A stretch of 64,000 nt of DNA. Source: Pedobacter arcticus A12 (lineage in GTDB: Bacteria > Bacteroidota > Bacteroidia > Sphingobacteriales > Sphingobacteriaceae). The translations under genes and the position numbers were made by a program. The stretch spans positions 310,001 through 374,000 of the forward strand of contig NZ_JH947127.1 in assembly GCF_000302595.1 (NCBI RefSeq), in the 5' to 3' direction. How positions within the stretch are numbered: position 1 is the stretch's first letter; each line of letters starts with the position of its first letter. Below, one piece after another: positions 1 through 64,000 of this stretch. A model generated the notes under the pieces. The model worked only from the letters and a program-made list of their open reading frames with translations. It ran no database searches and was not told the origin of the DNA.

Positions 1-356
1 ATGTGAGCACAATTGATCTAAAATCTAGCAAAAAAGTAGAATTTATATATTCGGGTAATCAACAATTTCCATCGGACGCCCGCGAACAATGGACAGATTC
101 CTGCAATTTGTTAGCGATAAAAGAAGGTGTTGTTATTGGTTACGATAGAAACGATGTTACTTTAAATACTTTTAGAGAAAAGGGATTTTTGGTAATCGCT
201 GTGAAAGAGCTTCTACAGAAATTTGAGAGTGGCGAACTAAATCCAGAAACATTAGAAAATACTTTTATTACTATTCCTTCAGCAGAATTATCACGAGCTA
301 GAGGGGGATTTCATTGTATGAGTATGCCGATTTTGAGGGATGAGTTAGGTAGTTAG
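1..356 (+). CDS. Arginine deiminase-type amidinohydrolase, C-terminal part (cut by window edge)
   Basis: The open frame runs off the left edge, so only about 117 C-terminal residues are visible; the GTG at base 3 is probably internal. The end contains ELSRARGGFHCMSMPIL, the pattern around the catalytic cysteine of arginine deiminases (arginine to citrulline plus ammonia), with the Cys 13 residues from the stop. The next gene is a citrulline-type hydrolase of the same fold and the one after is arginine decarboxylase, which supports an arginine-degradation role. The family fold is clear; the exact substrate is inferred from the motif and neighbours. Confidence 0.8.
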   Translation, partial: VSTIDLKSSKKVEFIYSGNQQFPSDAREQWTDSCNLLAIKEGVVIGYDRNDVTLNTFREKGFLVIAVKELLQKFESGELNPETLENTFITIPSAELSRARGGFHCMSMPILRDELGS

Positions 357-488
357 TTGGTTAGTAAAGTCCCTGGTCGGGTGTCCGAAGTCAGAACTTA
401 TCTACAAAGAGTCTAAGTTGGAAATGGACAACTAAGCTACGGACTGCGGACAAAAAACATCCGACTAATAATACGTTATAAAAGCACC

Positions 489-1400
489 ATGCAAAGCACT
501 GCAAATATATTAATGATCAGACCGGTAGCATTCGGCTTTAATCCTCAAACGGAGGGAAATACCTTCCAACATCAGCCAGAAGCAGGTAAAGTTCAAGAAA
601 GGGCATTGGCAGAGTTTAACCAGTTTGTGACTAAACTGAGGTTAAATCATATCAACGTGATCGTGATTGAAGACACTCTAAAGCCCCATACTCCAGATTC
701 TATTTTCCCGAACAACTGGGTTTCTTTTCATAACGACGGAAGTGTTTACGTTTATCCGATGCAGGCAGAAAATCGCAGAAATGAGCGTAGAGACGATATT
801 CTGGATGTTTTGAGCACTCAGTTTGATATCACAGAAATTAATGATTTAACTTTTACCGAGGATCGGGGAGAATATTTAGAAGGGACGGGTAGTATGGTTT
901 TAGACCGAGATTATAAAATCGCTTATGCTTGCCTTTCAATCCGCACAAATCCGAAAGCATTAGAAGTTTTTTGCAACGAAAGTGGCTATGAACCAATTAC
1001 TTTCCATGGTTTTGATGAACATGAGAACCCTATTTATCATACCAACGTGATGATGTGCGTTGCGGAAAAATTTGTGGTAATCTGTTTAGAAAGCATTTCT
1101 GACCCATTGGAAAAAGAAAAGCTGGTTAATTCTTTTAAAAAGACGGAGAAAGAAATCATCGAAATCAGTTTTGAGCAGATGAACAGTTTTGCTGGCAACA
1201 TGTTAGAAGTTAAAAACACTTTAAACCAAACGTTTTTAGTGATGAGCGAGAGCGCAAAAAATAGTTTAGTAGCAAATCAAATTGCGACGATCAATAAATA
1301 CGCTGAGATTTTGTATTCGCCCATACCAACTATTGAAAAAATTGGTGGCGGTAGCGCAAGATGTATGATGGCGGAGATTCATTTGGATAAACGGAATTAG
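489..1400 (+). CDS. ctlX: Citrulline utilization hydrolase CtlX-type amidinotransferase-fold protein
   Basis: 303 residues, full length for the family. The C-terminal GGGSARCMMAEIHL places the nucleophilic Cys at about residue 292. An NNWVSFH segment and a conserved HENPIYHTNVMM stretch carry the other expected active-site positions. The family belongs to the arginine deiminase/DDAH superfamily and in Bacteroidetes sits beside arginine or ornithine genes, where a citrulline-hydrolysing role is proposed. It lies between an arginine deiminase-type gene and arginine decarboxylase, all on the same strand but with 130-290 bp gaps, so separate promoters are possible. It is a cytosolic protein with no signal peptide. 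Confidence 0.8.
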   Translation: MQSTANILMIRPVAFGFNPQTEGNTFQHQPEAGKVQERALAEFNQFVTKLRLNHINVIVIEDTLKPHTPDSIFPNNWVSFHNDGSVYVYPMQAENRRNERRDDILDVLSTQFDITEINDLTFTEDRGEYLEGTGSMVLDRDYKIAYACLSIRTNPKALEVFCNESGYEPITFHGFDEHENPIYHTNVMMCVAEKFVVICLESISDPLEKEKLVNSFKKTEKEIIEISFEQMNSFAGNMLEVKNTLNQTFLVMSESAKNSLVANQIATINKYAEILYSPIPTIEKIGGGSARCMMAEIHLDKRN

Positions 1401-1504
1401 AAAAATTTCATCTATGATTGGTGATCATACTAACCATAAGGAAAAATAGGAAAGGAAAAATTGGTTCTGCGTAAGGGATAATAACGAAAATCCTTTTTGC
1501 TATT

Positions 1505-1522
1505 CTGAGCGGAGTCGAAGAA
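1505..1522. repeat. Dispersed repeat, CTGAGCGGAGTCGAAG family, copy 1
   Basis: CTGAGCGGAGTCGAAG lies in the 286-bp gap between ctlX and the decarboxylase gene. Related copies occur at 30646, 46373 and, reversed and variant, at 62172. The repeats are always outside protein-coding sequence. Confidence 0.6.
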
Positions 1523-1686
1523 TTTGCAAAAAGATTGAAGTGGATAGCCCGACCCGATCAAAGGAGGGATACGCTCAAAACATTTGACTCACTAAACAAC
1601 AAAATTGCGGAACGGATATTGTAAAACTTTTATAAACCTTACATTATTTCATTATTTAATCACATTTTTGCAAAAAAAATTAATAA

Positions 1687-3078
1687 ATGCAGAGCTACGA
1701 AGAATTTTTGGACCTAAGCGTTGGTTTTCCACAGGAAGGTTTTGACATTATTGATGACGAACTTTATTTCCATGATTTGAATTTGATGGAAATGATAGAA
1801 ACTTACGGCACTCCCTTAAGATTCACCTACTTACCTATCATCAGTAAAAAAATTCAGCAGGCGAAAATTCTTTTTCAGACTGCGATTATTAAAAATAATT
1901 ACCGCGGAACTTACAAGTATTGTTATTGCACCAAAAGTTCGCATTTTAAACATATCGTTGAAGAAGCTTTAAAAAACGACATCCACTTAGAAACATCTTC
2001 TGCTTTTGACATGCCGATGATTGATGCGTTGGAGAAAAAAGGCACTTTAACAAAAGATATTACGGTAATCTGCAACGGTTTTAAAACTTTCCAATACAAG
2101 CAATATCTGATTGATATGTTGCATGACGGTTTTAAAAATATTATTCCGGTTTTAGATAACAAAGAGGAATTCAATTTATATGATGATGAAATTGAAATGG
2201 ACACGCCTTGTAATTTAGGGATAAGAATTGCAGCCGAAGAACAACCAGATTCGCAATTTTACACCTCACGTTTGGGAATAAGATTAGAGGATGTGCTAGA
2301 TTTTTACAATAATAAAATTGTTAAAAACCCAAACTTTAGAGTTAAACTACTACACTTTTTTATTAATTCTGGAATATCTGACACGCCATATTACTGGAAC
2401 GAACTAGAGAAATACGTAACGCTTTATTGCAAGTTCAAGAAAATAAATCCGCATTTAGATACTTTAGATATTGGTGGCGGTATGCCGTTTAAAGATTCTT
2501 TGGTTTTTGATTTCGATTATGAGTACATGATCAATGAAATTGTGAAACGTATTAAAGAAATTTGTGCAGAACATGAAGTAATTGAACCCGATATTATTAC
2601 CGAGTTTGGAAAATATACTGTGGCGGAGGCTTCTGGAATTTTATATAAAGTTTTAGGTCGTAAACAGCAGAACGACCGTGAAAAATGGTTGATGTTGGAT
2701 GGTTCTTTTATAACCAACCTACCAGATGTTTGGGCGATGAACCAACGTTATGTTTTGCTTCCGATCAATAATTGGGACAGCGAATATGAGCGTGTAAACT
2801 TAGGTGGAATTACTTGCGACGGACAGGATTATTACAACCAGGAAGCCCACGTAGGTAACGTATTTATGCCAAAAACACGTAAAGTGCAGTTCTTAGGTTT
2901 CTTTAACACAGGTGCTTACCAGGAAGTTTTAAGTGGTTATGGTGGAATTCATCATTGCTTACTGCCATCGCCAAAGCAGGTTATCATCCGTAGAAATCGC
3001 GATGAAACTTTTAATTACGAAGTTTTTGGGGAGGAACAGAACAGCAAGCAGGTGATGAAGATTTTAGGTTATCTATAA
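1687..3078 (+). CDS. speA: Arginine decarboxylase, PLP-dependent alanine-racemase-fold type
   Basis: 463 residues, the compact form seen in Bacteroidetes. The first half is the TIM-barrel PLP domain with the likely Schiff-base lysine K83 in CTKSSHF and the phosphate-binding DIGGGMPF segment. The C-terminal half has TCDGQDYY with Cys377, the decarboxylase cysteine motif that comes from the partner subunit in this fold. It converts arginine to agmatine for polyamine synthesis. The leader is AT-rich and lacks a Shine-Dalgarno sequence. A hairpin terminator follows 30 bp after the stop. The sequence would also fit an annotation as a biosynthetic arginine/ornithine-type decarboxylase; arginine is preferred from length and neighbours. 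Confidence 0.85.
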   Translation: MQSYEEFLDLSVGFPQEGFDIIDDELYFHDLNLMEMIETYGTPLRFTYLPIISKKIQQAKILFQTAIIKNNYRGTYKYCYCTKSSHFKHIVEEALKNDIHLETSSAFDMPMIDALEKKGTLTKDITVICNGFKTFQYKQYLIDMLHDGFKNIIPVLDNKEEFNLYDDEIEMDTPCNLGIRIAAEEQPDSQFYTSRLGIRLEDVLDFYNNKIVKNPNFRVKLLHFFINSGISDTPYYWNELEKYVTLYCKFKKINPHLDTLDIGGGMPFKDSLVFDFDYEYMINEIVKRIKEICAEHEVIEPDIITEFGKYTVAEASGILYKVLGRKQQNDREKWLMLDGSFITNLPDVWAMNQRYVLLPINNWDSEYERVNLGGITCDGQDYYNQEAHVGNVFMPKTRKVQFLGFFNTGAYQEVLSGYGGIHHCLLPSPKQVIIRRNRDETFNYEVFGEEQNSKQVMKILGYL

Positions 3079-3109
3079 AGATTTAGAATCTAAACCTTAA
3101 AACAAAAAA

Positions 3110-3136
3110 GCTACTTAATTTTAAAAATTAAGAAGC
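3110..3136. terminator. Bidirectional terminator between speA and cstA
   Basis: GCTACTTAATTTT pairs with AAAATTAAGAAGC (one mismatch, 1-nt centre). A T-run follows on the plus strand and an A-run precedes it, so it can serve both convergent genes. Confidence 0.75.
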
Positions 3137-3158
3137 CTTTTTTGTACACTGATAAAAT

Positions 3159-4595
3159 CTACAACTTAATCTCGCGTTTTTCTTTTCTAATTTTAAAGAT
3201 AATCCATAACACAGAAGCAGAAGATACAATTAGTGCAGCTATATACGATATCGTGGCTGTGAGATTTAAGCCTTCTGGTGCAATAAACAGATAAGATGTT
3301 ACTACTGCTGTCATAAATACCGCTGGAACTAACGAAATCCAGTAATTCTTACCCGACTTTACCAGAAACATTGTAATGGTCCATAAAACCACAGTTGCCA
3401 ATGTTTGGTTAGCCCAAGCAAAATATCTCCACACAATTGCAAAATCTAGCTGTGTTAACAGATAAGCAATTACAAAAAGCGGAAGACTAATTAAAAATCT
3501 ATTTAGAATTGGACCCTGTTTACTTTTAAAAATATCGGCAATAATCAAACGGGCACTTCTAAAAGCTGTATCTCCAGAAGTGATTGGTGCAGCTACAACA
3601 CCCAATAATGCTAAAATACCTCCTATTTTTCCAAGTAAAGAGTAAGAAATCTCGTTAACTACAAAGGCTGCATTTCCGCCCTGCCCCTCCATAACTTCGT
3701 TCAGCTCTTTAATCCCTCCAAAAAAGGACATTCCAATTGCAGCCCAAACCAAAGCCACTATACCTTCGGTAACCATTGTACCAAAAAATATAGACCTACC
3801 TTGCTTTTCGTTAGTCATACAACGAGCCATTAAAGGCGATTGTGTAGCATGAAAACCCGATATAGCACCACAGGCAATCGTTACAAAAACGAAAGGAAAA
3901 ATTGGAAAAGTATCGGGATTTGAATGGAAGTTTTTAAGATTTGCTAAAGTAACTTCTGGCACATGAATATCGGCTTTAAACATCATCACAAAAATACCTA
4001 CAACCATAAAAAGTAAGGCTATTCCAAATAAGGGATAAATTTTTCCGATGAGTTTATCTATAGGTAGTACAGTAGACAAAATATAGTACACAAAAATAAT
4101 TGCTACCCAAAAAGTGATTCCGCCGAAACCGCCACTAATCCCTACAAGAATTTTAGCTGGCCCCATTATAAAAACGGTACCCACCATAATCAGTAACACT
4201 ACGGAAAATATCCGCATAAATTGCTTCACATTATTCCCCAGGTAGTAACCAGAAATTTCTGTGATGCTCTCGCCATTGTGTTTAACAGATAGCATTCCAG
4301 AAAAATAATCATGCACACCGCCGGCAAACAAAGTTCCCAAAACAATCCACAAAAACGCCACCGGCCCCCACATTGCCCCAGCTACTGCTCCGAAAATCGG
4401 GCCCAAGCCGGCAATATTTAAAAACTGTATTAAAAAAATTTTCCAAACCGGTAGCGGAACAAAATCAACACCATCAGCCATGCTAACTGCAGGTGTTTTT
4501 CGATTGGGATCAATACCGAAAATATTTTGGGATATTTTAGATAATACAAAATAGCCTATAATTAGCGCTATTATTGAAGCAATTAAAGAAATCAT
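3159..4595 (-). CDS. cstA: Carbon starvation protein A (CstA) family transporter
   Basis: 478 residues, almost entirely hydrophobic with roughly a dozen membrane segments. It starts with a TM helix, then FGIDPNRKTPAVSMADGVD and the diagnostic NIAGLGPIFGAVAGAMWGP and GGVHDYFSGMLSVKH segments of CstA. It is much shorter than E. coli CstA (about 700 residues) and is the short form common in Bacteroidetes. Known family members import peptides or pyruvate when carbon is limiting. A divergent ROK regulator lies upstream and serine dehydratase, which makes pyruvate, lies beyond that. The substrate cannot be read from the sequence. Confidence 0.88.
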   Translation of the reverse strand: MISLIASIIALIIGYFVLSKISQNIFGIDPNRKTPAVSMADGVDFVPLPVWKIFLIQFLNIAGLGPIFGAVAGAMWGPVAFLWIVLGTLFAGGVHDYFSGMLSVKHNGESITEISGYYLGNNVKQFMRIFSVVLLIMVGTVFIMGPAKILVGISGGFGGITFWVAIIFVYYILSTVLPIDKLIGKIYPLFGIALLFMVVGIFVMMFKADIHVPEVTLANLKNFHSNPDTFPIFPFVFVTIACGAISGFHATQSPLMARCMTNEKQGRSIFFGTMVTEGIVALVWAAIGMSFFGGIKELNEVMEGQGGNAAFVVNEISYSLLGKIGGILALLGVVAAPITSGDTAFRSARLIIADIFKSKQGPILNRFLISLPLFVIAYLLTQLDFAIVWRYFAWANQTLATVVLWTITMFLVKSGKNYWISLVPAVFMTAVVTSYLFIAPEGLNLTATISYIAALIVSSASVLWIIFKIRKEKREIKL

Positions 4596-4893
4596 TAAAT
4601 AGTGTTAGGTTTGGTTTAATAGAGCGTTAAGATCTAAACTTTAAAGTTAGTTAAAAATTTAAAAAAGATGGCATTCTTATTTAAATTTATAAAATTTCTC
4701 AAAACACTCAATATCAAATAGATTGTCAAAAATGTTATTTTAGAATTCATTGTTTATGCATGAAAAATTTATAGATAATAACGCTTAAAATACTATTGAA
4801 GAACTTTATTTATTCGATGAATAATTCAACATTTATAAAACAATTCTGTAGATTCAACGTGTAAAACATTTAAATCCTTAATTAGGATAATTT
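4596..4893. other. Divergent intergenic region cstA / ROK gene
   Basis: About 300 AT-rich bases between two divergent starts, so it must hold both promoters. I see no hairpin, riboswitch or clear operator; only scattered A/T runs. Confidence 0.5.
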
Positions 4894-6105
4894 ATGACTT
4901 TCTTCAACGAGCTAATCAGCAAAGACATCACTGGCGTTGCTTATAAAAATATCAATATTAAGAAATCTGTGATTTCTTACTTTGCCAACACAGGTGATTC
5001 TACCATCGCAGAACTATGCAAAGAGCTTTCTTTAAGCGCTCCAAAAATCAACAATATTTTTAATGAGCTTATTAATGATGGGTTGGTAAAAGATTACGGA
5101 AAAGTGGACTCAACAGGCGGAAGAAGACCCAATGTTTATGGTTTAGTACCCGAATCTGCTTTTTTTGTGGGGGTTGATATTAAGCAAGACCACATTGTGC
5201 TGGGGATTTCGGATTTAAAGAAAAACATGGTAAAATTGGTGGAACATCAAGCTTTTCGGCTAACCAATGATGAAAAATCTTTAGAAAATCTATGTAAACT
5301 GATTAAGAACTTTATTGATAGTGTTGACGTACCAAAAGAGAACATCCTCGGTATTGGAGTAAATTTTGGCAGCGTAATAAACTATTCTACAGGTTACAGC
5401 TACAGCTTCTATCATTTTAGCGTGGAACCTTTAAGTGAGGTAATGGAACGTCAAATTGGTTATAAAGTTTTTCTGGAAAATGATTCTAAGGCGATGGCTT
5501 TTGGTGAATTTACTTCTGGGGTTGTAAAAGACGAAAAAAATGTCTTGTTCTTAAACCTAGACTTCGGAATTGGCTTAGGTGTGATTATAAACAGTCAACT
5601 GTATTACGGAAAATCTGGTTTTTCGGGAGAATTTGGTCATATCCCAATTTTTGATAACCAAATAATATGCAAATGTGGAAAAAAAGGCTGTTTAGAAACT
5701 GAGGCTTCCGGGTGGGCTTTGGTGAGAATGTTTAAGGAACGCGTGGAAGCTGGCTTTTCTTCATCAATAAAAACAAAATTAGAGGATGTAACTTTAGATA
5801 CGATTATTGAGGCTGCTAATAATGACGACATGCTTTCAATAGAATTAATCACCGAAATTGGCGAAAAACTAGGCAGAGGCATTGCGTTGTTAATCAACAT
5901 CTTCAACCCCGAATTGATTGTTATGGGTGGGCTACTTTCCACCACGGGCGAATATTTACGTTTACCTATTAAAAGTTCTATCAACAAATACTCGTTAAGC
6001 TTATTAAATGCTGATACACAATTAAAAACATCAAAACTTGGCGACAAAGCAGGAGTTATAGGCGCTTGCTTATTGGTTCGAAATAGATTACTTAGCCTTA
6101 GCTAG
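4894..6105 (+). CDS. ROK family transcriptional regulator / sugar kinase-like protein
   Basis: 403 residues. The N-terminal 75 residues form a winged helix (TIAELCKELSLSAPKINNIFNELINDGLV). From about residue 85 the ROK kinase fold follows, with FVGVDIKQDHIVLGISD, the LNLDFGIGLGV loop, and the zinc site H249 plus CKCGKKGC (C259, C261, C266). NagC/Mlc-type members repress sugar genes and release DNA on binding a sugar or sugar phosphate. It is divergent from cstA and convergent with sdaA, so a role in carbon-source switching is plausible but not shown. Confidence 0.85.
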   Translation: MTFFNELISKDITGVAYKNINIKKSVISYFANTGDSTIAELCKELSLSAPKINNIFNELINDGLVKDYGKVDSTGGRRPNVYGLVPESAFFVGVDIKQDHIVLGISDLKKNMVKLVEHQAFRLTNDEKSLENLCKLIKNFIDSVDVPKENILGIGVNFGSVINYSTGYSYSFYHFSVEPLSEVMERQIGYKVFLENDSKAMAFGEFTSGVVKDEKNVLFLNLDFGIGLGVIINSQLYYGKSGFSGEFGHIPIFDNQIICKCGKKGCLETEASGWALVRMFKERVEAGFSSSIKTKLEDVTLDTIIEAANNDDMLSIELITEIGEKLGRGIALLINIFNPELIVMGGLLSTTGEYLRLPIKSSINKYSLSLLNADTQLKTSKLGDKAGVIGACLLVRNRLLSLS

Positions 6106-6109
6106 CGCA

Positions 6110-7540
6110 TTAACAATCGCAAAGGCTAATCGGAATATTTACAGCCAAGCCACCTTCAGAGGTCTCTTTGTATTTTGAGTTCATATCTAATGCAGTTTGC
6201 CACATTGTTTTTACCACACCGTCTAACGTAACTTTTGCAAGATCTGGTTCTCCGTTAATGGCAAGTTGCGCCGCGGTTATTGCTTTTATAGCCCCCATTG
6301 TGTTACGCTCGATACAAGGTACTTGCACCAATCCAGCAATTGGATCGCAAGTTAAACCTAAATGATGTTCCATGGCAATTTCTGCAGCCATTAAACACTG
6401 ATCTGGCCGGCCACCCAGTAATTCGGTTAATGCCGATGCTGCCATTGAAGAACTTACGCCGATTTCTGCCTGACAACCGCCCATTGCGGCAGAAATTGTA
6501 GCACCGTTTTTAAAAATACTGCCAATTTCAGCTGCGTTAAGTAAAAACTTAAATATAGATTCTTCGGAAAAACCCTTACAAAAGACAACATAGTAAAGCA
6601 AAACTGCTGGCAAAACTCCAGCAGACCCGTTTGTAGGTGCTGTAACGATTCTTCCAAATGCAGCGTTTTCTTCGTTAACAGCCAATGCAAAACAGCTCAC
6701 CCAAGCCAGCGTATACTGAAAACCATCTCCACTTTTACGTATTGCTTGCATCCACGTTTCTACATCATGGTATTGGTGATTCAGCAATAGTCTCGTGTTA
6801 TGTTCAGCAGCTCGTCGCTTAACATTTAAGCCGCCTGGCAATGTACCGGCTGTATGACAACCCTTATAAATACTCGCCAGCATCACCTCCCAAATATTAG
6901 CCATCTTAGCTCTAATCGCCTTCTCCTCCATTTTAACCTTTTCATTTCCAAGTACAACAGTGCTTATCGGAAACCCTGTAATGTTGCACCATTTAAGTAA
7001 CTCGGTAGCATTATCAGAAGGATAAGGAAAAACGAAACTCTTCTCTTCAATCTCTTTTTCGTCTTGCTTTTGAATCATTCCGCCACCAACAGAGAAAAAT
7101 GTTTCTTTAAATTCTTCTCCTGAACGTAAAAAAGCTTGAAAAGCCAGTGCATTGGGGTGGTAATTCAAGGATTCGTTCATCAAGAATATGATATTATCCT
7201 GCATAGAGAAAATAATTTCATGTTCGCCACCTAATCGTAGAGATTTATTATTTTTTATTTCCTCGATTACCGACTCTAACGTATCCACAGGCATCTCTAC
7301 AGGATCAAAACCTGCCAAACCTAAAACAACAGCCTTATCCGTACCGTGACCAATACCTGTTTTAGATAGAGAGCCATATAAAATAACATTGACTACCAAA
7401 ACCTCTGTTAAACTGTTACATCTTTTGTTTAACGAAGCAACAAATCGCTGTGCTGCTCTCCAAGGACCTAAGGTATGAGAACTGGAAGGACCGATCCCCA
7501 CTTTTAGTATATCAAACACTGAAATTTTTGACTGAATCAT
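6110..7540 (-). CDS. sdaA: L-serine ammonia-lyase (iron-sulfur, single-chain type)
   Basis: 476 residues with the beta domain first ([16 protein letters not shown] near the N-terminus) and the alpha domain second ([14 protein letters not shown], the [27 protein letters not shown] region in two pieces, and [13 protein letters not shown]). The cysteines of the latter segments are those that bind the [4Fe-4S] cluster. The enzyme turns L-serine into pyruvate and ammonia in the cytosol. It stands alone on the minus strand, its stop only 4 bp from the convergent ROK gene. Confidence 0.92.
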
Positions 7541-7668
7541 TGTCGGTTATAATTAACGCTATTATATGTTTAAAGGGAGTTTTTCGCACCTAAACGGGTA
7601 CACTATTTACTAAGTTAACAGTTTGTTATCTGAGTTTGCATATTGTTATAAAATCCGATGCTTAGATT

Positions 7669-8703
7669 CTATAACTTATCAATATCTAATCCGTTTTTTT
7701 TGTAAATGGATTGGAGACTTATTAGTTGTGCTTGTTGTTGCTTACTTTCTTCGGCAGCATCCATAAAAGCCAAAATCTGCATCGTTTCTAATGCAGAAAC
7801 AGGTGCTATCCCTGTACTAAAGAATTTAATAACTTCTTTTAGAAGTGGATTATACCCAGTGAAAGGACCTAGTTGAACAAGCTCTTTTTCACAAAAACAG
7901 GTTCCGCCAAAATCTGCTTTACCAGTTCTTAAACCAGTAAAAGTGCCTATTCTTCCATCATCCCAAATTCCCGTAACCACATCTGTAAATTCTGTTGAAA
8001 CTTGCGAAACTGATTTACAATTTGGACCCATTACAGAAAAAAGCATCTCCACGCCGTGAATCCCATACCAGTATAAGTCTGGATGAGTTACTTCAAGGGT
8101 TGCCGGACTGTATGTGCTTACCCCTTTTACCTCGCCGAAGGCTCCAGAAAGCACACGCTGCACTCCTGGCATATAACGAAGCGATGATGATGAAAAAACC
8201 GGAACGTTTTTTTGTTTAGCCGTCGAAAATATCTTGGCAGCATCTAACAGTGATGCAGCTATTGGCTTATCTATAAACAGTGGTTTACCGGCATTAATGA
8301 CTTGTAATGCTTGAGACAAATGCATTCTACCGTCATTTGTTTCTAACAGCACTACATCTACTTGACGCAACAACTCGGTAATTGATGCAACAATTTTAAC
8401 AGCATACTTCTGAACGTCTTCGGTGTACTTTGGTATTCGCTCAGATGCACTTTTTATGGTTTGACTACCGAAGGGATAAGCCGCAACCACCTGATAATTA
8501 TCAAAATCGCTAGGGTTAGTATTGATGGCTTTTGTAAACGCTAAGCTATGCGAAGTATCTAAGCCAATTATTCCAATCCGCTTACCTTTTATTGCGGGCA
8601 TTTGGTCGGCATATAAAAAGGAAGGCATCAGTCCTATACCCAAACCTGTTAATGTTGTATTCTTTAAAAAATTTCTTCGGCTGATGTATTTTTTAAAACG
8701 CAT
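7669..8703 (-). CDS. Gfo/Idh/MocA family oxidoreductase with twin-arginine signal
   Basis: 344 residues. The N-terminus SRRNFLKNTTLTGLGIG is a Tat-type signal, so the protein is probably exported folded with its nucleotide cofactor. The Rossmann part begins at KGKRIGIIGLDTSHSLAF and IDKPIAAS matches the conserved EKP-like motif of the family. It is the last gene of the five-gene minus-strand block starting at 13732, separated from the DapA-like gene by 163 bp. Substrate unknown; such exported members are common in Bacteroidetes sugar loci. Confidence 0.75.
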   Translation of the reverse strand: MRFKKYISRRNFLKNTTLTGLGIGLMPSFLYADQMPAIKGKRIGIIGLDTSHSLAFTKAINTNPSDFDNYQVVAAYPFGSQTIKSASERIPKYTEDVQKYAVKIVASITELLRQVDVVLLETNDGRMHLSQALQVINAGKPLFIDKPIAASLLDAAKIFSTAKQKNVPVFSSSSLRYMPGVQRVLSGAFGEVKGVSTYSPATLEVTHPDLYWYGIHGVEMLFSVMGPNCKSVSQVSTEFTDVVTGIWDDGRIGTFTGLRTGKADFGGTCFCEKELVQLGPFTGYNPLLKEVIKFFSTGIAPVSALETMQILAFMDAAEESKQQQAQLISLQSIYKKNGLDIDKL

Positions 8704-8866
8704 TTAAATAGTATTAGATCTAACATGAAGGTTTAGGCTAGGTATAGCTAATTTAGCCATCAACAGTCTTAACAAACACTTTCATAATTTAGTAAAACAG
8801 CGACATTTTTTTAAGTTTTCAAACGAAGAAAGCAAAGGTAAACATTGCTTTCTTCGCCCAAATCTT

Positions 8867-9931
8867 TTACGCTCCCTGATTCTTTAAAAATGTTTTAACA
8901 AATTCATCATCATTTAAATGAGGATATGCTTTGTAAACTCTTTCAATCTCTTCCATTTGTCCGTTAGAGAGTTCTTCTTTAGGGTTTAAACACCACCTGC
9001 CTTCTAACAAACCTTGGCGTCGCAATACTTCGTGAATCCCGGGGATACAACCATGAAAACCATGTGAAGGATCAAACATTGCTGCATTGGTATCGGTAAC
9101 TTCTACACCTTTAGTCAATAACTCATTTGCTTGCGTTGCAGTTGGGTTTAACCTGTAAGCTTTTATATCATTCAATAACTCAACGGCTTTGGTAGTCCAA
9201 ACTGCCCAATGCCCTAAAAGACCACCGATAAAAGGCTTTTCTACTGTTTTTCCGTTAATATCAAAACGATAAGTGGTTAATAAATCTGCAACTATATTAT
9301 CATCGTTTCCGGTATACATGGCTATTTGATTGCAACGCTTTGAGTGTGCAACCGCTCGCATTACATCCAAAGTTTGGTATCGATTAAACGATGCGCATTT
9401 AATAGCTTCCACGTTTTCTATTTCGGCAAAAGCTAACCAAAAGTCGTAACTAAAAATACGTCCACCAACGGAAGGTTGTAGGTAAAAACCGAATACCGGA
9501 ATCACAGCAGCAACAGCTTTTACCCTGCCTAATATTTGTGCTTCTGACCAGTCTTGTAAACCGCCCATACTCAACAAACCTATATCGTAGCCGTGTTTTA
9601 GAGCTATTTTAGATTCGTTTACGGCTTGCGCTGTTGGTCCGCATATTCCTGCTACTTTAAGAAATGGTCTGTCTAAATCTGCATTTGATATTTCTTCAGC
9701 AGCCAATGCTAATACTTTTTCGTAAAGATTCACCTCGGGATCGCGAATTTCGAACTGGGTTGAATGTACACCAACCGCAATTCCACCTGCCCCGCTAGCC
9801 ATATAGTAACGGCTCAACTGCCTTTGCATTCTTTCATCAAGTTGCCTCTCAGCATTTAGTGCCAATGGATGTGCAGGAATAACAGTACCTGCATGCAAAT
9901 GTTTTCTTAATTCTTCTGATAACTGATTCAT
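8867..9931 (-). CDS. Dihydrodipicolinate synthase (DapA/NAL) family lyase
   Basis: 354 residues, TIM-barrel aldolase fold. The probable Schiff-base lysine is in VEAIKCASFNRYQ, the catalytic tyrosine in VFGFYLQPS, and a GAGGIAVGVHSTQFE segment replaces the usual GTTGE pyruvate-binding loop. It is about 60 residues longer than DapA and lies in a sugar-type operon, so a keto-acid aldolase or dehydratase is more likely than lysine synthesis. Start and upstream stop share one base (TAATG), suggesting translational coupling to the epimerase-like gene. Confidence 0.72.
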   Translation of the reverse strand: MNQLSEELRKHLHAGTVIPAHPLALNAERQLDERMQRQLSRYYMASGAGGIAVGVHSTQFEIRDPEVNLYEKVLALAAEEISNADLDRPFLKVAGICGPTAQAVNESKIALKHGYDIGLLSMGGLQDWSEAQILGRVKAVAAVIPVFGFYLQPSVGGRIFSYDFWLAFAEIENVEAIKCASFNRYQTLDVMRAVAHSKRCNQIAMYTGNDDNIVADLLTTYRFDINGKTVEKPFIGGLLGHWAVWTTKAVELLNDIKAYRLNPTATQANELLTKGVEVTDTNAAMFDPSHGFHGCIPGIHEVLRRQGLLEGRWCLNPKEELSNGQMEEIERVYKAYPHLNDDEFVKTFLKNQGA

Positions 9932-10947
9932 TAAAACTTCCCTCCTCTTTCTTGAAAATGTGTAGCCTTTCCTAACTGTTCGCCACCTTGCTGTAACCAG
10001 GTTGCTGTGATATCAATCACTTCTCTGATGGTTACACGTGGATAACCAAATAAACGATGGCATTCTGAAGCGTTGTTCAATAAAGCAGAACCTGCTGCTT
10101 CATGAATAAATTTAGGTTCGATACCAAATGTTTTACCAAACTGTTGCGCTATCCATTTAATTGACAAAGTTTCGGGCCCGGTAACATTCAACATTTTTGC
10201 TGGAGCTTCGCAATGCAACAAAGACCTTATGGCAATTTCGTTTGCATCACCTTGCCAAATTACGTTTACATTTTCTGTACGTAAATCTATTTCTTTACCT
10301 TCTAATACTGATTTTGCGATTTCCATTACCACCCCGTATCTAAAGTCTACAGCGTAGTTAAGTCGATAAATTAAGGTTGGGGTATTGTTTTTTTGTGCGA
10401 AATACTCAAACACTCTTTCTCTGCCTAAACAAGATTGAGCGTACTCTCCTATTGGTTCTGGTGAAGTTTCTTCTGAAACTCCGCCAGACGTAACTTTAAC
10501 AAAGGGCAATACGTTACCAGATGAAAAAGCAACAATATTAGCATTCTTGTATTTTTCTGCTACTCTGCCCGGTAAATAAGCATTCATGGCCCAAGTAAAA
10601 CCTTCTTTTCCGGTAGTTCCAAACTTATTTCCTGCTAAAAAAATCACATTTTTCGCATCAGGAAGTGCTTGTAATTGCGCATCATCCAATAAATCGCAAG
10701 CGATGGTTTCTATACCGGCTGCTTCCATTTCTAATCTAGATTTTTCATCAGAGAAACGTGAAACACCAATAATCCTTTTACTTAAACCAGCGGCTTTTAC
10801 AGCCTCAACTGCAAGTTTCCCAATCCCTGGACCCATTTTACCGCCAATTCCCAGTAAAATAATGTCACCTTCAATTTTTGCAATGTCAGCAATCAATGCA
10901 TCCGACGGTGCTGTCAACTGCTTTTCTAGTAATTCTAAATCCTTCAT
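9931..10947 (-). CDS. NAD(P)-dependent epimerase/dehydratase-like protein (extended SDR)
   Basis: 338 residues with a nucleotide-binding motif shifted to about residue 34 (LLGIGGKMGPGIG) after a 25-residue lead. The rest follows the extended SDR fold: NVIFLAGNKFG, then FSSGNVLPF, then a tyrosine in EYAQSCLGRE. The lysine expected four residues after this tyrosine is a cysteine, so classic SDR catalysis is doubtful. It lies 25 bp after the NRAMP-like gene and overlaps the DapA-like gene by one base. Substrate unknown; the operon points to a sugar acid. Confidence 0.65.
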   Translation of the reverse strand: MKDLELLEKQLTAPSDALIADIAKIEGDIILLGIGGKMGPGIGKLAVEAVKAAGLSKRIIGVSRFSDEKSRLEMEAAGIETIACDLLDDAQLQALPDAKNVIFLAGNKFGTTGKEGFTWAMNAYLPGRVAEKYKNANIVAFSSGNVLPFVKVTSGGVSEETSPEPIGEYAQSCLGRERVFEYFAQKNNTPTLIYRLNYAVDFRYGVVMEIAKSVLEGKEIDLRTENVNVIWQGDANEIAIRSLLHCEAPAKMLNVTGPETLSIKWIAQQFGKTFGIEPKFIHEAAGSALLNNASECHRLFGYPRVTIREVIDITATWLQQGGEQLGKATHFQERGGKF

Positions 10948-10972
10948 TTTAACTTTTGTTTCTTACCCTTTG

Positions 10973-12211
10973 CTAATTAATCATATTTATAACGTTGCTA
11001 ATTGCTAACCCAATAATTAGCAATAAACCTAAAGCTCCAAATATCTTTGTAGTTGTTTTATTTACTTTATCACCCATGATAGCCTTATCGTTTGCAATAA
11101 GGTATAGCGCCATCCCGATAAACGGAACCAAAAAAATGGTAACGCTTTGTGCCAGTACAATCAACTCGAGTGGTAGCTTACCGAATTTCAAGGCTACACC
11201 TGCACCAACAATCATTACCAACGCAATAAAAACCTTAACAATTTTAGTATTCAAATTGCTTCCATAACCTAAGGCGTCGCCTAATAATGTACCTCCAACG
11301 GTTGCGTTACCGACTAAAGAAGAAAACGAAGCACCAAACAGACCAACAAAAAACAGCATCGCTGCATAGCTACCAAAAAGTGGTTCAAGTGCCTTTGCCA
11401 TTTCTGCTGCACTGGTTACTTTTATTCCTTGGGGATTTAGAACAGCCGCCGCACATATTAAAACTACAGACCCCATAATACCCAAAATAATAATGCCTGT
11501 AGTACTACTTGACTGTGCATTCTCTAAAGGTGCATCTGCCGCTCTAGATCTTTTTCTTTCTTGTACCAGGTACGATTGATAAAAAGCACCTACCAATGAA
11601 AAACAGGAAGCGGTAAACGCGATAACTAAACCCATAGAATTAAGTGGAATAGATGGAATAAATCCCCTCGCTGTTTCTGTAACATCGGGATTTACCATGA
11701 ATAAAGTCGTTAAAAAGGCGAAGAGCATCAGTGCAACCAAAGTAATCATCAACTTTTCCATTAATTTATAGAACGAGCGAAAGAAGAGCAACATTACCCC
11801 TAAGGCATTAAAAACAAGAACCCATATTAAAGGATTTGTATCTGATGCTTCGGCGATTGCTATACCTACCCCGATAGAGTTACCTGCTTGAAAAGAAGCA
11901 GTCACTAAAAAGATTCCCACACCAATTGCTATCGCTACCTTATTCCCGAATTTCTGTCTGATTAAACTCAATAACGAAACAGAGCTTACAGAACCAATTC
12001 GTGTACTCATTCTTGTGAAAATAATCATAAAAAAAATTGCTATCACCACTACCCATAATAGGGAATAACCAAAATCGGCGCCCATTTTAGAAGTTATGGT
12101 CATTTTACTGGGTCCAAAAACCAAGGCAGCTGTAATAATTCCAGGACCTAATGAAAACAACCAGCGCTTGAACGCATTCTGCTTTTGAGGTAATTCTTTG
12201 TTTTTTAACAT
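10973..12211 (-). CDS. NRAMP-fold transporter lacking the metal-binding motifs
   Basis: 412 residues with about 11 membrane helices. The start SLGPGIITAALVFGPSKMT aligns with helix 1 of NRAMP proteins, but the DPGN motif that binds the metal is replaced by GPSK. In the helix 6 region the MPHN motif is replaced by VGAFYQSYLVQ, so the metal-liganding methionine is absent. Canonical manganese or iron transport is therefore unlikely. It starts immediately at the stop of the sugar dehydrogenase gene and precedes the epimerase-like and aldolase-like genes, so I infer uptake of an organic product of the dehydrogenase. Confidence 0.75.
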   Translation of the reverse strand: MLKNKELPQKQNAFKRWLFSLGPGIITAALVFGPSKMTITSKMGADFGYSLLWVVVIAIFFMIIFTRMSTRIGSVSSVSLLSLIRQKFGNKVAIAIGVGIFLVTASFQAGNSIGVGIAIAEASDTNPLIWVLVFNALGVMLLFFRSFYKLMEKLMITLVALMLFAFLTTLFMVNPDVTETARGFIPSIPLNSMGLVIAFTASCFSLVGAFYQSYLVQERKRSRAADAPLENAQSSSTTGIIILGIMGSVVLICAAAVLNPQGIKVTSAAEMAKALEPLFGSYAAMLFFVGLFGASFSSLVGNATVGGTLLGDALGYGSNLNTKIVKVFIALVMIVGAGVALKFGKLPLELIVLAQSVTIFLVPFIGMALYLIANDKAIMGDKVNKTTTKIFGALGLLLIIGLAISNVINMIN

Positions 12212-13732
12212 CTATTTTCTTTGTTTACTAATTTCAGTTGCACTTATCTCGGAACTTCTATTGCCAAAATTACTCCTTACATAAGTTAATATTTTTGCCA
12301 ATTCTTCATCTTTCAAAAAATTAAAAGTAGGCATTTGCTGGTCATATTTATTACCTTTTACCGTAATCTCTCCCGACAATCCGCCCAAAACGATATCAAT
12401 AAGTTTTTTCGGCTCGCCAATAACTTGTTCTGCTCCTGCTAAAGGTGGGAAAACATTCGCCACTCCTTTACCATCTGGTTTATGGCAAGACTCACAATAG
12501 GAATTGTATAGCGTTAATCCATCCACAACATTTCCTTTTTCTGTGGTAGGCTTTACGCCTATAAAAGGCTTGTGTACCGCTTTTTTAACCGGACTTAATT
12601 TTAAGATACGATCGTCATTCGGTTTTGGAAACCCCGGTTGCGGATTCCAATCCTGATTACTGGTCGCCAAATAAACATCACCAGATGGCGAAACTGTAAC
12701 AGCTCTTATTCTTCCGAACTGTTTTTCCAAAAAAACCAGCTCATCTGTAATAGTTTGTCCGTCATCACTTAGTTTTAACTGTCTTAAGCTTTGACTTTTT
12801 AGCGTAACAAGCAATAAAGAGTTCTTCCATTCCGGGATGGTTGCTGAATTATAATACTTTAGACCAGATGGAGCAATAACTGGTGTCCAAGATCTAATAG
12901 GTTCTGTACGCTGATGTTTTTTTGCGATTGCAATTTCTTCAGGCAAATCATGCATACCCTCTATTTGTGGCCAGCCATAATTTTGTTGTGGTTTAATTAA
13001 ATTAACTTCGTCTTCAATCGCGTCGCCATGTTCTGAGGTATAGATAACCCCTTTATCAGATACAGTTAAACCCTGCATATTCCTAAAACCCCAAGCGTAA
13101 ACCAAACTACCGGGAATGGGATTATCAGCTGGGACCGAGCCATCAATATTCATCCTCAAAATTTTTCCGTTTAACGATGTGCTATCTTGTGCAAAGGTTT
13201 TACTATGTGCGTCACCAGTTGCCCAAAGCAGTTTTCCATCTTTTGCAAAAGTGAGCCTGGCACCATTGTGTCCGGTGCTACCGGGAATCGTGTGTAAAAC
13301 TTCGGGGTTAACCAGCGTATCATTCTCTAAGGTTAGCCTTACCAATTTTGAAAAAACATCTTCGCTTGTTTTAGTGGTATAGCTTATAAAAACATAGGGA
13401 TTTTCCTTCATATTGGGAGACAGACACATCCCTAGTAAGCCCAAGGTTCTCTTCTGATAAACATCCGGAACGTTGTACAACAGTTTTCTTTCTCCTGTTT
13501 GAAGGTTGAGCTTACTGATTTGCCCGGCAATTTCGGTGTATATAATTTGGTGATCATCTAAAAACTGAATATCCCAAGGAACGCGTAAACTATCAGCAAC
13601 CACAGTTACTGCAAGCAACGTTTTGGTTAGTTTAATATTTGCAACTACAGGATATTCTATCTTTTGATTTACGTTTTTGCATCCAGCAAAAATGCCAAGT
13701 GTTAGTATTATAATTATGGTTCTAATCTTCAT
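12212..13732 (-). CDS. Lipoprotein PQQ-dependent aldose dehydrogenase fused to cytochrome c
   Basis: 506 residues. The first 18 residues end in a lipobox (LGIFAGC), so the mature protein is likely anchored to a membrane facing the periplasm. Residues about 40-390 form the soluble glucose dehydrogenase beta-propeller (SLRVPWDIQFL, GSTGHNGARLTF, AWGFRNMQGL, SEHGDAIEDEVN). A C-terminal cytochrome c domain carries CESCH at 413-417 and a distal methionine near QQMPTFNFL. It oxidises an aldose to a lactone and passes electrons to the respiratory chain. First gene of the 13.7-7.7 kb block and directly abuts the NRAMP-like gene. Confidence 0.87.
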   Translation of the reverse strand: MKIRTIIIILTLGIFAGCKNVNQKIEYPVVANIKLTKTLLAVTVVADSLRVPWDIQFLDDHQIIYTEIAGQISKLNLQTGERKLLYNVPDVYQKRTLGLLGMCLSPNMKENPYVFISYTTKTSEDVFSKLVRLTLENDTLVNPEVLHTIPGSTGHNGARLTFAKDGKLLWATGDAHSKTFAQDSTSLNGKILRMNIDGSVPADNPIPGSLVYAWGFRNMQGLTVSDKGVIYTSEHGDAIEDEVNLIKPQQNYGWPQIEGMHDLPEEIAIAKKHQRTEPIRSWTPVIAPSGLKYYNSATIPEWKNSLLLVTLKSQSLRQLKLSDDGQTITDELVFLEKQFGRIRAVTVSPSGDVYLATSNQDWNPQPGFPKPNDDRILKLSPVKKAVHKPFIGVKPTTEKGNVVDGLTLYNSYCESCHKPDGKGVANVFPPLAGAEQVIGEPKKLIDIVLGGLSGEITVKGNKYDQQMPTFNFLKDEELAKILTYVRSNFGNRSSEISATEISKQRK

Positions 13733-14419
13733 AAGATTATTTCTTTATTTCCGATTTTTCTTTAAAAGAACTGGAAATTGACTCTAAAAGCATGAATTAA
13801 CTAATTGGTTACTGGTTTTTACTAAAAAAACTGAATAATATCAGAATTTTCAGGTTACCCAAAATTAAATCGATATTATGAGCCGATATTAACTTCTCAC
13901 TATATAACAGTTCTATTGCACATAAGGGTTAGTGACTGTTATTTAATTTAACAAAATTATTATCGAATACTTAAAGACCCACAAAGGGGTAAATTCTCCC
14001 ATTAATATTGTAAAAATCAATAAAGCTAGGTGGATGGTATCTGTTTGATAAAAAATTAAAATCAGAAAAGCTAAGCTTAGGGTTAAGAATCGGCTTATTA
14101 TAGAGTAGAAGTTAGAATTAATAGGTTGTTCTTTTATTAAGAACTTTGGTTGTTTCCTATATCATTGTTCCAGCAAAGTATTTTAATAATCAAATAATTT
14201 GGGTTAACCACCAAGGATACATTAAAAAAAATGATGTGGTTTTAAGATTTTAGTTCTTACGCATTATTAACTGCTCAACTTCAAAAAAATCAACTACGGT
14301 AAGCATAGCTTTATTAGAAAATCACTCAGGACCGAAGCCAAGCATTTTTTAACCGATTACTTAGTAAAGAAATTAATTTACAAAAGGATGTAAAAGTTAA
14401 AAATTGCATTAAATAAAAT
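13733..14419. other. Long intergenic region without a recognisable gene
   Basis: AT-rich, with no convincing ORF, tRNA or structured RNA. It should hold the promoter of the sugar dehydrogenase operon. CATAAGGGTTAGTGA at 13921-13935 recurs inverted at 17589-17603 in the other long gap. Confidence 0.5.
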
Positions 14420-14446
14420 AAGCCACCTCATAAAGCGAGATGGCTT
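14420..14446 (-). terminator. Terminator of the XRE gene
   Basis: On the minus strand AAGCCATCTC pairs with GAGGTGGCTT (one mismatch, 7-nt loop) and is followed by TATTTTATTT. It lies 80 bp past the stop of the XRE regulator. Confidence 0.75.
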
Positions 14447-14527
14447 ACTTAAAACTTTTAATTAGTTATTTATTGACTTTAGATAAAATCAATATCCAAA
14501 GTCAAATTGAACTAAGATCTAATAGAA

Positions 14528-14869
14528 CTATGCAAAACTCTTTGAATTACGAATTTCCTCGTAAAGCTCAATTACTTTCTTTTGTAAATCTATCACTTCA
14601 CTCTCTCTTTCACGCAATTTATTTGTAGCCACTTCTAAATCCGAAGCATTTTTAACTTCTTGCTCGGGATCGTTATATGTTAACAATTGCACTACAGACA
14701 TATCAAAAAGTGCCGACACTTGCTCTAACCTAGACAGATTAACATCTGTAATACCTGTTTCAATCTTAGAAAAGGCTGGTATAGAAATATCAAGTTGTTT
14801 AGCAACATCTTCTTGGCTCCAGCCCTTTTGGTGTCTAAGTAATCTGATTTTTTTTCCTAATAATTTCAT
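14528..14869 (-). CDS. XRE-family helix-turn-helix regulator with C-terminal coiled coil
   Basis: 113 residues. Residues 5-60 are a clear Cro/C1-type HTH (IRLLRHQKGWSQEDVAKQL then ISIPAFSKIETG). Residues 80-108 (LRERESEVIDLQKKVIELYEEI) look like a short coiled coil for dimerisation. It lies 70 bp downstream of mpl on the same strand and is followed by a strong terminator. No toxin partner is adjacent, so a solitary regulator is likely; its targets cannot be read. Confidence 0.82.
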   Translation of the reverse strand: MKLLGKKIRLLRHQKGWSQEDVAKQLDISIPAFSKIETGITDVNLSRLEQVSALFDMSVVQLLTYNDPEQEVKNASDLEVATNKLRERESEVIDLQKKVIELYEEIRNSKSFA

Positions 14870-14939
14870 GTTTTTTAACCTAAATTTATACCCAAATAAT
14901 GTGAACGTTAATTGAGAACGAACAAAACTAAACTTTTAA

Positions 14940-16304
14940 TTATCTAAAAAGAAAGGAATTCGCCAACGTAACTAAATCGATACCTCCAAACGTCCCAGAA
15001 CTCATCATTAACAAGTTACAATCTGCCGTTCTAAGCGTTTCAATGCTTTTTTTCAAATCCTCTGGATTGTCATAAAAGTATAATTTTTTACCTCCAAAGG
15101 CTTTTATCACATCTTCGCCACTAAAAGGCTTCATATTCTTTTGAACAAACGTGTTCTTATCTATGTACACAATAGCAAAATCTGCGCCATTAATCGTATC
15201 CTTATATTCATTTAAAAAACCTTCGTTCAAACTACTAAATGTGTGCAATTCTATACACGCAATAAGCGACCTGTCTGGAAACTGTTCTTTAACGGCATCA
15301 ACAGTGGCTTTTAATTTAGACGGAGAGTGTGCGAAATCTTTAAAAACAATGCTATGCTCGGTCTCACCCAAACGTTCTAATCTTTTAGCCGCCCCTTTAA
15401 AAGAAGCTATCGCTTTATAAAAATCATCTTCAGAAACTCCCCCTTCTATACAGGCCAATTTCGCCGCGGTTAAATTCATCAAATTATGTCGACCGAATAC
15501 ATTCAGCTCAACATCAGCTCCTTTTAGAGTTAAAAAAGTTTTCCCCTCTTCAATTTTAAAAAGTGGCGTTTTATAAGGAATAATTTTAATTTTCTGCTTA
15601 AACTGATGGTTCTCTACCAAAGTTTTTAAAACCTCATCTTCTTCACAGTAGATGAGCGTCCCGTTATCTGCTATGGTATCTATAAAAACACTAAACTGTT
15701 CTTTATAGCTTTCAAAGGTTGGAAAAACGTTGATATGATCCCAAGCTACCCCGCTTATAATGCCCACATGAGCTTTATAAAGGTGAAATTTAGGCCGCCT
15801 ATCTATTGGCGAAGCCAAATACTCATCTCCTTCTATAACAATCAACGGTGCATCAGATAATTTCACCATGTTATCAAAACCTGCTATCTGTGCTCCTACC
15901 AAGTAATCAAAAGATTGATTATAGTAGTTTAATACATGTAAAATCATAGAAGTTATGGTGGTTTTACCATGACTCCCTCCAACTACAATCCTTTTTTTAT
16001 CAATAGATTGCTGATAAATATACTCTGGGTAAGAGTAAATGGACAAACCTAATTCCTGCGCTTTTAATAGCTCCGGATTATCAATTCGGGCATGCATCCC
16101 CAAAATCACCGCATCAAGCTCTTCGGTAATTAGCTCAACGTTCCATCCGTCAGTTGCGGGCAATAAACCATGCGCCTTTAACCTACTTTTTGAGGGCTCG
16201 TAAAAAGCATCGTCAGACCCAGTGACATTAAATCCTTTTAGGTGTAAAGCTATAGCCAGATTGTGCATAGCTGCACCCCCCACTGCAATAAAGTGAACTC
16301 TCAT
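14940..16304 (-). CDS. mpl: Mur-ligase family protein, UDP-MurNAc:tripeptide ligase type (Mpl)
   Basis: 454 residues. The N-terminal MRVHFIAVGGAAMHNLAIAL and GSDDAFYEPS are characteristic of Mpl rather than MurC. The ATP loop is GGSHGKTTITSM near residue 108, and FKDFAHSPSKLKATV marks the C-terminal ligase domain. Mpl re-attaches recycled murein tripeptide to UDP-MurNAc in the cytosol. It begins 3 bp after the prmA stop, so the two are probably one transcript. Bacteroidetes also carry MurC, so the recycling role is the better call. Confidence 0.87.
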   Translation of the reverse strand: MRVHFIAVGGAAMHNLAIALHLKGFNVTGSDDAFYEPSKSRLKAHGLLPATDGWNVELITEELDAVILGMHARIDNPELLKAQELGLSIYSYPEYIYQQSIDKKRIVVGGSHGKTTITSMILHVLNYYNQSFDYLVGAQIAGFDNMVKLSDAPLIVIEGDEYLASPIDRRPKFHLYKAHVGIISGVAWDHINVFPTFESYKEQFSVFIDTIADNGTLIYCEEDEVLKTLVENHQFKQKIKIIPYKTPLFKIEEGKTFLTLKGADVELNVFGRHNLMNLTAAKLACIEGGVSEDDFYKAIASFKGAAKRLERLGETEHSIVFKDFAHSPSKLKATVDAVKEQFPDRSLIACIELHTFSSLNEGFLNEYKDTINGADFAIVYIDKNTFVQKNMKPFSGEDVIKAFGGKKLYFYDNPEDLKKSIETLRTADCNLLMMSSGTFGGIDLVTLANSFLFR

Positions 16305-16307
16305 TTC

Positions 16308-17147
16308 TTAATTTTTAATAAACTTTGCCGCAACCCACAAATCTTTTTTCTTGTGACTTACGTATTCGATACCATATTTGCCTGCTTCGTCGGCAATCAT
16401 CTGTAGGTCTGGCTCTTCATAAAAACCACTAAAAAATATAGATCCGCCGCTAACTAAAGCTTGTGCATACCTTTCGATCTGGTCAAGCAATATATTGCGG
16501 TTGATATTTGCCAAAATTATTTCGTACTGTCCGTCCGGAATCACCTCTTTTGAACCACATAATGCACTTAAATTAGCTATACCGTTTAGTGAGGCATTTT
16601 CTAAAGTACTATCATAACAAACCGGATCATAATCGATAGCCATTACAGTTTTCGCACCCATTTTGCTTGCCAAAACAGCCAAAATAGCCGTTCCACACCC
16701 CATATCTAGAACAGTTTTATCAATCACATCCGTTTCCAATAGATACTCCATAATCATAGCCGTAGTTTGGTGATGACCGGTACCGAATGACATTTTAGGA
16801 TCAATCACTATCTCGTATTTAAAAGCTGGCTTTGGCTGATGAAAAGTAGCTCTAACATAAACTTGGTCCTTAATTTCAATCGGTTCAAAATTGCTCTCCC
16901 ACACCTTGTTCCAATTTTGCTGCTCTACATGATTAACTGAATACGTAAAATCACAATCGTCTTTATAGGCTTCTAAAGTATTTTTCAAAAGACCTTCATC
17001 AAACTCGACCTCCGCTATATAAGCTTTAAAGCCATCTTCAGTCTCTTCGAAAGTATCATAATTGATTGCCCCCAACATTGAAATCAAAACATCTGAATGG
17101 TAATCTTCCGAGGAATTTATTGTAAAAACCAGCTCTTTATAGTTCAT
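16308..17147 (-). CDS. prmA: Ribosomal protein L11 methyltransferase
   Basis: I start at the Met of MNYKELVFTI (280 residues). The frame is open 26 residues further up to 17225, but that stretch (basic and aromatic) does not look like PrmA. The C-terminal half is a class I SAM methyltransferase: MSFGTGHHQTTAMIMEYL, VLDMGCGTAILAVLASKMGA and ILANINRNILLDQI. PrmA trimethylates L11 on the ribosome. It is co-transcribed with mpl, which starts 3 bp later. Confidence 0.9.
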   Translation of the reverse strand: MNYKELVFTINSSEDYHSDVLISMLGAINYDTFEETEDGFKAYIAEVEFDEGLLKNTLEAYKDDCDFTYSVNHVEQQNWNKVWESNFEPIEIKDQVYVRATFHQPKPAFKYEIVIDPKMSFGTGHHQTTAMIMEYLLETDVIDKTVLDMGCGTAILAVLASKMGAKTVMAIDYDPVCYDSTLENASLNGIANLSALCGSKEVIPDGQYEIILANINRNILLDQIERYAQALVSGGSIFFSGFYEEPDLQMIADEAGKYGIEYVSHKKKDLWVAAKFIKN

Positions 17148-17928
17148 TTTATGTTTAAAAAATTTGAAGTGCAAATAACCACAAATATTTGGGTAATTGA
17201 AAAGCATTTGACGCTTCAAAAACAAATAATTAAGTAATTACTGCTACTATAGAATATTGAAATTAGCTGATGACAAATAAATTGATGAAATTATTGAGTC
17301 AATTTATTAAAGGTAGTTATGAACAGATTTGGAAATAAGAACATTTAATAAACAGGAACACATCTGGAATAGGAAAGGTTACACCGTACCCCTTTTGCAG
17401 GACGTAAAGATGCGGAGCATCAATACAAAAACCATGGATTTAATCTTCATAAACTATCCCTTCGTCGGGCTGTTTTTTTAAGAAATTCTTAATACTCATG
17501 TGCTAAAACTAATAATTCTACCATCAAATTTGGTCGAATTACAAGAATAATTGTAAGGTTTTATAATCCATAAAAAAATATCATTTTCTCACTAACCCTT
17601 ATGGCTAAGTTATTTGTTTTAGTATTAAATAGCGGAATTCCTTTTGACCTTTAGTTAACATTTTAAGAAAAAATAAGACCCTAAGCTATTAAGAATCAGA
17701 ATTAAATAACCAATTGAACACTAAATAGTTTTTTGAAATAATTATACCGTGACGGGGATTAATAAATGTTTTAGAAATATCCATAAGGGGAGATTTCTCT
17801 GATAAAATTATCCCGAGTTTATAAAGGCTAAAAACCTAATAATGAAAAAAAATCAGGTTTAGTTCATATGTAATTAATTATTTAAAACGCTGTATAACAA
17901 ATCAAATTTTTAATAAAAAATATTTTTT
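17148..17928. other. Long intergenic region without a recognisable gene
   Basis: Nearly 800 AT-rich bases between divergent genes. It contains the inverted partner (17589-17603) of a 15-mer at 13921. I find no tRNA, clear hairpin or conserved short ORF; it must hold the promoters of prmA and of the T9SS-type gene. Confidence 0.45.
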
Positions 17929-18633
17929 ATGAGTGTCTTAACATTTTTATTGTCCGTATCACTTTTAACTGCAGGCGTTGGAGATAAAGTTGGAGTAACT
18001 TCAGTTATACCTAATGAAATAAATCGAAACTTTGGCAAGGGACATGCAGGAGACAATGCTACTTATATACAGCAATTGAGAAACGCAGTTTTACCAGTTT
18101 CATTGATAAATTTTGATCTTAAAGCTTCAAATTATGCGATTAAGCTAGAATGGAAAACAGCAAGCGAAAAGAACAGTTCTCACTTTGTTTTAAAAAGATC
18201 GGGAGATGATAAAATTTTTACAGATATCGCTCGGATCCAAGCTAGCGGAGAATCTTCTTCGATAGTTCATTATCAATACATTGATCGCTCACCATTGACT
18301 GGTTATAATTATTATCAGTTGGAGCAGGTTGATGCTGACGGAACAAAAATCTTATCACAGATTATAACTACAAGTTACAATCTTAAAGAACAAAATGTTT
18401 ACACCTATTTCTCTGAACAAGGCTTATTAAATATGGTTATCAATGCACCCAAACAGGCAAACCCTGTTAAGGTAACCGTTTCTAATATGAATGGCCAAGT
18501 GTTGGCATCAAAAAACATAAACATTGCAGAAGATAGCCACTATCAATTTAATGATATTTTCTTTAACAAAGGAGTGTACACTATCTCCTTTAGCTTAAAA
18601 GATGAGGTAATCACTAAAAAAATTATTAAATAA
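17929..18633 (+). CDS. Small secreted protein with T9SS type A sorting domain
   Basis: 234 residues. The N-terminus (SVLTFLLSVSLLTAGVG) is a short hydrophobic signal-like stretch. From LPVSLINFDLKA to about residue 145 lies the Ig/FN3-like module that often precedes T9SS sorting domains in Bacteroidetes. The last 75 residues (VTVSNMNGQVL, then KGVYTISFSLKDEVITKKIIK in pieces) have the usual form of a type A C-terminal sorting signal. It is therefore probably exported by the type IX system and attached to the surface. No enzymatic domain is visible. The next gene follows 93 bp later on the same strand. Confidence 0.75.
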   Translation: MSVLTFLLSVSLLTAGVGDKVGVTSVIPNEINRNFGKGHAGDNATYIQQLRNAVLPVSLINFDLKASNYAIKLEWKTASEKNSSHFVLKRSGDDKIFTDIARIQASGESSSIVHYQYIDRSPLTGYNYYQLEQVDADGTKILSQIITTSYNLKEQNVYTYFSEQGLLNMVINAPKQANPVKVTVSNMNGQVLASKNINIAEDSHYQFNDIFFNKGVYTISFSLKDEVITKKIIK

Positions 18634-18726
18634 GCTGGACACACCTAATAGCATAGCTTATTCTACTTGTACAATACATGAACAACTCTTTTAATAAAAT
18701 TGATTCATTTACCAATATATCCTAAC

Positions 18727-20307
18727 ATGAATATAAAAAAGTTATTTATACCTACGATTATAGGTTTAATCTCAGTGCTCACCGTCCAGGCTCAAAGCGT
18801 GGTTATTAATAGGGTATTTAAAGGAACGGAAGGAGAAGGAAGTGGTCCAAGAGGAAAGTACGATGTCATCGAACTGTTGGTTATAGAGGACCACGTGGAT
18901 ATAAGGAACTGGATTATAAAAGATTACTCTAGCGCAGTGGTAAGTGGCCTAACAGGAGACTCTGGAGGCAAATTCCGATTCAAGGATGTTGCATTATGGA
19001 AGGATCTAAGATCAGGAACTACAATTACACTTAGACAACCTGGCATTAATTACGGCGACAACCCATCACCAGACCCTGCTTATACCGAGGATACGGATGC
19101 ATCTGATTTTAAAATTGATTTAAACATTAGAAATACTACTTATTTGAGAACTTTAGCTGGACCTACTACTGCAGATCCTCCGGGCTATATCGACAGAACT
19201 TTTATGCTTAGTGACGCAACAGAGCTTGTGCTATTAAGATGGGACGATGGTTTTGGCGAGGGAGTTGGTTCAGCAAACGCAGTACATGCTTTTGCGTACG
19301 GAAATGTCACCGCTTCTACACATTATACTGGCGTAACTTCGCCAAAACTACACACTGCGACAACACCAGTCAAAGGGGCATATGCTTATGCCAAATCTGA
19401 AAATGGAGATATTACTGATTTTGCAACAGTTACTGGCGTAAGCAAGGATAAAGCTCCGCCGATATATGTAGCTCCAGCTAATAACAGTGAATCGTTAGCT
19501 CAGAAAATAAAAAATGGCACTACATTAGTAAAGTCGATAAGTAGTGAATCTATGCGATACAACTATCCTGGAGTCAAAGAAGCTTATATCAGCTACTTAA
19601 ATCCTGCTGATGAAAACATTAACTTGTATATCTTAGAAATAGACTTAACAGACCCAAAACTATCTATCGAAGTAGGAAATAAGGATGATGCATTAGCATT
19701 TGGAACACAAACTGTTAAGGCTATGGTTCCTTATAAAAACAACAACTCTTTTGAAAAACAGGTAGTTGCGGGAATTAATGGCGACTACTTCACATTTGCA
19801 ACTGGAGAACCAACCGGACCTATTATTAAAGATGGGATTAGTATAAAAGGCGCTCTTGGCACCGGGTATTACTACTTTGCGCAACTCGACAATAAAACTT
19901 ATAAAATAGGTGAGAAGGTAGAATACGATAGACTAAAATTAAAACTTCAAGAAACAATTGGTGGCAAATACTTACTGGTTCAAAATGGCAATATTATTAC
20001 CGGCATAACCGATGGAGGAATTACGTCTAGAACCTCAATTGGACTAGTGAACGACAAAAAAGTCATTATATTAGTTGCAGAAAAAAACACTTATCAAACT
20101 GTTCAATCTGCTGGATACGCCTTGTCTCAATTGGCACAGGTTATGAAAGCCTTAGGAGCCACGGATGCACTTAATTTAGATGGTGGTGGATCAACTACAT
20201 TGGTAGTTAGGGAATCGGACGGGCAATATAACGTTAAAAACAGTCCGCAAGATGGCTCTCCACGAGCGGTATCAAATGCCTTATTTGTGATGAGAAAAAC
20301 GGACTAA
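18727..20307 (+). CDS. Secreted phosphodiester glycosidase (NAGPA domain) protein
   Basis: 526 residues from MNIKKLFIPTII; an in-frame ATG 27 bp upstream is less likely because the signal peptide begins here and ends at VQAQS. Residues 25-250 resemble a lamin-tail-like surface domain (VVINRVFKGTEGEG, YDVIELLV). The C-terminal 250 residues match the phosphodiester glycosidase domain: VVAGINGDYF, NGNIITGITDGGI, RTSIGLV and DALNLDGGGSTTLVV. Such enzymes remove N-acetylglucosamine or related phosphodiester-linked sugars. A shared bidirectional terminator follows. Confidence 0.82.
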   Translation: MNIKKLFIPTIIGLISVLTVQAQSVVINRVFKGTEGEGSGPRGKYDVIELLVIEDHVDIRNWIIKDYSSAVVSGLTGDSGGKFRFKDVALWKDLRSGTTITLRQPGINYGDNPSPDPAYTEDTDASDFKIDLNIRNTTYLRTLAGPTTADPPGYIDRTFMLSDATELVLLRWDDGFGEGVGSANAVHAFAYGNVTASTHYTGVTSPKLHTATTPVKGAYAYAKSENGDITDFATVTGVSKDKAPPIYVAPANNSESLAQKIKNGTTLVKSISSESMRYNYPGVKEAYISYLNPADENINLYILEIDLTDPKLSIEVGNKDDALAFGTQTVKAMVPYKNNNSFEKQVVAGINGDYFTFATGEPTGPIIKDGISIKGALGTGYYYFAQLDNKTYKIGEKVEYDRLKLKLQETIGGKYLLVQNGNIITGITDGGITSRTSIGLVNDKKVIILVAEKNTYQTVQSAGYALSQLAQVMKALGATDALNLDGGGSTTLVVRESDGQYNVKNSPQDGSPRAVSNALFVMRKTD

Positions 20308-20337
20308 GATCTTCAATAAGAATATAAAATAAGAACA

Positions 20338-20369
20338 AAAGCCCGAATGAACCAAATCATTCGGGCTTT
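20338..20369. terminator. Bidirectional terminator
   Basis: AAAGCCCGAATGA pairs perfectly with TCATTCGGGCTTT around a 6-nt loop, with T-rich flanks on both sides. It separates the convergent glycosidase and tpiA genes. Confidence 0.88.
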
Positions 20370-20406
20370 GTAATTTACTTTGATACTGATCGCGAGTTTA
20401 AAAAAA

Positions 20407-21174
20407 TTAGCTATTAAAAGCTTTAGCGATGTCAACAAAATCTCTTGATTTTAAAGATGCACCACCAATTAATCCACCATCAATATCTGCTTGGGAGAAA
20501 AGTTCGTCAGCATTTTTTGGGTTACAGCTACCGCCGTACAAAATTGTAGTGTCTTGCGCTACGGTTTCTCCGTATTTACCAGCAATTTCTTTACGGATAA
20601 AAGCATGGATTTCTTGTGCTTGTGCAGAGCTTGCTGTAACACCAGTACCTATTGCCCAAACCGGCTCATAAGCAATTACCAATTTACCAAAATCTGCCTC
20701 GCTTAAATGAAACGTTCCTTCGGCTAACTGAGATTTTACGACATCAAAATAAGTCCCGCCTTCTCTTTCAGTCAAAGTTTCTCCAATACAGAAAATCGGC
20801 TTTAAACCGTTTGCTAAAGCAATATCCGTTTTCTTTGCCAGCAAAGCATTGTCTTCTCCAAAATACTGTCTGCGTTCCGAATGGCCTAAAATAACATACT
20901 CCACACCAACAGAGCTTAACATCGAAGCAGAAATTTCGCCAGTATAAGCACCTGACTCTTCTTGATGTGCATTCTGCGCACCCACGCTAACCTGTTGGTG
21001 ACCGTTTGCCAAAGCAGCTAAACTATGTAAATGAATATATGGTGCGCAAACAACAACTTGTTGGTTTCCCCTCACTTCGTCTTTTACCATGTTTACCACC
21101 TCAGAAAAAAGAGATAATCCGTCAGTGTAATTCTTATTCATTTTCCAGTTTCCTGCAACAATTTTCTTTCTCAT
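20407..21174 (-). CDS. tpiA: Triosephosphate isomerase
   Basis: 255 residues, full length. Substrate-binding GNWKMNK is at the N-terminus, the catalytic His in ILGHSERRQYFGE, the catalytic Glu in AYEPVWAIGTG, and the phosphate loop ILYGGSCNPKNA near the end. It interconverts dihydroxyacetone phosphate and glyceraldehyde 3-phosphate in glycolysis. It starts 3 bp after the stop of the GlmU-like gene, so the pair is likely one operon. Confidence 0.97.
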   Translation of the reverse strand: MRKKIVAGNWKMNKNYTDGLSLFSEVVNMVKDEVRGNQQVVVCAPYIHLHSLAALANGHQQVSVGAQNAHQEESGAYTGEISASMLSSVGVEYVILGHSERRQYFGEDNALLAKKTDIALANGLKPIFCIGETLTEREGGTYFDVVKSQLAEGTFHLSEADFGKLVIAYEPVWAIGTGVTASSAQAQEIHAFIRKEIAGKYGETVAQDTTILYGGSCNPKNADELFSQADIDGGLIGGASLKSRDFVDIAKAFNS

Positions 21175-21177
21175 AAT

Positions 21178-22353
21178 TTAAAATCTCCTGTGTTGTATTG
21201 TATTATTAAATATGTCAATTAAGATATTTCGTTCTATTTCGCTAAACATCATTCCTCGGCGTTCAAATACTTTGGTTACGGTTTCAAACATTTTTTTGAT
21301 ACTGTAAACTTCAAACCCATGTGCGCCACCCCAAGCAAAATCAGCAACATAATTTCTTGGGAAACCGGCACCAAAAACATTTGCGCCAACACCTACCACA
21401 GTACCCGTATTAAACATCGTATTTATACCGCACTTTGCATGATCTGCCATAATTAACCCACAAAACTGCAGACCGGTTTTACGGAAACGTTGCTTGGTAT
21501 AATCCCAAAGTTTCACCTCTGCATAGTTGTTTTTAAGGTTTGAATTGTTGGTATCTGCACCAATATTACACCACTCTCCTAACACCGAATTACCCAAGTA
21601 GCCTTCGTGACCTTTTGCAGAATTACCCCAAATCACGGCGTTGTTAATCTCGCCACCAACTCTCGAATTTGGGCCTATGGTGGTTGCACCATATATTTTG
21701 GTTCCCATTTTAATCTGAGAATCGTTACATAAAGCAAGTCCTCCTCTAATATGAGACCCCTCCCAAACCTGGCTGTTTTTACCTAAATAAATAGGTCCGC
21801 TTTTGGTATTAAAAGTACTGCATTCGGCTACCACTCCTTCTTCCACAAAAATATCGTCGCCAATTACTGTATTTGTTTCGCTGAGCTTTTGAGACACTCT
21901 TCCTTTCGTTAAAACATCAAAATCCGCTCGCATTGCATCAGCATTATACTTAAACAAATCTTCCGGAAAGGTTACTTTCAGAAAAAGCTCATCATAGGCT
22001 ATACTTTTAAATTCGCTTAAATTAGCCCAATCAATTCCTGATTTTTTTGTTTTTACCGCTATACAAACATCGTCTGCAATTAATGATTCTTCGGCTTTCA
22101 AAGCATCAATTGCTTTTAGCAATTCAGCATCCGGGCAAACCGAACCATTTATAAAAAGGTTGTTGTTTGTAGCTTTAAAAGGGAATTTTTTTTGTAGATA
22201 AGGTTGGGTTTGGTAGAAACCTGCTGTTTTAAAATAGAAGAGCCATTTCTCGGAAATCTTCATTATTCCAATTCGTAAATCGGCAACCGGACGGGTATAA
22301 GTCAGTGGAAGTAAAGATTCACGAGATTGATCATCGAAAAAAATGATTGTCAT
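21178..22353 (-). CDS. GlmU-like putative sugar nucleotidyltransferase with left-handed beta-helix
   Basis: 391 residues from MTIIFFDDQSRESLLPLTYTRP; the nine upstream in-frame residues are dropped. The N-terminus resembles the family placed near GlmU, in which TRPVADLRIGIMKISEKW stands at the nucleotide-sugar site. From about residue 170 hexapeptide repeats follow (IYLGKNSQVWEGSHIRGG, TTIGPNSRVGGE, GADTNNSNLKNNY), forming a beta-helix. The family is widespread in Bacteroidetes; its reaction is presumed uridylyl transfer or acetylation and is not proven by this sequence. It lies directly upstream of tpiA. Confidence 0.78.
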   Translation of the reverse strand: MTIIFFDDQSRESLLPLTYTRPVADLRIGIMKISEKWLFYFKTAGFYQTQPYLQKKFPFKATNNNLFINGSVCPDAELLKAIDALKAEESLIADDVCIAVKTKKSGIDWANLSEFKSIAYDELFLKVTFPEDLFKYNADAMRADFDVLTKGRVSQKLSETNTVIGDDIFVEEGVVAECSTFNTKSGPIYLGKNSQVWEGSHIRGGLALCNDSQIKMGTKIYGATTIGPNSRVGGEINNAVIWGNSAKGHEGYLGNSVLGEWCNIGADTNNSNLKNNYAEVKLWDYTKQRFRKTGLQFCGLIMADHAKCGINTMFNTGTVVGVGANVFGAGFPRNYVADFAWGGAHGFEVYSIKKMFETVTKVFERRGMMFSEIERNILIDIFNNTIQHRRF

Positions 22354-22371
22354 AGTGCAAAAAAACAAAAA

Positions 22372-22397
22372 AAGTCCCAACTTTCAAGAAGGGACTT
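22372..22397 (-). terminator. Terminator of rpmE2
   Basis: On the minus strand AAGTCCC pairs with GGGACTT around an inner CTT/AAG pairing and is followed by TTTTTGTTTTTTT. It sits 26 bp beyond the L31 stop and just upstream of the GlmU-like start. Confidence 0.85.
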
Positions 22398-22423
22398 AAT
22401 ATATTGTTAATCTTTTTTTAAGA

Positions 22424-22672
22424 TTATTTCTTAGCGTAACGCGTTTTGAATTTATCAATACGTCCTGCTGTATCTACCAATTTCATTTTACCAGTGTAAA
22501 AAGGGTGTGAAGTATGAGATATCTCTAGTTTTACTAAAGGATACTCATTTCCGTCTTCCCATTTAACAGTTTCGTTTGTGTTGATACAAGATTTAGTGAT
22601 AAAAGAATACTCGTTAGACATATCTTTAAAAACAACTAATCTATAGTTCGATGGATGCAAATCTTTTTTCAT
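22424..22672 (-). CDS. rpmE2: 50S ribosomal protein L31 type B
   Basis: 82 residues. [19 protein letters not shown] and [21 protein letters not shown] are diagnostic. The zinc CxxC pairs of type A L31 are missing; the single Cys lies in SCINTNET. The type B form is longer and zinc-independent. The gene stands alone with its own terminator. Confidence 0.95.
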
Positions 22673-23016
22673 GCTATTTCTTAATTCTGTACCTAATTTT
22701 TAGGAGGTGCAAATATATTGATTTTTTATTGAGTTTAGCAAACAACAAATCAAAATTATTAAAATCATCTTAAAAACCAGCTTTACTCAAAAACAATCCC
22801 CGCAATTAAAATGCATAACACAGATTAATTTCAAGTTTTGTTTTCCAAAAAAAATCATGTTTAGCCAAGGGTTTGTCCTAACAACGTAATACATCACCTT
22901 AAACATCTCAAAATTGCATTTTAATGACCAATTCCCAAAGCTCTACGCAACATATACTATAGTGCTGAAAAACTTTTTCTTACATTTGCCTTGTATTAAA
23001 ATCAAATCTAAATAAG
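22673..23016. promoter_or_regulatory. Divergent promoter region rpmE2 / iscS
   Basis: A 344-bp gap with no gene. TACATTTG at 22981-22988, 28 bp before the iscS start, fits the Bacteroidetes -7 box TAnnTTTG. I see no IscR-like palindrome. Confidence 0.45.
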
Positions 23017-24231
23017 ATGTTAAAAACTCCTATATATTTAGACAACAATGCGACTACTCCGTTAGACCCAAGAGTGCTGGAAGCAATGTTGCCTTACTTT
23101 ACAGAAAAATTTGGAAACGCCGCAAGTAGAAACCATCCATTTGGCTGGGCTGCAGAAGAAGGTGTAGATTATGCTCGCGAACAAGTAGCGAAATTAATAG
23201 GCGCATCAGAAAAAGAAATCATCTTTACATCTGGTGCTACCGAGTCTGACAACTTGGCTATCAAAGGTGTTTATGAAATGTACAAAGAAAAAGGTAACCA
23301 TATCATAACCTTAACTACCGAGCATAAAGCCGTTTTAGATGCCTGTAAACATTTAGAAAAACTAGGTGCAAACATCACTTATTTAGATGTAGAATCTGAC
23401 GGTTTAGTTGACTTAAACAAACTAGAGGCAGCATTTACCGACCAAACTATTTTGGTTGCAATGATGTATGCAAACAATGAAATTGGTGTAATACAGCCAG
23501 TTAAACAAATTGCAGCTTTAGCACATAAACACGGCGCTTTATATTTTACAGATGCTGTACAAGCGGTTGGTAAAATTCCGGTTAACGTAATTGAAGACGG
23601 TATAGATCTGTTGGCACTTTCTGCACATAAAATGTACGGACCAAAAGGTGTTGGCGCTTTATATGTGAGAAGAAAAAATCCAAGAGTTAAAGTTACATCA
23701 CAAATGGATGGCGGTGGTCATGAGCGTGGAATGCGTTCTGGCACATTAAACGTTCCGGGTATTGTAGGTTTGGGTAAAGCTTGCGAACTTGCGTATAACG
23801 AAATGGAAGAAGAAGCTAAAAGATTATCAGCTTTACGCGATAAACTAGAAAGTGGCTTAACTGTTTTAGAAGAGTCGTACGTAAACGGAAACGTTGAGTA
23901 CAGGTTGCCACATACTGCAAATATTTCTTTTAAATATGTTGAAGGTGAAGGTTTGATGATGGCAATGAAAGACATGGCTGTTTCTTCTGGTTCAGCTTGT
24001 ACTTCGGCTTCTTTAGAACCATCTTACGTTTTAAAAAGTTTAGGTTTATCTGACGATTTGGCGCATTCATCAATTCGTTTTGGTTTAGGCCGATTTACAA
24101 CCGAAGAAGAAGTAGATTTCGCGATAGAAAACACTTTAAAGGCGGTTAATCACTTACGAGAACTTTCTCCATTATGGGAAATGTTTAAAGAAGGCATAGA
24201 TCTTGACTCTATTGAGTGGGCAGCACATTAA
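23017..24231 (+). CDS. iscS: Cysteine desulfurase IscS
   Basis: 404 residues. PLP lysine in [10 protein letters not shown], cofactor contacts in [13 protein letters not shown] and TTEHKAVLD, and the sulfur-carrying Cys328 in [16 protein letters not shown], a typical group I long loop. It takes sulfur from cysteine for Fe-S clusters, tRNA thiolation and other uses. It is the first gene of an iscS-iscU-iscA cluster in which no iscR, hscAB or fdx is present in this window. Confidence 0.95.
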
Positions 24232-24308
24232 AATCAAAGCAAAAAGTTAAAAGTCTAAAGTAAAAATTAAATAATATTTAGGCATATAATAATTAAAATT
24301 ATAAAGAC

Positions 24309-24722
24309 ATGGCATATTCAGATAAAGTAATTGATCATTACAGCAACCCAAGAAACGTGGGTACGCTTGACAAATCTAAATCAAGTGTTGGTACTGGTTT
24401 AGTTGGTGCACCAGAATGTGGTGACGTAATGCGTTTACAAATTGAGGTTGATGAAAACCACATGATCACAGATGCGAAATTTAAAACTTTTGGTTGTGGT
24501 TCTGCAATTGCATCTTCTTCTTTAGCTACAGAGTGGTTAAAAGGAAAAAGTATTGACGAAGCTTTAACTATCGACAATATGGATATCGTTGAAGAACTAG
24601 CTTTGCCACCAGTAAAAATTCACTGTTCTGTTTTGGCAGAAGACGCAATTAAATCAGCAATCAATGATTACCGCGTTAAAAACGGAATGGAAGCAATTGA
24701 GTTAGAGAAATCACATCATTAA
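24309..24722 (+). CDS. iscU: Fe-S cluster assembly scaffold IscU
   Basis: 137 residues with the three ligand cysteines C37 (GAPECGD), C63 (FGCGSAIASSS) and C106 (KIHCSVLAEDAIK), plus Asp39. The recognition segment is LPPVKIHCS, equivalent to the HscA-binding LPPVK motif, although no hscA is nearby. It builds [2Fe-2S] and [4Fe-4S] clusters with sulfur from IscS. 77 bp after iscS. Confidence 0.96.
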   Translation: MAYSDKVIDHYSNPRNVGTLDKSKSSVGTGLVGAPECGDVMRLQIEVDENHMITDAKFKTFGCGSAIASSSLATEWLKGKSIDEALTIDNMDIVEELALPPVKIHCSVLAEDAIKSAINDYRVKNGMEAIELEKSHH

Positions 24723-24816
24723 ATTAGAGTAGCAAGAAGTAAGTAGCAAGACTTAAGACGATTTCTGTCGTGTTTCAGTCTTTTTACTTTACACTTTTTA
24801 CTTTATACTTTAAAAC

Positions 24817-25143
24817 ATGGTAACAATAACAGATAAAGCAAAAATCAAGATAGAAGAGCTGATTAGAGACACGGGATTGGATGAATCTTATTTCCTGCGT
24901 GTTTCTGTAAAAGGAGGTGGATGTTCTGGTTTATCCTATAACATGGATTTCGATAATGAAAGCCAAAAAGGAGACCAAGAATTCGAGGATAAAGGAATGA
25001 AGATTGTTTTAGACATGAAATCTTTTCTTTACCTAGCAGGTACCGAGCTTGACTTTTCTGATGGATTAAACGGAAAAGGATTTAACTTTGTAAATCCAAA
25101 CGCATCCCGTACTTGTGGGTGTGGCGAAAGTTTTTCTGTATAA
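24817..25143 (+). CDS. iscA: Fe-S cluster assembly/carrier protein IscA (HesB family)
   Basis: 108 residues with the three conserved cysteines C36 (KGGGCSGLSY), C100 and C102 (RTCGCGESFSV). The protein is an A-type carrier that hands clusters to target enzymes. It lies 94 bp after iscU; a strong terminator after its stop closes the isc unit. Confidence 0.94.
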   Translation: MVTITDKAKIKIEELIRDTGLDESYFLRVSVKGGGCSGLSYNMDFDNESQKGDQEFEDKGMKIVLDMKSFLYLAGTELDFSDGLNGKGFNFVNPNASRTCGCGESFSV

Positions 25144-25164
25144 AAGCATTCTAAATATTTTTAA

Positions 25165-25203
25165 CAAAAGGGCGTCTTTTTAAGATGCCCTTTTGTATTT
25201 TTA
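25165..25203 (+). terminator. Terminator of the isc operon
   Basis: CAAAAGGGCGTCTT pairs with AAGATGCCCTTTTG (one G-T pair, 3-nt loop) and runs into TTTTGTATTTTT. Confidence 0.88.
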
Positions 25204-25251
25204 TATAAATAGTCTAATATTGCTCGTTATAAAGCCAAAAGCTCTTTTAAG

Positions 25252-27165
25252 ATGAATAATATTTCTACATTAAATACAGTTCCACAACTATTAAGAAACG
25301 TTGTCCAAACTATCCATTCGGAAGAAGACACTTTTTTAATCAGTAAAGAAAAAGAGACTTGGGAAGAAATCTCATTTAAAACCACACTGGAAAAGGCTGA
25401 CGCAATTAGTGCCTATTTTTTAGAAATGGGAATAAACAAAGGCGACAGAATTGGCTTCATTATAGAAAACTGCCCCGAATATGTATTTTACGACCAAGGA
25501 CTACAACAAATTGGCGCAATAAATACATCCATATACCCTACCCTTTCCGAAACCGAAATTGAATATATTTTATTGGATTCGGGAGCTAAAACTATTTTAG
25601 TAGGTAGTCCATTTTTACTAAAAAAAATCTTAAAAATCGCTAATCATTGCCCAGAGTTAGTTAGGATAATCCCCATTTTTAACGACCATGCAAAAATTAC
25701 CGAAAAAATAAACGTGAATGCGGGCATTATTAGTTTGGATAATGTGATTAGCGAAGGTAAAAGTGCTTTACCTAAACACGTAACAGAAATCGACAAACGT
25801 CGCTCGCAAATTCAACCGTCTGATATATCAGGCTTAATATACACCTCTGGTACTACGGGCACTCCAAAAGGCGTAATGCTTACCCATTCTAACTTTGTAG
25901 AAAACGTAAAAGTGTGTTTGCAACAGATTCCGGTTATCGATAATAATGAAACGTTTTTATCTTTTTTACCCCTCTCCCACGTTTTTGAACGCACCGCAAC
26001 TTACCACGTATGCTGTGCAATGGGCTGTAAAATTGCATTTGCACAAAGTTTAGAACTATTGGCAAAAAACATGGGCGAAGTAAAGCCTACGGTAATGTCA
26101 TGCGTTCCCCGTTTATTGGAAAAAATCCACGACAAAGCAATCAAGAGCGGTACTGCGGCAGGAGGAACAAAAGCCAAGATCTTTATTTGGGCCTTAGAAA
26201 GCGGAAAAAAATATCGCGAAATAAAAGAAGCTGGTAAAACGCCTGGTATCTTGACATCTATCCAACACGGTATTGCAGAAAAGCTGGTTTTTAGCAAAAT
26301 AAAAGAAAAAACAGGTGGAAGATTAAAGTTTATGATTTCTGGAGGTGCCGCCCTTCCTAAAAATGTCGGCGAGTTTTTCGGCGATTTAGGTATTAAAATA
26401 TTAGAAGGTTTTGGCTTAACAGAAACGTCTCCGGTAATGTCGGTTACGGAATATCATCGTCAGGTTTACGGAACAGTTGGTCGCGTAATTCCGGGGATTG
26501 AAGTTGGAATACAAGACGTGGAGACTAAAAAATTCATCAACATACAAACGCATGAAACTTTCAACGAAGAGTTTGTTTGTGAGGAAGGAGAAATTTGTGT
26601 TAGAGGGCATTGCGTAATGAAGGGCTATTGGAATAAGCCAGAAGAAACCGCGGAAATAATTGATGAAGATGGCTGGTTCCATACCGGAGATGTTGGAAGG
26701 TTTTTTAAAGGAAATTTGCAGATTACCGATAGGATCAAAAACATGTTGGTGAACGCTTTTGGAAAAAACATTTACCCCACACCGGTAGAGAGCACTTATT
26801 TAAAGAGCCCGAAAATTGAAAGTGTATTTTTAATTGGCGACAAAAGAGAATACGTTACGGCTATTATTACGCCAAGCAGGGAAACTTTACAAGAAACATT
26901 CAAATTAGAAGATTCGTTCTTCGACCAGTCCGATTTGTTTATAGATGACGACAATATTGTAAAGTGGTTTGCCGAAGATTTAAAAAAACTATCACCGGAA
27001 TTGGCGAAATTCGAACGTATCAAAAACTTTATTGTAAAAAGAAATCCGTTTAGTATTGAGGAAGGTGATATTACGCCTACTATGAAACCAAAGCGTAAAG
27101 TAATTGAGAAAAAATACATCGAATATATTGACCATATGTATAATGCAGAAGTTAGTGTAGAATAA
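25252..27165 (+). CDS. Long-chain fatty acid-CoA ligase / AMP-binding protein
   Basis: 637 residues. ATP loop YTSGTTGTPKGVMLTH near residue 195, the A5 motif LEGFGLTETSP, A7 GWFHTGDVG, and a C-terminal GKNIYP in place of the usual GENVSP region. It activates fatty acids to acyl-CoA through acyl-adenylate. It is membrane-peripheral and lacks a signal peptide. A single gene between the isc terminator and an MFS gene; chain-length preference cannot be read. Confidence 0.88.
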   Translation: MNNISTLNTVPQLLRNVVQTIHSEEDTFLISKEKETWEEISFKTTLEKADAISAYFLEMGINKGDRIGFIIENCPEYVFYDQGLQQIGAINTSIYPTLSETEIEYILLDSGAKTILVGSPFLLKKILKIANHCPELVRIIPIFNDHAKITEKINVNAGIISLDNVISEGKSALPKHVTEIDKRRSQIQPSDISGLIYTSGTTGTPKGVMLTHSNFVENVKVCLQQIPVIDNNETFLSFLPLSHVFERTATYHVCCAMGCKIAFAQSLELLAKNMGEVKPTVMSCVPRLLEKIHDKAIKSGTAAGGTKAKIFIWALESGKKYREIKEAGKTPGILTSIQHGIAEKLVFSKIKEKTGGRLKFMISGGAALPKNVGEFFGDLGIKILEGFGLTETSPVMSVTEYHRQVYGTVGRVIPGIEVGIQDVETKKFINIQTHETFNEEFVCEEGEICVRGHCVMKGYWNKPEETAEIIDEDGWFHTGDVGRFFKGNLQITDRIKNMLVNAFGKNIYPTPVESTYLKSPKIESVFLIGDKREYVTAIITPSRETLQETFKLEDSFFDQSDLFIDDDNIVKWFAEDLKKLSPELAKFERIKNFIVKRNPFSIEEGDITPTMKPKRKVIEKKYIEYIDHMYNAEVSVE

Positions 27166-27222
27166 ATTCCGATTTAAACTGGTTCTTTTGTTTCAAAACA
27201 GGATATTTGCAAAAAAATCAAA

Positions 27223-28374
27223 ATGTTACCTGCAAATAAACAAAGAGCTTTTATAGGTTTAATTTTCTTTTCAATTGGGGTAAGTTTTGCAAGCTGGGCA
27301 TCTCGCATTCCAGATATTAAAGCAAATTTCCAATTGAACGATGCCGAATTAGGCTCATTATTGATTCTGATGCCCATCAGTTCATTAATTAGCTTGCCTT
27401 TCTCTGGATGGTTGGTTTCAAAATTCAACAGCCGTAAACCGCTGATTATCTCGATTTTTTTAAATGCCTGTTCTTTAATGCTCATCGGAAATTCAAGCTC
27501 TATCGTGGTGCTATCCATTGGTATTTCTTTATTTTCTTTTACTACCAGAACGTTAAATCTTTCTTTAAACACACAAGGCGTACATTTACAGAAGCTATTC
27601 CCGAAAAACATTTTAGGAACTTTTCACGGGTTATGGAGCGCAGGGGGGATTTTAGGAGCAGCCTTAACAACCCTGCTATTAAATTACCAGATTAGCATCC
27701 AATTTCATTTAATCATCGTTGCAGTAATAGTTATTCTCGCCTGTGGCAGTGCTTATCCGTTTTTGATTAAAAATGACAAACCCAAGTCTGGCAATAAGAT
27801 TATCATCGGAAAACCTGATCCTTTTATTTTTATGTTGGGTTTAATTGCTTTTTGTGCGGCAGTGTGCGAAGGTGGCATGTTTGATTGGAGTGGCATTTAT
27901 TTTAAGGAGGTGATAAAAACACCGATTTTCACTTATGGTTACCTCACTTTTATGACTTTTATGGCCGCGTTCCGTTTTCTATCCGGACCAATTATAGCCA
28001 AAATTGGAATGCGACGAAATTATGTAATGAGTGCCTTTAGCATATCTACAGGTATTCTTTTAGCAACAGCATTCCCAAATATATGGTGTGGCTTAATCGG
28101 CTTTGCACTTGTTGGCATGGGTACTGCGTCTATTATACCCATGACTTATGCTTTAGCAGGGAAATCCGATAAATATTCTACTGGAATGGCATTATCAATT
28201 ATTACAACCTATACCATTTCTGGGATGTTAATTGGTCCACCTATCATCGGTTATATCTCGCATGCATTTAGTTTACGAATCTCTTTTCTTCTTTTTGCGG
28301 TAGCCGGATTTATGATTCTCCCAATTTCGCATCTGCTCTTCAAAAAATTTATCGACAACCAAGAAAATAATTAG
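27223..28374 (+). CDS. Major facilitator superfamily transporter
   Basis: 383 residues with about 12 hydrophobic segments. The start RAFIGLIFFSIGVSFASWASRIPDIKANF matches a family of short bacterial MFS proteins often described as sugar or drug efflux carriers. The loop 2-3 motif appears as GWLVSKFNSRKPL. It lies 57 bp after the acyl-CoA ligase and 30 bp before yceH, so a shared transcript is possible. Substrate unknown. Confidence 0.8.
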   Translation: MLPANKQRAFIGLIFFSIGVSFASWASRIPDIKANFQLNDAELGSLLILMPISSLISLPFSGWLVSKFNSRKPLIISIFLNACSLMLIGNSSSIVVLSIGISLFSFTTRTLNLSLNTQGVHLQKLFPKNILGTFHGLWSAGGILGAALTTLLLNYQISIQFHLIIVAVIVILACGSAYPFLIKNDKPKSGNKIIIGKPDPFIFMLGLIAFCAAVCEGGMFDWSGIYFKEVIKTPIFTYGYLTFMTFMAAFRFLSGPIIAKIGMRRNYVMSAFSISTGILLATAFPNIWCGLIGFALVGMGTASIIPMTYALAGKSDKYSTGMALSIITTYTISGMLIGPPIIGYISHAFSLRISFLLFAVAGFMILPISHLLFKKFIDNQENN

Positions 28375-28404
28375 TACTTTTTACCAGCAAAACAGCATTA
28401 CGAG

Positions 28405-29061
28405 ATGGAACCAAACAAAACCTTACCGATATTAAGTAGCACAGAAATAAGAGTGTTAGGTGCTTTAATGGAAAAAAGCAAGACCACACCAGATTATTAC
28501 CCAATGACATTGAACGGTTTAACGGCAGCGTGTAACCAAAAAAGTTCTAGAAAACCGGTAGTGGAGTATGATGAGGAGACTGTGGTATTGGCTTTAGATA
28601 GCTTAAAAAAGAAAGGCTTGACTTCTACAGCAACGGGCGGAAGTAGCCGAGCCACCAAATACAAACATAATTTTGCAATTGTATACCCTGTTGTACCTTC
28701 GCAAGTTGCGGTAATGGCTTTACTATTTTTACGTGGAGCATTAACACCAGGTGAAATTAACAGCAACTCGGGTAGGTTATATGAATTTGATAGTTTAGAC
28801 GATGTACAGGAAGTTTTAGAACAATTATCTAGCGATGAAACACCTTTTATTGTACAAATACCAAAAAGAGCGGGACAAAAAGAAGCTCGATACGTTCATT
28901 TATTTGCTGGCGAACCAGATTTAAATTACGAGGACGAGGCTGTAGCTGAACCAGCTAGAAAATCGGTTGGTGAACTTGAAGCCAGAATAGCTACGCTTGA
29001 AGAAAACTACGCCCAGCTAAAAACTGATTTTGATAAATTGATGAAGGAGTGGATAGGGTAA
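28405..29061 (+). CDS. YceH family (DUF480) protein
   Basis: 218 residues. LSSTEIRVLGALMEKSKTTPDYYPMTLNGL in two parts and ACNQKSSRKPV are the family signature; the protein consists of two tandem winged-helix units (residues 10-85 and 100-170) and a C-terminal coiled coil (ELEARIATLEENYAQLKTDFD). Function is not established; a regulatory or nucleoid role is possible. Soluble, no signal peptide. Confidence 0.88.
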   Translation: MEPNKTLPILSSTEIRVLGALMEKSKTTPDYYPMTLNGLTAACNQKSSRKPVVEYDEETVVLALDSLKKKGLTSTATGGSSRATKYKHNFAIVYPVVPSQVAVMALLFLRGALTPGEINSNSGRLYEFDSLDDVQEVLEQLSSDETPFIVQIPKRAGQKEARYVHLFAGEPDLNYEDEAVAEPARKSVGELEARIATLEENYAQLKTDFDKLMKEWIG

Positions 29062-29125
29062 TTATGGGTATATAAAAGCTTTTACTAAGAACATTAAGCC
29101 AAAACGAAGAAAGTTTTTTATAAAT

Positions 29126-29389
29126 TTGAATAACGAAAATAAAAATGTTATGGATATTCAAACCAGAAAAATAGAATTCATCCAAGAGTTTCTTAAAATC
29201 CAGAACGAAGAGTTATTAATTCGCTTGGAAAAGCTTTTACATGCCAATAAATCAACCAAAAATACTGATTTAAGACCAATGACTATTGATGAATTCAATG
29301 AAAGAATTGACAAATCAATGGACGATTCCAAAAACAATAGACTAACAACATCAAGTGATCTAATTTCGGAAATCGAAAAATGGGGTTAA
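29126..29389 (+). CDS. RelB-like antitoxin
   Basis: 87 residues, highly charged. The N-terminal half is helical (RKIEFIQEFLKIQNEELLIRLEKLL) and the C-terminal half has the RPMTIDEFNERIDKS segment common in small Bacteroidetes antitoxins that pair with ParE/RelE toxins. It overlaps the toxin frame by 10 bp, as usual in such operons. The start could also be the internal Met of MDIQTRK at 29150. Confidence 0.72.
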   Translation: MNNENKNVMDIQTRKIEFIQEFLKIQNEELLIRLEKLLHANKSTKNTDLRPMTIDEFNERIDKSMDDSKNNRLTTSSDLISEIEKWG

Positions 29390-29697
29390 AAGTATATTGG
29401 ACAGATTTTTCTAAAAATGCGCTGAAAAACATATTTGATTATCACCACGAAAAAGTAAACCTAAAAATAGCTCAGCAAATCACCAAAAAAATCATTGGAA
29501 AAGCAGAAAGTTTAAGTGGTTTTCCTAAAATGGGGGCAATGGAAGAGCTTTTGAATGACAGGCCTCAAAACTTCAGGTATGTTATAAACACAAACTATAA
29601 AATCATCTATTGGATTAATCATGATAAAAATAGAATTTAAGTCTTAGATGTATTTGACACCAGACAAAATCCGGAGAAAATAACCAGAAACAAATAG
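29380..29697 (+). pseudogene. ParE/RelE-family toxin interrupted by a nonsense codon
   Basis: The frame starts as a normal ParE-type toxin (VYWTDFSKNALKNIFDYHHEKV, then GFPKMGAMEE, FRYVINTNYKIIYWI) but stops after residue 86 at TAA 29638-29640. Reading on in the same frame gives VLDVFDTRQNPEKITRNK and then TAG at 29695-29697, which is the expected C-terminal strand of this family (VxDxRQNPEK). A single C-to-T change (CAA to TAA) would explain the break. The truncated protein of 86 residues may be inactive, or the pair may be decaying. Confidence 0.75.
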
Positions 29698-29830
29698 GTT
29701 GATTAACTACTAAATCTCGCAGAATCCTAACGAGTGCCATCCGTATTCACAAATGAAACCCAATAAAATTGGCATCAATTTGGTTCCGAACGCAAAAACA
29801 ATATTCAACCAATTATACGTTTAAGCCTAT

Positions 29831-30586
29831 ATGCTTTTCAGATCCAGATTAAATTTCCTTTCTTTTTTAGCGATCATGTCTGTCCTTTTAGCGTCCTGCT
29901 CATCGGTTTATATGCCCAACGTACCTAATAGTCCGATGTTGAGTGCGAAAAACGAGATTCATGCAGCGGGGCACCTTTCATTAAAAGGGAATTTAAGTTT
30001 CAATACTGCTTATGCAGTTTCTGACCATGTGGGCGTTTTGTTCAACGGATCTTTTATTGATCAATCTAAACGACGGAAAGACTTTAGTCAGGATTTAGTT
30101 GAAGCGGGTGCGGGCTACTACACCACATTTGGGCGAGAAAATAATCGGATTTTAGAAATTTACGGTGGGTTAGGAACAGGCTCAACACAACGCATTTACC
30201 GCACTTTTGAAGACGATGGAAGCATCACTACAGATTTACAAAAGGTAAAATTCAACAAAGCCTTTGTACAGGTAAGTTACAGCACCAAAGAAAAAAATTC
30301 TGTTACGCTGTTCTCTAAAAAGTTTCCGCTTAATTACGGAACCATCTTTAGAATTAGTCATGTAAGCATGAGCAAGTTTGATAGAAACAATATAGCGCAA
30401 CCTTTAGAGGATAATATTTTTATAGAACCGGTGTTTTTTACTCGTTTAAAACTAAACGAGAACTTTCAGTTGCAATACACTACTGGGAGTAATTTCGGTT
30501 TGAAAAACAGAGATTTTATGACTGCAGGCAGTTCTGTTTTTACGCTGGGCGTGATTGTTAATTTGGGTGGAACTAAGGTCTTCTAG
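29831..30586 (+). CDS. Lipoprotein, outer-membrane beta-barrel-like, unknown function
   Basis: 251 residues. The signal ends in a lipobox (VLLASCSS), so the mature protein begins at Cys. The remainder alternates hydrophobic and polar residues in strand-like blocks (GHLSLKGNLSFNTAYAVSDHVGVLF in pieces, VEAGAGYYTTFGR, FVQVSYSTKEKNSVTLF, FTLGVIVNLGG), like a small barrel. I do not recognise a defined family. Stand-alone gene. Confidence 0.65.
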   Translation: MLFRSRLNFLSFLAIMSVLLASCSSVYMPNVPNSPMLSAKNEIHAAGHLSLKGNLSFNTAYAVSDHVGVLFNGSFIDQSKRRKDFSQDLVEAGAGYYTTFGRENNRILEIYGGLGTGSTQRIYRTFEDDGSITTDLQKVKFNKAFVQVSYSTKEKNSVTLFSKKFPLNYGTIFRISHVSMSKFDRNNIAQPLEDNIFIEPVFFTRLKLNENFQLQYTTGSNFGLKNRDFMTAGSSVFTLGVIVNLGGTKVF

Positions 30587-30960
30587 TTGTATATTTAACC
30601 GCATTTCACAGAGAGGACGGAGGCTGAGAGGGCTTTTTTGTCAATCTGAGCGGAGCTGAAGATTAACCACAGAGGGCATAAAGGTCACAGAGCTGGGTTT
30701 ATTAGTTTTTTATCACTATTGCAGATAATCCTTCTCCTTACTGAATTTCATACCTGACGAAAAAAATTGCGTTAACGATATGAGCGGATACCGGCTTGTG
30801 GCTAAGGCCTGTGCAGTATGAGCGGTTAGCGTGTTAAAACGCCCAAATGATGTTTTCCTACCCCCCCCTCCCTCCTTTTTACAAAATCACAAAAAGCAAA
30901 AAGCTTAAAAAATTTAAATAAAGATATAAAAGCTTAAATTTGCGCAGAATTTAAAATTTT
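30587..30960. repeat. Intergenic region with two dispersed repeat families
   Basis: 30646-30662 holds CTGAGCGGAGCTGAAGA, a copy of the repeat seen at 1505 and 46373. 30665-30693 holds AACCACAGAG-type sequence with GGTCACAGAGC, whose inverted counterpart is at 62091-62119. A C-rich run (CCCCCCCCTCCCTCC) lies near 30862. The right end is the lysS promoter region. No gene is visible. Confidence 0.6.
30935..30942 (+). promoter_or_regulatory. Candidate lysS -7 box
   Basis: TAAATTTG fits the Bacteroidetes TAnnTTTG box, 18 bp before the lysS start, which would give a very short leader. No clear -33 TTTG is seen. Confidence 0.4.
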
Positions 30961-32679
30961 ATGAGCGCACTTTCAGAACAGGAAATACAAAGACGCGAGT
31001 CTTTAAACGAACTAAGAAGATTAGGAATTGACCCTTACCCAGCAGAGACATACGATATTAATGCCAACGCCAAGGATATTTTAGCCAATTACGAAAGAGA
31101 GAAAACTGCTTATAAAAATATTAGTATTGCCGGCCGTATAATGACCCGTAGAATTATGGGGAACGCATCTTTTGTGGAGATACAGGATGCTACAGGCCGT
31201 TTGCAGGTTTATATCAGACGTGATGATATTTGCCCTGATGAGGACAAAACTTTATACAACACGGTATTTAAAAAGCTATTGGATATCGGCGATTTTATTG
31301 GTGTTAAGGGTTATGTTTTTACGACCCAAACCGGTGAAATATCTTTACACGCTACAGAAATCAAGGTGCTTTCTAAATCGTTAAAGCCTTTGCCTATTGT
31401 TAAACGTGATGAAGAAGGCAATATTTTTGATGGTTTTACCGACCCAGAGATGCGTTATAGAATGCGCTATGTAGATTTAACGGTAAATCCGGAATATAAG
31501 GAGATTTTTAAAACCCGCTCTAAGGTAATTAGCACCATGCGTAATTATTTTGATAACCAGGGTTGGATGGAAGTTGAAACACCAATTTTACAAGCGGTAC
31601 ACGGTGGTGCGGCTGCAAGGCCTTTCAACACGCATCATAACACGTTAGACATGCCCTTATTTTTGCGTATTGCTAACGAGCTTTACTTAAAAAGACTGAT
31701 TGTTGCAGGGTTTGATGGTGTTTATGAGTTTGGTAAAATGTTCCGTAACGAAGGTATGGACCGTACCCATAACCCGGAGTTTACAGCTATGGAAATTTAC
31801 GTTGCCTATAAAGATTATATATGGATGATGGCAATGGTGGAAGAATGTTTGGAGAAAGTTGCCATTGCTGCAACCGGACATACTGCGGTAAAAGTAGGCG
31901 AACATACCATAGATTTCGCTGGTCCGTACGAGAAACTATCCATGTATGATTCTATTTTGAAATATACTGGCGTTGATGTTTCGGAAATGGACGAAGAGGG
32001 CTTAAGAGCTACTTGTACCAGCATGAAAATACAGGTTGACGCAAGTATGGGGAAAGGAAAGTTGGTAGATGCGATTTTTGGCGAAAAAGTAGAACATGAA
32101 CTGATTCAGCCGACATATATTACCGACTACCCTATCGAGATGACTCCCTTAGCTAAAAAACACCGTAACAAAGAAGGTTTGGTTGAACGTTTTGAGCTTT
32201 TTGTGAACGGCAAAGAAATTGCGAATGCTTACTCTGAGCTGAACGATGCGATTGACCAAAAAGGACGTTTTGAAGATCAGCTAAAATTAGCGGCCCGTGG
32301 CGATGACGAAGCTATGGCGATGGATGATGATTTTATTAGAGCTTTAGAATACGGAATGCCTCCAACATCTGGTTTAGGGATTGGTATCGACCGATTGGTG
32401 ATGATGATGACTAACCAACAGAGCATTCAGGAAGTATTGTTTTTCCCTCAGATGAGAGCGGAGAAAAAAGCGAAGGTTTACAGCGATGATGACTTTGTTG
32501 CATTGGGCATCCCGGTCGAGTGGGTACAAGTACTGCGTAAAATGAATATAAATACGCCAGAAGATTTAAAAACAGCAAACCCTAATAAAGTATTTAATGA
32601 TCTAGGTGGAATGCGTAAAAAAATGAAACTGGAAATCAGCATGCCTCAAAAAGAGGAAGTGATGGCTTGGTTTGGGTAG
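30961..32679 (+). CDS. lysS: Lysyl-tRNA synthetase, class II
   Basis: 572 residues. An OB-fold anticodon domain (residues 55-150) is followed by the class II core with motif 2 (FGKMFRNEGMDRTHNPEFT) and motif 3 (GLGIGIDRLVMMM). About 60 residues follow motif 3's end, including VQVLRKMNINTPEDLKTANP, which look like a small helical extension typical of Bacteroidetes LysRS and absent from E. coli. It charges tRNA-Lys. Single gene closed by a terminator. Confidence 0.97.
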   Translation: MSALSEQEIQRRESLNELRRLGIDPYPAETYDINANAKDILANYEREKTAYKNISIAGRIMTRRIMGNASFVEIQDATGRLQVYIRRDDICPDEDKTLYNTVFKKLLDIGDFIGVKGYVFTTQTGEISLHATEIKVLSKSLKPLPIVKRDEEGNIFDGFTDPEMRYRMRYVDLTVNPEYKEIFKTRSKVISTMRNYFDNQGWMEVETPILQAVHGGAAARPFNTHHNTLDMPLFLRIANELYLKRLIVAGFDGVYEFGKMFRNEGMDRTHNPEFTAMEIYVAYKDYIWMMAMVEECLEKVAIAATGHTAVKVGEHTIDFAGPYEKLSMYDSILKYTGVDVSEMDEEGLRATCTSMKIQVDASMGKGKLVDAIFGEKVEHELIQPTYITDYPIEMTPLAKKHRNKEGLVERFELFVNGKEIANAYSELNDAIDQKGRFEDQLKLAARGDDEAMAMDDDFIRALEYGMPPTSGLGIGIDRLVMMMTNQQSIQEVLFFPQMRAEKKAKVYSDDDFVALGIPVEWVQVLRKMNINTPEDLKTANPNKVFNDLGGMRKKMKLEISMPQKEEVMAWFG

Positions 32680-32870
32680 GTGGTTCGTTTGTTAGGTGGT
32701 TAGGTTTGACTTGCACTGAAACATACCTGTCCTTGGCGTTAGTGGACTCCTTTTTAAGGATTCATAAATGGATTAAAGTCTCTGACTCTTTTAAAACGCA
32801 GGATTGTTTTCAACAAATCATGCTGGAACATACGACTAATTAAAAATCAAAACGGTTGAATACAAAACAA

Positions 32871-32900
32871 AAAAACCTGATTGAATGAATCAGGTTTTTT
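32871..32900. terminator. Bidirectional terminator lysS / cytochrome c
   Basis: AAAAACCTGATT pairs with AATCAGGTTTTT around a 5-nt loop, with A- and T-runs on either side; it serves both convergent genes. Confidence 0.87.
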
Positions 32901-32927
32901 TATGATTAACTAATTTCCTTACGAAAA

Positions 32928-33428
32928 CTATCCTTTATCGTTCTTTCTTAAATACTCCAAAATCTGACGAGTTTCGTCATCAGAAACGTTTTGACCAACC
33001 ATCTGAATCAAATGCTCTTCAAATAAAGCTTTCGCAATCGGATCTTTTTTGGTCATTTCTTCTGGGTTGGTTATCATATTCATAATCCACTCTGGCGTAC
33101 GTAGGTTAGTGATATTTTTTAAACCTGGACCAACTAATTTTTCGCCAGTTAATTTATGGCAAGGCGTACATTTAGTTTCAAAAATTGCCTGCCCTTTAGC
33201 CGCCATTGCATCATCAATAGTTGCAGGCACATCTACACTTGTAAATTTACCAACACCTTTACTATCACTTTTAGCATTAGGGTCAACAGCCTCTTCTGCA
33301 GGTTCATCAGCAGATTGTGTAGTTGCATCTGTATTTTCGGTGCTATTTTCGCTACCGCCACAGGCACTTAAAAAAGCAACAGCTCCACAAAAACTAAATA
33401 CAGCAATTAACATTTTAATCTTTCTCAT
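32928..33428 (-). CDS. Lipoprotein cytochrome c
   Basis: 166 residues from MRKIKMLIAVFSF; the longer frame from 33467 adds 13 residues before the signal and is rejected. A lipobox (FLSACGG) follows the signal. Residues 30-65 are an acidic linker. The haem motif is CTPCH, the axial methionine is probably in LIQMVGQNVSD. It is a monohaem class I type cytochrome, likely an electron carrier on the periplasmic side. Single gene. Confidence 0.87.
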   Translation of the reverse strand: MRKIKMLIAVFSFCGAVAFLSACGGSENSTENTDATTQSADEPAEEAVDPNAKSDSKGVGKFTSVDVPATIDDAMAAKGQAIFETKCTPCHKLTGEKLVGPGLKNITNLRTPEWIMNMITNPEEMTKKDPIAKALFEEHLIQMVGQNVSDDETRQILEYLRKNDKG

Positions 33429-33595
33429 ATTGTTTTGTTTTAATTGAATTTTTAGATAAACTGACAAGAATCTATATTGTCATCTTCATGTCACAAATAT
33501 AATGCCTTCTTTTTAGCTTTTAGCTAAAAAGCAAAACAATTATCGTGTGAATTTTCTTTTGGCCTGGTTTGGCTTAGAGTCTATTTAAAATCACA

Positions 33596-33892
33596 TTAAT
33601 CCTCGTAAACCTTAAGCCTATTTTTTAACGCTTGATTTTCCGACTGCAAATCATCGACTTGATCCAACAAATTAAAAATTGCCCCAATTCCCGGTAAATT
33701 AATCTGCAAGTCTTGGTGTAAACGTAATATTTTCTCTAACCGAACCAAAACCGATGAATCTATATAAGGTTTCTTTTCCTGGTAAGCAATCTCCAATAAA
33801 TCATTTTCATTCAATTCTTGGATAAAGTCCATTTCAACCTTATAATAGGTGCAAATTGTTAAAAGCGATATATAGTTTTCTTTATCCATCAT
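33596..33892 (-). CDS. CbpM-like chaperone modulator
   Basis: 98 residues from [11 protein letters not shown]. The protein is MerR-like in its layout: [26 protein letters not shown], then a dimerising coiled coil ([25 protein letters not shown]). The start overlaps the last 11 bases of the upstream J-domain gene, the same order as cbpA-cbpM in proteobacteria, where CbpM inhibits CbpA. A longer frame to 33958 is only a read-through of the cbpA region. Confidence 0.75.
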
Positions 33893-34793
33893 TTCTAAGT
33901 TTAGCAAGTTGTTGAACCAGTTCTTTTTCCGCCTCGGATAGGTTCTTTGGCAAAACAAGTTGGTAGGTAATCACCAGATCGCCAAATACACCTTCCTTTT
34001 TATAAACCGGAAAACCTTTTCCTTTCAATTTAACCTTTGTACCGTTTTCCGTTTCTGGGGCAACTTTTAGTTTCACCTTTCCGTTAAAAGTATCTACCGT
34101 AATATCTCCACCAAGCATCGCTGTATAAATATCCAAATCAGCGGTAGCTAATAAATTATTACCGTCTCTTTTAAAAGGCGTAGTATTTTTAATGGAGAAT
34201 TTGATATGTAAATCGCCATTTGTACCACCATTTGCACCTTGTCCGCCGTACCCTCCTATTTTAATCACCTGCCCGTCTGCAACGCCAGCCGGTATGGTTA
34301 ACCTAATATTTTTGCCGTTAACGGTAAGCGTTCGTTTGTGGGTTTCGTAAACATCTTTCAAATCCAGTTCCAGCTCCGCGTTAAAATCCTGCCCTCTAAA
34401 TCTCGATTGCCTACTGCCACCTGCAGGTCTTGCACCACCAAACATAGAACCAAAAAAATCAGAAAAATCACCGCCCTCAAAATCGCCACCCTGGTACGTG
34501 TTCTGGCTTTGCGACCGGGCCCGTCCTTGACTTTGTTGTTGCCTTTCTGCCTGTTCAAACTGTTCGGCATGTTTCCAATCCTTACCGTACTTATCATATT
34601 TCTTACGATTTTCGGGCTTGCTCAGTACTTCATTGGCCTCATTAATTTCCTTGAATTTCTTCTCTGCTTCCTTGTTATTTGGGTTTATATCAGGATGATA
34701 TTTGCGGGCCATTTTTCGGTAAGCCTTTTTAACATCAGCTTCCGACGCACTTTTATCAATACCTAACACACTGTAATAGTCAATAAAATCCAT
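33882..34793 (-). CDS. cbpA: J-domain co-chaperone CbpA/DnaJ-like
   Basis: 303 residues. The J-domain occupies residues 1-70 with HPD in [11 protein letters not shown]; a Gln/Gly/Arg-rich linker follows; residues 125-300 are two DnaJ C-terminal beta domains. The cysteine-rich zinc finger of true DnaJ is missing, which makes it CbpA-type. It recruits and stimulates DnaK. Coupled to the CbpM-like gene by an 11-bp overlap. Confidence 0.9.
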
Positions 34794-35140
34794 TTAAATA
34801 TTGGTTAAAAATGTTTAAGCAAATAAACGCATTATAGCTTGATGCCCAATATTTATACCAGAATAAATGTTCGAATATTAGTTTAGGCGTTCCCTGTAAA
34901 CAAAACAGGTCGGTAGCTTTTGTACGCCGTTTTGGTTTTTTACACGCTCAAGCCCAGCTAAAAAAACTTACGCCAGCCCCCTAACGCAAAAAAAAATAGA
35001 TTAGTCAAAAATTCCATTTAAAATATTGACAAGATTTATCCCCTTGCATTTCTACACAAAGCAAGTATGCGGTAGGGTCTTAAATAAATTATGGCACTGC
35101 ACCTTTTAATCAACAAGAAAAATTATTATTTTTATTAAAA
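34794..35140. other. Boundary region between core genome and the cassette array
   Basis: 347 bp upstream of the recombinase gene. It holds a small palindrome (CCTGTAAACAAAACAGG near 34892) and otherwise AT-rich sequence. I find no gene or attachment-site repeat. Confidence 0.4.
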
Positions 35141-36196
35141 TTGGACACTATGGATTTTGAGGCTAAATTAATTCGACACAATAACAAAAACAGAATAGCT
35201 GTTTGGTACCCGAATATCCCAGCCTTGATTGCCCGTTTCAGAAAACTAACGGATGCTAAATGGAGTTCTACACTAAAAGTTTGGCATTTGCCAGATACAA
35301 GCGAAAACAGAGAGCGTTTTGAGTTGCCAAGCGATAAAGGAAAAGGGGTACCTTTTATGGATAAAATATCACAAATAGAACAGTTCAAAAAACATTTAGC
35401 CACCAAAAGATATAGCCCTAACACCGTTAAAACTTATAGCGACGCCTTGCAGACTTTTTTATTTTATTATAATGCTAAAGACGTTCGGGATATTGATAAT
35501 CAGGATGTTGTTTCATTTTACAACGATTATATTTTAGAGAAAAATCTGTCGTCATCTTTCCAAAACCAAGTGGTAAATGCAATTAAGCTTTATTTTAGAA
35601 CAATACGAGAGACGGCTATTAATGTTGACAAAATATACCGTCCTAAAAGAGATAAACTTTTGCCGAATGTGTTAAGCAAAGAAGAAATCAAAAAGATCTT
35701 AAATGCTCACACCAATATCAAACATAAAGCTATGTTGTGTATGATTTATAGTTGCGGACTTCGGCGTAGCGAACTATTAAGGTTAAAACCCAACGACATA
35801 GACTCAAAAAGGAATCTAGTGATAATTCGGCAGGCGAAAGGCAGAAAAGACAGAATTGCGCCATTATCACCTGCGATATTGGGAATTCTTAGGGAGTATT
35901 ACAAAGTGCACAAACCTTTAAGCTGGTTATTTGAAGGACAATATCCAGATACTGTTTACGATGAGCGCAGTTTGGGAAATGTTTTAAAACAAGCTTTACA
36001 AAAAACAGGAATTAAAAAACCAGTTACTTTACATTGGCTAAGACACAGCTATGCGACACACTTATTGGAAAGCGGGACAGATTTACGATACATTCAAGAA
36101 ATTTTAGGACATAAGAGCAGTCGCACTACAGAAATTTATACTCACGTAAGTACAAAAAGTTTACAAAATGTAAAAAGTCCGTTCGATGATCTGTAA
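35141..36196 (+). CDS. Tyrosine recombinase of the cassette array (XerC/D type)
   Basis: 351 residues. The N-terminal 70 residues (AKLIRHNNKNRIAVWYPNIP, WHLPDTSENRERFELP) are an extra module seen in Bacteroidetes integrases. Residues 75-160 form the SAM-like core-binding domain (SPNTVKTYSDALQTFLFYY). The catalytic domain has Arg in CGLRRSELLRL, Lys in RQAKGRKDR, HxxR in HWLRHSYATH, His in LGHKSSRTTEIYTHVS and the Tyr in IYTHVS. I see no insertion between the Lys and HxxR boxes of the kind that marks IntI. It lies immediately before the attI-like site and is the likely recombinase acting on it. Confidence 0.9.
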   Translation: MDTMDFEAKLIRHNNKNRIAVWYPNIPALIARFRKLTDAKWSSTLKVWHLPDTSENRERFELPSDKGKGVPFMDKISQIEQFKKHLATKRYSPNTVKTYSDALQTFLFYYNAKDVRDIDNQDVVSFYNDYILEKNLSSSFQNQVVNAIKLYFRTIRETAINVDKIYRPKRDKLLPNVLSKEEIKKILNAHTNIKHKAMLCMIYSCGLRRSELLRLKPNDIDSKRNLVIIRQAKGRKDRIAPLSPAILGILREYYKVHKPLSWLFEGQYPDTVYDERSLGNVLKQALQKTGIKKPVTLHWLRHSYATHLLESGTDLRYIQEILGHKSSRTTEIYTHVSTKSLQNVKSPFDDL

Positions 36197-36226
36197 AATT
36201 GATATCTTTAGAAGATATATGCAAGA

Positions 36227-36295
36227 GAGCTGCACATATACAACACAATTTGTATGTATATGTCTCACTGAGCTGCACATATATGTAAGTTAGCG
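36227..36295 (+). other. attI-like primary integration site
   Basis: Two perfect direct repeats of GAGCTGCACATATA lie at 36227-36240 and 36270-36283, 43 bp apart, with CATATACA/TGTATATG inverted between them. The second repeat ends 6 bp before GTTAGCGG, the core where cassette 1 begins (G at 36289). Direct repeats next to the recombination point recall the DR1/DR2 integrase-binding sites of attI. No long palindrome is present here, unlike all other boundaries, as expected for attI versus attC. Confidence 0.65.
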
Positions 36296-36329
36296 GTAAT
36301 GCCCAATCAAGACCAACACAATAATGAAA

Positions 36330-36366
36330 CATTTGACAAAAACTAACTTATTTGCCATTTGACAAA
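36330..36366 (+). promoter_or_regulatory. Paired CATTTGACAAA motifs upstream of the Crp/Fnr-like gene
   Basis: CATTTGACAAA occurs at 36330-36340 and 36356-36366. A closely related palindrome, CATTTGGCAAATG, lies at 36982-36994 before the SRPBCC gene. The shared motif may be the operator of the Crp/Fnr-like regulator encoded between them. Confidence 0.45.
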
Positions 36367-36399
36367 TTCTATAAAAAAGACACTATGTAACTTGCGACA

Positions 36400-36969
36400 A
36401 TGGAAAATCTGATAAATTATTTACTTCAATTTGGACAACTTAATCAACAACAAATTGACCTAATTAAAAGCAAGGCGAAAGAAATTGAACTTAAAAAAGA
36501 AGATTATTTTTCAGAAGCGGGAAAAATTGCCAGACAAGTTGCATTCGTTGACGATGGAATTTTACGAGTTTGCTATTACAATAATAAAGGCGAAGAAATT
36601 ACAAGGTATTTTATAGACGAAAATAATTTTGCTGTTGACCTAAATAGTTTTTCTTACCAAATTCCATCTTCTGAATATGTGCAGGCTGTTAAAGATTGCA
36701 AACTTTTAGTTTTTTCGGCAGACGCTTTAAAAGACTTATCAGTTACAATCGTTGCCTGGAACAGCATAATTAACGCAATAACGGCAAAATCATTAATTGA
36801 AAAAGTAAATAGGATTAGTCCAATGCTTGCAGAAGATGCTAAATCTCGTTACATCAGTTTCCTTGAAAAGTTTCCTCAACTTGCTAATAGAATACCGCTA
36901 TCATTATTGGCTTCATATTTAGGAATAACACAATCATCATTAAGCAGAATAAGAAAAAATATTAGGTGA
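36400..36969 (+). CDS. Crp/Fnr-family transcriptional regulator (cassette 1)
   Basis: 189 residues. Residues 10-115 form the cyclic-nucleotide-binding-like beta roll (EDYFSEAGKIARQVAFVDDGILRVCYYN). The C-terminal helix-turn-helix is short: IPLSLLASYLGITQSSLSRIRKNI. No Fnr-type cysteines are present and the cAMP-contact Arg/Ser are not obvious. First gene after the attI-like site, reading away from the recombinase. Confidence 0.85.
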   Translation: MENLINYLLQFGQLNQQQIDLIKSKAKEIELKKEDYFSEAGKIARQVAFVDDGILRVCYYNNKGEEITRYFIDENNFAVDLNSFSYQIPSSEYVQAVKDCKLLVFSADALKDLSVTIVAWNSIINAITAKSLIEKVNRISPMLAEDAKSRYISFLEKFPQLANRIPLSLLASYLGITQSSLSRIRKNIR

Positions 36970-36981
36970 TTCACTTTTTGT

Positions 36982-36994
36982 CATTTGGCAAATG
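36982..36994 (+). promoter_or_regulatory. Palindromic operator candidate CATTTGGCAAATG
   Basis: A 13-bp palindrome (six-base arms) 53 bp before the SRPBCC start, matching the paired motifs at 36330 and 36356. Confidence 0.45.
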
Positions 36995-37046
36995 TTGTCA
37001 AAAATTATGTTGCGAATTTTGCATTATAATTTAAACTGAAAATACA

Positions 37047-37610
37047 ATGATAACATTCTTAATGACAATCGCAATCACAATCGGCATCACGGGTATAGCC
37101 TTTGCACAAAGCAATAAAAAAATTCCACAGGCAAAAATCGTAATGACAATTAACGCACCTATTGACAGTGCTTTTAATTACATTGTTCCTGTTAAGTTAT
37201 CACACATTTTTAAAAAACACAAAAATCTGCCTGCAATTATAAAAACAGATGAAAAAGAAAAGTGGTTTAAAGCAGGATTGACAAGAACGGTTTACTTTGA
37301 AGATGGTTCAACCTCAAAAGAAACACTTTTATCAGTTGTTCCTCATACTTCATTTTCATACAGAATTGAAGATTTTACTTCTCAACTTCGCTTTTTAGCA
37401 AAGAGAATCGAAGGTAATTGGATATTTACCGACCTTGGTAATGGACAGACCAAAATTGAGTGGACTTATAAAATAGTTCCGAAAAACTTTATTGCCCGTG
37501 GACTTATTAATTTAGTTTTACTCAAAAATGTTAAAGCCTTATTGACAAACGCATTGATAATTCTAAAAACCGACTTGGAAACAGCGGACGGAATAAAGGG
37601 TAGCAGATAA
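37047..37610 (+). CDS. Exported SRPBCC (START-fold) protein (cassette 1)
   Basis: 187 residues. An N-terminal hydrophobic stretch ending IAFAQS looks like a signal peptide, unusual for this fold. The rest matches the polyketide-cyclase/START superfamily (VMTINAPIDSAFNYIVPVKLSHIFKK in pieces, GNWIFTDLGNGQTKIEWTYKI). It likely binds a hydrophobic ligand; the ligand is unknown. The motif before it suggests control by the preceding Crp/Fnr-like regulator. Confidence 0.72.
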   Translation: MITFLMTIAITIGITGIAFAQSNKKIPQAKIVMTINAPIDSAFNYIVPVKLSHIFKKHKNLPAIIKTDEKEKWFKAGLTRTVYFEDGSTSKETLLSVVPHTSFSYRIEDFTSQLRFLAKRIEGNWIFTDLGNGQTKIEWTYKIVPKNFIARGLINLVLLKNVKALLTNALIILKTDLETADGIKGSR

Positions 37611-37676
37611 AAAAAATCCGCGTAATGGTGGTAACGCGTGGTAACAGGAGGATAAAAAGAAAAAGTCAGAGAAAAA

Positions 37677-38432
37677 ATGAACTATAACGATACAACGCGA
37701 CTTTCAAGACTTACTGCAATCCTAACGCAATTGCAAACGAAAAGGCTTATTACTTCAAGAAGTCTTGCTGAAAAATTTGGAGTAAGTACTCGGACTATTT
37801 ACGGGGACATCAAAGCATTAGAAAAGGCTGGAGTTCCTGTTATTACTGCAGACGGAAAAGGATATTCGTTAATGGAAGGATATAAAATACCACCGATAAT
37901 GTTTTCTGAAAGCGAGGCAAATGCTTTAATTACAGTTGAACAATTGGTACTAAAAAACACAGACAGTTCACTTATTAAGGAATATACTGAAGCAATAAAT
38001 AAGGTAAAAGCAGTTTTATTGTATTCAACCAAGCAAAAGCTTGAATTGTTATCAAAAAGAATTGCTATTAGTCCAGCCATTTCAGACATAAATACAAGTA
38101 ATTCATTAGCATTAATTCAAAATGCGTTGACCGACTTTAAAGTTTTGAATTTGACTTATCATTCAGCGCATAAAAATGAAAAGACAGAAAGGAAAATAGA
38201 GCCTTTTGCGTTGTATTATAGTCTACAAGAAAGTTGGACACTCATTGCTTATTGCCAATTAAGAAAGGATTACAGAATGTTTCGTTTGGATAAGATTCTG
38301 AAAATTAAAGAAAGTGAATTAAATTTCATTCCTCATAAACTGACACTTCAAGAATATTTAACCGAAAAAGAAAAGAATTTTAAAACCCCTGACACACTGT
38401 TGTCAAAACAGCAAATTACTTTTGCCACTTAA
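37677..38432 (+). CDS. WYL-domain transcriptional regulator (DeoR-like HTH, cassette 1)
   Basis: 251 residues. The winged helix is at residues 8-65 (LTAILTQLQTKRLITSRSLAEKF, VSTRTIYGDIKALEKAGVPV). A helical linker and the WYL domain follow, with FALYYSLQESWTLIAYCQLRKDYRMFRLDKI replacing strict WYL by SWTLIAY. It sits 18 bp before the VOC gene, a frequent pairing in Bacteroidetes. Confidence 0.87.
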   Translation: MNYNDTTRLSRLTAILTQLQTKRLITSRSLAEKFGVSTRTIYGDIKALEKAGVPVITADGKGYSLMEGYKIPPIMFSESEANALITVEQLVLKNTDSSLIKEYTEAINKVKAVLLYSTKQKLELLSKRIAISPAISDINTSNSLALIQNALTDFKVLNLTYHSAHKNEKTERKIEPFALYYSLQESWTLIAYCQLRKDYRMFRLDKILKIKESELNFIPHKLTLQEYLTEKEKNFKTPDTLLSKQQITFAT

Positions 38433-38450
38433 TCTTAAAATTATAACGAA

Positions 38451-38861
38451 ATGAATTTACAATCAGTACGCATTATTACGGCCAACATCAACGGATTAGT
38501 AAAATTTTATGAGCAAGTAACAGGAATGTCTTTGGTACAATATACACCAGACTTTGCCGAACTAAAAACACCGACTGCAACATTAGCAATTGGAAGCACC
38601 AAAACGCTACAATTTTTTGGTGGAGACGAAGTGGCAAAGCCAGCCCAAAACCATAGTGTTATAATAGAATTCAAAGTTGATGACGTAGATAAAGACTATG
38701 AAAGGTTAACGGACTATCTTCAAAATAGCATAGTTCAAAAACCTACAATAATGCCTTGGGGAAATAAATCTCTATTATTTCGTGACCCTGATGGAAATCT
38801 CGTAAACTTATTCACACCAATTGCACCAGAGGCAATGGCGAGGTTTAAAGATGGAAAATAA
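38451..38861 (+). CDS. VOC/glyoxalase-fold protein (cassette 1)
   Basis: 136 residues forming two beta-alpha-beta-beta-beta modules (SVRIITANINGLVKFYEQVTGM; IIEFKVDDVDKDYERL; SLLFRDPDGNLVNLFTP). The DPDGN turn is typical. It may be an antibiotic- or aldehyde-modifying enzyme or a binding protein; the substrate is unknown. It stops 6 bp before the attC-like site that ends cassette 1. Confidence 0.82.
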   Translation: MNLQSVRIITANINGLVKFYEQVTGMSLVQYTPDFAELKTPTATLAIGSTKTLQFFGGDEVAKPAQNHSVIIEFKVDDVDKDYERLTDYLQNSIVQKPTIMPWGNKSLLFRDPDGNLVNLFTPIAPEAMARFKDGK

Positions 38862-39000
38862 GCACTACCGCTAACATCAGTTTGGCAAAATGGCGGGTTC
38901 AGTAGTAATTCAAGTTCAGTTTTTCAATTGAACATTTGTGATAAATTGAACATTTGTACTTCTAATTCCGCCACTTCGCCAAGCTGAAAACCGTTAGCGG
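38862..39000 (+). repeat. attC-like palindrome B (end of cassette 1)
   Basis: It opens with ACCGCTAAC (38867-38875) and closes with CCGTTAGCGG (G at 38993). Inner arms GTTTGGC / GCCAAGC and GGCGG / CCGCC pair, spaced by an AT-rich loop with its own small inverted repeats. Bases GCACTACCGCTAA at the left complement the start of cassette 1 (TTAGCGGTAATGC at 36290) at 12 of 13 positions. Confidence 0.85.
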
Positions 39001-39007
39001 TCAGGCT

Positions 39008-39910
39008 ATGACAGACCTCTACAAAAAGAACAATCATATAATGAACGATAGCAATTTACCTTGGACAGAAGATAAACATAAAATTACGGAAGCGTATTTT
39101 GAGGCTATTAACAAAAATAATCTTGAACTTTTTAGAATTATTAAAATTCATTTAAAAGAGTTAGATGGAGTTCTCCCAATTCTTGAATTTATCATTGAAC
39201 GGCTAGAAACAGTTGCAACTTTAACGGTTGACAACAGAATTTGGGATGCTGAAATAGTACTTAGGTCAGCAATTGAAACATTTGTGAAGTATGTTTTTAT
39301 TACTACGGCTGACGAAGATGAACGAAAAATAAGATTAGATGAATTTTGGAATTTATTGGCAGAAGTGAATTCTTTGAAACAATCTGAGCAAGCAAAAAAG
39401 AACCTAAAGCATCTTGGCGGACTTGAAACACATAATTTGGCATATTCACCGATGGTATTGCCAGAAGAGATAGAAGCGGAATTACGAACGAAATGGATAA
39501 AGGCAGAAAGACAGAAGCTTGAACAAAAATGGTCTTTCACAGAAATAGTGAATTCTTTATCTAGGAATTATCGTGGGAAACCGATGGAAATATTTATTAC
39601 AATAACTCACGGATACAGGATGAGTAGCCACGTTACACACGGAGACGAGACAGGAATTTTAATAATTAGAGAAAGAAATAGTAGACCTTTTGAAGATAGA
39701 GAATTAGCTTATTTCACTCACTATTTAAGACTGTTAAGTGACGTTTTTACTTTTTGTACATTTATAGGTATTGAGACAATGAATTTACTTGGTTTGGAAA
39801 AAGACTATTTTTTCAAAAATCAGGAAAGTTTAAAGGACATTCAAGTATTGACGGAAAAATATCATAACGACTTATTTCAGGATAAAGACTATGACAAGTA
39901 TAGAAAATAG
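39008..39910 (+). CDS. Cassette 2 protein, DUF5677-like
   Basis: 300 residues; translation may instead begin at the Met of MNDSNLPW (39041). All-helical. WDAEIVLRSAIETFVKYVFI and the SSHVTHGDETG segment resemble the helical bundle and conserved His-containing stretch of DUF5677 proteins, whose function is unknown. It begins 15 bp inside its cassette and ends 20 bp before the next palindrome, the tight packing typical of integron cassettes. No membrane segment or signal peptide. Confidence 0.6.
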   Translation: MTDLYKKNNHIMNDSNLPWTEDKHKITEAYFEAINKNNLELFRIIKIHLKELDGVLPILEFIIERLETVATLTVDNRIWDAEIVLRSAIETFVKYVFITTADEDERKIRLDEFWNLLAEVNSLKQSEQAKKNLKHLGGLETHNLAYSPMVLPEEIEAELRTKWIKAERQKLEQKWSFTEIVNSLSRNYRGKPMEIFITITHGYRMSSHVTHGDETGILIIRERNSRPFEDRELAYFTHYLRLLSDVFTFCTFIGIETMNLLGLEKDYFFKNQESLKDIQVLTEKYHNDLFQDKDYDKYRK

Positions 39911-39924
39911 ACTAAAAAAACAAG

Positions 39925-40068
39925 AAGCCCGAACCGCTAACAAGCGTTTGGCAAAAAAGCGGGTTCAGTGCTTAAATGAAGCTTTGTTCTTCGTATTAAG
40001 TTCAGTACTGGCAAACAGTTTTGTGCTTCTAAATCCGATTCTTCGCCAAGCGCCAAAACGTTAGCAGA
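39925..40068 (+). repeat. attC-like palindrome C (end of cassette 2)
   Basis: CCGCTAAC at 39934-39941 and ACGTTAGCAG with G at 40060. Inner arms GCGTTTGGC / GCCAAGCGC pair, the loop holds TTAAGTTCAGTACTGGCAA. The left flank AAGCCCGAACCGCTAA is complementary to the cassette 2 start TTAGCGGTCAGGCT with one bulge. Confidence 0.85.
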
Positions 40069-40072
40069 AAGT

Positions 40073-40278
40073 TTAACTGACCTTAACCACATAATGCCTT
40101 TTTAGATATTTTTCAAGTGGTATAAATTTATCGGGCATATCTCTTTCTGTTACCATTGTGCATAATATACCATTCTTACTTAATATCCTTTCTCTTGACT
40201 TCCATTTCTTTGAAGTATATTCAAATACGTCACCTTCTTTTAACTCATTACCAAGTGAATCAAAAAAACCTTCTGCTA
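40073..40278 (-). pseudogene. Reverse-oriented ORF remnant in cassette 3
   Basis: On the minus strand a frame of about 67 codons ends at 40073 and reads AEGFFDSLGNELKEGDVF, EYTSKKWKSRERILSKNG, then RDMPDKFIPLEKYLKRHYVV. It has good coding character but no ATG near its beginning, because it runs straight into the attC core occupied by the intron. If the intron is removed the frame continues a few codons upstream, with a TTG as the only obvious start. It may be a small inverted cassette gene or the tail of a truncated one. Not recognised. Confidence 0.4.
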
Positions 40279-42151
40279 ATCGAGTAGACGGCTCTGCCAG
40301 AAACCTGACAGAGTGCGCCTCTCACACCACCGTACGTACGGGTCTCGTATACGGCGGTTCGTAAACTGATGGGTTGAGTTTTGTGTAAATCTCCAGCATT
40401 GGGATGTAGCCTTTCTGCTTTAGCCGTTTGATAGTTATCGTGGTATTAAGAATCGGGCTTTGCGCTATGCGCCAGCCCCCTTTTCTTGTCCTGCTCCATG
40501 CATAGGCGTGGTCGGCATCTACTCCTAAACGTAGCAGGTTCTTCCGTTTACGTTCAGGCTTTTTCCAATCAGTCCAGATGCAATAGCGCAGTCGGTTGCG
40601 CAACCAGCCGTCTATATCCCGCAGTTTACCTGCGATACTGCTCCCTTTGAAATAGGTGAGCCAGCCTCGGATAATCTCGTTGATCTTAACGATGCGTTCT
40701 TCCAGGCTTTTGGACAATGTTTTCCGCGTCACTGCTTTTAACTTCTCTTTCAGCTTTGCCCATGCTTTTTCTCCTACCGTTAACTGATACTGTCCCTTTA
40801 CTCCTTTTTGGTACGTGGATGCGAACGTAAAGCCCAGTATTGTAAACTTCACTGGTTTTACTATCCCGCTCTTTGCCTTGTTCACTTTCAGCTTTAGCCT
40901 GTTTACCAGGTATTTGGTAATGGCTTTGCCTGCCAGTTTCGCATCGGAAGGAAGTCTGCAGTAGATACTGAAATCATCGGCATAGCGAACGAATCTTAGC
41001 TTTCTCCTTTCCAGTTCTTTATCCAGCTCATTGAGCAGGATATTAGAAAGCAATGGGCTTAATGGACTGCCTTGCGGTACGCCTTTTCTTCGTTTTACCA
41101 GTCTGCCTTTGATCTGTATCGGTGCCCGCAACCATTTACGGATTAACCGTAGCGTAACGGGGCATTTTACCTTGCGGTAGATCAGGTTCAGTAGCAGGCA
41201 ATGGTCTACCTCGTCAAAGAATGTTTCAAGGTCGATAGCCACGACGTGGCTATAGCCTTCATGAATGTGGCTCAGCGCTTTCCCTACCGCTGTTCTAGCG
41301 CTTTTGTAGGGTCTAAAGCCATAGCTGTTCTCATGGAACTCATACTCGAACTTTGGCATCAAAACCTGTGATACGGCTTGTTGCAACAAGCGGTCTACAA
41401 CTGTAGGAATACCCAGTAAACGGACTTTTCCTCCGCCTTTGGGTATTTCTACCCCTAAGATTGATTGTGGCAGGTAACTGTTCCCTCCTACTGTTCCCAG
41501 TAATGCACTCTTGTGCTTTCGGACATAGTCTTCCAGCTCGGTGGTTTTTAAGCCATCAATGCCTGCGCTACCTTTGTTCGACACTACTTGTTGCAGTGCC
41601 TTTTGCAGGTTTTGTGGACGTAGTACCTGTGCAATCAATTCTTCTGCTTTTTGTTCTACATTTCTTTCTTCCTGTTCCGCTTCTACGAGGCTATCGCTTA
41701 CGCAATTCCTTCGTGGATTAAGAACCAGTTTACGTTCAGTCCTTCCTTGTTTGTGAGACCATGTGCCGTTTGTTGGCACCTCGTTTCCTCAAGTACTATG
41801 ACCTCTGCTGATTTCTCTTTGTGGCTAAACCCGTAGCCTAAGAGACCTCCCTCGGTAAGGTAAATACCCTTCTGTCTACTCCTGCTGAATCTACATAGTT
41901 GAGCTTTTGGTTCGCTTAGGACTTCGGTGTGCTGTGCCACCTCATCCACTCAATTATGCCTCTTATCCAGTTTCTGTTCGTCAGTGCAGACGTTTGCAGT
42001 CTCGCTTACTTCAGTGTAAAGCTCACGCCAAACCACCTTGCGACTTGCTAATTCTTCCAGGCGTTACCCCAGCGAATAAGGGACTTGCACCCTTTGGGTC
42101 TTTTATTCAATTTCTTGAAGAAAAGATTTATATTTACCATTCAAGGCGCAC
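40279..42151 (-). mobile_element. Group II intron A1, complete, inserted in an attC-like site
   Basis: On the minus strand it starts GTGCGCC (consensus GUGYG) and ends CTACTCGAT (AY end) with the presumed branch-point A in TCTACTC. Domain V lies at about 40324-40360 (GAACCGCC...GTACGGTGGTG), domain VI after it. Removing 1,873 bp rebuilds the palindrome: CTGCTA joined to ACCACAAATTT. The 5' exon ends TTTGTGGT and the 3' exon begins TAGC. This is the orientation and position used by group IIC-attC introns. Confidence 0.88.
40322..41779 (-). CDS. ltrA: Group II intron reverse transcriptase/maturase (intron A1)
   Basis: 485 residues. RT blocks: NKGSAGIDGLKT, PQSILGVEIPKGGGKVRLLGIP, FHENSYGFRPYKSA, AIDLETFFDEVDH, GVPQGSPLSPLLSN and the catalytic RYADDFSIYC. 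Domain X/GIIM has IIRGWLTYFKGSSI, followed by WRIAQSPILNTTITIKRL. No HNH endonuclease domain follows. The last 12 codons overlap domain V. It splices and reverse-transcribes its own intron. Confidence 0.93.
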   Translation of the reverse strand: MPTNGTWSHKQGRTERKLVLNPRRNCVSDSLVEAEQEERNVEQKAEELIAQVLRPQNLQKALQQVVSNKGSAGIDGLKTTELEDYVRKHKSALLGTVGGNSYLPQSILGVEIPKGGGKVRLLGIPTVVDRLLQQAVSQVLMPKFEYEFHENSYGFRPYKSARTAVGKALSHIHEGYSHVVAIDLETFFDEVDHCLLLNLIYRKVKCPVTLRLIRKWLRAPIQIKGRLVKRRKGVPQGSPLSPLLSNILLNELDKELERRKLRFVRYADDFSIYCRLPSDAKLAGKAITKYLVNRLKLKVNKAKSGIVKPVKFTILGFTFASTYQKGVKGQYQLTVGEKAWAKLKEKLKAVTRKTLSKSLEERIVKINEIIRGWLTYFKGSSIAGKLRDIDGWLRNRLRYCIWTDWKKPERKRKNLLRLGVDADHAYAWSRTRKGGWRIAQSPILNTTITIKRLKQKGYIPMLEIYTKLNPSVYEPPYTRPVRTVV

Positions 42152-42280
42152 ACCACAAATTTGTATTATAATGGCTGAACTGCTTTACGTTATTTCATCA
42201 CAACTAACTAAATTTATACGGGCAGACAAGTTTTTGCTTTCTATGCCATTACAACACAAATTCGCCAACCGTTAGCGGTA
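42152..42280 (+). repeat. attC-like palindrome D, right part (end of cassette 3)
   Basis: The left core CTGCTA is at 40273-40278, split from this part by intron A1. Arms AATTTGTATTATAATGGC and GCCATTACAACACAAATT pair at 16 of 18 positions, the loop has TAAATTTATACGGGCAGAC. It ends CCGTTAGCGG with G at 42271. The cassette 3 start TTAGCAGAAAGTTT complements AAACCTTCTGCTA. Confidence 0.85.
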
Positions 42281-42296
42281 ACCTAATTCGAAATCT

Positions 42297-42926
42297 ATGG
42301 TAGAAAATAAACTTAGTGAACACGAATTTAAAAGTCTTTTTTTACCCATTTTAAGACTTGAATCAAATGAATCGATACTGAGCGTTTACCGAAACCTTTT
42401 TAGTGTTGACATTAATTCGCCTCAAGAGCTAATAGACTATTGTGGAAACTATCGACTGCTTTACAATGAGTTTCAGGTAATTTTAAACTTTGATAATTTC
42501 CATAAAGAATTTAACAATATATCTATAACTTGTCGTATACCTAGAAAATGGTATTTTCCATTTTACAACCCTATAAAGTCTTTCATTTCAGATTTAAAGA
42601 AAGTTTGTATTGGAGAAATATTTGATCTTTATTTTGGTAAGTTCGAACACGAAGCACTTACAACTTATCGCACACGTAAAAACTATTTTGTAAAAAATAT
42701 TTATTATTATGATTTAAGTGCTCGAAATTATGATATAAAGGGAGCAAAGGAATTGTCTCCAATAGTAATAACAAGTGAAAAAAATGAAGAATATTACTTT
42801 GTGCACTTTATAATTAATTCAAATTGTTATTACAAAAACAACGGACAAATTCTTCTAAAAACGGACTGGAGAAAATTCATGTATCGGTACGACAGATTAA
42901 TGAATTTTTGTGATATTAACTTTTAA
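42297..42926 (+). CDS. Cassette 4 protein, unknown
   Basis: 209 residues, rich in aromatic residues and lysine (YDLSARNYDIKG, KWYFPFYNPIKSFISDLKK). No signal peptide, membrane segment or motif I recognise. It starts 26 bp after the GTTAGCGG core and stops 12 bp before the next palindrome, so it is the sole gene of a minimal cassette. Codon use is AT-rich like the other cassettes. Confidence 0.6.
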   Translation: MVENKLSEHEFKSLFLPILRLESNESILSVYRNLFSVDINSPQELIDYCGNYRLLYNEFQVILNFDNFHKEFNNISITCRIPRKWYFPFYNPIKSFISDLKKVCIGEIFDLYFGKFEHEALTTYRTRKNYFVKNIYYYDLSARNYDIKGAKELSPIVITSEKNEEYYFVHFIINSNCYYKNNGQILLKTDWRKFMYRYDRLMNFCDINF

Positions 42927-42933
42927 AGCTGTA

Positions 42934-43069
42934 GGCAACCGCTAATAACAAGTACAAAAATGGCTGACCTGCTTTATGTAACTTTCTACAAATTAATTAA
43001 GTTTATGCAAGCTGACTTTGGTATTGCTTCAACGCCATTTCTGTAAAAACTTGCAAAACGTTAGTGGTA
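42934..43069 (+). repeat. attC-like palindrome E (end of cassette 4)
   Basis: Opens with CAACCGCTAATAAC and closes with ACGTTAGTGG (G at 43060). Arms ACAAGTACAAAAATGGC and GCCATTTCTGTAAAAACTTG pair, loop TTAAGTTTATGCAAGCTGAC. TAGGCAACCGCTAA is complementary to the cassette 4 start TTAGCGGTAACCTA at 12 of 14 positions. Confidence 0.85.
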
Positions 43070-43096
43070 ACCTTAAAACGAAAAACGTAACAGTTA

Positions 43097-44047
43097 ATGA
43101 CACCAAAGGAAATCTCAAAGGAAGAAGTTGAAAACTTTAAAAAGCTAATAGAATATCTGAAAAGACTCTCAGAAGATGGAATTACATCATTAATTGAAAA
43201 ACCATTATTAATTATGTTAGATCAATCTATTCCATTCTTTTCTCATTTGGTTATGACTGATGTATTTCCCGAAATTCACAGACTTACTATCAATAAAAGA
43301 GTAATTGGGAAAAATAAAAGGATAAGAGAGATAAATTTTTTAAAATATCCTCCCAAAGAAATGGTTTCAAAATACGGTCGTTGTAATAATCCGAAACAAT
43401 CAATTCTTTATTCTTCATTTTTAAATTTTACTGCAATGAATGAATCGCAACCTCGTGTTGGCGATTTAATAACTAAAAGCGTTTGGAAAGTTAAAGGAAA
43501 TCAAACATTAACTTATTGTCCAATCTTTAAAAATCAACCATTAGATAAGAATATAATTAATCCTAGAACATTTGAAATCAATAAGATATATCAGGAAAAA
43601 TTAAAACAATATCCAGAAAATATAAGAGAACAAATTGACCTGCTTGTACAGTTTATTGCAGATGTATTTACGAAAAGAATTCATCCTGATAGACATTTAG
43701 ACTATTTATTCAGCGCCTATTTCTCGAATAAAATACTCTATGAATTCGAAAATCAAGAAATTGAAGCCATATTTTATCCAAGTGTAAAAGACAAGCTATC
43801 TTTTGAAAATCTAGCTATAAAACCTAATGTGTTTGACAATAAATACGAGTTAGTGGAAGTCAGTGATAGTGTTTGCGTAATGGATCCGACAAATGGCAGA
43901 GGTGGCTTTTTCTTTGAAGGTTTTTCGACCTGTAAAAGTTTTGATTTCACATCTGGTAAAATTCTTTGGGACAAGGACAAAATATACCAATCTGAAGAAA
44001 AAATAATTGAAATGAAAAATAAATTTGATGTTGACTTGTCTGAATGA
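43097..44047 (+). CDS. Cassette 5 protein, RES-domain-like
   Basis: 316 residues. A helical lead of about 75 residues is followed by a stretch laid out like a RES domain: an IHRLTINKR strand, GRCNNPKQSILYSSFLNFTA (compare the R-rich RFNxxG...LYxA pattern), PRVGDLITKSVWKV, and late AIFYPSVKDKLSFENLAIKP (compare IxYPSVR...NLAL). RES proteins are NAD-degrading toxins or related enzymes, usually paired with a Xre antitoxin, which is not adjacent here. The match is by eye only, so this is tentative. Confidence 0.5.
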   Translation: MTPKEISKEEVENFKKLIEYLKRLSEDGITSLIEKPLLIMLDQSIPFFSHLVMTDVFPEIHRLTINKRVIGKNKRIREINFLKYPPKEMVSKYGRCNNPKQSILYSSFLNFTAMNESQPRVGDLITKSVWKVKGNQTLTYCPIFKNQPLDKNIINPRTFEINKIYQEKLKQYPENIREQIDLLVQFIADVFTKRIHPDRHLDYLFSAYFSNKILYEFENQEIEAIFYPSVKDKLSFENLAIKPNVFDNKYELVEVSDSVCVMDPTNGRGGFFFEGFSTCKSFDFTSGKILWDKDKIYQSEEKIIEMKNKFDVDLSE

Positions 44048-44065
44048 GAAAAAAGGCAACCGCTA

Positions 44066-45936
44066 GTCGAGTAGGCAAAGGGGGATTTCACCCCTAAACC
44101 TCTCACAGAACCGTACGTGAACCTCTCAATTCATACGGCTCTTGTTATACAGTCGATAAAATCTAAATAGTATTTAGACCAGTTTGTATCCCAATTCCCA
44201 ATGATAGAACAGGGTCGGATATGATTTTGTAATATACCTTAGCCATTTTACGGCTTTGACTTTGCTTCCTTTGAAGCGTTTATACTTGTTCAATATCCAA
44301 CCAATCATACGATGATGTAGATAATAAAACACAGGATGCAAGCTCTTTCTGCTTATCTTTCCATAATATTGAATCCAACCTCGAATCTTAGGATTCAACA
44401 GATTTGCTAAATCCTGTATCCCACGCTGAGTTTTATTATGGAATCCAAGTGTACGCAGTTCTCCCGTGATTCGAACTTTCGACTTTCGGCTCATTTTACA
44501 GTCAAACTGAAGAAAGCTTCCGCCGTTTTTCAATTTGAACCTTATTGGCTGAAAACTGAAACCCAAGAAATCGAACTGCACAGGATGCCCTTTGAGGGCT
44601 CTACCATCCTTCTTGCAGTACACTATTCTAGTCTTTTCAGGATGTGCGGTCAGACCGCACTCTTTCAGACGTTCTTTTAGAACTGCAAGTGTACGGACAG
44701 CTTCCTCATGGCTTCTGCAATGAACGATCATGTCATCTGCATAACGCACCATTTTTACCTCCGGACAGTATTTCTCCATCCATTTATCCACACAGTAATG
44801 CAAATATAGATTAGACAGCAATGGGCTGATTACCCCTCCTTGAGGTGTTCCCTTGCCCGTGGATATCTTAACTGTTCCATCTTCTAGTATTACTGGAGCT
44901 TCCAGCCACCTTTTGATGTAGAGCAACACCCACTTCTCCGAAACATGTCGCTCCAAAGCTTTCAACAGAAGGCGATGGTCAACATTCTCAAAGAATTCTT
45001 GTATGTCCAAATCTACCACCCAACTATATCGCAGTACGTTTTGACGTACAATCTCAATAGCTGTATGTGCACTCCTGTTGGGACGGTATCCATAAGAGTT
45101 TTCAGAAAATATGGATTCCAACCTAGGTTCAAGGTACTGCTTTACCACTTGTTGAGCGATTCTATCATTTACAGTGGGAATACCCAATGGTCGGGTTTTG
45201 CCCCCAGCCTTGGGAATATTGACCCGCTTTACCGCAGGTGCAAAATAACTTCCTGACGCCAGTCTATTCCATACTTTGTACAGTTCCTTGGAACGTACAC
45301 TATCGAATTCCGATAGGGTTTGATGGTCTATCCCAGCACTTCCTCTGTTACTTTTCACCTTCTTGTAGGCCACCCACACCATCTCCTTGGTTATGGGGAT
45401 CGACTTTGTTTGTTCTTTAAAAATCATCCTTACAATTTTAAGTTGTTCTTAAATATTAAACTGTACAACTGAAGTCCTTCGCTCCCTTCCCATTACAGAA
45501 ATTTCAACGCTACTACAACTTCATCCGCAACCTATATGCTCATTAGTAATCGACTCACAGGTATTTCCTGCTTGTGTTTTCCTTTTAGCATAGCACATAG
45601 GCTTCCTGTGGTTCCAAAAAATAAAGCCTGGATAGAAGTCATGCCCTCTTTATGACGGTTGCCGTATAGACAGTAATTAGGCGCCTTCTATACTTATCCC
45701 TGACTCCTCGATATGAATCGGGTTTTGACAACAACTGGTCATTTCGTCACTTCATCGAAAGGTTCGCTTTCGCTCATCTCTTCTATCCTTACCTGACTAT
45801 TTTAAATAGCCTTTTCTTTTATCGCTTCACACACCTTTGTCGCCTTAGATGAGTCATAAAAGTGGTTTGATGAGTTTCCCTAAAAACCCTCATCGGAGGA
45901 CCTACCTCCATCTTTATCATAGCTCACACAGCACAC
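44066..45936 (-). mobile_element. Group II intron B1, complete
   Basis: On the minus strand it starts GTGTGCTG and ends CCTACTCGAC. Domain V lies at about 44108-44142 (GAGCCGTATG...CGTACGGTTC), and domain VI has GAGAGG pairing with CCT-A-CTC around a bulged adenosine seven bases from the end. The 3' exon is TAGCGGTTGCC, the antisense of the attC core CCGCTA. Its 5' end abuts the 3' end of intron A2 at 45937. The whole element reappears at 47463-49333. Confidence 0.88.
44174..45427 (-). CDS. ltrA: Group II intron reverse transcriptase/maturase (intron B1)
   Basis: 417 residues. Blocks NRGSAGIDHQTL, VNIPKAGGKTRPLGIPTV, FSENSYGYRPNRSA, DLDIQEFFENVDH, GTPQGGVISPLLSN, and RYADDMIVHC, then the maturase domain with NPKIRGWIQYYGKISRKS. 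No endonuclease domain. About 35 percent like the A1 enzyme only in the core blocks, so it is a distinct lineage. Its translation is identical to that of the copy at 47571. Confidence 0.93.
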   Translation of the reverse strand: MIFKEQTKSIPITKEMVWVAYKKVKSNRGSAGIDHQTLSEFDSVRSKELYKVWNRLASGSYFAPAVKRVNIPKAGGKTRPLGIPTVNDRIAQQVVKQYLEPRLESIFSENSYGYRPNRSAHTAIEIVRQNVLRYSWVVDLDIQEFFENVDHRLLLKALERHVSEKWVLLYIKRWLEAPVILEDGTVKISTGKGTPQGGVISPLLSNLYLHYCVDKWMEKYCPEVKMVRYADDMIVHCRSHEEAVRTLAVLKERLKECGLTAHPEKTRIVYCKKDGRALKGHPVQFDFLGFSFQPIRFKLKNGGSFLQFDCKMSRKSKVRITGELRTLGFHNKTQRGIQDLANLLNPKIRGWIQYYGKISRKSLHPVFYYLHHRMIGWILNKYKRFKGSKVKAVKWLRYITKSYPTLFYHWELGYKLV

Positions 45937-46561
45937 ATCGAGTAGACGGCTCTGCCAGAAACCTGACAGAGTGCGCCTCTCACACCACCGTACGTACGGG
46001 TCTCGTATACGGCGGTTCATCGAGCATACTGTAAGAGCTCTTTTCACCACTTACAGCTTTGTCGTAGTTTAAAATAAGGCTATACCGAGGTATTCCTTAT
46101 TGAATTTTTGACTACTCAATGTTCAGTCCTTCCTTGTTTGTGAGACCTGTGCCGTTTGATGGCACCTCGTTGCCCCAAGTACTATGACCTCTGCTGACTT
46201 CTCTTTGTGGCTAACTCGTAACCTAAGAGACCTCCCTCGGTAAGGTAAATACCCTTCTGTCTACTCCTGCTGAATCTACATAGTTGAGCTTTTGGTGTTC
46301 TTCAGACTTCGGTGTGATGTACCACCTCATCCACTCAATAATGCCTCTTATCCAGTTTCTGTTCAGTTTATACTGAGCGAAGTCGAAGTATCAGTGCAGA
46401 CGTTTGCAGTCTCGCTTACTTCAGTGTAAAGCTCACGCCAAACCACCTTGCGACTTGCTAATTCTTCCAGGCGTTACCCCAGCGAATAAGGGACTTAAAC
46501 CCTCTGGGTCTTTTATTCAATTTCTTGAAGAAAAGATTTATATTTACCATTCAAGGCGCAC
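45937..46561 (-). mobile_element. Group II intron A2, ORF-less derivative of type A
   Basis: 625 bp. Both ends match intron A1: GTGCGCC at 46561 and CTACTCGAT at 45937, with intact domain V-VI. The RT gene is missing and replaced by about 100 bp of unrelated sequence at 46019-46120 with a hairpin (AATAAGG/CCTTATT). A 28-bp insertion in domain I carries a dispersed repeat (46373-46388). It could splice or move only with a maturase supplied in trans. Confidence 0.8.
46373..46388. repeat. Dispersed repeat inside intron A2
   Basis: CTGAGCGAAGTCGAAG interrupts sequence that is continuous in intron A1 (TTTCTGTTCGTCAGTGCAG there), so this copy arrived after the introns diverged. Confidence 0.7.
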
Positions 46562-46691
46562 ACAACAGGTTTAAAAAATTGCGGGCGAAGTGGTTTTACT
46601 TCCTTCATCTGTTTTTATTAAGTTTGTGCGGGCAGACGAATTTCTTGCAAGTAATACCGCAACTTTCAAAACCCGCAAAACGTTATAAGCC
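46562..46691 (+). repeat. attC-like palindrome F, right part (end of cassette 5)
   Basis: The left core CAACCGCTA is at 44057-44065, separated by introns B1 and A2. Arms AGGTTT / AAACC and GCGGG / CCCGC, loop TTAAGTTTGTGCGGGCAGAC. It closes AACGTTATAAGCC with G at 46682. Confidence 0.8.
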
Positions 46692-46724
46692 ATATTTCCT
46701 CGACAAAACTTCATTACTTTAGAC

Positions 46725-46761
46725 ACATAAGTTTCTTTTTAACGAAACTTATGTATATTTG
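46725..46761 (+). promoter_or_regulatory. HigBA operator and promoter
   Basis: ACATAAGTTTC (46725-46735) and GAAACTTATGT (46744-46754) form a perfect 11-bp inverted repeat with an 8-nt spacer. TATATTTG at 46754-46761 matches the TAnnTTTG -7 box and begins at the end of the repeat, 23 bp before the toxin start. A HigA dimer bound here would block transcription. Confidence 0.7.
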
Positions 46762-46783
46762 TTCAGAAATAATATTTGACTGA

Positions 46784-47140
46784 ATGGACAAACTTTTTGA
46801 GATTATTATCTTAGAGGAAGTACTTGAATTTTTAAAGGGCTTACAGAAAAAACATTCTGAGAAAATCTTATATAATATCAGAAAATCTCAAGTTGAACTA
46901 GACTCTGAACTCTTCAAAAAATTAAATAATGAGATTTGGGAATTCCGAACTTTGTATCAAGGACTTCAATATAGACTGCTAGCTTTTTGGGATAAAACGT
47001 CTGAAAATCAAACATTTGTTGTATCGACACATGGATTTGTGAAAAAGCGAAGTAAAGTTCCAGACAATGAGATTCAAAAAGCAATGCAGATTAGAGAAAA
47101 ATATTTAATAGAAAAAGGACTAAAGAATAAAAAGAAATGA
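46784..47140 (+). CDS. HigB-type (RelE/Gp49-like) toxin (cassette 6)
   Basis: 118 residues. FEIIILEEVLEFLKGLQKKHSEKILYNI and IWEFRTLYQGLQYRLLAFWD are the signature of the phage-derived Gp49-like HigB family, followed by FVVSTHGFVKKRSKVPDNEI. These are ribosome-dependent mRNA interferases. It precedes its antitoxin (toxin-first order) and overlaps it by 4 bp (ATGA). Confidence 0.87.
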   Translation: MDKLFEIIILEEVLEFLKGLQKKHSEKILYNIRKSQVELDSELFKKLNNEIWEFRTLYQGLQYRLLAFWDKTSENQTFVVSTHGFVKKRSKVPDNEIQKAMQIREKYLIEKGLKNKKK

Positions 47141-47451
47141 AAACATACACATTAGACGAAGTACAGGACAGAATTATCGGGGAAATCGGAACTACTGACC
47201 GTGATTTCTTTGAATATGAACTTCAAATGAATTTAATAGGTAAAGCCATTAAACAGACAAGACAAGAACGGAACCTGACACAGGAAGAACTTGGGAAGCT
47301 AATAGGGGTTCAGAAAGCACAAATTTCCAGACTCGAAAATAACGCAAGCAACGTGACAATGGATACTCTAATGAGGGTTTTTTCTGCATTGAAAGCAAAG
47401 GTGAAATTGCATGTAGAACTTGCAAATCTGAATATAAATGTGGGCAAATAA
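47137..47451 (+). CDS. HigA-type XRE antitoxin (cassette 6)
   Basis: 104 residues. The HTH is at 35-90: IGKAIKQTRQERNLTQEELGKLI and VQKAQISRLENNASNVTMDTL. It neutralises the preceding toxin and likely represses the operon through the palindrome at 46725. The stop lies 3 bp before the attC core of this cassette. Confidence 0.88.
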   Translation: MKTYTLDEVQDRIIGEIGTTDRDFFEYELQMNLIGKAIKQTRQERNLTQEELGKLIGVQKAQISRLENNASNVTMDTLMRVFSALKAKVKLHVELANLNINVGK

Positions 47452-47462
47452 TACGGCTTATA

Positions 47463-49333
47463 GTCGAGTAGGCAAAGGGGGATTTCACCCCTAAACCTCT
47501 CACAGAACCGTACGTGAACCTCTCAATTCATACGGCTCTTGTTATACAGTCGATAAAATCTAAATAGTATTTAGACCAGTTTGTATCCCAATTCCCAATG
47601 ATAGAACAGGGTCGGATATGATTTTGTAATATACCTTAGCCATTTTACGGCTTTGACTTTGCTTCCTTTGAAGCGTTTATACTTGTTCAATATCCAACCA
47701 ATCATACGATGATGTAGATAATAAAACACAGGATGCAAGCTCTTTCTGCTTATCTTTCCATAATATTGAATCCAACCTCGAATCTTAGGATTCAACAGAT
47801 TTGCTAAATCCTGTATCCCACGCTGAGTTTTATTATGGAATCCAAGTGTACGCAGTTCTCCCGTGATTCGAACTTTCGACTTTCGGCTCATTTTACAGTC
47901 AAACTGAAGAAAGCTTCCGCCGTTTTTCAATTTGAACCTTATTGGCTGAAAACTGAAACCCAAGAAATCGAACTGCACAGGATGCCCTTTGAGGGCTCTA
48001 CCATCCTTCTTGCAGTACACTATTCTAGTCTTTTCAGGATGTGCGGTCAGACCGCACTCTTTCAGACGTTCTTTTAGAACTGCAAGTGTACGGACAGCTT
48101 CCTCATGGCTTCTGCAATGAACGATCATGTCATCTGCATAACGCACCATTTTTACCTCCGGACAGTATTTCTCCATCCATTTATCCACACAGTAATGCAA
48201 ATATAGATTAGACAGCAATGGGCTGATTACCCCTCCTTGAGGTGTTCCCTTGCCCGTGGATATCTTAACTGTTCCATCTTCTAGTATTACTGGAGCTTCC
48301 AGCCACCTTTTGATGTAGAGCAACACCCACTTCTCCGAAACATGTCGCTCCAAAGCTTTCAACAGAAGGCGATGGTCAACATTCTCAAAGAATTCTTGTA
48401 TGTCCAAATCTACCACCCAACTATATCGCAGTACGTTTTGACGTACAATCTCAATAGCTGTATGTGCACTCCTGTTGGGACGGTATCCATAAGAGTTTTC
48501 AGAAAATATGGATTCCAACCTAGGTTCAAGGTACTGCTTTACCACTTGTTGAGCGATTCTATCATTTACAGTGGGAATACCCAATGGTCGGGTTTTGCCC
48601 CCAGCCTTGGGAATATTGACCCGCTTTACCGCAGGTGCAAAATAACTTCCTGACGCCAGTCTATTCCATACTTTGTACAGTTCCTTGGAACGTACACTAT
48701 CGAATTCCGATAGGGTTTGATGGTCTATCCCAGCACTTCCTCTGTTACTTTTCACCTTCTTGTAGGCCACCCACACCATCTCCTTGGTTATGGGGATCGA
48801 CTTTGTTTGTTCTTTAAAAATCATCCTTACAATTTTAAGTTGTTCTTAAATATTAAACTGTACAACTGAAGTCCTTCGCTCCCTTCCCATTACAGAAATT
48901 TCAACGCTACTACAACTTCATCCGCAACCTATATGCTCATTAGTAATCGACTCACAGGTATTTCCTGCTTGTGTTTTCCTTTTAGCATAGCACATAGGCT
49001 TCCTGTGGTTCCAAAAAATAAAGCCTGGATAGAAGTCATGCCCTCTTTATGACGGTTGCCGTATAGACAGTAATTAGGCGCCTTCTATACTTATCCCTGA
49101 CTCCTCGATATGAATCGGGTTTTGACAACAACTGGTCATTTCGTCACTTCATCGAAAGGTTCGCTTTCGCTCATCTCTTCTATCCTTACCTGACTATTTT
49201 AAATAGCCTTTTCTTTTATCGCTTCACACACCTTTGTCGCCTTAGATGAGTCATAAAAGTGGTTTGATGAGTTTCCCTAAAAACCCTCATCGGAGGACCT
49301 ACCTCCATCTTTATCATAGCTCACACAGCACAC
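47463..49333 (-). mobile_element. Group II intron B2, second copy
   Basis: Matches intron B1 at a fixed offset of 3,397 bp with no difference that I see. It interrupts the attC core of cassette 6, CGGCTTATA (47454-47462). It too abuts a type A intron end at 49334. The match between the two loci spans 44064-46018 and 47461-49415, with one change inside the type A part (45957 A, 49354 G). Confidence 0.88.
47571..48824 (-). CDS. ltrA: Group II intron reverse transcriptase/maturase (intron B2)
   Basis: 417 residues, identical in sequence to the enzyme at 44174-45427, including RYADDMIVHC and the maturase domain. Identity through all frames points to recent spread or gene conversion. Confidence 0.93.
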   Translation of the reverse strand: MIFKEQTKSIPITKEMVWVAYKKVKSNRGSAGIDHQTLSEFDSVRSKELYKVWNRLASGSYFAPAVKRVNIPKAGGKTRPLGIPTVNDRIAQQVVKQYLEPRLESIFSENSYGYRPNRSAHTAIEIVRQNVLRYSWVVDLDIQEFFENVDHRLLLKALERHVSEKWVLLYIKRWLEAPVILEDGTVKISTGKGTPQGGVISPLLSNLYLHYCVDKWMEKYCPEVKMVRYADDMIVHCRSHEEAVRTLAVLKERLKECGLTAHPEKTRIVYCKKDGRALKGHPVQFDFLGFSFQPIRFKLKNGGSFLQFDCKMSRKSKVRITGELRTLGFHNKTQRGIQDLANLLNPKIRGWIQYYGKISRKSLHPVFYYLHHRMIGWILNKYKRFKGSKVKAVKWLRYITKSYPTLFYHWELGYKLV

Positions 49334-49655
49334 ATCGAGTAGACGGCTCTGCCAGAGACCTGACAGAGTGCGCCTCTCACACCACCGTACGTACGGGTCT
49401 CGTATACGGCGGTTCGAAATTAATGGGTTAATTTTCTTGTAGATTTCAAGCATCGACTGGTAACCTTCCTGTTTAAGCCGTTTAACCGTTATCGTAGTAC
49501 CCAATATTGGACTTTGCGCTATGCGCCAGCCTCCTTTTCTTGTCCTGTTCCATGCGTAGACGTGGTCGGCATCTACCCGCAAACGTATCAGGTTTTTCCG
49601 TTTACGTTCGGGCTTCTTCCTTTCGATAGCTATCGAAACTATCCAGATGCAGTAG
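49334..49655 (-). pseudogene. Truncated group II intron A3 with RT C-terminal remnant
   Basis: It has the type A 3' end (CTACTCGAT at 49334, domain V-VI) and about 70 codons of the RT C-terminus (KKPERKRKNLIRLRVDADHV, RKGGWRIAQSPILGTTITVK), diverged from A1. Compared with A1, the frame shifts after the NPLIS residues. Near 49621-49638 an 18-bp perfect palindrome (TTTCGATAGCTATCGAAA) is inserted. The 5' two thirds are lost at a junction near 49655 with an XRE gene fragment. Confidence 0.8.
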
Positions 49656-49835
49656 CGCGAAGAAACTCGAACAAAACTTGGAATGACACACGAGCAGCTT
49701 GCTGAAAAGTGTGGGGCCAATAAATCTTATATTTCTAGAATTGAAAATGATGCTTCTGACATCAGACTTTCTACGTTAATGAAAATCATTCAGAAAGGTT
49801 TAGGCGGACACTTAAAATTGACTGTTCAAATTTAA
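49656..49835 (+). pseudogene. XRE-type antitoxin gene, 5'-truncated
   Basis: The frame from about 49659 reads EETRTKLGMTHEQLAEKCGA, NKSYISRIENDASDIRLSTL, then MKIIQKGLGGHLKLTVQI and a stop at 49833. It is the HTH and tail of a HigA-like antitoxin with the first part lost at the junction with intron A3. ATG at 49683 lies in the middle of the HTH, so a functional product is unlikely. Confidence 0.75.
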
Positions 49836-49845
49836 GAGAAAACCC

Positions 49846-49945
49846 GTACTGGCTAACCACAGGTTTAAAAAAATGCGGGCGATTGCTCTCAATCCTTTAC
49901 AATCTTTCACTAATTTAGTACGGGCTCACAAACCGTTTCATTTAT
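49846..49945 (+). repeat. Partial attC-like palindrome G
   Basis: CTGGCTAACCACAGGTTT, TGCGGGCGATTG and TAATTTAGTACGGGCTCAC match the left arm and loop of sites D and F, but the right arm and GTTAG core are missing. It is the relic attC of the truncated XRE cassette. Confidence 0.65.
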
Positions 49946-50018
49946 TATTTTTAACTAATTTTGCTGTCTTTCTTAGAATAAAAAAAAAGCGAGATCAAAA
50001 AACTAAGTTGACCTTAAA

Positions 50019-50861
50019 ATGCCAATAGAAAACATACCAGAAAACTTTCTGAAAGGCGAAAACAAAAATCCAGATTTGTTTGTCTACGACTTTAAAATGA
50101 CCAATGATGTGGTAAAAAGTAAGGTCAATTTAGGAATGAATATGTTCAGCTTTTTACAAGTCGGGAAAAAGCAAGTCCATTTTGCGGGAACCACCGTAGC
50201 GGTAAACAAAGATCAATCTTTATTGCTAAAAAAAGGGAATTGGCTATGGACAGAACTTTTAGACACCGAAGCAGTTTATTACTGCAAACTCTTCTTTTTT
50301 TCTGAAAAAGTACTTACCGCATTTTTAGAAAAACATACCGCTGGAGGCCAAACAGCAAAAGATGAATCTCCTTATTTTACCATTAGAAACGATGCTTACA
50401 TCACTTCGTATTTAAATTCACTCACAACAATTAGTAACGCACCAAAAGCTTTTATGGATAATCTGTTGGCCGTCAAGTTTGAGGAACTGATGCTTTACCT
50501 GCTACAGAAATACGGGAGAAAATTTGAGCTATACCTCTACTCTTTAATCGTTAAAGAGACTTCTGCCTTTAAAAAAATTGTGGCGAGCAAAATACACGCT
50601 AATTTGAAACTAGAAGAAATCGCTTTTTTATGCAATATGAGTTTATCAACTTTTAAGCGCCAGTTTATAAAAGAATATAAGGTTTCGCCAGGGAAATGGT
50701 TACAAGAAAAGCGACTGCAAAAGGCAAAAGAAACCTTAGCACAAGGAGGTTTAAAACCTTCAGACATTTATTTTGACTTCGGTTATAGCGACCTTTCCAA
50801 TTTCAGTATCGCTTTTAAAAAGAAATTTGGATACAGCCCCAAGGAAACGCCCACAGAATAA
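50019..50861 (+). CDS. AraC-family transcriptional regulator
   Basis: 280 residues. The C-terminal 100 residues hold two HTH units (LEEIAFLCNMSLSTFKRQF, then PSDIYFDFGYSDLSNFSIAFKKKFGYSPKE in two parts). The N-terminus resembles the ExsA-like cupin part with SKVNLGMNMFSFLQVGKKQVHF. It lies 124 bp upstream of a HbpS-like gene that it may control. Its cassette membership is uncertain, as no intact site separates it from the array. Confidence 0.85.
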   Translation: MPIENIPENFLKGENKNPDLFVYDFKMTNDVVKSKVNLGMNMFSFLQVGKKQVHFAGTTVAVNKDQSLLLKKGNWLWTELLDTEAVYYCKLFFFSEKVLTAFLEKHTAGGQTAKDESPYFTIRNDAYITSYLNSLTTISNAPKAFMDNLLAVKFEELMLYLLQKYGRKFELYLYSLIVKETSAFKKIVASKIHANLKLEEIAFLCNMSLSTFKRQFIKEYKVSPGKWLQEKRLQKAKETLAQGGLKPSDIYFDFGYSDLSNFSIAFKKKFGYSPKETPTE

Positions 50862-50862
50862 G

Positions 50863-50900
50863 CTGAGCTTACTTACGCTCAGTACTGACCTTTTTTCATA
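50863..50900 (+). terminator. Possible terminator after the AraC gene
   Basis: CTGAGC pairs with GCTCAG around an 8-nt loop; TTTTTT follows only after 8 bases, so this is weak. Confidence 0.35.
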
Positions 50901-50984
50901 AGTTATTGAACTGTTTTGGTAAATTACGAGAAGGTGACTCCCCTATCTTTGTAATGATCGTAAACAACATTAAAACAGAACATT

Positions 50985-51383
50985 ATGAACATTACATTAG
51001 CACAAGCTGAAAAAATGATTGCTGTGGCAAAAGCAAAAGCAACATCAATCGATACGAAGATGAATATCGCAATAGTAGACGCAGGCGCAAATTTAGTAGC
51101 CTTCGGTCGTATGGATGGCGCTTGGTTGGGTTCACTTGATATCTCTATTAAAAAAGCAAAAACAGCTCGCTTTTTTGATATGAATACTGGTGTAATTGGA
51201 GAATTATCTCAGCCAGGAGGCTCTCTATTTAACATTGAACATTCTAACAATGGATTGATCACTTTCCCTGGTGGGATTCCTGTTAAAAATGCATCAGGTG
51301 AAATCATCGGAGCCATCGGCGTAAGCGGAAGCTCTGTTGAAAATGACCATGCTGTTGCAGAAGCTGGTGCTTTAGCTATTTAA
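50985..51383 (+). CDS. GlcG/HbpS-family heme-binding-like protein
   Basis: 132 residues, full domain. [32 protein letters not shown] in pieces, then [22 protein letters not shown] and [20 protein letters not shown] are the family signature. Members bind haem or act as accessory proteins of unclear function; no signal peptide. Closed by a strong terminator before the aquaporin gene. Confidence 0.85.
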
Positions 51384-51403
51384 TTAAGACTGATTTTTTA
51401 TGA

Positions 51404-51435
51404 AGAGGATAATTGGAGACGGTTATCCTCTTTTT
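51404..51435 (+). terminator. Terminator after the HbpS-like gene
   Basis: AGAGGATAA pairs perfectly with TTATCCTCT around a 10-nt loop and is followed by TTTTCT. Confidence 0.87.
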
Positions 51436-51448
51436 CTATGAGATAAAT

Positions 51449-52090
51449 ATGAAAAAATATATTGCGGAATTTATTGGGACGTTTGCGTTGGTCTTTTGTG
51501 GTACAGGGGCAATAATTGTAAACCAGCAATCCGATGGAAGTTTAGGTTTAGTAGGAATCGCTTTAGCATTTGGGATCATAGTTAGCGCTATGATTTACAC
51601 TTTTGGAAATATTTCTGGGGCTCACATCAATCCATCGGTCACATTAGCCTTAGTCATAGGAAAACTGACAACAAAAAGAGAAGCTTTATTTTATATCTGC
51701 GCTCAAGTTCTCGGAGCTATTTTAGCAAGTGGTTTACTGAAATTCATGTTCCCCAAAAACTTAACCTTGGGGGCAACAATCCCTTCCGGCGAATTACTGC
51801 AATCATTTATTATAGAATCTGTTTTAACGTTTTTTTTAATGCTTACCATTTTAGGCGTGTCGTCTAAAAAGGAATTTTCAAATATAGCGGGACTCATCAT
51901 CGGATTAGTAGTTACTGGGATTATTATATTTGCAGGCCCTATTTCTGGAGCTTCATTTAATCCAGCAAGAAGTTTTGCACCAGCAATTATCTCGGGGAAT
52001 ATCACAGCACTTTGGATATACATTACTGCGCCAACTCTAGGTGCAATTTTAGCAATGTTGGTTTGGAGGTTATTTAACAAAACAGAGTAA
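51449..52090 (+). CDS. MIP-family aquaporin/glycerol channel
   Basis: 213 residues from MKKYIAEFIGTFALVF; the in-frame ATG at 51413 would lie inside the terminator loop. Six membrane helices with the two pore loops carrying SGAHINPSVTL and SGASFNPARSF. The first NPA is NPS, and the second is followed by RS, as in aquaporins rather than GlpF (NPARD). Water is the likely solute. Confidence 0.88.
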   Translation: MKKYIAEFIGTFALVFCGTGAIIVNQQSDGSLGLVGIALAFGIIVSAMIYTFGNISGAHINPSVTLALVIGKLTTKREALFYICAQVLGAILASGLLKFMFPKNLTLGATIPSGELLQSFIIESVLTFFLMLTILGVSSKKEFSNIAGLIIGLVVTGIIIFAGPISGASFNPARSFAPAIISGNITALWIYITAPTLGAILAMLVWRLFNKTE

Positions 52091-52192
52091 AACGAAAAAC
52101 TAACAGCTAGATAAAATTGCCGTCAATCCTTTACTTTTCATTAAATTAGTGTCTGCTTGTAGAATATCTACGTTAGCTTGGCAATTTTCTTA
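52091..52192 (+). repeat. Degenerate attC-like remnant H
   Basis: AACTAAC, then AAAATTGCC and GGCAATTTT as arms, loop TTAAATTAGTGTCTGCTTG, and ACGTTAGC. The parts recall site G but the order of the right core and arm is switched, so it is not a functional-looking site. Confidence 0.4.
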
Positions 52193-52256
52193 AACCCACC
52201 AAACTTCGCAACAGTACTTAACGAGTATGGAAACGCAATAAATAGATTCACAAAAT

Positions 52257-52637
52257 ATGTTCAAATATTTTTTACTTTGGTTCCCGATGATTGTTATTGC
52301 AATCATAAACGGCACTGCCCGAGATTTATGGTATAAAAATCACCTTAGTGAGTTAACTGCTAGACAGATTTCCACCTTTTTCTTAATTGTATTTTTAGCG
52401 ATCTATATTTTTTTGGTAATTAAAAAATATCCGCCACAATCAGAAAATCAATCTTTATTCGTAGGCTTATTCTGGCTGATTTTAACGCTTGGTTTTGAAT
52501 TCGGTTTTGGTCTTTTAAGAGGAAGTTCATGGAATCAATTGTTAGATGAGTATAATATTATGAAAGGACATATTTGGATTTTAATCCCTATTTGGATTAT
52601 TTCGGCTCCTTATCTGTTTTTTAAAATATTAAGATAA
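52257..52637 (+). CDS. Small four-helix membrane protein, unknown
   Basis: 126 residues with four hydrophobic segments (FLLWFPMIVIAIINGTARDLWY, FFLIVFLAIYIFLVI, LFWLILTLGFEFGFGLL, WILIPIWIISAPYLFF). The NGTARDLWY motif after helix 1 appears conserved in such Bacteroidetes proteins by my recollection. No function is known to me. Confidence 0.65.
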   Translation: MFKYFLLWFPMIVIAIINGTARDLWYKNHLSELTARQISTFFLIVFLAIYIFLVIKKYPPQSENQSLFVGLFWLILTLGFEFGFGLLRGSSWNQLLDEYNIMKGHIWILIPIWIISAPYLFFKILR

Positions 52638-52747
52638 AAATGTTAGCGAATCTCAAACTAAAAAAGAGCACTACTGTGTTGCTCATTGCTCCCAATGCCA
52701 TTCAAAGATTTGCGGTAGCACTTAAATATGATAGAAATAGAAAAGAT

Positions 52748-53908
52748 TTACCCTCGAAATAAAAAGAAATCTTTTTTCATATCTTCTATCTGAACGTCCT
52801 CGTTGGTAAGTATATAGTCAATAGCTTTAGTAGTAAATTCATTTCCTTTTTCGGTGAGCGAAATAATACTGTTTTCAATGCTGACAAAGTTGTTTTTGAG
52901 CGCCAGATCTAAAACGGTTTTGCTACGTACTTTTTGCCAGTTGATATGTTCGCTGAGGTGGTTCACGTGTCTTTCTTCCACTTCTTTGTGGTTTTTAAGA
53001 TGAAGAATAAAAGTAATCAACGAAACTTCAATACGCTGCTGTTTCTCGCGATAAAGCACAGCTATTAAACCCTTGTGTGGCGCAAATAAGTAAACTGCAA
53101 AAAACACCAAGCCCAATACGGTAGCAATACTTCCGGCAATAGAAGCGTCCAAATAATTCGCACACCAATAACCTGCAATGGCACTAAAAACACCAAAGAA
53201 ACAGGCTAAAATTATCATCTTTGTTAAGTTGGTTGTTAGCAAATAAGCCGTTGCAGCAGGTGCAATCATTAAAGCTACAACCAAGATAGCACCAACCGCA
53301 TCAAACGCACCAACAGTTGTAATGGAAGCCACGCTCATTAAACCATAGTGGATTATTGCTGGCGAAAAGCCCAGAGAAGTAGCCAGACCGGCATCAAACG
53401 TACTCATTTTAAGTTCTTTGTAAAACAATAACAAAAGAGTAAGTGTAACCAACAGAATAACAGCAATTACCCACAGGGATTTAGGTCCAAAATCAATTCC
53501 GTTGTAAAAAACACGATCAAAGGGCGTAAATGCCAGTTCGCCCAAAAGTACCGCATCAATATCAAGATGTACATCGTTGGCGTATTTGGCAATCATAATA
53601 ACGCCAATACTAAACAAAGCAGGAAAAACCAACCCAATAGCAGTATCTTCTTTAACTAATTTTGTTTGCTGTATTTTTTCTACCAATACCACCGTAAGTA
53701 CGCCCGTTAACGCGGCCAAAAGAATAAGCAACGGCGAATTCAGATCTTGTGTGATAAAAAAGCCAACAACAATACCGGGCAAAATAGAATGACTGATGGC
53801 ATCGCTGATCATTGCCATTTTACGCAGCACCAGAAAAGTTCCAGGAATGGCGCAAGCTATGGCAACCAAACTGGCTATCAACTGTATTTCTAATTGGGCG
53901 CTAGTCAT
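52748..53908 (-). CDS. Metal ABC transporter permease MntD-like with C-terminal winged-helix-like domain
   Basis: 386 residues. Residues 1-275 hold eight or nine membrane helices of the ZnuB/MntB type (AISHSILPGIVVGF, AVGAILVVALMIAPAATAYLL). The last 100 residues (VEERHVNHLSEHINWQKVRSKTVLDLAL in pieces, SIISLTEKGNEFT) are soluble and resemble a winged helix. It overlaps the other permease gene by 8 bp and is last in the operon. Confidence 0.87.
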   Translation of the reverse strand: MTSAQLEIQLIASLVAIACAIPGTFLVLRKMAMISDAISHSILPGIVVGFFITQDLNSPLLILLAALTGVLTVVLVEKIQQTKLVKEDTAIGLVFPALFSIGVIMIAKYANDVHLDIDAVLLGELAFTPFDRVFYNGIDFGPKSLWVIAVILLVTLTLLLLFYKELKMSTFDAGLATSLGFSPAIIHYGLMSVASITTVGAFDAVGAILVVALMIAPAATAYLLTTNLTKMIILACFFGVFSAIAGYWCANYLDASIAGSIATVLGLVFFAVYLFAPHKGLIAVLYREKQQRIEVSLITFILHLKNHKEVEERHVNHLSEHINWQKVRSKTVLDLALKNNFVSIENSIISLTEKGNEFTTKAIDYILTNEDVQIEDMKKDFFLFRG

Positions 53909-55025
53909 TCTTTAGGTTTTGGTTATACATATCAGCAACTGCCGCTATACCTTCGGGTGTTAGGCTCCACATTTCACCATTTACCCTTACATAGTTTTTG
54001 CTGATCAACTTTTGCAGGCCTTTTCGGCTGTATCCTTGGAAATTATTCAAAATTTTAATGGCATGTGGGTGGTAAACATCTTCGTGATTTTCTACGATGT
54101 GGTACATAAAGGTCAATGTTTTCTGAAACTCTAAATCATTCCGATTTTTAATCAACTTGATCTGGCGGAATAAAAGTCCACGTTTGGGAGAAAATATAAA
54201 AGAGAAGAGCACAAAAACAGAGGCAACCAAAACAATCACCGGTCCTGTAGACAGGTTGTTTTGTGTGGAGCTGATTGCTGTTCCGAAAACCCCAGCACTC
54301 GCACCTAAAACCGCAGCCAATAACACCATTACACTTAAACTGTTGGTCCATTGTCTGGCAGCAGCAGCGGGAGCTAAAAGCATAGCGCTCATCAACACCA
54401 CTCCTACCGTTTGTAAACCTAAAACAATCGCAAGTACAATAAAACTTGTGATCAAAATATCTATAAATTTGGTATTGAAGCCCAGCGTTTGCGCATAATC
54501 TTGATCAAAAAGCAATATTTTAAATTCTTTCCAAAAAAGTAAAAGCACCAATAAACACAGTCCAGTAACAATACTCATCAGCCACACATCGCTTTCTACC
54601 AAAGTGGCAGCCTGGCCGAAAAGATACTTATCTAGCCCCGCTTGGTTTGCATTGGGCTGTTTCTGAATAAAAGTCAATAGCAGCATTCCAAATCCAAAAA
54701 AAACAGAAAGGATAAGTCCTAAAGCAGTATCGGATTTTAGATGTGTTTTTGAGGTAATGCCGCTAATCCAAAAAGTACCGATAAGCCCACTGATTAAAGC
54801 ACCGATTAACAGCACATTGGTATCTTTAGAACCGGTAATCAAAAAAGCCAGCGCAATTCCGGGCAGGGCAGCATGAGAAATCGCATCGCCCAATAGGCTT
54901 TGTTTCCGCAACACGGCAAAACTCCCCAACATCCCGGTGACACCGCCTAAAACAGCGGTTCCTAAAGTGATGGTGCGGAGCGTGTAATCACTAAAAACAA
55001 GTCGGATATATTCCAGTATTTCCAT
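53901..55025 (-). CDS. Metal ABC transporter permease MntC-like with C-terminal winged-helix-like domain
   Basis: 374 residues with the same layout: membrane part (AISHAALPGIALAFL, TVGVVLMSAMLLAPAAAARQW) to about 280, then a soluble tail (VYHPHAIKILNNFQGYSRKGLQKLI in pieces, WSLTPEGIAAVADMYNQN). The tail looks like a DtxR- or MarR-like winged helix, a fusion also known from the chlamydial YtgCR protein. It starts 1 bp after the ATPase gene. Confidence 0.87.
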   Translation of the reverse strand: MEILEYIRLVFSDYTLRTITLGTAVLGGVTGMLGSFAVLRKQSLLGDAISHAALPGIALAFLITGSKDTNVLLIGALISGLIGTFWISGITSKTHLKSDTALGLILSVFFGFGMLLLTFIQKQPNANQAGLDKYLFGQAATLVESDVWLMSIVTGLCLLVLLLFWKEFKILLFDQDYAQTLGFNTKFIDILITSFIVLAIVLGLQTVGVVLMSAMLLAPAAAARQWTNSLSVMVLLAAVLGASAGVFGTAISSTQNNLSTGPVIVLVASVFVLFSFIFSPKRGLLFRQIKLIKNRNDLEFQKTLTFMYHIVENHEDVYHPHAIKILNNFQGYSRKGLQKLISKNYVRVNGEMWSLTPEGIAAVADMYNQNLKND

Positions 55026-55026
55026 G

Positions 55027-55761
55027 CTATTTCTGAATACTCACCTTATAATTAATACCGTAAGTTTTTGTCAGGTTATCATCGTTAAAAGTATCTTTTA
55101 CTGGACCCGTTGCTATCTTTTTTACGTTTAAAAACGTTACCCAATCAAAATACTCAGGCACTGTTTGCAAATCGTGGTGAACCACTACAACAGTTTTATT
55201 AGCCTTTCTGAGTTCTTTTAAAATATTTATAATTGCTACTTCTGTAGTGGCATCCACTCCTTGGAAAGGCTCGTCCATAAAGTAAATTGACGCGTCTTGC
55301 ACCAAGGCCCGAGCTAAAAATATACGCTGTTGCTGTCCGCCAGAAAGCTGGCTAATCTGCCGACTTTTAAAAGAAAGCATCCCCACTTTTTCAAGTGCCT
55401 CTAAAGCTCTTTTCTTTTCGTTGGGACCTGGGCGTTTTATCCAACCCAAACTGCCGTAAGTTCCCATCATCACCACATCAAGTGCGGTTGTTGGGAAATC
55501 CCAATCTACGCTTCCTTTTTGGGGAACGTAAGCCACGTGTTTCCGCTGTGTTGCATAAGGTTTGCCAAATATCGTTACACTGCCTGCTATCGGCTTCAAA
55601 ATTCCTAAAATGGCTTTAATCAATGTAGATTTACCCGCTCCATTAGGCCCCACAATAGCCATCAATACCCCTTCTGGAATTTGTAAATCAATATCCCAAA
55701 GAACAGGTTTATAGTTGTATGCTACCGTAAGGTCATCTACTTTAACTGCTATTTTTTCCAT
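55027..55761 (-). CDS. Metal ABC transporter ATP-binding protein MntB-like
   Basis: 244 residues. Walker [11 protein letters not shown]-loop [12 protein letters not shown] (the QKxxVDWDFP stretch is typical of Mn/Zn importers), signature LSGGQQQR, Walker [14 protein letters not shown] and H-loop VVVHHDL. It drives the two permeases below it. It overlaps the binding-protein gene by one base. Confidence 0.93.
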
Positions 55762-56672
55762 TATTTTAATGCGCTAACTATGGTGTGAACATTAAATTTA
55801 AACATTCCGATATAGGTGCCTTCTACAGTTTCGGGGTTACCCAGCGCATCAGAAAACAAAGTACCACCAATTACAACTTTATGATTTTTAGCGTTTACTG
55901 CAGATTGCAAAGCTTCCACGGTACGTTTTGGAACAGAACTTTCGATAAAAACCGCTTTCACTTTATGTTCGATGATATAGACAGCTGTTTTTTGAACATC
56001 TTGCACACCAGCTTCTGTTGCTGTTGATAAGCCCTGTAGCCCTACAACGTCAAATTGATAAGCTCTTCCAAAATAACTAAAAGCATCATGTGCGGTAACC
56101 AAGCGTCGCTTTTCTACGGGAAGTGTAGCTATCTCGGCTTCTATTTCCTGTTTTAAGGTTTTCAATTGTAATAAATAAGCCTCCGCATTCGCTTTAAATA
56201 CAGCTTTATCTGCTGGACGAGCTGCGGAAAGCTGATCTGCTACAAACACGGTGATTTTTTCCCAGTTGGCAACATCAAACCAGATATGGGGATCATAATT
56301 GGATGCAAAAAGCGTAGAGCCAATCAGGTCTTTTTTATCTAAAGCATCAGAAACAGCTACCGTATTGATATTTTGCTGTTGCATTTTTTCAAAGACTTCA
56401 ACCAATTTACCTTCTAGGTGCAAACCGCCGTAAAAAATCATATCGGCATTGGCAAGCTTCGAAACATCGCCTTCACTGGCTTTATAAAGGTGCGGATCTA
56501 CACCAGCCCCCATTAAACCCTGCACAACTACCTTATCGCCACCTATGTTTTTAACAAGGTCTGTAATCATGGAGGTTGTAGTTACAATTCTAAATTTCCC
56601 GTCTTTTATTTTTGTGTCGCTACAACCTAATAGCAAAATGCTTAAAAGCGTGGTAATTACAAATTGTTTCAT
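55761..56672 (-). CDS. Manganese/zinc-binding lipoprotein of the ABC transporter (MntA/ZnuA type)
   Basis: 303 residues. Lipobox ILLLGCSD. The metal ligands expected in the cluster A-I family are at [34 protein letters not shown] (His replaced partly by acid pairs) and near the C-terminus [10 protein letters not shown]. There is no His-rich loop of the ZnuA type, which favours manganese or iron. First gene of the minus-strand operon. Confidence 0.88.
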
Positions 56673-56866
56673 AAGTCTAACATTTTTTGCTAAGGTATCA
56701 AAAAAAAATTGTTTGAAAATATTACTTTCTTAAAAAAAACCTCTAAAAAAGATAGAACAATAACAACTCACTATAATAAAACTCATTCCAAATAACCAAA
56801 TAGCGGGATAAATCATTTTTAGCGCTGCCAATTCACTTATCTTAGTTGTTTATTAAAACATGACGA

Positions 56867-59368
56867 ATGCCAGCCAATAACTTCGACATTAAAGGTTTAA
56901 ATAACGACCAGGTACTTCTTTCCAGAAAGAGATTTGGGAAAAACAGCCTAAACTTTAAGAAGGAGAATGGTTTTATTGATGCCCTAAAAAGCCTATCAAA
57001 AGAGCCAATGATTATTTTGTTAATTGTTGCATCGCTTATTTACTTTATAAGCGGCGAAACAGGCGACGGCATCTTCCTGCTATCTGCAATCATAATCGTT
57101 TCCTTACTTTCTCTTTTTCAGGATTCGAGAAGTAGAAATGCTTTACAAAAGCTGAAGGACTTTACGCAAAAAAACTGTAAAGTGATTAGAAATGGGAAAA
57201 CAGCCGAAATAAAAAGTGAAGATCTGGTTGTTGGCGACAGTTTGATAGTTGAAGAAGGAATATTTATTACCGCTGATGCAAACATTGTACACTCCAATGA
57301 TTTCTCTGTAAACGAGTCCATACTTACAGGCGAATCCTTTCCGGCTTTTAAAGATAAAGACAAGGAAGATCATTTTATTTTTAATGGAACTACCGTTGCT
57401 AGTGGATTGGCAATAGCTACCGTTACAGCGGTTGGCAACCTCACCAAACTCGGGAAAATAGGCGAAAGCCTAGACAATATCAAAGAAGAAAAAACGCCAT
57501 TAGAACAGCAAATTGGCAACTTTGTAAAAAAGATGGTGGTTATCGGAATCATCGTCTTTTTAATTGTTTGGGCAATCAACTACTTTATATCATACAATGT
57601 ATTAGACAGTTTACTTAAAGCCCTAACGCTTGCCATGAGTATTTTGCCCGAAGAAATTCCGATGGCATTTACCACTTTTATGGCAATTGGTGCCTGGCGA
57701 CTGATGAAATTGGGCGTTGTGGTTAAGCAAATAAAAACAGTGGAAACATTGGGTTCTGCTACGGTAATCTGTACGGATAAAACCGGAACAATTACCGAGA
57801 ACAAAATGACTTTGGCAAAAGTATTTACGCTGGCATCACAAAGAATAACCGAGCCAGCGAAAGCCGATGAAAACGAAAAAGAATTACTAAAAACAGCCAT
57901 GTGGGCGAGTGAACCTATCCCATTTGATCCCATGGAAATTGCCTTACATCAGGCTTATGATCTTTTATCTGTAAAAGATGAACGGTTGAATTTTAAAATG
58001 ATTCATGAATATCCGTTGAGCGGGCATCCACCTATGATGACGCACCTGTTTGAAAACAATTTGGGCCAGCGGATTATAGCAGCAAAAGGAGCCCCGGAAG
58101 CTTTGATGGATGTTTCGCAATTAACACCTGAAGAAAAGGATGAAATCAAGGAAGCAATAAAAACCATCACTGCAGAAGGTTATCGGGTTTTAGGTGTTGG
58201 CAACTGCGATTTCCCAAGCAATAATTTTCCAGACACACAACAGGAGTTTAAATTTACTTTCCTTGGTCTTGTTGCATTTTACGACCCTCCTAAAGAAAAT
58301 ATTGAAAGCGTTTTTAATCATTTTTACAACGCAGGTATCCTGGTGAAAATTGTAACTGGCGATAACGCCGAAACTACAACAGCTATTGCTAAACAGATTG
58401 GCTTTAGAGGTTACGAACATAGTTTAAGTGGCGATGAGCTAATGAAGTTGTCTGATCTAGAATTACAGGAAAAAGTAGCAGAAACAAATATTTTTACACG
58501 GATGTATCCTGATGCGAAGCTACGAATCATCAATGCGTTAAAGGCTAACAAGCAAATTGTAGCAATGACTGGCGATGGCGTAAACGACGGTCCAGCGTTA
58601 AAAGCAGCACATATCGGTATTGCGATGGGCAAAAAAGGAACAGAAATAGCAAAACAGGCTGCTTCATTGGTTTTATTAAACGATGACTTATCTAAAATGG
58701 TTGATGCAGTTGCTATGGGCAGGCGGATTTACGCCAATTTAAAAAAGGCAATCCAGTACATTATTTCCATTCATATCCCCATTATTTTAACGGTATTTCT
58801 CCCTTTAGCCCTCGGCTGGCTTTATCCAAATATCCTATCACCTGTACATATCATTTTTTTAGAGTTAATTATGGGCCCAACCTGCTCCATTATTTTTGAA
58901 AACGAACCGATGGAAAAAAACAGTATGCTACAAAAACCACGTCCGTTTACGGCTTCTTTTTTTAGCTGGGATGAATTAACAACAAGCATTATCCAAGGTT
59001 TGGCAATTACAGCGGGTACTTTATTGGTTTATCAATACGCTGTACATCAAGCTTATAATGAAGCGCACACGCGGACCATGGTTTTTACGGTTTTAATAGC
59101 TTCAAACATATTTTTAACCTTGGTAAACCGCTCTTTTTATTATTCGATATTTACTACGCTACGCTACAAAAACAACCTTATGTTACTAATTATTGCCATT
59201 ACAGTTGGTATTACGGGTATGCTAATTTTTGTTCCAGCGTTTGCCCGCTTTTTTGAGTTTGAAGCACTAAATCTTTCGCAAATACTAATTTGTATAGCTA
59301 TTGGTTTTGTGGCGGTAATCTGGTACGAGTTTGTAAAAATAAAAGCTAGAAAAAAAACCAGCATTTAA
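56867..59368 (+). CDS. P-type cation-translocating ATPase (P2-like)
   Basis: 833 residues. An N-terminal cation-ATPase domain (NNDQVLLSRKRFGKNSL), TGES actuator motif (SILTGESFPAF), M4 motif LPEEIPMAF near 261 and the phosphorylation site DKTGT with Asp304, then TGDGVNDGPALK and ten membrane helices in all. In calcium pumps the M4 motif is PEGLP; here it is PEEIP. The cation is thus uncertain, calcium or manganese being likely. Divergent from the Mnt operon. Confidence 0.88.
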   Translation: MPANNFDIKGLNNDQVLLSRKRFGKNSLNFKKENGFIDALKSLSKEPMIILLIVASLIYFISGETGDGIFLLSAIIIVSLLSLFQDSRSRNALQKLKDFTQKNCKVIRNGKTAEIKSEDLVVGDSLIVEEGIFITADANIVHSNDFSVNESILTGESFPAFKDKDKEDHFIFNGTTVASGLAIATVTAVGNLTKLGKIGESLDNIKEEKTPLEQQIGNFVKKMVVIGIIVFLIVWAINYFISYNVLDSLLKALTLAMSILPEEIPMAFTTFMAIGAWRLMKLGVVVKQIKTVETLGSATVICTDKTGTITENKMTLAKVFTLASQRITEPAKADENEKELLKTAMWASEPIPFDPMEIALHQAYDLLSVKDERLNFKMIHEYPLSGHPPMMTHLFENNLGQRIIAAKGAPEALMDVSQLTPEEKDEIKEAIKTITAEGYRVLGVGNCDFPSNNFPDTQQEFKFTFLGLVAFYDPPKENIESVFNHFYNAGILVKIVTGDNAETTTAIAKQIGFRGYEHSLSGDELMKLSDLELQEKVAETNIFTRMYPDAKLRIINALKANKQIVAMTGDGVNDGPALKAAHIGIAMGKKGTEIAKQAASLVLLNDDLSKMVDAVAMGRRIYANLKKAIQYIISIHIPIILTVFLPLALGWLYPNILSPVHIIFLELIMGPTCSIIFENEPMEKNSMLQKPRPFTASFFSWDELTTSIIQGLAITAGTLLVYQYAVHQAYNEAHTRTMVFTVLIASNIFLTLVNRSFYYSIFTTLRYKNNLMLLIIAITVGITGMLIFVPAFARFFEFEALNLSQILICIAIGFVAVIWYEFVKIKARKKTSI

Positions 59369-59455
59369 ATTTTAACCTCGTTAATTTTAAAAAACAGAAC
59401 TCGACTTCGTATTTATTTATTAAATTAAACTTTAATTTTTTTTATAGCCACCATA

Positions 59456-60163
59456 TTGACAGCTTATTTTTTAGTTATAGATACAGAAACATCTGACTTA
59501 CCCAAAAAGTGGGATGCTCCTTATAGCACCAAAAACAATTGGCCTCATATTTTGCAAATTGCTTGGATTGTCTACAATCAGCATGGTGAAGAAGTAAAAA
59601 GGGAAAACCATTATTTAAAACCAGGAGATTTTAAAATAACCAAAGCTTCTATAAGGATCCATAGTTTAACCGCTGATTTTTTACAAGAAAATGGAGAAGA
59701 AAGGCTTGCTGTTTTCGAAAAGTTACAAACGGATTTATCAGCTTACAAACCTTTAATAATTGCTCATTTTGCGGAGTTAGATTTTTGTATGATCGGTGCT
59801 GAATACTACCGTTTAAATCTACCTCATCCATTAAAAGACAGCTCTTTATTCTGCACACTTAAAGCGAGTGCTACTTACGTAAAAAATCCCACTTTCAAAT
59901 TTTTAAAACTTAATGTTTTTTATAAAACCTTGTTTAAAAAGCGTCCAGAAAACTTACACAACGCTTTGGTTGATGCCGAACTAACTGCCGAAATATTTTT
60001 CTATTTATTGAAAAATGGAGAGGCTACAACCCAAATAATTGAACAGCACTCAAAAGCAATTAAGCAAGCAAAACCCGAAGTAGATTATTTAAAAGACATA
60101 CAGTTTATTCTTTTGATTGTTATTTTAATTAGTGCTATAGCTATCTATTACTATGGAAAATAA
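59456..60163 (+). CDS. DnaQ-like 3'-5' exonuclease with C-terminal membrane anchor
   Basis: 235 residues. It must start at a TTG (59456) because no ATG precedes FLVIDTETSDLP, the ExoI motif with Asp and Glu. ExoII Asp is in HFAELDF, and ExoIII with His in HNALVDAELTAEIF makes it a DEDDh type. The last 20 residues (FILLIVILISAIAIYYYG) form one membrane helix. It overlaps the next gene by 11 bp, a pair often seen with DUF294 proteins. Confidence 0.82.
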   Translation: MTAYFLVIDTETSDLPKKWDAPYSTKNNWPHILQIAWIVYNQHGEEVKRENHYLKPGDFKITKASIRIHSLTADFLQENGEERLAVFEKLQTDLSAYKPLIIAHFAELDFCMIGAEYYRLNLPHPLKDSSLFCTLKASATYVKNPTFKFLKLNVFYKTLFKKRPENLHNALVDAELTAEIFFYLLKNGEATTQIIEQHSKAIKQAKPEVDYLKDIQFILLIVILISAIAIYYYGK

Positions 60164-62057
60164 ACTAGCTTTTTTACAGCAAACCACACCATTTAGCACT
60201 TTGCCATTAGATGTATTGACTACCGTAGCAGAGGTTTTGGAAGAAGTACATTACCCTAAAGACAAGCTCATCTATCAACAAGAAATCACTAAAATGAAAG
60301 GTGTTGATATGATCATCAATGGCGAGTATGAATCTTTCTTTTATGATGGCAACAACGATAAAAGAGATTTAGAACATTTACACAGCGGTAAGTTATTCGG
60401 TGGGATCTCTGTGCTTCTTAACAGAAAAAAAGCGTTAAAAACTGTTATTGCAAAAAAAGGAACGCAAGTTTATATTTTACCTCGAAAATATTTTAGAGAA
60501 TTGTGCAATGCATACGAAAGCTTTTTCCAGTATTTTACTGATGATTTTGGCAAACGCATGCTAAACGACGACTTTGCCCACTTTTATAAAAAACCTGCGT
60601 TATTTGAAGAAAGTTACATTGCCTCTGAGCAACTGTATTCGCGTAAAATTGAAGGCATAAATTACCAGCCCTTAACCATATGCAACAGCCACACTCCTAT
60701 TTTTGAATGTGCCATAAAAATGGCGCAACAGAAAATCAGCTGTTTATTTATCAGTGATAACGAAAACAAGATTATAGGCTTTGTTACAGATATTACCCTT
60801 CGTGATCGGGTTATTGCGCAAAGATTCGATGCAAATAATGCAATAGCAGAAGTTATGGATCCAAAAACTGTTTCCATTTCAAAAGATGCTTATATATATG
60901 AGGCCATTCTGCTCATGTTCCGTACCAAGAGCCGTTATTTATTAATAGAAAACAACGGAGAATACGAAGGTTTTTTGAGTAGAAATCGCTTACTCAGCGA
61001 GCAGGCCCAATCACCACTGGTGTTTATACAATCGGTAAAATCTGCATTAAATACCAAAGAGCTTAGGGCAAAATGGAAAAAAGTTCCGAGTATTGTTTCA
61101 CAGCTTTTAGGTCGTGGTGTACACGCCGAAATTGTAAATCAAGTAATTACCACCATTGCAGATACCATCTCAAATAAAGTTATAGAAGAGGTATTTACAG
61201 AGATTGGTCCTGCGCCTGCAAAATTTGTTTTTATTGTTTTAGGAAGTGAGGGCAGAAAAGAGCAAACCTTAAAAACCGACCAAGACAATGCTATTATTTA
61301 CGAAGACAAGGCGAACGAACAGCGGGAATTGGTACGCAAATATTTTTTGGATTTTGCCACCCGTGTTTCTGACAAATTGAACGAAATTGGGTTTGAATAT
61401 TGCACTGGCGATTTTATGGCAAAAAACCCTAAATGGACACATTCTTTATCGCATTGGAAACGCAATTACAAGGAATGGATTGAGGAAGCTTTACCCGAAA
61501 CTGCCATTAAATTTTCTACCTTTTTTGACTGCCGGGCTATTTATGGAGATTTAACGATTATTGACCAACTCCGAGAATCTGTTAATGAAGAGCTAAACAA
61601 ACCCTTAGTAACGTTTTTTCTCTACATGGCTAAAAACGCCTTACAGTATGAACCTCCTTTAACTTTTTTCAAAAATATTAGGACATTGAAAGTAGAAAAA
61701 AAAGAGGTTTTTGATATTAAACGGGCCATGACGCCCATTGTAGATCTGGTACGTGTTTACGCTTTGCAAAATAAGATTTTCCAAAAAGAAAATACCGGTG
61801 AACGGTTAAAAGAACTTAAACAGCTTGGTGTTTTTAACGACAAGCAGTTTCAAGAACTGATGCAATCCTATTATTATTTAATGGGTTTGCGTTTAAAACG
61901 CCAGGCGCAAAACATTATAGACAACAACGCAGAACCCACAAATTACGTAGAACTCAATTCACTATCAAAAATTGAACAGGCAACCTTAAAAGAGATATTT
62001 AAAACCATTGAAAGTTTTCAAGATGGAATTAAATTGAAATTTATGGGGAGTTTGTAG
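60153..62057 (+). CDS. cNMP-binding/CBS/DUF294 nucleotidyltransferase-like signalling protein
   Basis: 634 residues. A cyclic-nucleotide-binding-like domain (residues 12-140), two CBS repeats (180-300: CLFISDNENKIIGFVTDITL, SRYLLIENNGEYEGFLSRN), and a DUF294 nucleotidyltransferase domain with GSEGRKEQTLKTDQDNAII in which the two Asp residues suit metal binding. It may act on a nucleotide or protein partner in energy sensing. Overlap with the exonuclease suggests coupled translation. Confidence 0.85.
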   Translation: MENKLAFLQQTTPFSTLPLDVLTTVAEVLEEVHYPKDKLIYQQEITKMKGVDMIINGEYESFFYDGNNDKRDLEHLHSGKLFGGISVLLNRKKALKTVIAKKGTQVYILPRKYFRELCNAYESFFQYFTDDFGKRMLNDDFAHFYKKPALFEESYIASEQLYSRKIEGINYQPLTICNSHTPIFECAIKMAQQKISCLFISDNENKIIGFVTDITLRDRVIAQRFDANNAIAEVMDPKTVSISKDAYIYEAILLMFRTKSRYLLIENNGEYEGFLSRNRLLSEQAQSPLVFIQSVKSALNTKELRAKWKKVPSIVSQLLGRGVHAEIVNQVITTIADTISNKVIEEVFTEIGPAPAKFVFIVLGSEGRKEQTLKTDQDNAIIYEDKANEQRELVRKYFLDFATRVSDKLNEIGFEYCTGDFMAKNPKWTHSLSHWKRNYKEWIEEALPETAIKFSTFFDCRAIYGDLTIIDQLRESVNEELNKPLVTFFLYMAKNALQYEPPLTFFKNIRTLKVEKKEVFDIKRAMTPIVDLVRVYALQNKIFQKENTGERLKELKQLGVFNDKQFQELMQSYYYLMGLRLKRQAQNIIDNNAEPTNYVELNSLSKIEQATLKEIFKTIESFQDGIKLKFMGSL

Positions 62058-62090
62058 TTTGCCAATCTTTCCACTTCCGCTTTCCGCCTG

Positions 62091-62193
62091 GCTCTGTGAC
62101 CTCTGTGTTCTCTGTGGTTGAAAACATCACACTCAAACCCGCCATTTTACCCGACTACTTATTTGTGAGATGTTTCACTCCGCTCAACATGAC
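62091..62193. repeat. Dispersed repeats between DUF294 gene and OmpA gene
   Basis: 62091-62119 is the inverse of the AACCACAGAG element at 30665. 62172-62193 (TTTCACTCCGCTCAACATGAC) is a reversed variant of the CTGAGCGGAGTCGAAG family. Confidence 0.6.
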
Positions 62194-62260
62194 GATGTGT
62201 TTTATTTCCGGTATCCATCCAGCTAAATCATCACCATTCGCAAATCAGCAAAAATAAAAA

Positions 62261-62287
62261 AGCCCTCTCGCAACAAACAAGAGGGCT
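62261..62287 (-). terminator. Terminator of the OmpA-family gene
   Basis: On the minus strand AGCCCTCT pairs with AGAGGGCT and is followed by TTTTTTATTTTTG. Confidence 0.87.
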
Positions 62288-62305
62288 CCGTTATCAAAAA
62301 ATATA

Positions 62306-64000
62306 TTATTTACAGTCAATCAACGCTAAGTTTATACCGTTGTAAACAACTTCAAACTCCGTTCTTCTGTTCATTTGCTGTTCAGCTTCAGAACATGCTA
62401 CACCGTCTGTACAGCCGTTTGTTAAGCGACTTTTTCCGTAGTATTGTACTTTAATTCTTTCAGCAGCAATTCCTTTTTTCACCAAGTACGCTTTCGCTGA
62501 TTCTCCCCTACGTAAAGATAAAACTCGGTTATAACTTTCAGATGCTCTGCTATCGCAATGGCTTCTGGTAATGATATCAATGCCAGGATATTTAGTCATT
62601 AAGTCTACAACGTGGTTTAAATCGTTAACCGCATCTTCTCTGATGTAATATTTATCTAAATCGTAATAGATATTCTGTAGCGCAAAAACTTTTTTAAGCG
62701 AATCGCAATGGTCGACTACAAATTTCTGAACGTCGTTTACACCTTTTAATTTCAGAGGAACAAAAATTACGGAGTCTTTGGTAATTCCATCTGTACCAAC
62801 ATATCTTCTATCTGGTAAAAAATCTTTTAGTTTACCAGTAAGCTCGTAGCCGGTATCTTTTAACAAAAGTTTTTTAAACTCCCCTTTATCATTTACCGCT
62901 AAAATTTCTTCTTTATCCCCATTTCTTAAGGTTACAATGGCATTTTTAATAGGCAAACCGGTATTGGCATCCGTAACTATACCTTTTAAAATAATACCGA
63001 ACTCTTTTTTAACAAAGGAGTAAATATTGTCGTTTCCTGCTCGGTTCGAGCTTAAAAAACCGGTTAGCTCACTGGTTTTTGCAACTCCAAAGTCGTCGTA
63101 AGAAGAGTTGAACGGTGCACCTAAGTTTAATGGGGTACCAACCGGACGTAAATCTTTAAGTTTTATTGTAAAAACATCAAAGCCTCCTAAACCTGCTAAA
63201 CCATTTGAAGAATAGTACAACAATCCCTCGCTATCTAAATATGGAAATTCTTCATCGCCTTCTGTATTGATTTTCCGCCCCATGTTTACGGGTTTGCCCC
63301 ACTCAGTTTTTTCGTTTAAACGCACAGAATAGTATAAATCTGTACCGCCAGAACCACCGGGCATATCAGATGAAAAAATCAACAGTTTGCCATCTTTACT
63401 CACCGTTGGATGACCGACAGAATACTGATCACTGTTGTACGGGAACGGAACAATTTTTTGATGATCAGGACCTTTAGCGGTATACATTTTCAGTTTTACC
63501 GTACCATCTTTGCTTTTTCCCTTTTTTCCATTGGCATAATTATTACGGGTAAAGATTATTGAACCGTCTGGCATCAAAGCCGATGCGCCCTCGTGGAATT
63601 TTGTATTGATATTACCTTCAAATCGTTTAACAGCTACTTCACCATTGCCCTCGCCTTCAACCGCAGTATAAACCGAGCGATCAAAAACACCTACAATTTT
63701 GCTATCATTACTGGTTGGCGCTGTATTATCATCATTTACCTTACCTAGTGCAGTTTTTGCGCTTGCTTTGGCAGATGAATCTGTAGTGTTTACCTTTGTT
63801 GAGGTAAGTGAATTGATATCCTCTAAATAATACAGTTCAGAAAACGGTGTATTATTCCAAGCAAAAACATGCTTTACTGGCTTTGCCTCGTAACGGTTGC
63901 TGGTAAAAACCAATCCGTTTTTATAAATCATTGGGCTATATTCTGATGCCGGCGTGTTGATATTGAGGTAGGAGATATCCCAACTAAAACCTTTCCCCAA
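62306..64000 (-). CDS. OmpA-family protein with PD40 repeats (5' end beyond the window)
   Basis: 564 residues visible; the frame is open at the right edge and the TTG there is not a start. Residues 1-335 are WD40-like PD40 repeats (SEYSPMIYKNGLVFTSNR, GHPTVSKDGKLLIFSSDM). Then comes a carboxypeptidase-regulatory-like domain (ILKGIVTDANTGLPIKNAIV) and a C-terminal OmpA domain (YYDLDKYYIREDA, SHCDSRASESYNRVLSLRR, QMNRRTEFEV) that binds peptidoglycan. This layout matches proteins linked to the type IX secretion system (PorE-like) and other Bacteroidetes surface complexes. Confidence 0.85.
   Translation of the reverse strand: MGKGFSWDISYLNINTPASEYSPMIYKNGLVFTSNRYEAKPVKHVFAWNNTPFSELYYLEDINSLTSTKVNTTDSSAKASAKTALGKVNDDNTAPTSNDSKIVGVFDRSVYTAVEGEGNGEVAVKRFEGNINTKFHEGASALMPDGSIIFTRNNYANGKKGKSKDGTVKLKMYTAKGPDHQKIVPFPYNSDQYSVGHPTVSKDGKLLIFSSDMPGGSGGTDLYYSVRLNEKTEWGKPVNMGRKINTEGDEEFPYLDSEGLLYYSSNGLAGLGGFDVFTIKLKDLRPVGTPLNLGAPFNSSYDDFGVAKTSELTGFLSSNRAGNDNIYSFVKKEFGIILKGIVTDANTGLPIKNAIVTLRNGDKEEILAVNDKGEFKKLLLKDTGYELTGKLKDFLPDRRYVGTDGITKDSVIFVPLKLKGVNDVQKFVVDHCDSLKKVFALQNIYYDLDKYYIREDAVNDLNHVVDLMTKYPGIDIITRSHCDSRASESYNRVLSLRRGESAKAYLVKKGIAAERIKVQYYGKSRLTNGCTDGVACSEAEQQMNRRTEFEVVYNGINLALIDCK

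Follow-up and report, generated by a model that had tools for sequence, protein, structure and literature searches.

We consider it very probable that an endonuclease-less group IIC retro-intron has inserted at the folded attC-like site of an integron-like cassette array in Pedobacter arcticus A12, and that a second intron, which is not of class IIC, was later inserted at the 3′ ends of two IIC introns in the same array. The features concerned, in the window (the whole stretch of 64,000 nt that was analysed), are the following.

35141–36196, + strand: tyrosine recombinase gene (protein P0003) beside the array, without the IntI-specific patch
36275–36292, + strand: attI-like motif GCACATATATGTAAGTTA, compared by eye
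38866–39002, − strand: attC-like site 1, intact (palindrome scan and site model)
39932–40069, − strand: attC-like site 2, intact (palindrome scan and site model)
40270–40278, + strand: attC-like site 3, R″ outer half CTTCTGCTA
40279–42151, − strand: intron 1, full-length group IIC, 1873 nt, in the bottom strand of attC-like site 3
40279–40359, − strand: intron 1 domains V–VI (Rfam Intron_gpII)
40322–41779, − strand: intron 1 RT/maturase ORF, 485 aa, GTG start, YADD motif, RVT_1 and GIIM
41860–42032, − strand: intron 1 domains I–IV (Rfam group-II-D1D4-3, 119.7 bits)
42152–42280, + strand: rest of attC-like site 3 (ACCACA...GTTAGCGG); the folded strand is the − strand
42937–43069, − strand: attC-like site 4, intact, TAATAAC core (site model)
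44059–44065, + strand: attC-like site 5, R″ outer half ACCGCTA
44066–45936, − strand: intron 2 copy A, non-IIC, joined directly to a decayed intron 1 at the latter's 3′ end
44174–45427, − strand: intron 2 RT/maturase ORF of copy A, 417 aa
45937–46561, − strand: ORF-less intron 1 remnant of 625 nt that retains both ends
46562–46691, + strand: rest of attC-like site 5 (site model)
47455–47462, + strand: attC-like site 6, R″ outer half GGCTTATA
47463–49333, − strand: intron 2 copy B, identical to copy A
about 49334–49656, − strand: intron 1 remnant, 5′-truncated; right end approximate, BLAST match to 49620

Intron 1 starts with GTGCGCC and ends with CTACTCGAT, and thus combines GUGYG...AY ends with group II ribozyme domains, of which the domain V–VI match (41 bits) is barely over the Rfam gathering score of 40. 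The encoded protein is a group II RT/maturase (TIGR04416, 365 bits for a cut-off of 300) with RVT_1 and GIIM as its only Pfam domains at E up to 0.001; no endonuclease domain was found at this threshold. Since positions 40279 and 42152 are both A, the DNA alone leaves a choice of 1 nt for the boundary, which is settled by the GUGYG start. The precise ends GTGCG...CGAT proposed in a sequence-only reading of this DNA are confirmed by that start and by alignment with copies at loci of four relatives, in which intron positions 1–1873 can be aligned in one piece. A further copy of intron 1 adjoins an attC-like site at a contig end (G000:C5:1-982, L074); introns of this kind may be responsible for some assembly breaks.

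Removal of intron 1 in silico joins CTTCTGCTA to ACCACAAATT and restores the core, as had been predicted, and the same junction is present in homologous sites which carry no intron. Joined site 3 matches uninterrupted sequence across the junction, at 94% identity, in two relatives: positions 1770–1896 of L079 (94.5%; a match to L046 is the same stretch) and 3338–3462 of L018 (94.4%). The latter empty site lies 0.8 kb behind its own recombinase gene, which contains one internal stop. More diverged uninterrupted sites are also matched by joined site 3; for site 5, intron-free counterparts occur in L084 (77–80% identity). Moreover, a site model built without the intron-split sites recovers two of these at 42144–42280 (83 bits) and 46554–46691 (87 bits). 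Intron 1 lies between the two Ts of G-T|T-A on the bottom strand of the palindrome, so that the antisense, bottom-strand position at an attC-like core described in the sequence-only reading holds for this intron.

That reading also placed introns at the same core position in three sites. The position (TA| on the top strand) is indeed interrupted in all three, at 40278/40279, 44065/44066 and 47462/47463, but in the last two it is a different, non-IIC intron that touches the core. Copies A and B of this intron 2 are identical over 1871 nt and, in the RNA sense, each comes directly after the 3′ end of an intron 1 remnant, while the two remnants are unlike in structure and sequence. The intron 2 RT falls outside class C, in a separate, long-branched clade of the 76-row RT tree described below. 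Relatives of intron 2 abut the 3′ end of a IIC intron in Maribacter (L163; 93% nucleotide identity, ORF deleted), at two loci of another genome (G244; 71%) and on a Persicobacter plasmid (L197; 63% amino acid identity). In all, six of the seven close copies do so, the exception being a second Persicobacter locus (L196), as against none of eight distant relatives inspected by eye (L093–L096, L182 and L198–L200). This suggests, from sequence comparison, that intron 2 homes to the end of another intron, the likely homing site being the conserved CUACUCGAU end together with the adjoining exon. The idea that introns recognise attC-like palindromes is consistent with 43 of 64 testable lineage copies of intron 1 (see below) but does not extend to intron 2, whose target seems to be the end of intron 1; with six of seven close copies at IIC 3′ ends, intron 2 is disfavoured as a second attC-targeting intron.

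The order of insertion could in principle be the reverse, the IIC intron having arrived second, behind the attC hairpin and ahead of an older intron 2: the hairpin and the GT of the 5′ exon would survive a first insertion and leave a later IIC insertion possible. We think this rather unlikely in view of the 1871-nt identity of the intron 2 copies beside such unlike intron 1 remnants, for which gene conversion is a possible alternative explanation, and of the several dissimilar IIC introns that have a related intron 2 copy at their 3′ end. Because identical copies lie next to unlike, decayed IIC remnants, we favour later insertion of intron 2 at two IIC 3′ ends. Twintrons are known (PMC4424553, in the part available to us), while for a 3′-end tandem of this type no report was found in the accessible parts of the CC-licensed PMC literature. 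One intron-2-like element does form a twintron: in Proteiniphilum (L144, 3050–4970) it lies within a IIC intron, between DV and DVI.

The array itself has an integron-like organisation. A motif like CATATATAnAAGTTA lies behind the recombinase gene in the window and in six relatives, L023 being the most different. Cassette-specific bases start immediately after this attI-like motif and, by eye, match the far end of the first cassette in the window, L084, L085 and L082. The two ends of individual cassettes were compared for 38 sites in the longest arrays beside a recombinase (L083, L084, L085, L088 and L090) among 19 loci scanned. Over the six variable bases outside GTT, cassette start and far end agree at a mean of 5.52/6 in 33 pairs, 27 of them perfectly, compared with an average of 2.87/6 for 287 other pairs and 2.95 for the two halves of one standing site. 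Such matched ends are the trace expected from circular cassettes recombined inside the core. The intron-split cassettes of the window behave in the same way when compared by eye: GTTAGCAGA/TCTGCTA| and GTTATAAGC/GCTTATA| match at 6/6 and GTTAGTGGT/ACCGCTA| at 5/6. Thus the six outer bases of site 3 are those of the cassette start GTTAGCAGA at about 40060 (6/6), and the outer half of site 6 matches its own cassette start, GTTATAAGCC, at about 46680.

The sites carry an AAC/GTT core. Alignment of 34 intact sites (31 of the 38 plus three from the window), which also served to build the site model, revealed a 17-pair stem in which both sides have changed in 16 of 17 pairs, counted over sequences and not as independent events. 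Folding favours the bottom strand in 27 of the 34 sites and not in the other 7; the mean difference is 2.07 kcal/mol. The model identifies 15 sites in the genome of the window (E up to 0.01) and, at 1e-6, matches in 108 of 150 genomes, with 21 candidates scored per genome. As recombinase homologs (1e-60) occur in 68 of the 150, the sites in many genomes are unaccompanied by a close recombinase, resembling clusters of attC lacking an integrase.

The recombinase is not a canonical IntI. P0003 scores 208.8 against the integron integrase model (cut-off 265) and 218 against a XerA/integron model (cut-off 220), and its match to IntI4 is in two stretches, the intervening part being about 42 residues longer in IntI4. 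In the stretch compared, IntI1 has 110 residues, the window protein and 24 of the 29 relatives aligned (L017–L045) have 69, and the other five have 68. A canonical IntI is thereby excluded, a patch of about 41 residues being missing in P0003 and all 29 relatives, and the array is consequently not a canonical IntI integron. Five further recombinases of the window's genome likewise lack the patch, so that its absence alone does not define the recombinase group, and in the recombinase tree the placement relative to IntI is surrounded by long branches. With integrons based on IntI the window array shares a recombinase gene, an attI-like motif, tandem cassettes, attC-like palindromes with an AAC/GTT core, matched cassette ends and a bottom strand that folds better in most sites; it differs in the missing patch and in outer R-box bases that vary freely between cassettes. 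The term attC, used in the sequence-only reading, needs a qualifier, as the recombinase lacks the IntI patch.

One might conclude from the missing patch, the score below the IntI cut-off and the occurrence of sites in 108 genomes but of recombinase homologs in only 68 that the palindromes are mere cassette-end repeats or terminators of a mobile element which is not an integron, the recombinase being unrelated to them. We regard this as quite improbable given the matched cassette ends, the attI-like motif behind the recombinase and the four cases in which the bases following it match the far end of the first cassette; furthermore, among the matches listed, at least 18 relatives have model sites no more than 5 kb from a recombinase homolog.

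From its sequence, the RT of intron 1 is of class IIC, PDB comparison and trees being in agreement. Using phmmer against PDB, the best match is the GsI-IIC RT (5.5e-100), followed by 7uim, 5hhj and 5hhl (to 3.4e-68), which we take to be IIC; LtrA (2.5e-33) and 6me0 (2.6e-29), the latter presumably IIB, are far behind. A contig scan for related loci was then limited to its best 80 matches, representing 77 loci. From these, 48 were chosen by hand for a 76-row RT tree and 47 entered it, one having been eliminated by a filter (over 2 stops). Intron 1 lies within a 54-row clade (100/96) whose labels are nearly all Bacteroidota, and the neighbouring clade of 13 rows (100/97) groups two Klebsiella integron introns with GsI-IIC and introns of the terminator type. 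The same split appears in a 43-row tree using 24 loci, where the 30-row Bacteroidota branch is weak if the divergent L173 is included (89/64) and stronger for the 29 rows without it (99/95). The class C membership implied by the sequence-only reading is thus upheld, and a position outside class C was seen in neither comparison.

Assignment to the known IIC-attC introns did not fare as well. Constraining the 30 Bacteroidota-side rows and the two Klebsiella attC introns to one clade lowers lnL by 36.9 (p-AU 0.0036), the clade having been chosen post hoc from the 76-row tree and the IIC-attC references being two proteobacterial RTs only. With these two references, the AU test argues against the intron 1 lineage as a member of the known IIC-attC clade, and the grouping expected in the sequence-only reading is rejected. 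Class 1 integron introns such as those on the Klebsiella plasmids NZ_CP146156 and NZ_MK036890 similarly have a IIC-type RT, are antisense to the cassettes and occupy the same insertion base, ..GT|TA behind a palindrome (L177 and L180), while the intron 1 lineage is distinguished by a separate RT clade, Bacteroidota hosts and an array recombinase without the patch. The identity of the nucleotide (TTGT|TA and TTTGT|TA in the two Klebsiella introns) could indicate that the known IIC-attC clade was transferred into Bacteroidota. To this explanation we attach a small probability, considering the likelihood cost of a single clade, for a group fixed after seeing the tree, and the clustering of both Klebsiella RTs with GsI-IIC and terminator-type introns. 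Judged from these comparisons, the intron 1 lineage would work like the IIC-attC introns yet appears to form a lineage of its own. Although the lineage is found mainly in Bacteroidota, two MAG contigs labelled Micrarchaeota and Williamsia (L117 and L127) also carry its RTs, through either transfer or binning error.

The insertion base is conserved across the lineage. The intron 5′ end is recognisable in 66 of the 77 loci, and the 5′ exon ends in GT in all 66 (60 TGT, 6 GGT). The 3′ exon begins with T in 50 of the 52 copies having any 3′ exon sequence, the exceptions being L172 and L163, the latter leading on into intron 2. At least 160 nt are available ahead of the 5′ end at 64 loci, which are partly non-independent (several Polaribacter copies, L113/L114 and L140/L144 have common exons). 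Using a home-made palindrome score, 43 of these 64 reach 10 or more, compared with 4.2% of control positions ending in GT (42 of 1000), and 39 reach 12 or more, compared with 13 of 1000. The distance from AAC to the insertion is 121–127 nt in 35 of the 43. Full-length copies in five other genomes (G006, G012 with two, G010, G097 and G145) are antisense at A|AC or G|AC of the palindrome, and in a sixth (G121) the intron copy has its 5′ end cut. The score is below 10 in 21 of the 64 copies; some of these resemble diverged attC, and others, such as those of Pontibacter, may use other hairpins.

The other IIC clade was sampled through seven introns from the same bacterial family (L052–L058); all seven, inspected by eye, lie behind terminator-like hairpins. 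They share with intron 1 a class IIC RT and ribozyme and a hairpin ahead of the insertion, but theirs is a short terminator hairpin, mostly with a T-run, where intron 1 has a palindrome of about 125 nt. That the introns at attC-like sites are themselves ordinary terminator-targeting IIC introns using any stable hairpin, the attC-like context being incidental, is very improbable: terminators and, less often, attC are known targets of IIC introns (PMC4424553, in the part available to us) and for 21 of 64 copies the score is not clearly attC-like, but the frequency of high-scoring palindromes over controls, their near-fixed distance, the invariant GT and the tree separation from the seven introns at terminator-like hairpins rule out simple terminator targeting as the main reading. 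At two loci (L055 and L178), a IIC intron is followed directly by the start of a further IIC intron, forming tandem copies.

Insertion at the attC-like site, which we continue to favour, would proceed as follows. The intron 1 ribonucleoprotein would reverse-splice into the single-stranded, folded bottom strand of the attC-like site, entering right behind the hairpin between the first and the second T of the G-T|T-R core. By analogy with established IIC biology, the hairpin would replace IBS2, the GT would lie within IBS1 and the T would be IBS3. A replication-primed step would probably complete insertion. The R″ box, once split, would lose recombination and the cassette would be locked in place. 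Subsequently, the non-IIC intron 2 would have inserted at the 3′ end of two IIC introns in the window. Splicing, mobility and recombination of these elements are predictions.

A folded hairpin is a requirement of IIC introns. The exact, strand-specific and recurrent landing of such introns in Bacteroidota therefore provides independent evidence that the palindromes fold, are used and behave as attC sites. Such landings further point to integron-like arrays in a group for which one large survey, IntegronFinder 2.0, names in its accessible part a single complete integron in Bacteroidetes proper, that of Salinibacter ruber M1 (PMC9024848, where Chlorobi and Ignavibacteriae integrons are named as well). 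Bacteroidota are listed among the integron-bearing phyla in the available text of PMC8618304 and PMC9668308, as is the Bacteroidetes/Chlorobi group in that of PMC2426708, which speaks against total novelty. IntegronFinder uses an IntI-specific domain, according to the accessible part of PMC9668308, and since IntI searches demand this domain, Bacteroidota arrays may be missed. The IntI insertion is described as incompletely conserved in an integron-like subgroup (PMC8138268, in the part available). In the accessible portion of the CC-licensed PMC literature, our searches turned up no description of such arrays, with or without IIC introns. The halophile group IIB introns near attC are likewise non-IIC introns associated with attC sites; from the available part of PMC7923331 they are truncated and located in CALIN, UHB.I2 having no conserved exons, whereas intron 2 occupies the exact IIC 3′ end.

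On balance, we favour the wider view that Bacteroidota have their own widespread integron system with a patch-less, XerA/IntI-like recombinase, that a IIC lineage has independently evolved targeting of the attC hairpin at the same nucleotide as the proteobacterial IIC-attC introns, and that a non-IIC lineage spreads via IIC 3′ ends. A second IIC lineage at the same base offers a way to ask how a ribozyme learns a recombination hairpin.

An example of such an array on a plasmid is provided by Chryseobacterium NZ_CP041688 (L176), where an intron with a 68%-identical RT is antisense to the cassettes; the array has six site-model matches, one of them (5481–5615 of L176) at the intron 5′ end, and its recombinase is annotated as 'site-specific tyrosine recombinase/integron integrase'. 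In the window, one cassette (46784–47451) is formed by a toxin-antitoxin-like pair (Gp49 and HTH_3 matches), a typical integron cargo. At 49657–49930 an intron 1 remnant passes at its 5′ end directly into an antitoxin-like frame, seemingly truncated at its start, followed (by eye) by an attC-like half without an R′ end; this looks like a deletion scar. Finally, a Flavo-1 RNA is located at 1459–1558 (Rfam RF01705, 50.8 bits).
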